Made by a program: the position numbers and the translations under genes. This document shows positions 1 through 29,094 of a stretch of DNA of 29,094 nucleotides, piece after piece. The DNA comes from a virus, in IMG/VR virus record IMGVR_UViG_3300035698_001363, positions 1 through 29,094 of that record. One strand, written 5' to 3'. The notes beneath the pieces are model-generated. The model was given only the letters and a program-made list of their open reading frames with translations, was not told the origin of the DNA and made no database searches. Each line of letters opens with the position of its first letter. Position 1 is the stretch's first letter.

Positions 1-2
1 AT

Positions 3-440
3 ACAGGTAATATCAATGACGACATTGTAATTTCTCAATTACCAAAATTTGAAGAAATGGAAAAAGAGATAAAGGTAACTGTTAAAATTGGAGATTATGA
101 TATTCCTTTGCTCGGTTATTTAGATACAGCTAAAAAAAATCTAAGTGCGTTTAAAGAATATAAGACAGGAAAAACTTTATGGAATAAAAAAAAGGTTGAC
201 GATCATGGTCAGATAACGTTTTATTGCGTGATAATCAACGCTTTAAAGAAGAAAATACCAAAAGATATAGAATTAGTCCATTTAGTTACTGAACAACCAC
301 TAGGGGGCAAATATGAACTCACAGGAGAGATTAGAAGATATCCGACCGTTAGGACATTAAAAGATATTATAAAGATGAAAGTGAGAATAAAAAAGGCTTG
401 GGAGGGAATAGGGAAACTTTGTGAAGAAGAGATCTTATAA
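3..440 (+). CDS. PD-(D/E)XK nuclease, RecB/Cas4-like (5' end missing)
   Basis: The reading frame is open from the left edge, so this is the C-terminal part of a longer gene; the ATG at 57 is probably internal. Numbering from that ATG, I see the PD-(D/E)XK core: an Asp in GYLD (D23), the E-x-K pair in EYKTGK (E34, K36), and the following QITFY helix (Q52, Y56) typical of RecB-family and Cas4-like nucleases. Such phage proteins are usually 5'-3' exonucleases used in recombination or DNA processing, alone or beside a single-strand annealing protein. A NinB-like recombination protein lies 3 kb downstream, which fits a recombination role. The partner gene, if any, would be upstream of the window. 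The fold call is fairly sure; the exact substrate is inference. Confidence 0.75.
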   Translation, partial: TGNINDDIVISQLPKFEEMEKEIKVTVKIGDYDIPLLGYLDTAKKNLSAFKEYKTGKTLWNKKKVDDHGQITFYCVIINALKKKIPKDIELVHLVTEQPLGGKYELTGEIRRYPTVRTLKDIIKMKVRIKKAWEGIGKLCEEEIL

Positions 441-454
441 ATAAATTTAATAGG

Positions 455-667
455 ATGGAAGATAGATTTGATAAATTATATAGAATGACTAAAAATCTTG
501 GATATGAACAATGCAAGACAGATATTCTTTTAATTGCTGTAAAAAATAAAATAAGAATACCTGATAAGATACTTAGTTTTGTAACGAGTGATAAATATAT
601 ATATAATAAAGAAAGGATAAAAAAAATATGTACAACGATAAATCATCAAAAAAATCAAGAGGAATAG
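455..667 (+). CDS. hypothetical protein, 70 aa
   Basis: A short soluble-looking, Lys/Ile-rich protein with no family I recognise. It starts 14 bp after the nuclease stop; TAGGATGG at the start gives an AGG triplet that abuts the ATG, too close for a normal ribosome site. Its last 40 bp overlap the start of the TM2 gene in another frame, so translation of the two may be coupled. Two cysteines are present but no paired CxxC. It is kept because it fills the gap between two solid genes on the same strand with matching codon use. Confidence 0.5.
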   Translation: MEDRFDKLYRMTKNLGYEQCKTDILLIAVKNKIRIPDKILSFVTSDKYIYNKERIKKICTTINHQKNQEE

Positions 668-849
668 CATTTTTATTATGTACGTTTCTCGGACCACTAG
701 GAATACATAGATTCTATGTAGGAAGATTTAAGAGTGGACTATTACAGTTTTTTACATTAGGATGCCTTGGAATATGGTCTTTCATTGATTGGATAACGAT
801 TATATTCGGTAATTTTAAAGACAATGAAAACAAAAAATTAATTCACTAA
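628..849 (+). CDS. TM2-domain membrane protein
   Basis: The 73-residue protein matches the TM2 domain: a basic N-terminus, a first hydrophobic helix at about 12-26, the linker motif LGPLGIHRFYVGR at 21-33, and a second helix at about 43-61 containing the conserved Asp of the FIDW segment (D54). TM2 proteins sit in the cytoplasmic membrane with both ends on the same side; their function is mostly unknown, and they are common in small bacterial and phage genomes. The start overlaps the previous gene by 40 bp. In a phage it might alter the host envelope or exclude other phages, but that is only a guess. Confidence 0.85.
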   Translation: MYNDKSSKKSRGIAFLLCTFLGPLGIHRFYVGRFKSGLLQFFTLGCLGIWSFIDWITIIFGNFKDNENKKLIH

Positions 850-860
850 AAAATAAAAAA

Positions 861-1361
861 ATGAATTATCAACACAAAAATTGTCTACACTGTGGACAAC
901 GTCTAAGTTATGAATTAGACATCGACAAAGGAACTGTAGAGAGTATTAAAACGATAGCAAGGTTTATTAAAGGAAAAGGTATTAATGCAGTTCATTTAAC
1001 AAAAGAATTATTAGGAAATGGTTTAACTAATTATCAGATCGGTAACATTTCAAAGGCTAGATTCCACGGACTAGTCGCAAAGATAGAAGATGAAGCAGGA
1101 AATTATTGTTTGACTACTAAATGCTTTGAATTTTTAGATGGATTACAAATACACAAAACTGCCATAGTAGTGAAAGGAACTAAACATGTACCACCACATA
1201 CTTTAGAATATGGTAATGAATTAATCAGAATAGATAGTTTTGATAAATTATGTGGAGAGGACAGAAGATGGGGAGAGTACTGGACTCTTAACGGTTACGA
1301 AGTAAGATGTGGCAGAGTTATAAATAAGCCGACAGTTAAGAAACCTTTAACATTATTTTAA
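861..1361 (+). CDS. hypothetical zinc-ribbon-like protein, 166 aa
   Basis: The N-terminus carries one CxxC knuckle (C8, C11 in CLHCGQ), and two more cysteines lie near residue 90 in YCLTTKCFEF, so metal binding is possible. The stretch at about 50-95 reads like a winged-helix: a run of helices (NYQIGNISKARFHGLVAKI) followed by a short hairpin ending in LTTKCFEFL. This resembles small phage proteins that use a transcription-factor-like domain with a zinc knuckle, but I cannot name a family. The start is preceded only by A/T bases with no Shine-Dalgarno. It is separated by 4 bp from the YopX gene and likely co-transcribed with it. Confidence 0.6.
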   Translation: MNYQHKNCLHCGQRLSYELDIDKGTVESIKTIARFIKGKGINAVHLTKELLGNGLTNYQIGNISKARFHGLVAKIEDEAGNYCLTTKCFEFLDGLQIHKTAIVVKGTKHVPPHTLEYGNELIRIDSFDKLCGEDRRWGEYWTLNGYEVRCGRVINKPTVKKPLTLF

Positions 1362-1365
1362 TTAT

Positions 1366-1887
1366 ATGAGAGAAATTAAATTCAGAGGAAAAAGAATAGA
1401 TAATGGAGAGTGGATTTATTCTTATAGTATTAGTCAGAATTTTGTTGAGACTGATAAAGGAATTATTAAAGCATCTATATATTTGGGAGATGGAGCAAAT
1501 GGACTAAGATTAGTAGACTCAAAAACTGTAGGACAATATACAGGACTTAAAGATAAGAATGGAGTAGAGATTTATGAGGGGGATATTGTTCAAGCTAAAT
1601 ATAATTATTGGTATAGAAGATATTGGAAAGATTTAGAAGATAAAAAAGAAATTGATAAAGATGTTTTGAAACAAAAGAAAAAAATAGAGAAAGAAAGTAA
1701 AACTATATCTTTTTCAAGAGGATGTTTTAAATGGGGAGTTCATACCTTAGATGAATTTTCACAAAATGATAGTCTTCAAGAACTTACAGAAAGAGGAGAA
1801 CAATATCCTGGAGAATGGGAAACTAAATGGTTTGAATTTAAAGTAATAGGAAATATCTACGAGAATAAAGATTTATTATCTGCATAG
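1366..1887 (+). CDS. YopX family protein
   Basis: The sequence follows the YopX pattern closely: N-terminal REIKFRGKRIDNGEWIY (residues 2-18), a central VDSKTVGQYTGLKDKNG, then EIYEGDIVQAKYN, and a C-terminal IGNIYEN strand. The family is widespread in phages of Firmicutes and others and adopts a beta-barrel of unknown function. At 173 residues it is somewhat longer than usual because of a charged Lys/Glu-rich insert at about residues 85-110. The stop codon lies inside the first copy of a 16-bp direct repeat (1881-1896 and 1901-1916). Confidence 0.88.
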   Translation: MREIKFRGKRIDNGEWIYSYSISQNFVETDKGIIKASIYLGDGANGLRLVDSKTVGQYTGLKDKNGVEIYEGDIVQAKYNYWYRRYWKDLEDKKEIDKDVLKQKKKIEKESKTISFSRGCFKWGVHTLDEFSQNDSLQELTERGEQYPGEWETKWFEFKVIGNIYENKDLLSA

Positions 1888-1916
1888 TTTTGAAAAAAAA
1901 TGCATAGTTTTGAAAA
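1881..1916 (+). repeat. 16-bp direct repeat, 20-bp period
   Basis: TGCATAGTTTTGAAAA occurs twice, at 1881-1896 and 1901-1916, separated by four A residues. The first copy contains the stop codon of the YopX gene. A looser relative (ATGTACAGCTTTGATATG) forms the start of the next gene at 1953. It looks like a small slippage duplication; no regulatory role can be shown. Confidence 0.7.
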
Positions 1917-1952
1917 TGAAAAGGCTTTGAATATGGGATATCTAATTAAAAA

Positions 1953-2327
1953 ATGTACAGCTTTGATATGAGACCAATACCAACAAAATTAAAAACAGAG
2001 ATGGAAAATGACTTTTGGTATTACAGATGTTGTATTACTGGTAAGAACTCTGTCATGGGAAACAAAGTAAAGATAGAATGGCATCACAACCTTATATATG
2101 CAGGGAAGCAAGTCAATGAGAAATGGTGCATACTTCCGTTATGGAATAAGATTCACGAAATAGAAAAGAGAAAAGATGTAAAGGAAAGGTTAAACTGGAT
2201 CATGTATAGCCGAGCAACAGATGATGAACTAGAGAAATACTCAAAGGCAGTAGATCTAAAATGGCAGAGAGATAGGTTAAATAAAAAGTTTGGTAAGTGG
2301 ATAAAATATAAAATAGTAGAAATTTAA
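1953..2327 (+). CDS. HNH-like nuclease-fold protein (Ref/NinG-like)
   Basis: The 124-residue protein has a ββα-metal style core: adjacent cysteines C26-C27 in YRCCITG, then IEWHHN at about 46-51 (catalytic His position) and CILPLWNKIHE at about 64-74, giving the N-x3-H helix of HNH proteins. The pattern WHH...G.Q.NE...ILPL...H is familiar from phage recombination-associated HNH-like proteins. The charged C-terminal helix may bind DNA. An in-frame ATG at 1968 (MRPIPTK) is an alternative start. The gene sits just before the tRNA-like gene, among recombination and replication genes. Nuclease fold is fairly likely; actual cleavage is not shown. Confidence 0.6.
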   Translation: MYSFDMRPIPTKLKTEMENDFWYYRCCITGKNSVMGNKVKIEWHHNLIYAGKQVNEKWCILPLWNKIHEIEKRKDVKERLNWIMYSRATDDELEKYSKAVDLKWQRDRLNKKFGKWIKYKIVEI

Positions 2328-2340
2328 AAATTTAATTCAT

Positions 2341-2436
2341 GCCGAGATAGCTTAATTGGTAAAGCACTAATTTATCTGCAAGGATAGATACGACGCTAGC
2401 GCTAGGGATATGTGGGTTCGAGTCCCGCTCTCGGCA
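2341..2436 (+). tRNA. tRNA-like gene with enlarged central domain, isotype uncertain
   Basis: The acceptor stem is perfect: GCCGAGA (2341-2347) with TCTCGGC (2429-2435), followed by A73 and no encoded CCA. The D arm is GCTT-AATTGGTA-AAGC (2350-2365) and the T arm is GTGGG-TTCGAGT-CCCGC (2412-2428). The piece between D and T arms (2367-2411) is 45 nt, against about 22 nt in an ordinary class I tRNA. It can fold a 7-bp helix ATTTATC/GATAGAT (2370-2389) with loop TGCAAG, which would suggest anticodon GCA (Cys) or CAA (Leu), but the loop is not a standard seven-base loop. Downstream is a perfect palindrome CTAGCGCTAG (2396-2405). It may be degenerate, have an extra-long variable arm, or hold a small insert. 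Confidence 0.65.
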
Positions 2437-2449
2437 ATAAAACAAAAAT

Positions 2450-2977
2450 ATGAAAGCATACGAAAGGATAGATAGTTCAGAAAAGTTTGATGGCAAGACT
2501 ATAAATAGCCACGAGTTAAGGTATCATTTAGCATCAGGATTTGTAAGAACACTTGACGAGGTTGTAGATTTAGGATGTGGCACAGGATATGGAGAAAACA
2601 TTTTAGTAGATTTTAACTGGGACATATACTATACCGGTTATGATAAGAATCCACCGGAGGGAGATAACTTTGAGAAATTTGATATTGAAGTAAATACTTT
2701 AGAAGATATCAAAACAGACATAGATGTATTAATAGGATTTGAGATCATAGAACATTTAAACGATAAAGGAGTTAAGAACTTTATTGAAATTGCTAAGGCA
2801 TCGCAAAAATGGATAATAATTAGTACTCCGATAGTTAAAAACTCGAACCCATTTCATAAACAAAATTTTGAACAAGCACAAATTATAGAGAAATTTGTAG
2901 ATGATGACTGGAAACTATACGGATTTTTAAAGCAAGATGAGATCTACGGGATATTTATTTTTAAGAGAATCAAGTAG
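2450..2977 (+). CDS. class I SAM-dependent methyltransferase
   Basis: A 175-residue Rossmann-fold methyltransferase. Motif I is VVDLGCGTGYG (DLGCGTG at residues 40-46), which binds S-adenosylmethionine. An acidic residue after strand beta2 appears in TGYDKNP (about 62-68), and the motif II/III region is DVLIGFEIIEHL (about 92-103), the EHL signature of the UbiE/COQ5-like and glycan-type methyltransferases. The substrate cannot be told. In this neighbourhood it could act on DNA-linked sugars, glycans or small molecules. It starts 13 bp after the tRNA-like gene. Confidence 0.85.
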   Translation: MKAYERIDSSEKFDGKTINSHELRYHLASGFVRTLDEVVDLGCGTGYGENILVDFNWDIYYTGYDKNPPEGDNFEKFDIEVNTLEDIKTDIDVLIGFEIIEHLNDKGVKNFIEIAKASQKWIIISTPIVKNSNPFHKQNFEQAQIIEKFVDDDWKLYGFLKQDEIYGIFIFKRIK

Positions 2978-2981
2978 AGAG

Positions 2982-3185
2982 ATGAATATACATCTATTAA
3001 AAAACAGAATTAAGGTATGGATTCAGTGGAAGTATTTAAGATATAGAAGAAAGAAAGATGAGGAACTGGGGTATATAGAAAGGAGAGTTATTGAGAATAA
3101 TTTAGATAAAAAAAGCCACGGCTCCGAAAATGGCATATACCGTGGCACAAAAGATTTGTTTCGTCAAGACGTCTCTATTGAATAA
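2982..3185 (+). CDS. hypothetical basic protein, 67 aa
   Basis: I chose the ATG at 2982 (MNIHLLKNRIKVW) because it lies just after the methyltransferase stop; the longer frame from 2937 would overlap that gene by 41 bp. The product is very basic, with an aromatic/Arg patch (WIQWKYLRYRRKK) that could bind nucleic acid or a membrane surface. Its final third covers a strong hairpin at 3115-3146 that acts as a terminator on the other strand, so the C-terminal coding part may be spurious. No family is recognised. Confidence 0.4.
   Translation: MNIHLLKNRIKVWIQWKYLRYRRKKDEELGYIERRVIENNLDKKSHGSENGIYRGTKDLFRQDVSIE
3108..3146 (-). terminator. intrinsic terminator reading on the minus strand
   Basis: Read on the minus strand, GCCACGG (3146-3140) and CCGTGGC (3121-3115) form a perfect 7-bp GC-rich stem with an 18-nt loop, followed at once by seven U (3114-3108). 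This is a textbook Rho-independent terminator for minus-strand transcription. On the + strand the hairpin is preceded, not followed, by the homopolymer. It implies a minus-strand transcript in a region where all genes are on the + strand. Confidence 0.6.
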
Positions 3186-3299
3186 GACGATTGAAAGGTC
3201 AAAATGTTACATAGTTATTTGAAATGACGGTGCGGTTAGTAATTTTATAAAAGGAGTTTGGGTTTTATTTTTATTTTCCCGTTAACAACGGAACTAAAA
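3108..3299 (-). ncRNA. candidate minus-strand small RNA
   Basis: Upstream of the minus-strand terminator is a possible promoter on the same strand: -10 TATAAT (3311-3306) and a weak -35 GAGACA (3333-3328) with 16-bp spacing, predicting a start near 3299. The roughly 190-nt transcript has no useful ORF. It could fold several hairpins, including one around 3276-3293 and one pairing TCGTC with GACGA around 3165-3195. It would be antisense to the 3' end of the gene at 2982. Promoter quality is modest, so this is an inference from terminator plus missing ORF. Confidence 0.3.
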
Positions 3300-3302
3300 C
3301 TC
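3254..3302 (+). other. nested hairpins in the intergenic stretch 3186-3379
   Basis: The 194 bp between 3186 and 3379 contain no gene. GAGTTT (3254-3259) pairs with AAACTC (3297-3302), enclosing a smaller hairpin TTCC-c-GTT / AACGGAA (3276-3293). The TTCCCG at 3276-3281 is also complementary to CGGGAA in the loop of the next hairpin (3333-3338), so a pseudoknot is possible if both lie on one transcript. The pairing is read by eye only. Confidence 0.35.
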
Positions 3303-3307
3303 GCCAT

Positions 3308-3349
3308 TATAATTATTATCTAGGGAGTGTCTCGGGAAACCACACTCCC
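3308..3349 (+). promoter_or_regulatory. -10 box plus 5' hairpin with CTCGGGAAACCA loop (copy 1)
   Basis: A TATAAT hexamer at 3308-3313 would start a transcript near 3320. Immediately after, GGGAGTGT (3323-3330) pairs perfectly with ACACTCCC (3342-3349) around the loop CTCGGGAAACC. The 12-mer CTCGGGAAACCA (3331-3342) recurs at 18429-18440 in an equivalent hairpin with an unrelated stem sequence. The hairpin ends 30 bp before the ATG at 3380. The box lacks a TGN extension and is palindromic (ATTATAAT), so it could also serve the minus strand. Confidence 0.5.
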
Positions 3350-3379
3350 ACCATCGTTTTAACTAATTATAAAAATAAT

Positions 3380-3457
3380 ATGGAACTATTAATAATAATA
3401 GTAAGTAGCATTGTCGGAACTATTTTAGGAATAATTGTTTCAATAAAATGGCTTTAA
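3380..3457 (+). CDS. 25-residue single-pass membrane peptide
   Basis: The frame starts with ATG at 3380 after an A/T-only leader and encodes a peptide that is almost entirely a hydrophobic helix (Ile/Val/Leu/Gly-rich from residue 2 to about 21) ending in Lys-Trp-Leu. It overlaps the next gene by 10 bp (stop at 3455-3457, next ATG at 3448), typical of coupled translation. It is the first frame downstream of the copy 1 hairpin leader. Function is unknown; tiny membrane peptides in phages are sometimes holin-like or regulate membrane proteins, but nothing here decides. It may also act only as a leader peptide. Confidence 0.45.
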   Translation: MELLIIIVSSIVGTILGIIVSIKWL

Positions 3458-3918
3458 AAGAAAGAAAAATTTATCCAAAATGGAAAGCTAAGGCACAAGG
3501 AGGAAGATTGTATTTTTATGATGAGGTAAATTTTAATAATCATTTAATTCCATACGACGGAAAAGAATTGAGTGTTATAGTAAAACCTTATTCAAAAAGT
3601 AGATCTAGGCAAGAGGAGAAGTTTTATCATGCGGTAGTAGTTAGAATGGTAGCAGATCACATGAGTATTATAGATCAAGAAGCTCACGAACTTTTGAAGA
3701 TGCTACATTTGAGAGAAGAAGAAAGATCAAAGGATGGCAAGTTTAGATATCATAGAACATTGAGCACGACAGAATTAGAAGATAAAGCATATCGTGAATA
3801 CTGGAATGATTGTATAAATTGGGCAGCGCTACCAACAAAGGACAGCGGACTTAGTAAAGATAGTGGTTTAGAACTTTTTATCCCAGAGCCGAACCAGGTT
3901 GATTATGAGAATTGGTAG
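3448..3918 (+). CDS. NinB-like recombination protein
   Basis: This 156-residue protein has the pattern of the NinB/Orf group: the RSRQEEKFYHAVVVRMVADHM region (about 51-72), then EAHELLKMLHL (about 78-88), a conserved Thr-rich STTELEDKAYREYWNDCINWA (about 107-128), and a final LFIPEPNQVDYENW. NinB proteins bind single-stranded DNA and help phage recombination. A small duplication, KDSGL twice around residues 131-142, is encoded by diverged codons, so it is not a recent slip. The gene overlaps the upstream mini-gene and is followed by a promoter for the HNH gene. Confidence 0.6.
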   Translation: MALKERKIYPKWKAKAQGGRLYFYDEVNFNNHLIPYDGKELSVIVKPYSKSRSRQEEKFYHAVVVRMVADHMSIIDQEAHELLKMLHLREEERSKDGKFRYHRTLSTTELEDKAYREYWNDCINWAALPTKDSGLSKDSGLELFIPEPNQVDYENW

Positions 3919-3936
3919 ACAAGACCAAACGAAGTA

Positions 3937-3945
3937 TGATATAAT
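3937..3945 (+). promoter_or_regulatory. extended -10 promoter TGATATAAT (leaderless)
   Basis: TGATATAAT is followed by exactly six bases and then the ATG at 3952. With the start of transcription about seven bases past the -10 box, the mRNA would begin at the A of ATG. No -35 element is apparent. Confidence 0.6.
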
Positions 3946-3951
3946 TATTTT

Positions 3952-4452
3952 ATGAACAAAATTAAAAAACAATCATCAAAAGAATTTAGGAAATCACATC
4001 CAGATTATGATTTAAAATGGAGAAAAAAAAATCGTAAAAAATTAAGAAAACAACAAAGAGATTATTATCAAAAGCATATCAAGGAACAAAGGATAAGAAG
4101 TAAAATTAAATACAGAAAGGCATATAAAGAAAATCCTGAAAAAATGAGAAAGTATTGGGTTGAGTATGCTAAAACAAAAAATGGTAAATTTCAGACTTAT
4201 AAAAAACAGGCAAAAAAAAGAGGATATAAATTTGAAATAACATTAAAAGATTTTATAAAATTTTGGCAAAAGGATTGTGATTATTGTGGATCTAAAATAA
4301 AAACGATTGGAATAGATAGAATAGATAATAACAAAGGATATATAAAAGGTAATCTAAAAAGTTGTTGTGAATGGTGTAATAAAATGAAAATGGATCATGA
4401 AGAAATAGATTTTTTAGATCAGTGTAAAAGAATAATTGCACATAATTATTAA
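3952..4452 (+). CDS. HNH endonuclease
   Basis: The first 90 residues are extremely rich in Lys/Arg and probably wrap DNA. The catalytic domain is C-terminal: a zinc knuckle DCDYCG (C110, C113), IGIDRIDNNKGY (residues about 120-131, the Asp-Arg-Ile-Asp-Asn signature in which D replaces the first His), NLKSCCEWCNKMK (about 135-147, second zinc pair and Asn), and a trailing DHEEIDFL. This arrangement is standard for free-standing phage HNH nucleases of the homing type. A leaderless promoter directly in front gives it its own transcription, which suits a mobile or late-acquired gene. Target site unknown. Confidence 0.85.
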   Translation: MNKIKKQSSKEFRKSHPDYDLKWRKKNRKKLRKQQRDYYQKHIKEQRIRSKIKYRKAYKENPEKMRKYWVEYAKTKNGKFQTYKKQAKKRGYKFEITLKDFIKFWQKDCDYCGSKIKTIGIDRIDNNKGYIKGNLKSCCEWCNKMKMDHEEIDFLDQCKRIIAHNY

Positions 4453-4493
4453 CAGCTTATCAACAGGTCGATAGTAGAATTTGCTATCAGATG

Positions 4494-4502
4494 TGTTATA
4501 AT
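4494..4502 (+). promoter_or_regulatory. extended -10 promoter TGTTATAAT (leaderless)
   Basis: TGTTATAAT lies six bases before the ATG at 4509. The earlier in-frame ATG at 4491 lies at the promoter itself and would not be on the transcript. This decides the start of the replication gene. A short inverted repeat GATAG/CTATC (4470-4488) sits just upstream and could be an operator. Confidence 0.65.
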
Positions 4503-4508
4503 AAAATT

Positions 4509-5234
4509 ATGAAACCAGACTTTTTAATAATACCGTATCATCTAATAGCTGACAAAAACATAGAACCCTCCGATGAAAAGGTGTATTCTATCATTTATTG
4601 GTTTGAACGTTTAAAGGATGGAATGTGCCGAGCAAGTAATAAAACGATAGCAGAGATAGCAAAAATATCTCCAAGAGGAGTAGCAAACTCATTAACTAAA
4701 CTAGAAAAGCATGGATACATAAAAAGGAGATTTAAAGACAGAGCAAAGAGAAATAGAATTGAGATAATAACTAAGATCGCTTTTAGAAAGTTTGATGAAG
4801 AAAAAGAAGAAGAAGTTGTTAAAGAAAAAAAACCTAGAAAAGTCAAAGAGGTAAAATTAGAAAGTTGGATTGATAAAAAGGTTTGGAATGAATGGGAGAA
4901 TTACAGAAAAGAAATTAAAAAGAAGTTAACACCATCAAGTATAAAACAACAGATCAAGATGTTGGGAGAACATAAAGAAGATCATGTCGAGATCATAAAT
5001 AATTCGATAATGAATGGGTGGACTGGATTATTTCTAATTAAAAAAGAAGAGAAGAAAAAGTTTAATAATAAAATAGGAGTTTTACATGACGGTAGCAGAG
5101 TAGAGTTTAAATTTGGTAAATGGATGGATGTAGATAATAATAAACTTATATTAAGCGAATCGTTCTACCCGGAGATAGCAAAAGGAAATGTTATATCCGA
5201 AGAAGAATGGTTGAAAGGGAAAAGATATGAATAA
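4509..5234 (+). CDS. phage replication initiator, winged-helix with DnaD-like C-terminus
   Basis: The N-terminal domain (about 1-90) is a winged helix of the replication-initiator type: MKPDFLIIPYHLI, DEKVYSIIYWF, then the recognition part ASNKTIAEIAKISPRGVANSLTKLEKHGYI. A Lys/Glu-rich linker (about 95-125) follows. The C-terminal part (WNEWENYRKEIKKKLTPSSI...SIMNGWTGLF) matches the domain of phage replisome organizers that load helicase. The start at 4509 is set by the leaderless promoter. The stop overlaps the next gene by 8 bp. It probably opens the origin or recruits host helicase; no origin iterons were seen in the gene by eye. Confidence 0.72.
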   Translation: MKPDFLIIPYHLIADKNIEPSDEKVYSIIYWFERLKDGMCRASNKTIAEIAKISPRGVANSLTKLEKHGYIKRRFKDRAKRNRIEIITKIAFRKFDEEKEEEVVKEKKPRKVKEVKLESWIDKKVWNEWENYRKEIKKKLTPSSIKQQIKMLGEHKEDHVEIINNSIMNGWTGLFLIKKEEKKKFNNKIGVLHDGSRVEFKFGKWMDVDNNKLILSESFYPEIAKGNVISEEEWLKGKRYE

Positions 5235-5490
5235 TTTTATAAACAAATTAGTATTTAAAACTAAAAAAGATATAGAGTTTGTAGAGGACATGCCGATAGT
5301 AAAGGCTTTTAATTTACCTGCTTGGACTTTCAAGATTCCACCAAAATTATTTACTGCCTACGCTTGGATAGCAGGTTTAAGATTAGATCATAAAAGAGAG
5401 GCAATTTATTTTTATAGAAGAAAAAAAAGAGTGGCGACTTTAGAAATGATAAGAGGCTTTAAGCCAGGGAGATTTGAAAAATATGATTAA
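5227..5490 (+). CDS. hypothetical protein, 87 aa
   Basis: A small basic protein with several aromatic residues in the middle (LPAWTFKIPPKLFTAYAWIAGL) and a basic C-terminus. It overlaps the replication gene by 8 bp at its start and the next methyltransferase-like gene by 8 bp at its end, so it belongs to the same translated unit. I recognise no family. The central hydrophobic stretch is too broken by Lys and Pro to be a confident membrane helix. Confidence 0.6.
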   Translation: MNNFINKLVFKTKKDIEFVEDMPIVKAFNLPAWTFKIPPKLFTAYAWIAGLRLDHKREAIYFYRRKKRVATLEMIRGFKPGRFEKYD

Positions 5491-6022
5491 ACTAGATATT
5501 GGATCAGGCAGAGCAAAGTTTGAAGATTATATTACAGTAGATAAAGATTCTAGTGTCAAGGCTGATTTATGTTTGGATATAGAAAATTTTGATTTTCAAT
5601 TATTCAAACACTTCTACGTAGCTAATAAAGATTTATTCATAGAAAAAGATAGCGTTGATGAAATTAGATGCCATCATTTACTCGAGCATATTCATCCAGA
5701 GAATAAGGTTAAAGTAATGGCTCTATTCTTTGATTTATTAAAGGTGGGTGGAATACTAGACATCGAAGTACATTTATTTCCTCATCCGGCTAGTGTTCAA
5801 GATCCAACTCATATAAGTTTTTGGGTAAAGGAAAGTTTTAAATACTTTATTAAAGGGGATAAGTTCGGGGAAGCTTTCGCTAAAAGATATTCAAAATTTA
5901 AAGTGCCACTATTTGAATATGTAAAATCTTATTACAGAGTGGCAGGAGAGCATGATTGGTTAGAAGAAATACCTAAAGGAAAGATTGCTTGGGCTTATGG
6001 AATTAAACTAAAAAAGATATGA
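5483..6022 (+). CDS. methyltransferase-like protein, class I fold
   Basis: Starting at the ATG at 5483 the protein begins MIKLDIGSGRAKFEDYITVDKD: a glycine-rich SAM loop (DIGSG, residues 5-9) and an acidic residue after the second strand (VDKD). A conserved EIRCHHLLEHIHPE (about 60-73) parallels the LEH motif of class I methyltransferases, and LLKVGGILDIEV (about 86-97) fits strand beta5. The frame could be extended to a TTG at 5474, but the ATG immediately before the glycine loop is preferred. Similar proteins in phages and glycan clusters are annotated as methyltransferases. The substrate is unknown; adjacency to glycosyltransferases suggests a modification pathway. Confidence 0.72.
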   Translation: MIKLDIGSGRAKFEDYITVDKDSSVKADLCLDIENFDFQLFKHFYVANKDLFIEKDSVDEIRCHHLLEHIHPENKVKVMALFFDLLKVGGILDIEVHLFPHPASVQDPTHISFWVKESFKYFIKGDKFGEAFAKRYSKFKVPLFEYVKSYYRVAGEHDWLEEIPKGKIAWAYGIKLKKI

Positions 6023-6240
6023 AAAATAAAAATATAGTTAAAATAGATTTTTATGATTTTTGTAAAATAAAGGTTATTGAATGGAAAAAACAAGCAAAAT
6101 TATATAAGCACGTTACATTTTACTTCGATAAAGACCAGGGTGTTTGGTGCAGGAAAGTGTCTAACGTTAAGGTAATAGAAAGAGATGGGTGGTATTATCC
6201 TATTGATAATAAAATAATTAAATATAGACAAAAATTATGA
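6019..6240 (+). CDS. hypothetical protein, 73 aa
   Basis: It starts in an ATGA overlap with the methyltransferase stop and ends in another ATGA overlap with the next gene, so it is tightly coupled on both sides. It is rich in aromatic and basic residues with a WCRKV and DGWYYP pattern suggesting a compact beta fold. No known family could be named. Confidence 0.6.
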   Translation: MKNKNIVKIDFYDFCKIKVIEWKKQAKLYKHVTFYFDKDQGVWCRKVSNVKVIERDGWYYPIDNKIIKYRQKL

Positions 6241-6422
6241 GCGAAAAAAGTGCAAAGAAAATAAGACAGATGTATAGAAAAGATGTCCAGAGAGAAGCTA
6301 AAGAAATGGCTGAGTTGATCGGTAATGCAATGAAGCCAAAACCGAAGTGGTGTCCTATGTGGCTTTGGATAAAGGGATGTTCAATTTTTATTAAGATAAA
6401 TAAGACGGGGGTAAAAAAATGA
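6237..6422 (+). CDS. hypothetical small protein, 61 aa
   Basis: The N-terminal half is a charged helix (SAKKIRQMYRKDVQREAKEM), and the C-terminal half has KPKPKWCPMWLWIKGCSIFI, a Pro/Trp segment leading to a short hydrophobic stretch that may touch the membrane. It overlaps by 4 bp with the gene on either side. The location immediately before a glycosyltransferase suggests it could help place the enzyme at the membrane, which is inference only. Confidence 0.6.
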   Translation: MSEKSAKKIRQMYRKDVQREAKEMAELIGNAMKPKPKWCPMWLWIKGCSIFIKINKTGVKK

Positions 6423-7072
6423 TTAGTATAATAGCAGTAGATTATCACAGTGAAGAGTTCAAAGATATATTAAAGGAATCAATAGAGAAAAATACTATTG
6501 GAGAGTATGAACTTTTAATACACGACAACGGTGGAAATAACATCGGACATGGACCGGGACTTGATGAGTTGGTTAAAAAAGCAAAAGGAGAATATATTTT
6601 AGTATTAGACATTGATTCTCATATTTTATTAAAGGGATGGGATCAAGAATTGATTAAACATTATAAATCACAAAGGGAATATGGATTAAGATTGATTGCA
6701 GGAGAGGGAGGACAATTAAAACCAATTAGACCATGCGTAGCTTTTTTTGAGAGAGATTATTTTTTAGGAAACAATATGTCATTTGTGTCAAGGAATGTAG
6801 ACGGAGCAAAATTTGACGTCGGCATTCTTTTTTATTTTCAAGTATTAAGTCAAGGTAGCAAGGTAGAATACTTTAAATATCAAAAATCAATATACGAGGA
6901 TGTGATCGGAAACAATTATAAGTTTAAAGATATTCCGTTTGTATTCCATCACTGGTATGGAACTAGATTCTATGCAGGAGATGGAAAGCATAAAGAACAA
7001 GTTGATAGTTTAACATTTGATAGATTTAATAAATCAAAACAATCATTAATAAAACAATACTATGGAAGATAA
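6419..7072 (+). CDS. GT-A fold glycosyltransferase, family 2-like
   Basis: The protein begins with the GT2 strand MISIIAVDYHSEEF and continues with ELLIHDNGGNNIG, where family 2 enzymes bind the nucleotide. GEYILVLDIDSHI (residues about 57-69) provides the D-x-D metal site (D64, D66). It is 217 residues, a minimal GT-A domain without membrane helices. Such enzymes transfer a sugar from a nucleotide-sugar donor. The start overlaps the previous gene by 4 bp and the end overlaps the LicD gene by 11 bp, so these two are made together. The acceptor could be a host glycan, phage DNA or a virion protein. Confidence 0.8.
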   Translation: MISIIAVDYHSEEFKDILKESIEKNTIGEYELLIHDNGGNNIGHGPGLDELVKKAKGEYILVLDIDSHILLKGWDQELIKHYKSQREYGLRLIAGEGGQLKPIRPCVAFFERDYFLGNNMSFVSRNVDGAKFDVGILFYFQVLSQGSKVEYFKYQKSIYEDVIGNNYKFKDIPFVFHHWYGTRFYAGDGKHKEQVDSLTFDRFNKSKQSLIKQYYGR

Positions 7073-7643
7073 ACAAAAAGAAAAGGATCAAGCATTTAGT
7101 AATTTACTTTTGTTTAAAGAGGTACTAGATAAATTTGAGATAGAGTTTTTATTAGATGGTGGAACTTTACTAGGAGCATATCGAGACAAAGACTTTTGTG
7201 AAGATGATCATGACGATGTGGATCTGACTACAATACATGAAACAGATCACGAATTGATACTAGATATAATGGAAGAAGCAGGAACTAAAGGTTTCGAGCT
7301 TTATCATTATTGGAAAAGGAATGATATAGCAAAAAATAATACAGGGCAGATATCATTTAAAAAGGATGATTTAAAGATTGATTTAATGTTTAAGGAACTA
7401 AAGAAAAAGAAAGCATGGTGGACTGTTTTTAAAGGAGCAGAGGTTATTTATAAATCAGTGCCATCAGGTTATTATTTAGAAACAAAAGAGATAGATTTTA
7501 AAGGTACTAAATTTTTAATACCTCAAGACGTAGAAGATTATTTAGAGTTAAGATATGGAGAATGGAAAAAACCAGTACATCGAAGAGAGTTCTCTTGTTT
7601 TACTAGCGATAATGTTATTGTAGAGAGTTATAATAAAATTTAA
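7062..7643 (+). CDS. LicD-family phosphotransferase
   Basis: The LicD/fukutin-type nucleotidyltransferase fold is clear: FLLDGGTLLGAYRDKDF (residues 29-45) holds the GG-x-LLG-x-R loop, and EDDHDDVDL (47-55) supplies the metal-binding acidic cluster. The C-terminus has LRYGEWKKP, the YG-x-W-x-x-P ending of LicD proteins. LicD enzymes transfer a phospho-alcohol (phosphocholine, ribitol phosphate or glycerol phosphate) from a CDP donor to a sugar. A matching CDP-alcohol-making enzyme is encoded at 7911, which supports that chemistry here. At 193 residues it is short but complete in its motifs. Confidence 0.82.
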   Translation: MEDKQKEKDQAFSNLLLFKEVLDKFEIEFLLDGGTLLGAYRDKDFCEDDHDDVDLTTIHETDHELILDIMEEAGTKGFELYHYWKRNDIAKNNTGQISFKKDDLKIDLMFKELKKKKAWWTVFKGAEVIYKSVPSGYYLETKEIDFKGTKFLIPQDVEDYLELRYGEWKKPVHRREFSCFTSDNVIVESYNKI

Positions 7644-7647
7644 TTAT

Positions 7648-7779
7648 ATGATTAATTTATTAAAAAGATTTATTTGTTTGATTATTGGCCATAATTGGAA
7701 TCATATAATGGGGCATTCAAGGATTAAAATAGGTAATAAAAAAGCAAAATGTTATTTTTGCTGTAAAGAAAATATATAA
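7648..7779 (+). CDS. small zinc-knuckle protein, 43 aa (DUF1660-like)
   Basis: The frame starts at an ATG after the A/T-only TAATTATATG context and ends just before the next mini-gene. It encodes a hydrophobic N-terminus (LLKRFICLIIGHNWNH) followed by CYFCCKEN. The order hydrophobic-LxGHxW-then-CxxC resembles tiny prophage proteins of the DUF1660 type, probably binding one zinc with His and Cys. The function of that group is unknown. It fills part of a gap between LicD and the cytidylyltransferase that otherwise has no gene. Confidence 0.55.
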   Translation: MINLLKRFICLIIGHNWNHIMGHSRIKIGNKKAKCYFCCKENI

Positions 7780-7783
7780 TTTT

Positions 7784-7918
7784 ATGGATAATAAAACAAA
7801 AGAAATTATTTTAAAAGAGATTAGAAAATTGAGGACCAGGGGAGATAGAGAAAAATATAAATCTGATCAGTGTTATAAAAAAGCTGATAAGATAGAAAGG
7901 GATCTAGAAAATGGATAA
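7784..7918 (+). CDS. hypothetical coiled-coil mini-protein, 44 aa
   Basis: An ATG at 7784 opens a 44-residue, highly charged helical frame (EIILKEIRKLRTRGDREKYK) that overlaps the cytidylyltransferase start by 8 bp. Spacing and start context match its neighbours, which is the main reason to accept it. No family is recognised. Confidence 0.45.
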   Translation: MDNKTKEIILKEIRKLRTRGDREKYKSDQCYKKADKIERDLENG

Positions 7919-8303
7919 ACAATATAAAAGAGGAATTACATTCGGAGCATTTGATCCATTGCATCATGGACATATTATGTTATTTATTAGAGCTAAGGAG
8001 ATGTGTGAAGAATTAATAGTTTGTGTTTCAGATGAAAAATATATTCAGAAGAACAAAGCCAGAGATGAAAGGTTTAGTTTAACAGAGAGAACCATGTCAC
8101 TAGGACAGATAAAGTGCATAGATAAATTTTGTGCCCAGACACCTAGCTTTGGTAAAAAGAAATTAGTAAAAATGTTCGAAGCAGATGTTATATTTGTAGG
8201 TAGTGACTGGAACAAGGATACATTTACAGGTGAGGGATTAGGAATACCTGTCGTTTATTTAGATAGGACAAAAGGAATATCATCAACTAAAATAAAACAA
8301 TGA
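7911..8303 (+). CDS. cytidylyltransferase, glycerol-3-phosphate type (TagD-like)
   Basis: This 130-residue protein matches the small TagD family in length. It has the nucleotide-binding GITFGAFDPLHHGHIML, with the H-x-G-H motif at 18-21, and the family's C-terminal ISSTKIK (residues 123-129). Such enzymes join CTP to glycerol 3-phosphate (or a similar phosphorylated alcohol or sugar) to give a CDP-alcohol. The LicD-like protein encoded 270 bp upstream would use that product. The RTEW/RYVD-type substrate signature of true TagD is not clearly present (DERFSLTERT instead), so the alcohol could differ. It overlaps the next glycosyltransferase by 4 bp. Confidence 0.82.
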   Translation: MDKQYKRGITFGAFDPLHHGHIMLFIRAKEMCEELIVCVSDEKYIQKNKARDERFSLTERTMSLGQIKCIDKFCAQTPSFGKKKLVKMFEADVIFVGSDWNKDTFTGEGLGIPVVYLDRTKGISSTKIKQ

Positions 8304-9208
8304 AAAACCTGACAGCATTAATGATCAGCTTCATGAGACCAGAATACACTAAAGAGTGTGTTAGATCGTTACGTGAATGTTATAAAGATATAAATATATT
8401 AGTTGCAGAGAACCATAACTTTAATAAAGATCTAAGAGATTTTGTTCATAAGCATGGTGGGAGATATGTTTTAATGCCATTTGACAGTGGCGTTTGTTTT
8501 GCTCGTAATAGATTAATGGACATAGCAGATACAGAATTAGTCTTAATCGGTGATGATGATTTTTATTATAACAAAGACGCTAAGGTAGATCGGATGGTTA
8601 AGTTCATGAATATACATAAACAGTTCTCATTATTAGGTGGTAGGATATTCGAGAGAAGCAGAGTGTTAGATTATCAGGGGATCATAAATATATACCCGGA
8701 TCATTTTCATTATGTACCGTTAGACTTCGAAGAAAATAAAAAATGTAAAAGAAGTGGTTTGTCTTATCAACAGGCAGATATAACGTTTAACTATTTTGTG
8801 GCCAGAAGAAAAGAAATTATAGGAGTCAGATGGGATGAGAGAATCAAGGTGGCATACGAACATAGTGATTGGTTTATATCATTGAAGAAAGCAGGAGGTA
8901 GAAAGGTGGCATTCACTCCTGAAGCTATCGTAATTCATAAACCAATGCATGTAGCATTGAGTAAACAAAAAAAAGAAGAATACGGCCATTTTAGAAACAG
9001 GAGAGCAGACATGCATTACTTCTTTGCTAAACACAAAGTTAAATACTCCATAGGATTTAGAGGGATGAGAACTAACTTCGATGAGATTAAAGAGCTAAAG
9101 CATAAGTATTATGCAAAGATAGCGATGACATATGATGGTAGAAATTATAATCAGGGAGATGTAATTAATACAGACATGCCAAATGAATGGATGGAACCTT
9201 GTTATTAA
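8300..9208 (+). CDS. GT-A glycosyltransferase, B4GALNT/GT12-like
   Basis: The first 200 residues are a GT-A domain: ALMISFMRPEYTKECVRSL at the start, GVCFARNRLMDIA (64-76) and the metal site LIGDDDFYY (D85-D87). Farther on, VRWDERIKVAYEHSDWFISLKKAG (about 176-199) has the WD...EH catalytic-base arrangement seen in beta-1,4-N-acetylgalactosaminyltransferases and related GT12/GT2 enzymes. A His-Lys-Pro-Met-His segment and a C-terminal KYYAKIAMTYDGRNYNQGD region follow, the last resembling a small beta module. It may add a second sugar after the enzyme at 6419. Donor and acceptor remain unknown. Confidence 0.8.
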   Translation: MKNLTALMISFMRPEYTKECVRSLRECYKDINILVAENHNFNKDLRDFVHKHGGRYVLMPFDSGVCFARNRLMDIADTELVLIGDDDFYYNKDAKVDRMVKFMNIHKQFSLLGGRIFERSRVLDYQGIINIYPDHFHYVPLDFEENKKCKRSGLSYQQADITFNYFVARRKEIIGVRWDERIKVAYEHSDWFISLKKAGGRKVAFTPEAIVIHKPMHVALSKQKKEEYGHFRNRRADMHYFFAKHKVKYSIGFRGMRTNFDEIKELKHKYYAKIAMTYDGRNYNQGDVINTDMPNEWMEPCY

Positions 9209-9218
9209 TATAAAAAAT

Positions 9219-10496
9219 ATGAAATTAGAATGGAAAAATGAGAAAAGAAAAGTAAAAGATTTAATCCCGGCCGATTATAATCCAAGATTTTTGGATGAAA
9301 AAAGCCGTAAAGATTTAGAAGAATCAATAAAAGAATTTGATACTGTCGTTCCGGTTGTTATAAATATAGGAACTAGAAAAAATGTTTTGATCGGAGGACA
9401 CCAAAGAATCACTATCTATGCGGATTTAAAAATTGAAGAGATAGACGTTAGAGTGCCGAATAGAGAATTAAATATCGAAGAAGAAACTAAATTGAATTTA
9501 AGACTTAATAAAAACGTGGGAGATTGGGATTGGGATAAATTAAAGGATATTGAAATGGATAAATTGTTAGAGGTTGGATTTGGAGATGAAGAACTTTCTG
9601 ATATGTGGGATGACGTTGAAACATTTGAAGATGAGTTCGACGTAGAGAAACAAATAAAGGAAGCATTAACAACAAATGTAAAGCCAGGGGATATTTATGA
9701 GTTAGGTAATCATCGTTTAATGTGTGGAGACTCAATAGATTTAGAACAGGTTAAAAAATTAATGGCCGGGAAAAAGGCAGACATGATTTATTGTGATCCG
9801 CCTTATAATATAGGTTTAGATTATTCAAAAGGAATATCAACCAAAGGAAAGTATGGAGGGAAATATAGTAGTAATGATGATAATAAAAAGGATGATGATT
9901 ATGATATATTTATTTTAAAAACAATAGAGAACGTTAAAGAGTTTGTTAAAGAAGATGCACATTTTTTTTATTGGTGTGATGAAAAATATATTGGAATGAT
10001 ACAAAGGATCTATGAAGAACTAGAGATATCAAACAAAAGGGTTTGCATGTGGATTAAAAATAATTTTAACATGACTCCTCAGATAGCATTTAATAAAGCG
10101 TATGAATCATGTGTTTATGGAACGATAGGAAAACCATTTTTGAGTAAGAACATAATGAATTTGAATGAAGTGATGAACAAAGAGGTGGGAGTAGGTAACC
10201 AGACGATAAGTGATATTATTGATATATTTAATATATGGTTAGTTAAGAGAGATAACGTCTTAGAATATAAACATCCGACACAAAAACCAGTGACACTTCA
10301 CGAGAAACCACTGAGAAGATGTACAGCACCGGGAAATATAGTCGTTGATTTATTTGGAGGTTCAGGAAGTACGTTAATCGCTTGTCAGCAGTTAGGAAGA
10401 TTTTGTTACATGATGGAAATGGATCCAATTTTTAGCCAAGTTATAATAGATAGATATGAACAATCAACAGGAAAAAAAGCCAGAAAAATTAATTAA
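9219..10496 (+). CDS. ParB-like domain fused to a DNA methyltransferase
   Basis: Starting at ATG 9219, the first 100 residues are a ParB/Srx domain: DLIPADYNPRFLDEKS and VLIGGHQRITIYADL (GGHQR at 59-63). After an acidic linker comes a beta-class amino-methyltransferase: GDIYELGNHRLMCGDS (158-172), catalytic DPPYN (193-197), a central target-recognition part, and the SAM loop DLFGGSGSTLIA near the C-terminus (about 377-388). It should methylate adenine N6 or cytosine N4. The ATG at 9183 lies inside the upstream gene and is less likely. No restriction enzyme is adjacent, so it is probably an orphan methylase protecting phage DNA or guiding replication/packaging. Confidence 0.85.
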   Translation: MKLEWKNEKRKVKDLIPADYNPRFLDEKSRKDLEESIKEFDTVVPVVINIGTRKNVLIGGHQRITIYADLKIEEIDVRVPNRELNIEEETKLNLRLNKNVGDWDWDKLKDIEMDKLLEVGFGDEELSDMWDDVETFEDEFDVEKQIKEALTTNVKPGDIYELGNHRLMCGDSIDLEQVKKLMAGKKADMIYCDPPYNIGLDYSKGISTKGKYGGKYSSNDDNKKDDDYDIFILKTIENVKEFVKEDAHFFYWCDEKYIGMIQRIYEELEISNKRVCMWIKNNFNMTPQIAFNKAYESCVYGTIGKPFLSKNIMNLNEVMNKEVGVGNQTISDIIDIFNIWLVKRDNVLEYKHPTQKPVTLHEKPLRRCTAPGNIVVDLFGGSGSTLIACQQLGRFCYMMEMDPIFSQVIIDRYEQSTGKKARKIN

Positions 10497-10740
10497 GACA
10501 GGGGATATTTATCAGTTGGGAGATCACAGATTATTATGTGGTAACGCTTCTGATGTTCCAGAGAGATTATTTGATTCAAAGGTTAGGATGATATGTACAG
10601 ATCCTCCGTATGGAGTGGCATACGTAGAGAATAAAAAGCATTTGAATAAAACAATTGGATCTAACATAGCATGCGAAAACATTAAGAGCAGGAATGAAAA
10701 TGGCAGGTTGGTATTATTCACAGATGATAATTTGGATTAA
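10456..10740 (+). pseudogene. broken second DNA methyltransferase, 5' fragment
   Basis: This frame begins inside the preceding gene (41-bp overlap) and encodes LIKTGDIYQLGDHRLLCGNASD followed by the catalytic TDPPYGVAYVEN (about residues 49-60), the same order as in the upstream methylase but without a ParB domain. It then runs off into unrelated residues and stops at 10740. The C-terminal half of the enzyme is in another frame (10694-11104). About 40-50 residues normally found between DPPYG and the SQ-x-IIW-x-KN strand are missing, so a deletion not divisible by three is likely, with the junction near 10640-10690. Confidence 0.75.
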
Positions 10741-11104
10741 GAATACCATAGTAATGGGTAGAAAAGATTATTTGCCACAGCACGAACTTATAGCCTACGG
10801 TTGGATGGGCCGACACAAAATGGAGAGAGCAAAGAGTAGGACTGTTATTTTTCATGCAAAACCTCACAGATCAGCGTTACATCCTACAATGAAACCAGTG
10901 GCATTATTAAGAAAGCTAATTCTAAACAGTACAAAGACTGGTCAAACAGTTTATGATCCGTTTGGAGGTAGTGGATCAACATTGATAGCTTGTGAACATA
11001 CAAAACGAAAGTGTATAATGGTAGAGATGGAACCAAGTTATTGTGAAGTTATTATTAAAAGATGGGAGAAGCTAGTGGGTAAAGAAGCCAAAAAGGTGGT
11101 ATAA
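10694..11104 (+). pseudogene. broken second DNA methyltransferase, 3' fragment
   Basis: This frame holds the rest of the methylase: GWYYSQMIIWIKNTIVMGR, DYLPQHELIAYGWMG, HPTMKPVALLRKLI and the SAM loop YDPFGGSGSTLIACEHT. Homology-like sequence continues upstream of the ATG at 10694 (HAKTLRAG) back to a TAG at 10667-10669, so it is the tail of a once-longer frame shifted by +1 relative to the 5' fragment. Without the catalytic DPPY in the same chain it should be inactive, unless made as a two-piece enzyme or by frameshifting. A sequencing or assembly error could explain a frame change, but not easily the missing block. Confidence 0.75.
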
Positions 11105-11213
11105 TAAATTAATGAGGAGAATAACAGCTCCCCTCCGCTCCACTGAGAGGGCAAAATAGGGCTAAAATGGAGGTTTAAGGGAGAGGAGAGTAAAGAGGGG
11201 AGTGTATAACATT
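11105..11213 (+). other. polypurine intergenic stretch before terminase
   Basis: The 109 bp between the broken methylase and the small terminase contain no gene. The stretch has C-rich blocks (CTCCCCTCCGCTCC) followed by purine-rich blocks (GGAGG, GGGAGAGGAGAG, GAGGGGAG), so short CCCTC/GAGGG and CCTCC/GGAGG pairings are possible. The last purine run could be a ribosome site about 11 bases before ATG 11214. Recognition or cohesive-end sites for packaging often lie beside the small terminase, so this is a candidate pac/cos region; nothing in the sequence proves it. Confidence 0.35.
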
Positions 11214-11816
11214 ATGGTAGAAATAACAAACAATTCGACAAAACTCGGCATAAATCTAGGTTTAAGTTACTCATTGGAGACAGTTGATGAAACAAAGAAA
11301 AGACACGAGCAAGAAAGAACTAAAATAAAGAAGAAGATTTTTTTAGAGTATTTTAAACAAAGCATAGGGATTGTTACTTTGGCTTGTAAAAAATCTGAAA
11401 TAGATAGACAGACTTATTATAATTGGATGAAAGAAGATGAAGAGTTTAGAAAGAAAGTAGAGAACGTTAACATTCAAAGGAATGATAAAATAGAAGATAA
11501 ATTATTCAGGAAGATAGAAGAAAGAGATAGTTCGAGCATTAAGTTTTATTTAGAGAGACGACATCCAAATTATAAAGCTAAGAATCAAACAGAGGTAATT
11601 GTCGGGGATAAAACGTTAGAGGATTTAATTAAAGAAGATGAAGAGAAATTAAATAAAAAAGATGACGGAGAGAATAAAAAGGACAAACAAGGAACTGATC
11701 GAAAAGCTATTCAAGATAAGAAACAAGAGGGGGATAAAAGTCCCGTTCAAACTGAATACAGCCCAAAACCTTTATTGGAGCAAAAAGACGAGAAGAAACC
11801 TGATAATCAAAGCTAG
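11214..11816 (+). CDS. terminase small subunit
   Basis: A helix-turn-helix at about residues 50-80 (SIGIVTLACKKSEIDRQTYYNWMKEDEEFRKKV) matches the DNA-binding domain of phage small terminases, followed by an oligomerisation-type helical region and RRHPNYKAK. The last 60 residues are Lys/Glu/Asp-rich and low in complexity, and their DNA is also read in another frame as the start of the large subunit. I chose ATG 11214; a GTG at 11202 is in frame but inside the purine run. The protein recognises the packaging site and feeds DNA to the large subunit. Confidence 0.75.
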   Translation: MVEITNNSTKLGINLGLSYSLETVDETKKRHEQERTKIKKKIFLEYFKQSIGIVTLACKKSEIDRQTYYNWMKEDEEFRKKVENVNIQRNDKIEDKLFRKIEERDSSSIKFYLERRHPNYKAKNQTEVIVGDKTLEDLIKEDEEKLNKKDDGENKKDKQGTDRKAIQDKKQEGDKSPVQTEYSPKPLLEQKDEKKPDNQS

Positions 11817-13161
11817 ACAAAAGGGGATAAGTAAAGTAGTAGACGCGGATCAGCTTATAGACTGTATTAGAAAATCAACTAATGCAGTCGTTATTAGTCA
11901 TGAGAAAGAAGCCACTAAACGGCTTTTTTCTGCTGTTAGGTATTATATTGATAGTTTAGAAGTTAAGCCGGCATTATCAATCGATTCAAAGAGTGAGATG
12001 ACATTTCCAAAGTCAGGATCCAATTACTTTATAGGAACAGCAGGACAAAGGGCTTTCGGTCGTGGAGATACAATCGACAGGGCTCATCTTTCAGAGGCAG
12101 CTTATTATGATGATTTTACAAAGATTTTAACTGGTATTTCAGAAGCTACTGAATATGGCCAGATTGATATTGAAACTACACCAAACGGTAGAGATCAAGT
12201 TTATGATATGTGGCAAAAAGCTAAGAGTGGTAAAAGTTCATATACTAACATTTTTATTCCGTGGTTTATTGATAAAGAATATAGCGCTGATTCAATGACA
12301 GAGAAAGAAGTGAATGGATTGTCAGTATCAGTTCAAGATATGTTTAGAACTCCTGATGAAGTATTTTTAAAAGATTTAACAGAAGATGAAAGAAAATTAA
12401 TAGTTAGAGTGGCCGAAGAGTATAATTTAGTTTTAACAGCAGGCCAGATCAAGTGGAGACGTTATAAAATTTGGGATAGAGCAGATATGTTTTGGCAGGA
12501 ATATCCGGAAGATGACGTTACTTGTTTTTTACAGAGTGGCCGTTCAGTATTTAAAAAGATAATTAGAGATGAGAGTAAAAGGATCCCGCTTGATAATTTT
12601 GATAAGTGGGTAGAAGAACACAAAGAAGAAGCAGAGGCATTATTAAAAAGAGTTTTGTATGGTGGAGTAGATGGAGCAGAGGGAACAGCAGAGGGAGACG
12701 CTCATGTATTTTCAGTGATAGACGTAGATCCAAAGACAGCGAAAGCCTATGTCATTTTTGAGATTCACTCGAACGATTCAATCGATGTGTTTTGGGAGAA
12801 GATAAAAAGTGCTATAATAATAAAAGGAACAGGAGAGCCAAGATTTGTGATGTCGTTAGGTATAGAAAAGAATGGTATCGGAGTAGCACACGTTAGAAAA
12901 GCCAGAGAATTAGGGATAGCACATACAGAGTGGAATACTTCGGGAGCAACAAGACCAGTGATGATAACTGATTTAGAGGAAGCATATCGTAAAGAAGATT
13001 TGATTGAAACTTATAAAGAGGCAGAGGATGAGGCTAGAAATATGATCTATACAAAATCAAATAGAGCAGAACACCCGTCAGGAAAACATGACGATAGAGT
13101 ATTTGCTAGGATGATTGCTTGGCAGATGAGAAGTCAACCAACTCCGAGCGCGACATGGTAG
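11662..13161 (+). CDS. terL: terminase large subunit
   Basis: The ATPase domain has the adapted Walker A IIKARQKGIS (about 48-57) and Walker B IDRAHLSEAA (about 138-147, with catalytic Glu). The nuclease domain shows VLYGGVDGAEGTAEGDAHVF (about 331-350, D337 as metal ligand) and a C-terminal HPSGKHDDRVFA acidic pair. Residues 26-40 (KVPFKLNTAQNLYWS) are the family's adenine-binding Q motif region. These N-terminal parts are encoded within the 155-bp overlap with the small subunit gene, so the overlap is real. The enzyme drives DNA into the prohead and cuts it. Confidence 0.92.
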   Translation: MTERIKRTNKELIEKLFKIRNKRGIKVPFKLNTAQNLYWSKKTRRNLIIKARQKGISKVVDADQLIDCIRKSTNAVVISHEKEATKRLFSAVRYYIDSLEVKPALSIDSKSEMTFPKSGSNYFIGTAGQRAFGRGDTIDRAHLSEAAYYDDFTKILTGISEATEYGQIDIETTPNGRDQVYDMWQKAKSGKSSYTNIFIPWFIDKEYSADSMTEKEVNGLSVSVQDMFRTPDEVFLKDLTEDERKLIVRVAEEYNLVLTAGQIKWRRYKIWDRADMFWQEYPEDDVTCFLQSGRSVFKKIIRDESKRIPLDNFDKWVEEHKEEAEALLKRVLYGGVDGAEGTAEGDAHVFSVIDVDPKTAKAYVIFEIHSNDSIDVFWEKIKSAIIIKGTGEPRFVMSLGIEKNGIGVAHVRKARELGIAHTEWNTSGATRPVMITDLEEAYRKEDLIETYKEAEDEARNMIYTKSNRAEHPSGKHDDRVFARMIAWQMRSQPTPSATW

Positions 13162-13169
13162 TAAAAAAG

Positions 13170-13178
13170 TGCTATAAT
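13170..13178 (+). promoter_or_regulatory. extended -10 promoter TGCTATAAT before portal gene
   Basis: TGCTATAAT begins just after the terminase stop. The ATG of the portal gene is 19 bases past the box, so the mRNA would have a leader of about 13 nt with no Shine-Dalgarno. It likely starts transcription of the head genes. Confidence 0.6.
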
Positions 13179-13197
13179 AATTATATAAACAAAATCT

Positions 13198-15351
13198 ATG
13201 AAAATACTAAGTAAGATTACTAATTTTTTTAATAAAAAGTCTATTGAGTACGGAGGATTTGAATTACTGAATAGACTAACATCAGGTAAATGGGGCAAGA
13301 CTAAAATGTTAAGGCAGTACGAGAAATCGTTATATGTTTATGCTTGCGTTTCTAAGATAGCTGAAAAGGTAGCGTCTATCGATTTAGCTCTTTATCAGAT
13401 TTTAAACTCAAAGGGAGATACTGTGCAGGTACTTAGTCATGACGCTTTAGATTTACTTTTTAAAGTTAATCCTTTCCAAACAAAAAACGAGTTCATACAA
13501 ATAACTGAAATCAACCTTAAATTATCAGGAGATGCTTTTTGGCTTAAACTTAGAGGAGAGAGAGGACAGGTATCAGAACTTTGGAATCTAAGACCGGACT
13601 ACATGCAAATAATTAAAGATCCTAACGATTTTATAAAAGCATATAAGTTTAATAAAGACGATGGTACTAGTGAGATATTTAATCCAGAAGATATAGTACA
13701 TTTTAAATATCCATCTCCTTTGGATGCTTATTATGGAATCAGTCCGATAGCTAGTGCTAGTACTAGAATTGAAACAGAAGAATTAGCTTCAACTTATCAA
13801 AGAAATTTCTTCTTGAATAATGCTCGGCCAGACGCAGCGATTAAAACATCTGGTAATTTGACTAAGAAGCAAAAGGATGATATGAGAGAAAGTTTTGAAG
13901 ATAGACATAAAGGAAAAGGTAAAAATTCAAAACTAGCAATCTTCGAGGGAGGTTTAGAATATCAACAATTATCTATTTCTCAGAGAGAGATGGATTTTAT
14001 TGAATCAATGAAATTTACTAGAGATGATATCTTAGTAGCTTTCGGAGTGCCTAAAGCAATCGTAGCAGTTACAGATGACGTCAATCGAGCAAATGCAGAA
14101 ACATCAATGTATATATTTTTGAGTGAAACTATAAAGCCAGAGATCAAGATGTTAGTAGAGAAGATTAATGAGATGTTAATAATGCCTGAATTTGGAGAGA
14201 ATTTATTTTTAGATTTTGCGGATCCAACGCCAGAGAATAGAGAGCAGACTATAACGAATTATGAATCAGGACTTAAGAATGGTTATTTTGTTATAAACGA
14301 AGTTAGAAGTATGGAGAATTTACAACCTCTTGATGGTGGTTGGGATTTACGTATGCCTTTAAATTTGATTCCAGTTGGAGGATTACCTAAAAAAGACCAA
14401 ACAAAGGCATTAGATATTTGGAGAAAACATAAAGAACTTGAAGCAGATGTTAAAAGAAATAAGATATTTAAAGGACGGCAAACGCTTTTAAAGAAGTTTT
14501 TGTTTAAAGAGGAATTAATAAAGGAATTTAAAAAGACATTTAAACCAACTAAAGTCAATGATAAGATTAAATTGATTAAAGATAATAAGAGTGATGATAA
14601 TGAAAAGAAAATAACTCCATTGATTAAAGAAGCTATTAGAGAAGATTACGCAAATATGGTTATTAAACAAATAGACGCCCGGGCAGAGAGAATGAAGATG
14701 GGGATTAATAGTTTAGCGTCTCAGCAAGAAGAGGATTTAATAGTTCAGTTAGATAAAATAGGAGATTTAACTAAAGCGATAGGACCTGAAACTAAAAAGG
14801 TAATAAATGATTTTTATAAAGGACAAGAAGAGATTTTTGCTGAATTTTCTTTGCCATTCATTGATGAGTTTGTTAGAACATCAGGAGTAGAAGCAATGGC
14901 AATGGTAAATCCTGATGAAAGTTTTGTTATGACAGAATCAATCGTTAAAGTAATTGAGAGAAGATCAGTAGAGTTTGGACTAGGAATAAATAAAACTACC
15001 AGGGAAAGAGTAAATAAAGCTATTGAAGCAGGACTAGAAGATGGAGAGGGAATGATTAAGATTAGTGATCGTATCAATGATGTTTATAAAGAATTTCCAA
15101 CATGGAGATCAGACTTGATTGCTCGAACAGAATCAACCGCAGCGAATAACGAGGGGTTTATTGAAGCTTATAAACAAAGTGGAGTAGCAACTCATAAAGA
15201 ATGGATTGCAACAATGGACGATAGAACTAGAGAAGCACATAGAGAACTTGATGGAGATATTGTAAAATTGGATGAAAACTTTAGTAATGGGTTGAAATTT
15301 CCAAGTGAGCCGAATTGTCGTTGTGTTATTGGACCGGCTTTTGAAAGTTAG
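13198..15351 (+). CDS. portal protein fused to MuF-like head morphogenesis domain
   Basis: Residues 1 to about 400 are an HK97-family portal: YACVSKIAEKVASIDLALYQ, GDAFWLKLRG, EDIVHFKYPSPLDAYYGISPI, and FTRDDILVAFGVPKAIVAV are characteristic. A charged linker (about 405-475) leads to a second domain ending in the SPP1 gp7/MuF signature: RSDLIARTESTAANNEGFIEAYK, then EWIATMDDRTREAHRELDG, LKFPSEPNCRCVIGP. Usually portal and MuF are separate genes; here 717 residues form one chain. The portal ring is the DNA gate, and MuF-type proteins enter the capsid in few copies and may be injected. Direct fusion would fix their ratio at one per portal subunit. Confidence 0.9.
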   Translation: MKILSKITNFFNKKSIEYGGFELLNRLTSGKWGKTKMLRQYEKSLYVYACVSKIAEKVASIDLALYQILNSKGDTVQVLSHDALDLLFKVNPFQTKNEFIQITEINLKLSGDAFWLKLRGERGQVSELWNLRPDYMQIIKDPNDFIKAYKFNKDDGTSEIFNPEDIVHFKYPSPLDAYYGISPIASASTRIETEELASTYQRNFFLNNARPDAAIKTSGNLTKKQKDDMRESFEDRHKGKGKNSKLAIFEGGLEYQQLSISQREMDFIESMKFTRDDILVAFGVPKAIVAVTDDVNRANAETSMYIFLSETIKPEIKMLVEKINEMLIMPEFGENLFLDFADPTPENREQTITNYESGLKNGYFVINEVRSMENLQPLDGGWDLRMPLNLIPVGGLPKKDQTKALDIWRKHKELEADVKRNKIFKGRQTLLKKFLFKEELIKEFKKTFKPTKVNDKIKLIKDNKSDDNEKKITPLIKEAIREDYANMVIKQIDARAERMKMGINSLASQQEEDLIVQLDKIGDLTKAIGPETKKVINDFYKGQEEIFAEFSLPFIDEFVRTSGVEAMAMVNPDESFVMTESIVKVIERRSVEFGLGINKTTRERVNKAIEAGLEDGEGMIKISDRINDVYKEFPTWRSDLIARTESTAANNEGFIEAYKQSGVATHKEWIATMDDRTREAHRELDGDIVKLDENFSNGLKFPSEPNCRCVIGPAFES

Positions 15352-15367
15352 TATTTTAATTTAATTA

Positions 15368-15376
15368 TGCTATAAT
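15368..15376 (+). promoter_or_regulatory. extended -10 promoter TGCTATAAT (leaderless)
   Basis: TGCTATAAT is followed by AAAATT and then ATG 15383, the same six-base spacing as at 3937, 4494 and 21446. A leaderless mRNA for the prohead protease is predicted. Confidence 0.65.
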
Positions 15377-15382
15377 AAAATT

Positions 15383-16186
15383 ATGAAACCTAAAAAGAAA
15401 AAACAATCAAAGCAACACAAGGATAAAATTAAATCATCAGATCTACTACATAAAGATTTTGGTTTTAAGGTTAAGAGTATTGATGAAGATCAACATATTA
15501 TTAGAGGTGTATTTTCGACACCAGATGAAGATAGACATGGGGAAGCTATAGATCAAAAGGGATGGAACCTTGATGAGTATTTAAAGAATCCGGTTGTTTT
15601 ATTTGCTCATGATCAATGGATACCGGCAGTTGGACAGATGATGGAGTTATCAGTTGGTAAAAAAGGATTAGAGGGAGCGATTAAATTTGCGGTAGAAGAG
15701 CATGATCTAGCAAAAACTTTATTTAATCTTTATAAAGGGAAATACATGAGGGCTTTCTCAGTTGGATTCAGATGTAATAAGAGAGAAATTATAGAAGATA
15801 AAGATGGTAACGAGCAGATCATATTAAGAGAAAATGAATTGTATGAATTATCTTGTGTAAATGTAGGGGCTAACGCTAGAGCTTTGGCCAAACAAAAAGG
15901 AATCAATATGAAATCAGTTAGAGAAGCATCTAAAAAGATTAATGGTAGATCAAAGAAAATAAGTTTAACAGATAAAACAATAGAAAAAATCAGTAATAAT
16001 TTATATAAAAAGATTCAAAAGAATATAAGAAACGATAAAGCCGTTGTTAAAAACAACATAAAAAAGATCGAAACCCCTAACGGCAAGGGCGCTAAGAGGA
16101 ATAAATTTGCCTCTACACAACAAATCAACAAAGCAATTAGAGCGCTTTTGAAAGAAAGGCGTAAAAGAGATAAATTTAATAATTAA
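15383..16186 (+). CDS. prohead protease, HK97-type (U35)
   Basis: The conserved core runs from KSIDEDQHIIRGVFSTPDEDRHGEAI through NPVVLFAHDQ (His nucleophile partner, about residue 75) to KGKYMRAFSVGFR (Ser of AFSVGF, about 129-134) and LYELSCVNVGANARA. These are the His and Ser of the HK97 prohead protease. It trims scaffold domains from the capsid protein during maturation. The C-terminal 90 residues are strongly basic and may be the part that is cleaved or binds the scaffold. It lies directly before the capsid gene, as usual. Confidence 0.92.
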   Translation: MKPKKKKQSKQHKDKIKSSDLLHKDFGFKVKSIDEDQHIIRGVFSTPDEDRHGEAIDQKGWNLDEYLKNPVVLFAHDQWIPAVGQMMELSVGKKGLEGAIKFAVEEHDLAKTLFNLYKGKYMRAFSVGFRCNKREIIEDKDGNEQIILRENELYELSCVNVGANARALAKQKGINMKSVREASKKINGRSKKISLTDKTIEKISNNLYKKIQKNIRNDKAVVKNNIKKIETPNGKGAKRNKFASTQQINKAIRALLKERRKRDKFNN

Positions 16187-16195
16187 AATTATATT

Positions 16196-17557
16196 ATGAA
16201 TATAGCAAAATTGATAGCCAAGTTTATGAAAATTGGCTATAAGAAACTATCAGATTCAGAACAGAAATTATTGGGAGACAATGTTAGTTTAATGTCAGTA
16301 GGTCAAAAATCAAAATGGGATAAATTAGAGAAAAAGAGAAACTCTAAAAAATCAGTAAAGAATGATGACGAGTTTGACGAAAAAGCATTGAAAGCTATGA
16401 TTTCAGATAGTGTTCAAGATGAAATTTCAGAAAAGATGGATCAAGTAGCTGACAAGTTAGTAAAGAAATTTTTTAAGAACGCTAAGGTAAGCAGAAAGAA
16501 AGCTATTGATACTGGTAAAAGAAGTAATAGCAAAGCAAATAATGAAACTAGAGACTTTTTGAAAGCATTGATTAGCAATGATACTGTTAAACTGGTTGAG
16601 TTAGAAAAAAAGACTACTACTTATAATCAGACTGGCGACGACGCTAGAGGTGGTTACACAGTACCAGAAGAATTAATGAACGAGGTATTAAGAATCGCTG
16701 AAAAGCAATATGGTTTAGCTCGAAGAGATTTCAGATATTTGCCATTTAGTGGACCGGGTAATGAACGAAAGATCCCAACATTGGCAAGTTCAGTATCAGT
16801 AACATGGGTAAACGAAGCAGGAGCAAAGACAAGTTCAAATCCTACTTTCGGATTAGTTACTCAAACATTAAAGAAATTGGCCGCTATTATTCCTTTCACA
16901 GAAGAAATTATCGAAGATTCACTTATCAACTTGACTCAGTTAGTAGCAGAATTATTCGCTGAGGCAGTAGCTAAGGAAGAAGATGTACAGTTCTTTTATG
17001 GAACAGGATCACCTTGGACTGGTATTCTAAATAACGGTTCAGTGGTTGTAGTAGCATTAGCAACAGGAGAGGGAGTTTCAGATATTAGTTTTGAGAAATT
17101 AGTAGATATGCAAGACGCATGTCCATCAGGTGCTTTGGCAGGGGCTAAGTATTATATGAATAGAACAATTTTCAGTTATCTTAGAAAACTTAGAACTGAC
17201 GCAGTAAGTGCAGCAGACAGTAAAGGTGCATTTTTACTACCGCCAACTAAAACATCTCTTGAAGATATTTTAGGATTTCCTATTGAATTATCAGACGCTT
17301 TCCCAGATAAGACTTTGACTGGGGCATCTAAACCATTCGTTGTATTTGCCAACTTAAAGATTGCCGCAATTTTCGGAGATAAACAACAGATCAGAGCCAA
17401 GCTTTTAGATCAAGCAACTATCACAGATGGAGACGGAACAACAACTATTAATCTTGCAGAGCAAGATATGATCGCATTGCGATTAGAGGAAAGAGTAGGA
17501 TACGTTCTAGCTCTTCCAAGCGCAGTAGTAGTATTAAAAACTGGTGCAGCTTCATAG
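16196..17557 (+). CDS. major capsid protein, HK97 fold
   Basis: Residues 1 to about 140 are a charged helical region typical of the HK97 scaffold-like delta domain. The capsid fold begins near NQTGDDARGGYTVPEELMNEVLRI (about 143-166), followed by the strand region RKIPTLASSVSVTWVNEAGA, TLKKLAAIIPFTEEIIEDS and the VAKEEDVQFFYGTGSPWTGIL segment. The order is the standard phage_capsid family. The prohead protease encoded just upstream would remove the delta domain, probably near residues 130-145. The gene starts after an A/T-only leader 9 bp past the protease stop, and a large hairpin follows its end. Confidence 0.94.
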   Translation: MNIAKLIAKFMKIGYKKLSDSEQKLLGDNVSLMSVGQKSKWDKLEKKRNSKKSVKNDDEFDEKALKAMISDSVQDEISEKMDQVADKLVKKFFKNAKVSRKKAIDTGKRSNSKANNETRDFLKALISNDTVKLVELEKKTTTYNQTGDDARGGYTVPEELMNEVLRIAEKQYGLARRDFRYLPFSGPGNERKIPTLASSVSVTWVNEAGAKTSSNPTFGLVTQTLKKLAAIIPFTEEIIEDSLINLTQLVAELFAEAVAKEEDVQFFYGTGSPWTGILNNGSVVVVALATGEGVSDISFEKLVDMQDACPSGALAGAKYYMNRTIFSYLRKLRTDAVSAADSKGAFLLPPTKTSLEDILGFPIELSDAFPDKTLTGASKPFVVFANLKIAAIFGDKQQIRAKLLDQATITDGDGTTTINLAEQDMIALRLEERVGYVLALPSAVVVLKTGAAS

Positions 17558-17579
17558 GAATAGGTAAAGGATATATAAA

Positions 17580-17617
17580 ATTGGTACGGGGTGGGAGAAG
17601 AACCTGCCCCGACCAAT
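17580..17617 (+). promoter_or_regulatory. large hairpin after the capsid gene
   Basis: ATTGGT-a-CGGGGTGGG (17580-17595) pairs with CCTGCCCCGACCAAT (17603-17617) around the loop AGAAGAA, giving about 15 pairs with one bulged A and two G-U pairs. No U run follows, so it is not a classic intrinsic terminator. It may protect the 3' end of the abundant capsid mRNA, weaken read-through, or form the 5' part of the next transcript (TATATA-like sequence just before it). The next gene starts 29 bp later. Confidence 0.6.
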
Positions 17618-17646
17618 ACTTAATTAATCAATAATACTAAAATTAT

Positions 17647-18150
17647 ATGGCAGCAACAGTCCAAATAAACGAGTATAATGACGTTGGTGGGGATGAAACT
17701 ACTAATATTAGTAATTCTAATATGGGATCCGTAGATGATCCGAATCTAGTAGCAGCTGATAATCCAGTAGTACCAGGAGAAAACACTTTTGAGAAATATC
17801 AGAAGATAGATGTCACAGCAATGGGTGGATCAAGTTCTATTGATAATCTAAAGATTTGGAGAACTACAGCTTTAGGTGGATCAGCGGTTCACGTCACAAA
17901 TGCTAGAGAGACTTCATACGGCGGAGCAGAAAGTTTCGTACAGCCAGTAGTTAGTGATTCAAGCGTAGCAACTGAAACAATGCCGACAAGTGAGCCAACA
18001 GACGCAAATTTAGGGATTGGTGGATCATTGACAGGAGAATTGACAGGTGCAGGTTCATCAGATTATTTAGTTCATCAGATTCAGACTGATTCAGGAGATG
18101 TAGTAGGTGCTTCATGTACCATGCATTATCAGTACGACGAGGTAGCTTAA
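17647..18150 (+). CDS. putative virion decoration protein, 167 aa
   Basis: A Gly/Ser/Thr-rich, beta-type protein with no charged helices: MAATVQINEYNDVGG, NLVAADNPVVPGENTFEKYQ, LKIWRTTALGGSAVHV and MHYQYDEVA at the end. Its pattern of INE...FEKYQK...MGGSS.IDNLK.W recalls phage structural proteins encoded just after the major capsid gene, but I cannot name the family with certainty. Position and composition suggest it coats the capsid, and the strong hairpin before it could adjust its expression relative to capsid protein. Confidence 0.5.
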   Translation: MAATVQINEYNDVGGDETTNISNSNMGSVDDPNLVAADNPVVPGENTFEKYQKIDVTAMGGSSSIDNLKIWRTTALGGSAVHVTNARETSYGGAESFVQPVVSDSSVATETMPTSEPTDANLGIGGSLTGELTGAGSSDYLVHQIQTDSGDVVGASCTMHYQYDEVA

Positions 18151-18172
18151 AATTAAATATAGAAAGGGAAAA

Positions 18173-18373
18173 ATGGTTATGGGAAAAATAACATGCGGGC
18201 CCTGTGGTAAAGTATTTAAAACTAGAGAAGAATACTTAAACCATAAATGTGCTAAAGCTGATGGGGCTAAACCAACTGAACCGGAGTATTTAATAAAGAC
18301 TACAACTCCAAACTTTGCCAAGATATCAGAAGCTTCATTGAAGCGTGGTAAAGAAAAAAAAGATAAGAAATAA
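18173..18373 (+). CDS. small zinc-finger-like protein, 66 aa
   Basis: CGPCGKVFKTREEYLNHKC (residues 8-26) is a C2H2/C2HC-type finger: CxxC, then twelve residues to H-x-C. The rest is a Lys-rich tail. One of the few starts with a Shine-Dalgarno-like sequence (GAAAGGGAAAA) before it; ATG 18173 or ATG 18179 could be used. Small zinc-finger proteins among capsid genes are known in phages but rarely understood. It might bind DNA or the capsid interior. Confidence 0.65.
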   Translation: MVMGKITCGPCGKVFKTREEYLNHKCAKADGAKPTEPEYLIKTTTPNFAKISEASLKRGKEKKDKK

Positions 18374-18409
18374 TTAATAATAAGCAATACAATGCTGAAA
18401 ACCGAGCAA

Positions 18410-18448
18410 TATAATGCAAAGATTACCGCTCGGGAAACCAGCGGTAAT
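18410..18448 (+). promoter_or_regulatory. -10 box plus 5' hairpin with CTCGGGAAACCA loop (copy 2)
   Basis: TATAAT at 18410-18415 predicts a start at about 18422, the first base of the stem ATTACCGC (18422-18429), which pairs perfectly with GCGGTAAT (18441-18448). The loop TCGGGAAACCA shares the 12-mer CTCGGGAAACCA with copy 1. A T-rich run (TTTAATTTT) follows, so the hairpin could also end transcription. Upstream CCGAGC (18402-18407) is complementary to GCTCGG (18428-18433), an alternative pairing that would break the stem. Confidence 0.5.
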
Positions 18449-18457
18449 TTTAATTTT

Positions 18458-18877
18458 ATGAAAACAACAAAGTACAATTTTACAAACAATAAGGGGGAAA
18501 AAGAAGAAGTCGATATAGTTGACTGGATTTGGGCAGTGGTTTATAAAGACGGCAAGGAATTGAAGCAGTATGATTCTAAAGGATTATTTCATCAGTTTCA
18601 GGAAATAGATCAAGATAATGTCAAACTCTTTATAATGTTAAACGTAGAGACAGGCAAGAGATTTGACATAGTTAAGACAGAAGATATGCAGATATTTCAT
18701 TTTTATAGAAATTGCGGAACTATAGACGGAGAAAACAGAAAAGAAAAGAGAGCATTTGTATTTGGATATAAGAATAGAAAAACTAAAAAGACAGCGTATC
18801 ATTATATTTTACCAAACGACACACTGCTAATATCGGAAGAAGATATTAGTTTAGTACCATATGGGATGTTTAATTAA
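18458..18877 (+). CDS. hypothetical protein, 139 aa
   Basis: I place the start at ATG 18458 (MKTTKYNFTNNKG), directly after the hairpin. The longer frame from ATG 18392 would translate the hairpin and a pair of near-identical 12-mers (GCAATACAATGC at 18384, GCAATATAATGC at 18406), which looks like leader rather than coding. The protein is mixed alpha/beta, with many charged and aromatic residues (WIWAVVYKDGKELKQYD, RAFVFGYKNRKTKKTAYHYILPND), and no signal or membrane segment. No family is recognised. It may be a regulator or accessory virion protein given its separate leader. Confidence 0.6.
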   Translation: MKTTKYNFTNNKGEKEEVDIVDWIWAVVYKDGKELKQYDSKGLFHQFQEIDQDNVKLFIMLNVETGKRFDIVKTEDMQIFHFYRNCGTIDGENRKEKRAFVFGYKNRKTKKTAYHYILPNDTLLISEEDISLVPYGMFN

Positions 18878-18892
18878 TTAATATAAAAACAT

Positions 18893-19666
18893 ATGGCAGA
18901 CGCAAAAATAACAGCGTTAGACGCTAAAACAACACCTGTAGACGCAGATGTTTTACCATTAGTAGATTCTACAGGGCCAACAACAAAAAAAGTAACATGG
19001 GCAAATATCAAAGCAACATTGAAAGCTTATTTTGATACTTTATATTCAATAGCAGTAAAAGCAACAGGAGCAGAACTAACAACAGGAACTGATGATGCTA
19101 AGTTTGCTACAGCTAAAGCGATTAAAGACTCTCATAATGTACCAAGTGTATTACCTAGCACAGCAGGGAAAGTTTTAACTTCTGATGGAACTGATTGGAT
19201 AAGTGCTGATCCAGCTGCTAGTGGAGGATTACCAGCAGGTGCTATAGTACCTTATGGTGGGTCAAGTGCTCCAGATGGATATTTATTATGTAATGACCAA
19301 GCAGTTTCTAGAACTACTTATTCAGATTTATTCACTGCAATAAGTACAAGCTATGGAGTAGGAGATGGTTCTACTACATTTAATGTTCCAGATTTAAGAG
19401 GAAATGTTCCAGTAGGTAAAGATTCTAGTACATTTAGTACTCTTGGAGCTACTGGTGGAGCAGAAACACATACATTGTCAACTGCAGAATTAGCTGCTCA
19501 TAGTCACGATATAGATGGTACTACGAATGAAGGTGGAGTTGGAAATCATGTAGATGTTGGAAGTAATGCATTAAGTCAGACTGCTTCAACAAAATCGGCT
19601 GGTAGTGGAAGTGCTCATAATAATATACAACCATATCAAGTGGTAAATTATATTATTAAGACTTAA
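18893..19666 (+). CDS. collar-domain fibre/receptor-binding protein
   Basis: The N-terminus (ADAKITALDAKTTPVDADVLPLVD, TKKVTWANIKATL) is a common attachment module of phage fibres. The C-terminal half has the phage tail collar domain: GAIVPYGGSSAPDGYLLCNDQAVSRT, YGVGDGSTTFNVPDLRGNVPVGKD, ELAAHSHDI and finally AHNNIQPYQVVNYIIKT. Such domains form trimeric tips that bind receptors, as in Mtd and T4 gp12. The unusual point is location: between capsid genes and connectors instead of after the tail tip gene. It may be a capsid fibre or a relocated tail fibre. Confidence 0.85.
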   Translation: MADAKITALDAKTTPVDADVLPLVDSTGPTTKKVTWANIKATLKAYFDTLYSIAVKATGAELTTGTDDAKFATAKAIKDSHNVPSVLPSTAGKVLTSDGTDWISADPAASGGLPAGAIVPYGGSSAPDGYLLCNDQAVSRTTYSDLFTAISTSYGVGDGSTTFNVPDLRGNVPVGKDSSTFSTLGATGGAETHTLSTAELAAHSHDIDGTTNEGGVGNHVDVGSNALSQTASTKSAGSGSAHNNIQPYQVVNYIIKT

Positions 19667-19685
19667 TATAATCTAAAATAAATCA

Positions 19686-21434
19686 ATGGCAGATTATTTA
19701 GTACAAGAAACTGAAGATAAAATACTTCAAGAAAATGATGATGGTATTTTATTAGAACAACAAACTCCTGCACCAGTAGGAATTGAAAAAGGTTTAGCAT
19801 ACAAAATAATAACTTCTGATGACATAGAAAAAGGATTAGTCTATGAAGTGGCATCGACGGTAAGCATTGAAAAAGTTTTAGCTTATACAGTTCTAACACA
19901 GGTAGGAGTTGAAAAGGCTTTAGCATATAAGATCAAAGCTACTCCGTCGAGTATTGAAAAAGCTTTAGATTATAAAGTTATAACATCAACTGATACAGAA
20001 AAGGTTTTAGCATATACAATAAGACCATCAACAGACGTAGATAAAGCCTTGGCATACGAGATCATAGCACCAGTAGCAATAGAGAAAGGTTTGCAATATA
20101 CAATTATTTATACTCCATCGGACATAACTAAAGGATTAATTTATAGTGTAATAACTACACCGTCAGCAACTGAAAAAGGATTAGCATACGAAGTTAGAAG
20201 CAATACTGACATAGAGAAAGGACTTCTTTATAAAGTTAGAGGTCAAGTAGATATTAATAAGGCATTAAGTTATACAGTTGAGACAACACCAGCAAGTATT
20301 ACTAAAAGTCTAGCGTATACTGTTTTAACTGTGCCTACGTCAATAGAAAAAGGATTAGATTATTTTTTAGTAGTAGTAACAGATATTGAAAAGGCATTGA
20401 GTTATGAAGTTAAAAGTCAGGTAGATATAAATAAAGGATTAGTATATGCAGTTAAACCATCAATAGATATAAATAAGACACTGCAATATACAGTGATAAC
20501 TGATACGGATATTAATAAAGGATTAGTTTATGGAATTATGATCCCGGCCGATATTAATAAAGGTTTAGATTATAAAGTATTGACTGACAATGATATTGAG
20601 AAAGGATTAATTTACAGAGTGTTAACAAATACTGATGTAGAAAAAGGTTTATCATATGTAGTTGGATATAAAATCGATATTAGTAAAGGTTTAGTTTATA
20701 CAATAAAATCACCAGTAGATGTTAACAAGGATTTACAGTACACAATTTTAACAGTACCTACATCAATTGAAAAGGGATTAGAATATAGAGTAAGACCATC
20801 AACTGACACCGAAAAAGGATTAGATTATACTGTACTAACTGTTCCATCTGGTATTGAAAAATCATTAGAGTATGAAGTGATCACAATTTTAGATATTAGT
20901 AAAGGACTACAATATACAGTTATAACTAATATAGACATTAACAAAGGGTTAGATTATTTTATATTGACAGACATAGATATTAATAAAGGACTTGATTATT
21001 GCATAATTACAGACACAGATATTAATAAAGGTTTGAGTTACGAAATAATTACTGAATTAGATATCAGCAAAGGATTAGATTATGAGATCAAGAACGTTCT
21101 CGACATAACAAAAGGATTAGATTATTATTTATTATTCGTCAATGATGTCAGTAAAGGGTTAGATTATTTAGTAATAACTGATACTAGCATACAAAAGCAA
21201 TTACAATACACAATTTACAACGTGAGAGAAGTTACTAAGCAACTTGACTATTTAGTCACATTAACTAAATCAATTCAAAAAACGAGCGAATATGAGGTAA
21301 TAACTAGCAGTGGGATAGAAAAGTCTTTAGATTATGAGGTATTGTCAGAGATGGAGATCACGAAGGCAATGGTTTATCAATTACAAATAAATCCTTATAG
21401 TAAAAAGGATAGTCCATATTCTAATTTTAAATAA
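19686..21434 (+). CDS. 582-aa protein of 38 tandem 14-residue repeats
   Basis: After a 32-residue head (MADYLVQETEDKILQENDDG..., similar to short LLQENGD-type beta motifs of phage virion proteins), residues 33-571 are 38 consecutive units of consensus I-x-K-G-L-x-Y-x-V-x-x-x-x-D. Thirty-one units have 14 residues and seven have 15, always with an added residue at a T/V-P-x turn; an 11-residue tail ends the protein. Alternating hydrophobic Leu, Tyr and Val argue for a beta-solenoid or stacked hairpins. The gene follows the collar-domain gene by 19 bp and precedes the connector promoter. It is probably an elongated virion fibre or capsid spike; function is inference and I know no family with this repeat. 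Confidence 0.8.
   Translation: MADYLVQETEDKILQENDDGILLEQQTPAPVGIEKGLAYKIITSDDIEKGLVYEVASTVSIEKVLAYTVLTQVGVEKALAYKIKATPSSIEKALDYKVITSTDTEKVLAYTIRPSTDVDKALAYEIIAPVAIEKGLQYTIIYTPSDITKGLIYSVITTPSATEKGLAYEVRSNTDIEKGLLYKVRGQVDINKALSYTVETTPASITKSLAYTVLTVPTSIEKGLDYFLVVVTDIEKALSYEVKSQVDINKGLVYAVKPSIDINKTLQYTVITDTDINKGLVYGIMIPADINKGLDYKVLTDNDIEKGLIYRVLTNTDVEKGLSYVVGYKIDISKGLVYTIKSPVDVNKDLQYTILTVPTSIEKGLEYRVRPSTDTEKGLDYTVLTVPSGIEKSLEYEVITILDISKGLQYTVITNIDINKGLDYFILTDIDINKGLDYCIITDTDINKGLSYEIITELDISKGLDYEIKNVLDITKGLDYYLLFVNDVSKGLDYLVITDTSIQKQLQYTIYNVREVTKQLDYLVTLTKSIQKTSEYEVITSSGIEKSLDYEVLSEMEITKAMVYQLQINPYSKKDSPYSNFK
19782..21398 (+). repeat. 42-bp coding repeat array, 38 units
   Basis: The repeat region of the preceding entry: 42-bp units (45 bp in seven cases). 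Third codon positions differ widely between units, so the array is old and maintained at protein level, while neighbouring units in the second half (for example ATTAATAAAGG-containing ones near 20500-21040) are more alike and suggest later local duplications. There are no spacers, so this is not a CRISPR array. Confidence 0.85.
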
Positions 21435-21445
21435 GTAATTAATTA

Positions 21446-21454
21446 TGTTATAAT
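21446..21454 (+). promoter_or_regulatory. extended -10 promoter TGTTATAAT (leaderless)
   Basis: TGTTATAAT, then AAATTT, then ATG 21461: six-base spacing again. It starts the connector and tail block with a predicted leaderless transcript. Confidence 0.65.
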
Positions 21455-21460
21455 AAATTT

Positions 21461-22036
21461 ATGAAAGGATATACATCAAAACAAGCAGTGGAGAATTATA
21501 CTCTCCAAACAATAGATTCATCATTTGATACTCAGATACAATCGTGGATCGAGTCTATAGAAAAGTTTATAGACCAGAGAACTGGCCGGAATTTTGTCGC
21601 AGACGCATCAAATACAGAAAAAGTGTATGATGGTAACGGAAAAATAGAATTGATTATAGATGACTTTATGTCTATAACAAAGCTAGAAATAGGAGAAGAT
21701 ACTAAAACAGAAATAGATTCAGATGATTATAGGATCTATCCGAACAATGATACTCCTAAAAGGAAGCTACAATTAAAAGATGGCTATTTTACTACTGGAC
21801 ATCAGAACGTAACTGTCACAGGTAAATTTGGTTATTCGACAGCATGCCCGGCAGATGTTACTTTAGCGGCCACAGTGTTAGTAGCAGGAGTAACAGGATA
21901 CGCAGATGATACCAAAGGAAAGGTCAGAAGTGAAAGCATCGGTAGATTCACAGTTGCATATCAGACAGAACAAGGATGGGAAGATTTCAGAAATGCTATA
22001 ATGATTTTAGATTCTTATAAGAAATACCACTTTTAA
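21461..22036 (+). CDS. head-tail connector / adaptor protein
   Basis: The protein has the gp6-like adaptor pattern: an N-terminal helix pair (DTQIQSWIESIEKFIDQRTGRNF, about 24-46), a beta middle (YDGNGKIELIIDDFMSITKLEIG, DYRIYPN), then helices with CPADVTLAATVLVAGVTGYA and a C-terminal AIMILDSYKKYHF. These proteins form a ring below the portal. At 191 residues it is longer than the minimal 100-residue HK97 gp6 and resembles the longer adaptors. The next gene starts one base after its stop, as is usual in connector operons. Confidence 0.78.
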   Translation: MKGYTSKQAVENYTLQTIDSSFDTQIQSWIESIEKFIDQRTGRNFVADASNTEKVYDGNGKIELIIDDFMSITKLEIGEDTKTEIDSDDYRIYPNNDTPKRKLQLKDGYFTTGHQNVTVTGKFGYSTACPADVTLAATVLVAGVTGYADDTKGKVRSESIGRFTVAYQTEQGWEDFRNAIMILDSYKKYHF

Positions 22037-22037
22037 T

Positions 22038-22358
22038 ATGTCAATACAAACTTATTATAATAAGAGTGTGACGGTTAACAGATTAGTTCCAATAGAAGTA
22101 GGTAGTAATAAAAAAGATTATGTAAGTAACATAACAAACCTAGCATGTCAGATTCAACCGTTAGATCCAAGCATTACTCAGAACGCTAGTGCTTTTGGTA
22201 AAGACAAATTAATGTTTTGCTCGGTAGTTGATATAGTAGAGGGAGATCGAGTTGTAGATGGATCAGATACTTATGAAGTAGCAGGTGTAGAAGTTTATGA
22301 TGATTTATCTCAGGCATCAGATCACATGGAAATTATACTAAGAATTTTTAAATCATAA
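22038..22358 (+). CDS. head closure / stopper protein
   Basis: A 106-residue beta protein starting SIQTYYNKSVTVNRLVPIE and ending GDRVVDGSDTYEVAGVEVYDD...HMEIILRIFK, the shape and size of phage head-tail joining stoppers (SPP1 gp16, HK97 gp7 type). It closes the channel after packaging and gives the docking face for the tail. Its stop overlaps the next ATG by one base (TAATG). Confidence 0.75.
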   Translation: MSIQTYYNKSVTVNRLVPIEVGSNKKDYVSNITNLACQIQPLDPSITQNASAFGKDKLMFCSVVDIVEGDRVVDGSDTYEVAGVEVYDDLSQASDHMEIILRIFKS

Positions 22359-22804
22359 TGATTACAATAAGGATTAATAATTTAAAAGATATAGAGTTAG
22401 CATTTAAACAAGTACCTTTAAAATTAGCAACCAACCTGAATAAAGCGATCAATAGAATAATAAAGAAAGTAGAGAGCAGTGCTAAAAAGGAAGCTCCAGT
22501 AAACAAACAATCAGGTGGTGGTAATTTAAGACAGAGCATCACTTCAAGGATGACAAGTCCGACTGGTGGTTTAGTAAATGTTGGAGCAAAGTATGCAACT
22601 TTTGTGCATGAGGGTACAAGACCTCATATAATTAGAATAAAAAATAAAAGGGTATTGGCAAATAAAAGGAGTGGGAGAGTATTCGGAACAGTAGTGAAAC
22701 ATCCAGGAACGAGGGCCAATCCATTTTTACAAAGAGCAGTAGACAAGGAGCAAGCATTTATAGATAGTGAATTTAAAAAGGCTGTAGAAAGATCAATAAA
22801 ATAA
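22358..22804 (+). CDS. HK97 gp10-like neck/tail-completion protein
   Basis: Typical features of the HK97 gp10 family are an N-terminal helical stretch (LKDIELAFKQVPLKLATNLNKA), the motif SAKKEAPVNKQSGGGNLRQSI at about 47-67, VGAKYATFVHEGTRPHII (about 76-93), and HPGTRANPFLQRAV (about 116-129). The family joins tail to head or completes the tail end. It lies in the conserved order adaptor, stopper, gp10-like, terminator. Confidence 0.85.
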   Translation: MITIRINNLKDIELAFKQVPLKLATNLNKAINRIIKKVESSAKKEAPVNKQSGGGNLRQSITSRMTSPTGGLVNVGAKYATFVHEGTRPHIIRIKNKRVLANKRSGRVFGTVVKHPGTRANPFLQRAVDKEQAFIDSEFKKAVERSIK

Positions 22805-22808
22805 ATAT

Positions 22809-23231
22809 ATGACATCAAATTTTAAAGAAATAAGAGCGGCGATCGTAGCCAAACTTTTAGAGTTAGATACGGTGCAAGAGAGTTGGGGATATGATAAAAG
22901 TATATTTGATGGATTTCCTGCATTGGTTGTAGTGCCTAGTGATAATGAAGCAGACTACGGATCGACAGATAAAGATAGAATAGTATTCAATTTTAAACTA
23001 AGAGCATATTATATTGTAAAAAATGAGAGTGAGATGTCAGCAGGAGAAACAGCATTGGAAGAAGTAGTAGATGAAATTTTAAATACATTCAGAAAGAGAA
23101 ATGTTCTAGGATCAGTATGTGACTGGGTAGATCCTGCTCCAAGTATTTGGGAGTATGAAACCAGAGGAGATGCGGTCTATAGAACAGCAGAGGTAAGTTT
23201 AAGATGTGTCAAGTATATATCAAAAACATAA
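22809..23231 (+). CDS. tail terminator protein
   Basis: A 140-residue alpha/beta protein with N-terminal helix (NFKEIRAAIVAKLLELDTV), strands PALVVVPSDN and RIVFNFKLRAYYIV, a long helix (ETALEEVVDEILNTFRKR) and a last strand YRTAEVSLRCVKYI. Size, fold pattern and place just before the tail tube gene fit the tail terminator, which caps the tube and sets its finished length together with the tape measure. No highly specific motif was found, so the call relies on pattern and order. Confidence 0.72.
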   Translation: MTSNFKEIRAAIVAKLLELDTVQESWGYDKSIFDGFPALVVVPSDNEADYGSTDKDRIVFNFKLRAYYIVKNESEMSAGETALEEVVDEILNTFRKRNVLGSVCDWVDPAPSIWEYETRGDAVYRTAEVSLRCVKYISKT

Positions 23232-23236
23232 AAATG

Positions 23237-23245
23237 TGCTATAAT
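23237..23245 (+). promoter_or_regulatory. extended -10 promoter TGCTATAAT before tail tube gene
   Basis: TGCTATAAT is 33 bases before ATG 23279, so the transcript would have a leader of about 27 nt made of A/T-rich sequence without Shine-Dalgarno. It gives extra transcription to the abundant tail tube gene. Confidence 0.6.
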
Positions 23246-23278
23246 AAAAGTACAGATTAAATAATTAATAATAAAATT

Positions 23279-24271
23279 ATGAGTTTACTAAAAGGAGAAG
23301 ATATAAACTTAGGAGTTGGTATCGAATCAACAAGGGGTATAGCAGTAAGTCCTCAAGGTTGGATTCCTGCTAGATCTCCAAGTGGAGTCACAGTAGAGGT
23401 TTTAAAAGCCTTAATTAAAGAGACAAAGGCATCAAATATGTCTAGTCAAGGTTCGGAAGTAGTACAGAGAAAAGCTATCGGAGATTTAGAATTTAACGTT
23501 AGAGCAGAAATGATCGGTTATATTCTAAAAAGTTTATTAGGAAAATGTACAACTGCATCAGTTTACGGTACAGTGAACGATCATACGTTTGAAATTTTAG
23601 GTAACAATCCTCAATTTCCAACTCTAGCGTTAGGTTTATCACAACCAAACTTACAGGATTACGTTTATAATGGAGTGCTAGTTAATTCATTAGAATTGAA
23701 AACACCAGTAGAAGATCTAGTAAATGCTACTATTAATTTTGAAGGTAGAGATGAAACAGAGATAGTAGATTATATTCCATCATTTAACAGCACAGATTAT
23801 TTATTCAGACCATGGGAAATAACAATTAAACTAGCAACAAATCTAGCAGGGCTAGCGGCTGCCGAAGCAATAGACATGAAAGAATTTAGTTTGAATATAA
23901 AGAATAACGGTAAGACACAACAGAACATTGGAACTATAACACCAACAGATGTGATTGCAGGTTTATTAGATATCGAGGGTAGTTTAGTAATTGATTATGA
24001 GGGAGATACATATCACGACCTTTATAAAGATGGTGCATACAGAGCAATGCAGATACAGATGGCAAGAGCAGATGTTGATCTAGGTGGTGGATATAATCCA
24101 ACAATCACAATTCAATTAGCAAAGGTATCATTCGAGAGTTCAAAACCAGATAGACCACTAGACGATATAGTAAAAGATGCTCTTGAGTTCAAAGCTCATT
24201 ATTCAGATACAGATTCAGAAGCAATAAATGTAGTAGTTAGAAACACAGTAGCAAGTTACGTTACTGCATAA
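23279..24271 (+). CDS. major tail tube protein
   Basis: At 330 residues it matches the larger tail tube family: the N-terminal VGIESTRGIAVSPQGWIPARS, central IGDLEFNVRAEMIGYILKSLLG, YVYNGVLVNSLELKTPVEDLVNATINFEGRD (about 140-170), and SLNIKNNGKTQQNIGTITPTDV. The strand-rich, hydrophilic make-up fits stacked hexamer rings. It has a promoter of its own, as expected for a high-copy protein. No Ig-like add-on domain is seen at the C-terminus. Confidence 0.82.
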   Translation: MSLLKGEDINLGVGIESTRGIAVSPQGWIPARSPSGVTVEVLKALIKETKASNMSSQGSEVVQRKAIGDLEFNVRAEMIGYILKSLLGKCTTASVYGTVNDHTFEILGNNPQFPTLALGLSQPNLQDYVYNGVLVNSLELKTPVEDLVNATINFEGRDETEIVDYIPSFNSTDYLFRPWEITIKLATNLAGLAAAEAIDMKEFSLNIKNNGKTQQNIGTITPTDVIAGLLDIEGSLVIDYEGDTYHDLYKDGAYRAMQIQMARADVDLGGGYNPTITIQLAKVSFESSKPDRPLDDIVKDALEFKAHYSDTDSEAINVVVRNTVASYVTA

Positions 24272-24300
24272 GATAAATTAATCAACATAAAACAACAACT

Positions 24301-24648
24301 ATGAAATCACCAACACAAATTATAAAGACACAGATATCCAAACTAGACGTAGAAATTAAAGATTGGATCACAGGATCGGAAGCAGAATACATTGATGAAG
24401 CATTAATGTCAGGAATAGATGTTAAACCAGACATGAAGAATAAATCAGCTACTTTTGAAAAGTTTGATTTGAAATCTATTAAAGAAGAAACTCACAGAGA
24501 AATAGAAAAGTTTATAGTCTCAGTAGATAAAGAAACAAAGGATGTAGCTAAATTGGTTGGAGACCTCCCGGCAGAAGATTACGAATTTATTAAATCAGAG
24601 ATATCAAAAAGACGTAAAAAAAAACTAACAGATCAGGTTGGCCAATAA
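24301..24648 (+). CDS. tail assembly chaperone, short form (G-like)
   Basis: A 115-residue helical, acidic protein between tail tube and tape measure genes, the position of tail assembly chaperones such as lambda gpG. Pattern: KSPTQIIKTQISKLDVEIKDWITGSEAEYID, a middle of polar residues, then LPAEDYEFIKSEISKRRKKK. Near its end nine A residues (24616-24624) offer a slippery site for -1 frameshifting into the frame that continues to 24779. Most ribosomes would stop at 24648 to give this short form. The protein coats the tape measure during tail assembly. Confidence 0.75.
   Translation: MKSPTQIIKTQISKLDVEIKDWITGSEAEYIDEALMSGIDVKPDMKNKSATFEKFDLKSIKEETHREIEKFIVSVDKETKDVAKLVGDLPAEDYEFIKSEISKRRKKKLTDQVGQ
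24618..24624 (+). promoter_or_regulatory. -1 programmed frameshift site A AAA AAA
   Basis: In the frame of the gene at 24301 the codons are CGT AAA AAA AAA CTA, so the heptamer A-AAA-AAA fits the X-XXY-YYZ rule. In the -1 frame a TAA lies just before (24615-24617), and the frame is then open from 24618 to the stop at 24777-24779. This is the lambda G/GT arrangement in the expected gene. Confidence 0.7.
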
Positions 24649-24779
24649 GGACTATCGTTAATATCATAATGTCTACTGGTTGGGATTATCATACTTTGAT
24701 GAGACAACCTGAATGGCTCATCGTGGAAGTCAACGATGAGATTAAGAGACAGGTAGAATATATTAATAAGAAAAAATAG
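24624..24779 (+). CDS. tail assembly chaperone frameshift extension (T-like)
   Basis: After a -1 shift at 24618-24624, translation would continue with TNRSGWPIRTIVNII and then MSTGWDYHTLMRQPEWLIVE up to the TAG at 24777-24779, making a fusion of about 159 residues. The part W-D-Y-H-T-L-M-R-Q-P-E-W resembles the T domain of other chaperones, where a tryptophan/tyrosine segment precedes a short helix. The ATG at 24669 is also a possible independent start for a 36-residue protein, but the absence of stops between the slippery site and that ATG favours fusion. Confidence 0.65.
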   Translation, partial: TNRSGWPIRTIVNIIMSTGWDYHTLMRQPEWLIVEVNDEIKRQVEYINKKK

Positions 24780-24781
24780 TC

Positions 24782-26659
24782 ATGGCTGATACAAGAAAAT
24801 TACAATTCATAGTAGATGCTGAAGATAGAACTAAAGCAGTTTTCGCTAAGGTAAATAAAAGCTTAGATACAGTACAGGGAAAACTCAAGACAATGAAGCC
24901 GACATTTAAGAAGATGGCGCTAGCAGGTACCGTCGCTTTTGGCGCTGTAAGTGCAGGTGTTGGTATAGCAATAAAAAGTGCTTCGGATTTAGGAGAAAGT
25001 ATTAATGCTGTGGAGGTAGTATTTGGTGAAGCATCAGAGGGGATCTTAAGATTAGGTGAAGATGCGGCCAAGTCGGTTGGATTATCAAGAGAAGAATTTA
25101 ATGGTTTATCAGTTCAGTTTAGTAACTTCGCTCAAATAGTAGCAGGAGATGGTGGCGATGTTGTTAATACAATGGATGACTTGACAGGGAGAGCGGCCGA
25201 TTTTGCTTCGGTTATGAATATAGATGTAGCAAATGCGGCGACATTATTCCAATCAGGATTAGCAGGACAGACAGAACCATTGAGAAGATATGGTATAGAT
25301 TTGTCAGCGGCGGCCGTTAATAATCATGCATTAGCAACTGGAATCATTGAAACAGATAGGGAACTGACAGAGTCAGAAAAGGTACAGGCTCGGTATTCAT
25401 TATTAATGGAATCAACGGCAAAGACCCAAGGAGATTTTGCTAACACTAGTGACAGCCTAGCAAACAGACAGAGGATATTAAAAGCAACGATCACCAACGT
25501 GACGGCCAAGCTTGGAGATTCGTTCGTACCAATTATTGAAAAGATACTTGAAAAGGTTGCACCGATGATAGAAAAACTATCTGATTGGATAGAACAGAAC
25601 CCTGAATTGGCTAGGAATATAATAATAGCAGTAGGAGCAATAGCAGGATTGGTGGCAGTGGTTGGAACATTAGGTTTAGTTTTACCGGCAATTATAGCAG
25701 GGTTCACATTTCTAACGGGCCCAGTAGGATTAGTTATATTAGGGATCACAGCATTAATAGCTGTGGGAGTTTTGCTTTATAAGAACTGGGATACAATAAA
25801 AGCTAAGGTAGTGGAGATATGGACTGCGATAGGTACATTTTTTAGTGAAACATGGAAGTCAATCACTAATGGAATATCAACAGCATGGAATGGAATAATG
25901 AATTTTTTTAATACAATATGGGAAGCAATAAAAGAAACATTCAATTTTTATACTGCGTTTATAGTTGGGTTAACAATAGCAATTTTTGACGCATTAGGAA
26001 TAGATATTATACAAGTGTTCACAGACATAGGTGATTTTTTAAATAGATTTTGGGAGGGTACTAAAGAAGTGTTTAATGATTCGATGGAGTGGATTAAGAA
26101 TTTATGGAATACAGTATGGGGAGCAATGTCAAGTTTCTTAACTCCAATTTGGGATACAATAAAATCAGTAATAGGAAAAGGATGGACTTGGATATCAGAG
26201 AAGTTTAGTCAGGCAACAAAACCAATATCAGATGCATGGGGTAAGATGTGGGAGGGATTCACAAACGTAGCAACATTAGCATGGGAGGGAGTAAAAAATG
26301 TAGTAAAGGGAAGTATCAATTGGATCATAGAAAAGATCAATAGTTTTATAAATGCAGTTAATAGCATAGCAAAAAAGGGAGCAGGAGTGGTTGGAATAGA
26401 TGCACCACAAATTGGAACGATTCCATTATTAGGTAATGGTGGTGTTGTTAGAAAACCAACTCTAGCAATGATTGGAGAGTCTGGGCCAGAAGCAGTTATA
26501 CCTTTAAATAGAGCATTTGCAGGAGCAGTAGGTGGAGGATCAAATGTAAATATAAATTTAACTATAACTGGTAATGAATTTTTTGGTGAGGATGGAATTG
26601 CAGATAGAGTCGGTGATCAATTAATTAAAAGAATAAAAGATATAGTCAAAATAGGATGA
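24782..26659 (+). CDS. tail tape measure protein
   Basis: The N-terminal half has the phage tail tape measure domain (ADTRKLQFIVDAEDRTKAVFAKVNKSL, SASDLGESINAVEVVFGEA, MNIDVANAATLFQSGLAGQ, ARYSLLMESTAKTQGDF). A hydrophobic block at about 280-335 (ARNIIIAVGAIAGLVAVVG and following) may insert in the host membrane. Then come Trp-rich helical repeats (WDTIK, WKSIT, WNGIM, WEAIK, WEGTK, WNTVW) and a C-terminal GGVVRKPTLAMIGESGPEAVIPL. 625 residues is short, which by the usual 0.15 nm per residue would mean a tail of roughly 90 nm. Confidence 0.9.
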   Translation: MADTRKLQFIVDAEDRTKAVFAKVNKSLDTVQGKLKTMKPTFKKMALAGTVAFGAVSAGVGIAIKSASDLGESINAVEVVFGEASEGILRLGEDAAKSVGLSREEFNGLSVQFSNFAQIVAGDGGDVVNTMDDLTGRAADFASVMNIDVANAATLFQSGLAGQTEPLRRYGIDLSAAAVNNHALATGIIETDRELTESEKVQARYSLLMESTAKTQGDFANTSDSLANRQRILKATITNVTAKLGDSFVPIIEKILEKVAPMIEKLSDWIEQNPELARNIIIAVGAIAGLVAVVGTLGLVLPAIIAGFTFLTGPVGLVILGITALIAVGVLLYKNWDTIKAKVVEIWTAIGTFFSETWKSITNGISTAWNGIMNFFNTIWEAIKETFNFYTAFIVGLTIAIFDALGIDIIQVFTDIGDFLNRFWEGTKEVFNDSMEWIKNLWNTVWGAMSSFLTPIWDTIKSVIGKGWTWISEKFSQATKPISDAWGKMWEGFTNVATLAWEGVKNVVKGSINWIIEKINSFINAVNSIAKKGAGVVGIDAPQIGTIPLLGNGGVVRKPTLAMIGESGPEAVIPLNRAFAGAVGGGSNVNINLTITGNEFFGEDGIADRVGDQLIKRIKDIVKIG

Positions 26660-28149
26660 TAATTATAAGCATAGATTCAGTAGACAAATCCAGTATCATA
26701 GAATTTGGATCTGTCAAAAAGAGAGATGCTATCAATCAACAGGTTGATACTTTAAGTTTTGATATCATATATCATGTAGGACAAACATTTAGACCAGAAG
26801 CTAACAGCGATGTTATATTAATGAACGGAGCAACAAAAGAGTTCGGTGGAACGATAAGCAGTGTAGATAAAATAGTTAAAGACAATGACAAAGTTTTATA
26901 TAAAGTTAAGTGTCAAGATCACAGCTACGATTTAGATCGATACATAGTTAACGAGGGATACGAAAGTGAGACTGTGGATGACATCATCGCAGATATGATA
27001 ACTAACTTTACAGATGGTAGTTTTACAGGAACGAATGTAGATTGTGATTTAGAAATAACAAAAGTAACGTTTGATAGAATATCGTTCATGGATTCATTAA
27101 AAAAGCTCTCAGACTTAACAGGATACAATTATTATGTAGATTATGATAAAGATATCCACTTTTTTAAAAAGAACGCAGAATTGGCAAGTTTTGGGCTCAC
27201 AGACGGAGGTGGCAATCATATCACACAGAGCCTACACATAACGGATGATCTATCACAGATAAGGAATCGAGTGTTTATAAAAGGTGGAGAGATCGAGGGA
27301 AGCTCTAGAACAGAGTATTTTGATGGTGACGGTGCTAAAGAGTTATTCAGATTAGGTAATAAGTTTGCTTCGAAACCAACTGTTGAAGTTGGCAGTGTAG
27401 CAAAAACAGTTGGAATTGATTTTTTAGATGATGAGGGTAGCTTTGATTGCTTCTGGGATTACAACCAAAAGTATATAAGATTTAAAAGCACAACAACACC
27501 GGGAGCAGGAAGTGATAACGTAACAGTGGCAGGAATACCTTTATATAATTTAGTAATTCAAGCAGAAGATCCTGATTCGATATTAGACTATGGAGTATTT
27601 GAATTTGCTAAAACAGATAAAACTTTACAGAGTAGAGATCAAGCTGTAGGTTATGCAAAGGCACAACTAGAAGCATATAAAGACGGAGTCACCGAGGGAT
27701 CATTTCAAACATATAAGGATGGGTTAAGAAGCGGCCAAGTGATAAATATAAACTCTACGATTTTAAATGTTGATGATGACTATTTAATTCAAAGTGTCAG
27801 TTTTAGTATGATATCAAAAGATGTTTTTGTTTATAGTGTCAAGCTAGCAACATTAAGAACAGTTACTCTAATTGATTTCTTAGTTGATCTATTAAAGAGT
27901 GAAGATAGATTAATACAAGAGAGTGGTGAGACAATTATAGAAAAAACAGTATTCCCAATTGAAGAAGTAAGATTTGGAGAAGTGGTTGATATAAATACAG
28001 ATGATGTACCAATAGCAGAAGATATTGAGATAGCTGATGATTTAACAGTTCAAGCATTAGACTATGATGTTGAATTTGTATTAGGACCATTAGGAGTGCC
28101 ATCAGGAACTAAAAGAATTTTTATATTGGACGGTTCACGTTTAATATGA
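26656..28149 (+). CDS. tail hub / baseplate protein (gp27/Tal-like)
   Basis: Starts in a 4-bp overlap with the tape measure gene. The order of domains suits a tail hub: a beta barrel (SIIEFGSVKKRDAINQQVDTLSFDI), the DHSYDLDRYIVNEGYESETVDDIIADMI helical part (about 90-118), FDRISFMDSLKKLSDLTGYNYYVDYDKDIHFF (about 137-168), and later DLSQIRNRVFIKGG and the DYLIQSVSFSMISKD barrel strand. These patterns occur in Tal/gp27-type hub domains that close the tube tip. No peptidase or lysozyme domain is attached. The C-terminal 90 residues are acidic and may bind the next proteins. Confidence 0.72.
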   Translation: MIIISIDSVDKSSIIEFGSVKKRDAINQQVDTLSFDIIYHVGQTFRPEANSDVILMNGATKEFGGTISSVDKIVKDNDKVLYKVKCQDHSYDLDRYIVNEGYESETVDDIIADMITNFTDGSFTGTNVDCDLEITKVTFDRISFMDSLKKLSDLTGYNYYVDYDKDIHFFKKNAELASFGLTDGGGNHITQSLHITDDLSQIRNRVFIKGGEIEGSSRTEYFDGDGAKELFRLGNKFASKPTVEVGSVAKTVGIDFLDDEGSFDCFWDYNQKYIRFKSTTTPGAGSDNVTVAGIPLYNLVIQAEDPDSILDYGVFEFAKTDKTLQSRDQAVGYAKAQLEAYKDGVTEGSFQTYKDGLRSGQVININSTILNVDDDYLIQSVSFSMISKDVFVYSVKLATLRTVTLIDFLVDLLKSEDRLIQESGETIIEKTVFPIEEVRFGEVVDINTDDVPIAEDIEIADDLTVQALDYDVEFVLGPLGVPSGTKRIFILDGSRLI

Positions 28150-28154
28150 TTTTA

Positions 28155-28163
28155 TGCTATAAT
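28155..28163 (+). promoter_or_regulatory. extended -10 promoter TGCTATAAT before distal tail genes
   Basis: TGCTATAAT lies 20 bases ahead of ATG 28184, with an A/T-rich leader of about 14 nt and no ribosome-site purine run. It begins the last transcription block visible. Confidence 0.6.
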
Positions 28164-28183
28164 ATAAACGTAATAATAATACT

Positions 28184-28693
28184 ATGATAGATAAAGAATT
28201 TTTAGAAAAAGTCAAAAACATAAAGGCAACAATTAAAGGAAAGGTTGGGGCTTTAGGTGTTTATAGATTTACTTTAGAAAATCCTGATGGATCTAAAGAA
28301 GTTAAGTGGTATCAGAATTTAATAATGCAGGACGCTTTTGAAATGATATTAAATAACATGGTTGATCCAACTCCTGATAACGACATGCTTATATCTCATT
28401 GTGATTTAGGAGATGATGACACAGCAGTCACAATCAATGATTCAGTATTAGGAAATGAAGTATATCGGAACGCAGTAGCTTCAATGACTTCGGCTGTTAA
28501 CATTGGATATGTTACAGCTTTTTTTGATCAAACAGAGGTTAGCGGAACATTTAAAGAAGCTGGATTTGTAAGTGATGGAAGTGGATCGATTGACACTGGA
28601 GTATTAGTTAGTCATGTAAATATCGACGTCACAAAATCAGCAGTTCAAAAATTAACTATTGATTGGACTTTAACATTAATTAATACGCCTTAA
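28184..28693 (+). CDS. putative distal tail structural protein, 169 aa
   Basis: The pattern GVYRFTLENPDGSKEVKWYQNLIMQDAFEMILNNM, then ISHCDLGDDDTAVTINDSVLGNEVYRNAV, TAFFDQTEVSGTFKEAGFVSDGSGSIDTGVLVSHV and a last KLTIDWTLTLIN is common in phage proteins encoded after tail hub genes and annotated as tail fibre-associated. Beta-rich, no signal. It may form a tail-tip shell or fibre base. Name and exact role are uncertain, but a virion location is likely. Confidence 0.6.
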   Translation: MIDKEFLEKVKNIKATIKGKVGALGVYRFTLENPDGSKEVKWYQNLIMQDAFEMILNNMVDPTPDNDMLISHCDLGDDDTAVTINDSVLGNEVYRNAVASMTSAVNIGYVTAFFDQTEVSGTFKEAGFVSDGSGSIDTGVLVSHVNIDVTKSAVQKLTIDWTLTLINTP

Positions 28694-28697
28694 ATAT

Positions 28698-29094
28698 ATG
28701 GTAGATTTTCCAGTAGAACATGTATCTTTAGAGGGATTGGAGGCTGATTATATTAATCGGTTAGTTTTAGCAGCTGGATCTAAAGTTTTAACAGCAGGAG
28801 AAACAATAGCCGGTGAAACATTACCAGTAGCAGTTTATCAAGATACTTCTGATAATAAGATTTATAATTGTGATGCAAACGATATAACTAAAATAAATTT
28901 TTTAGGTTTTGCTATTTCTACAGCAGACGATACAGAAGATATATCTGTTCAAGGTAATGGAATAGTTAGCGGATTTTCTTCATTAGATGAGGGAGAACCA
29001 TATTATGTTCAGGACGATGGTAGTATTGGAAAAGTTAAAGGTACTATTGAGATTTTAGTTGGTAAAGCAATTAGTGAAACTGAATTATTAATAA
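28698..29094 (+). CDS. putative tail structural protein, N-terminal part (runs off window)
   Basis: Opens with ATG 28698 after TAAATAT, 4 bp beyond the previous stop, and stays open to the edge (132 codons visible). The sequence is beta-rich: EADYINRLVLAAGSKVLTAGETIAGETLPVAVYQ, INFLGFAISTADDTEDISVQGNGIVSGF, LDEGEPYYVQDDGSIGK and VGKAISETELLI. The element G-x-x-x-G-F...GE-x-Y-Y-V-x-D-x-G...VG-x-A-x-S-x-T-x-L-L-I is a repeated module in phage fibre and spike proteins. The rest of the gene lies outside, so length and receptor-binding part cannot be judged. Confidence 0.65.
   Translation, partial: MVDFPVEHVSLEGLEADYINRLVLAAGSKVLTAGETIAGETLPVAVYQDTSDNKIYNCDANDITKINFLGFAISTADDTEDISVQGNGIVSGFSSLDEGEPYYVQDDGSIGKVKGTIEILVGKAISETELLI

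What the first reader, a model, noticed from the sequence alone, without database searches (positions are those of the whole stretch)
19686..21434. Virion protein made of 38 tandem 14-residue units, with no family I recognise
Sequence shows 38 consecutive units of I-x-K-G-L-x-Y-x-V-x(4)-D filling residues 33-571; 31 are 14 long and 7 are 15 long with the extra residue always at a Pro turn. Lengths add up exactly (32+539+11=582). Alternating Leu/Tyr/Val suggests a beta-solenoid or stacked hairpin rod. It sits between a collar-domain protein and the connector genes, so it may be a capsid spike or fibre shaft.
Basis: partly seen in the sequence, partly recalled or inferred. Interest (0 to 1): 0.78.

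Follow-up and report, generated by a model that had tools for sequence, protein, structure and literature searches.

The report
Repeat-built phage fibre shaft, new family
An uncultivated tailed phage encodes a protein built almost entirely of 38 near-identical 14-residue strands; dozens of related phages carry the same kind of protein, with different strand counts or quite different repeats, in the same gene slot, so it looks like an interchangeable, length-adjustable fibre shaft.

Summary
ORF 19686-21434 encodes 582 aa with 38 units of I-x-K-G-L-x-Y-x-V (31 of 14 residues, 7 of 15); K3 and Y7 are invariant. No library family or solved structure covers the repeat, and no isolated phage, plasmid or sampled cellular genome was found to carry it. 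It is not unique: a pattern scan and a repeat-blind survey of the neighbouring head-tail adaptor gene found about 37 distinct phage lineages with the same arrays (17-73 units), just upstream of the adaptor. The last residues, (Y/N)PYxxKxSPYxx(F/L), are a conserved C-terminal tail. The same tail caps quite different tandem repeats (18-residue SDTGxGxEAL, 14-residue NSERxIELxGK) in the same slot of sister phages, and several members add N-terminal lectin-like domains. Streptomyces phage Hiyaa gp13 has the same slot, an N-terminal module shared with one member, and its own 20-residue repeats. Closely related phages differ by loss of whole units. Best explanation: an exchangeable, length-variable shaft of a virion fibre encoded in the head/neck block, anchored by its C-terminus (virion location and anchoring inferred). 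AlphaFold2 confidence is low to moderate, so solenoid versus trimeric shaft is open. New variant of a known kind.

The parts
19686..21434 (+). ORF of the repeat protein, 582 aa
19686..19781 (+). N-terminal segment, residues 1-32, with the motif LVQExxDKILQENxxxILLEQ; a similar motif ends a 288-aa protein in five other phage contigs
19782..21389 (+). Tandem array, residues 33-568: 37 full units of I-x-K-G-L-x-Y-x-V-x(5-6) plus a last strand
21390..21431 (+). Conserved C-terminal tail NPYSKKDSPYSNFK, residues 569-582; shared with slot proteins whose repeats are of other kinds
18893..19666 (+). Upstream neighbour: fibre-like protein with phage tail Collar domain (PF07484, E 6.9e-22)
18392..18877 (+). 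Conserved 161-aa protein marking the left side of the slot in relatives; no family
16196..17557 (+). Major capsid protein (HK97-type, PF05065)
21461..22036 (+). Downstream neighbour: head-tail adaptor (phrog_442), used for the repeat-blind survey
22038..24271 (+). Remaining connector and tail genes: stopper, neck, tail terminator, tail tube

Best explanation
The protein is the shaft of a virion appendage (fibre or filament) encoded in the head/neck gene block of an uncultivated siphovirus group. Each 14-residue unit supplies one amphipathic beta-strand plus a 4-5 residue turn, so unit number sets shaft length. The conserved C-terminal PY tail is the part that docks on the particle or on an assembly partner, and the free N-terminal side carries an adhesive module where there is one (Laminin_G_3 or other lectin-like domains in relatives; only a short LLQE-type motif here, possibly with the adjacent collar-domain protein as tip). 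The shaft is exchangeable: unrelated short repeats are swapped in front of the same tail, and unit blocks are lost by recombination between units. Shown: array, slot, shared tail, variable N-termini, unit-block variation. Inferred: virion location, C-terminal anchoring, beta shaft, adhesion.
For: Strict synteny: in relatives the array gene lies between the post-capsid genes and the head-tail adaptor. Repeat-blind survey with the adaptor: of 54 lineages with an upstream ORF, about 35 carry this array, 11 an 18-residue and 3 a 14-residue array of other sequence, and only 2 have an unrelated ORF (motif-count classes, rough). A tail HMM built only from this array type hits the C-termini of the other array types (E 1e-7 to 2e-2) and almost nothing else among 7682 ORFs. 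N-terminal Laminin_G_3 domains in three members. Streptomyces phages Hiyaa, Keanu and Galactica have the same slot; their protein shares its N-terminal module with member L013 (tblastn E 2e-46, 99% of query) and Hiyaa's has 20-residue repeats. 17-73 units in members with complete 5' ends. L036 retains units 1, 22-27 and 36-51 of L008's array. A regular strand per unit is predicted.
Against: No virion proteomics or image exists for this group. 'Minor tail protein' is only an annotator's name in Hiyaa. The window's own protein has no recognisable binding domain. AF2 confidence is low, and AF2 is known to favour beta-solenoids for repeats (PMC11795689). Phage fibres usually anchor by the N-terminus (own knowledge), so C-terminal anchoring would be unusual.
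Confidence: 0.6

Rival explanations
1. It is a tail fibre or minor tail protein that works at the tail tip, and its place beside the capsid genes is only an accident of gene order.
For: The 18-residue repeats that replace it in sister phages resemble repeats in mycobacteriophage proteins annotated as minor tail proteins and encoded with the tail genes. The Collar domain next door is typical of tail fibres.
Against: The slot is constant beside capsid and connector genes across the whole group and in Hiyaavirus, away from the tape measure and the genes after it.
Confidence: 0.22
2. It is a capsid decoration protein whose main job is to stabilise or coat the shell rather than to reach the host.
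For: Position just after the major capsid protein and conserved small genes.
Against: Large length variation (17-73 units), repeat-type swapping and lectin-like fusions do not fit a lattice-matched cement protein.
Confidence: 0.08
3. It is not a virion part: a secreted or host-surface repeat protein (a cargo gene) expressed late.
For: No sign of virion location other than synteny; repeat proteins of this kind can be bacterial adhesins.
Against: A repeat protein is present in nearly every member in one slot inside the morphogenesis block; no copy was found elsewhere in six longer contigs; no array was found in 84,980 species genomes with the strict pattern; and its N-terminal motif recurs in a structural-region protein of other phages.
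Confidence: 0.06

Closest known systems
Streptomyces phage Hiyaa gp13 and Hiyaavirus homologues (annotated minor tail or hypothetical protein)
   Same: Same slot immediately before the head-to-tail adaptor; N-terminal module homologous to member L013; body of short tandem repeats
   Different: Repeats are 20 residues long with another consensus; no PY tail; capsid and adaptor proteins not detectably related to the window's
DTGTGTD-type repeats of mycobacteriophage and Rhodococcus phage proteins (phiT45-1 gp23, Madraxi gp8, REQ1 Orf64)
   Same: Short repeats in phage structural-region proteins; resemble the type B arrays that replace this array in sister phages
   Different: Different repeat sequence and period; located with tail genes or before the terminase
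Adenovirus triple beta-spiral fibre shaft (15-residue repeats; own knowledge)
   Same: Short repeats of near-constant length, Pro or Gly at turns, unit number sets shaft length
   Different: No sequence hit; here one contiguous strand per unit with invariant K and Y
Capsid fibres and decoration proteins that aid host contact (phi29 gp8.5, T4 Hoc, SPP1 gp12: PMC7602432; phage 7-7-1 capsid fibres: PMC12796354)
   Same: Proposed role: elongated, head-associated, host contact
   Different: None is known to be built of this repeat; phi29 gp8.5 is alpha-helical, Hoc Ig-like, SPP1 gp12 collagen-like; the structure of the 7-7-1 fibre is still unknown

Membership tests
Any curated family in Pfam, NCBIfam or PHROGs | Profile match over the array with a significant stretch and above curated cut-off | tested here: not met
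   only scattered scores without a passing stretch, or below cut-off
Any repeat family with a solved structure | Sequence or profile hit in the PDB | tested here: not met
   none at E up to 1
Hiyaa gp13-type slot protein | Gene directly upstream of the head-tail adaptor in the head block | tested here: met
Hiyaa gp13-type slot protein | Homologous N-terminal lectin-like module | tested here: not met
   Present in member L013, absent from the window protein
Hiyaa gp13-type slot protein | Body of short tandem repeats | tested here: met
   (periods 14 and 20)
Beta-solenoid | Coiled beta fold with one or more strands per repeat | tested here: inconclusive
   Regular strands, pLDDT 50.6 and 69.6, only two of five models at or above 65; no significant fold match
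Triple beta-spiral or other trimeric shaft | Homotrimer with interlocked strands | not testable with these tools
   Only monomer prediction available
Phage capsid/neck fibre | Present in virions, attached to head or neck | not testable with these tools
   No proteomics or imaging for this group

The most novel reading that the evidence does not exclude
A widespread group of uncultivated siphoviruses has a dedicated 'shaft slot' at the head-neck gene boundary in which unrelated short tandem repeats are exchanged in front of one conserved C-terminal docking tail, and in which shaft length is tuned by recombination between units: a modular capsid or neck filament class not described before.
Probability: 0.45. 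Interest if true: 0.7.

Novelty: new variant of a known kind. Interest (0 to 1): 0.58.

Why it matters
It identifies an unrecognised repeat family (about 37 lineages in the contigs seen here) and a gene slot where phages swap whole shaft types while keeping an end tail. That gives a testable model of how phages tune the reach of an adhesive appendage, and the 38 diverged units with two invariant residues are a good target for finding a new minimal beta shaft. Cultured Hiyaavirus phages give an accessible test bed.

Tried and rejected
Pfam, PHROG and PDB scores for the array had no passing stretch and were not used. tblastn of three array proteins against isolated phages and of one against plasmids: no match (BLAST's low-complexity filter may mask part of the query). 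The strict pattern hit 33 bacterial/archaeal contigs, none with an array. Host search with the adaptor profile in 10, 398 and 296 genomes gave nothing or only weak general adaptor hits. Foldseek matches are all above E 0.001 and were not used. Considered and rejected: chance low-complexity ORF; recent DNA duplication or assembly artefact (units 54% identical, relatives in many samples). Literature searches for the slot or for repeat-number variation found nothing, nor did one for Hiyaa or for the type B motif.

Full report
OBSERVATION. ORF 19686-21434 translates to 582 residues. Parsing gives 38 units from residue 33, of 14 (31 units) or 15 (7 units) residues; position 3 is K in 38/38, position 7 Y in 38/38, position 5 L in 36/38, position 9 V/I/L in 38/38. 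All seven 15-mers have a Pro at position 13. The two-unit DNA pattern matches 12 times here and never in shuffles; autocorrelation at lag 14 is 0.383 against at most 0.13 in shuffles. Units share 54% DNA identity on average, with little excess between neighbours, and mixed synonymous codons at K, L and Y: an old array held by protein-level selection.

CONTEXT. The window is a 29,094-base virus record. Gene order is that of a siphovirus head-tail block: small and large terminase, portal with a MuF-like end, protease, major capsid protein, three small genes, collar-domain protein, the array, head-tail adaptor, stopper, neck, tail terminator, tail tube, tape measure. The array itself matches no Pfam, PHROG or NCBIfam family with a significant stretch and no PDB sequence. 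No isolated phage or plasmid record matched the array proteins tried.

RELATIVES. A two-unit pattern scan of IMG/VR returned 38 stretches, most of them with real arrays. phmmer with the window's own proteins showed the same slot wherever the contig was long enough: capsid, two or three small conserved genes, sometimes a collar protein, array gene, adaptor. To avoid ascertainment by the repeat, I searched with an adaptor profile (A1) and got 80 loci. Of the 54 adaptor lineages (95% clusters) with an upstream ORF, about 35 have this array, 11 an array of an 18-residue unit (LSDTGxGxEALxILxxIA), 3 a 14-residue unit of other sequence (NSERxIELxGKxx), one a further repeat type (L118), two show only the tail at a contig edge or in a short ORF, and two have an unrelated ORF. 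The classes come from motif counts and are approximate. Periods were confirmed by autocorrelation in six of the other-type proteins.

TAIL AND N-TERMINI. Slot proteins end in a PY tail, roughly (Y/N/S)PYxxKx(S/T)PYxx(F/L/M). An HMM built from tails of this array type alone hits the ends of proteins with the other repeat types (E 1.6e-7 to 1.6e-2, database size set to 10,000) and, among 7682 ORFs, almost only slot proteins. N-termini vary: the short LLQE-type motif as in the window, Laminin_G_3 domains (L042, L043, L044), and a module in L013 that is homologous over 99% of its length to Streptomyces phage Hiyaa gp13. Hiyaa gp13 lies directly upstream of the head-to-tail adaptor, after the capsid gene, and its second half is made of 20-residue repeats; Keanu and Galactica have the same gene order. 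Capsid and adaptor proteins of Hiyaa were not detectably related to the window's by single-sequence search, nor the adaptor by profile, so the shared slot is either old or convergent.

LENGTH VARIATION. Members with a complete 5' end have 17 to 73 units. Between two related contigs, L036 keeps units 1, 22-27 and 36-51 of L008, with hybrid units and 17-48 base overlaps at the junctions; L028 lacks units 12-15. L039 has flanking stretches 96-97% identical to L008 but an array at about 80-85% with rearranged units. Assembly error is not excluded, but the units are too diverged to collapse easily.

STRUCTURE. AlphaFold2 on the whole protein gave pLDDT 50.6 and pTM 0.40. On the last 13 units plus tail, with a better alignment (A4), it gave 69.6 and 0.61: in each unit a 7-residue strand at positions 5-11 and a bridge at position 1. 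Only two of the five models scored 65 or more. Foldseek found nothing significant. [quoted passage not shown] here even that bias did not give high confidence, which is compatible with an obligate oligomer but does not show one.

INTERPRETATION. A gene that is nearly always present, sits in the morphogenesis block, keeps its end tail, varies in length by whole units, swaps its repeat type and acquires lectin-like N-terminal domains is best read as an exchangeable shaft of a virion fibre or filament, docked by the C-terminus. The location beside capsid and connector genes favours head or neck over tail tip, but type B repeats also occur in mycobacteriophage proteins annotated as minor tail proteins, so the tail is not excluded. 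Virion presence, anchoring and adhesion are inferences. Comparable head-associated appendages that aid host contact are known in other phages (PMC7602432; PMC12796354) but are built differently.

NOVELTY. The repeat family is undescribed in the libraries searched. The function class, phage fibre or appendage shaft, is known. I rate it a new variant of a known kind; the swap-in shaft slot is the more novel part.

Noticed in passing
window 57-28698, 37 gene starts checked: None of 37 gene starts has an AGGA/GGAG/GAGG motif upstream; starts are preceded by A/T-rich sequence. Suggests a host that does not rely on Shine-Dalgarno leaders (Bacteroidota would fit)..
   Followed up: partly
window 6419-7643: Neighbouring glycosyltransferase-2 and LicD-family genes, as if the phage modifies a surface sugar.
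   Followed up: no
window 9183-10496 and 10694-11104: A ParB-like/DNA methyltransferase gene is followed by a short ORF matching the same C-terminal part of the methyltransferase profile, a possible partial duplication.
   Followed up: no
window 2340-2437: Phage-encoded tRNA-Gln (ctg).
   Followed up: no
window 1366-1887: YopX-family gene; 62 bases are 87% identical to Staphylococcus aureus phage YopX genes, while nothing else in bases 1-25000 matches known phages by megablast.
   Followed up: no
L002-L006, e.g. L002:4212-5078: The N-terminal motif of the array protein (LxQExxDKILQENxxxILLEQ) is the C-terminal end of a 288-aa protein in other phage contigs; a motif shared between structural-region proteins.
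   Followed up: partly
L007:7757-8206 and 8210-11014 (also L034): Two array proteins in tandem in one slot, each with its own PY tail.
   Followed up: no
L142, slot ORF of 801 aa: Slot filled by a protein whose sequence looks (by eye) like a right-handed beta-helix; a nearby ORF carries the LLQEN motif.
   Followed up: no
L162 (phiCbK 77272-78360): The N-terminal module of L013 also resembles a phiCbK hypothetical protein encoded between tail genes and the endolysin.
   Followed up: no
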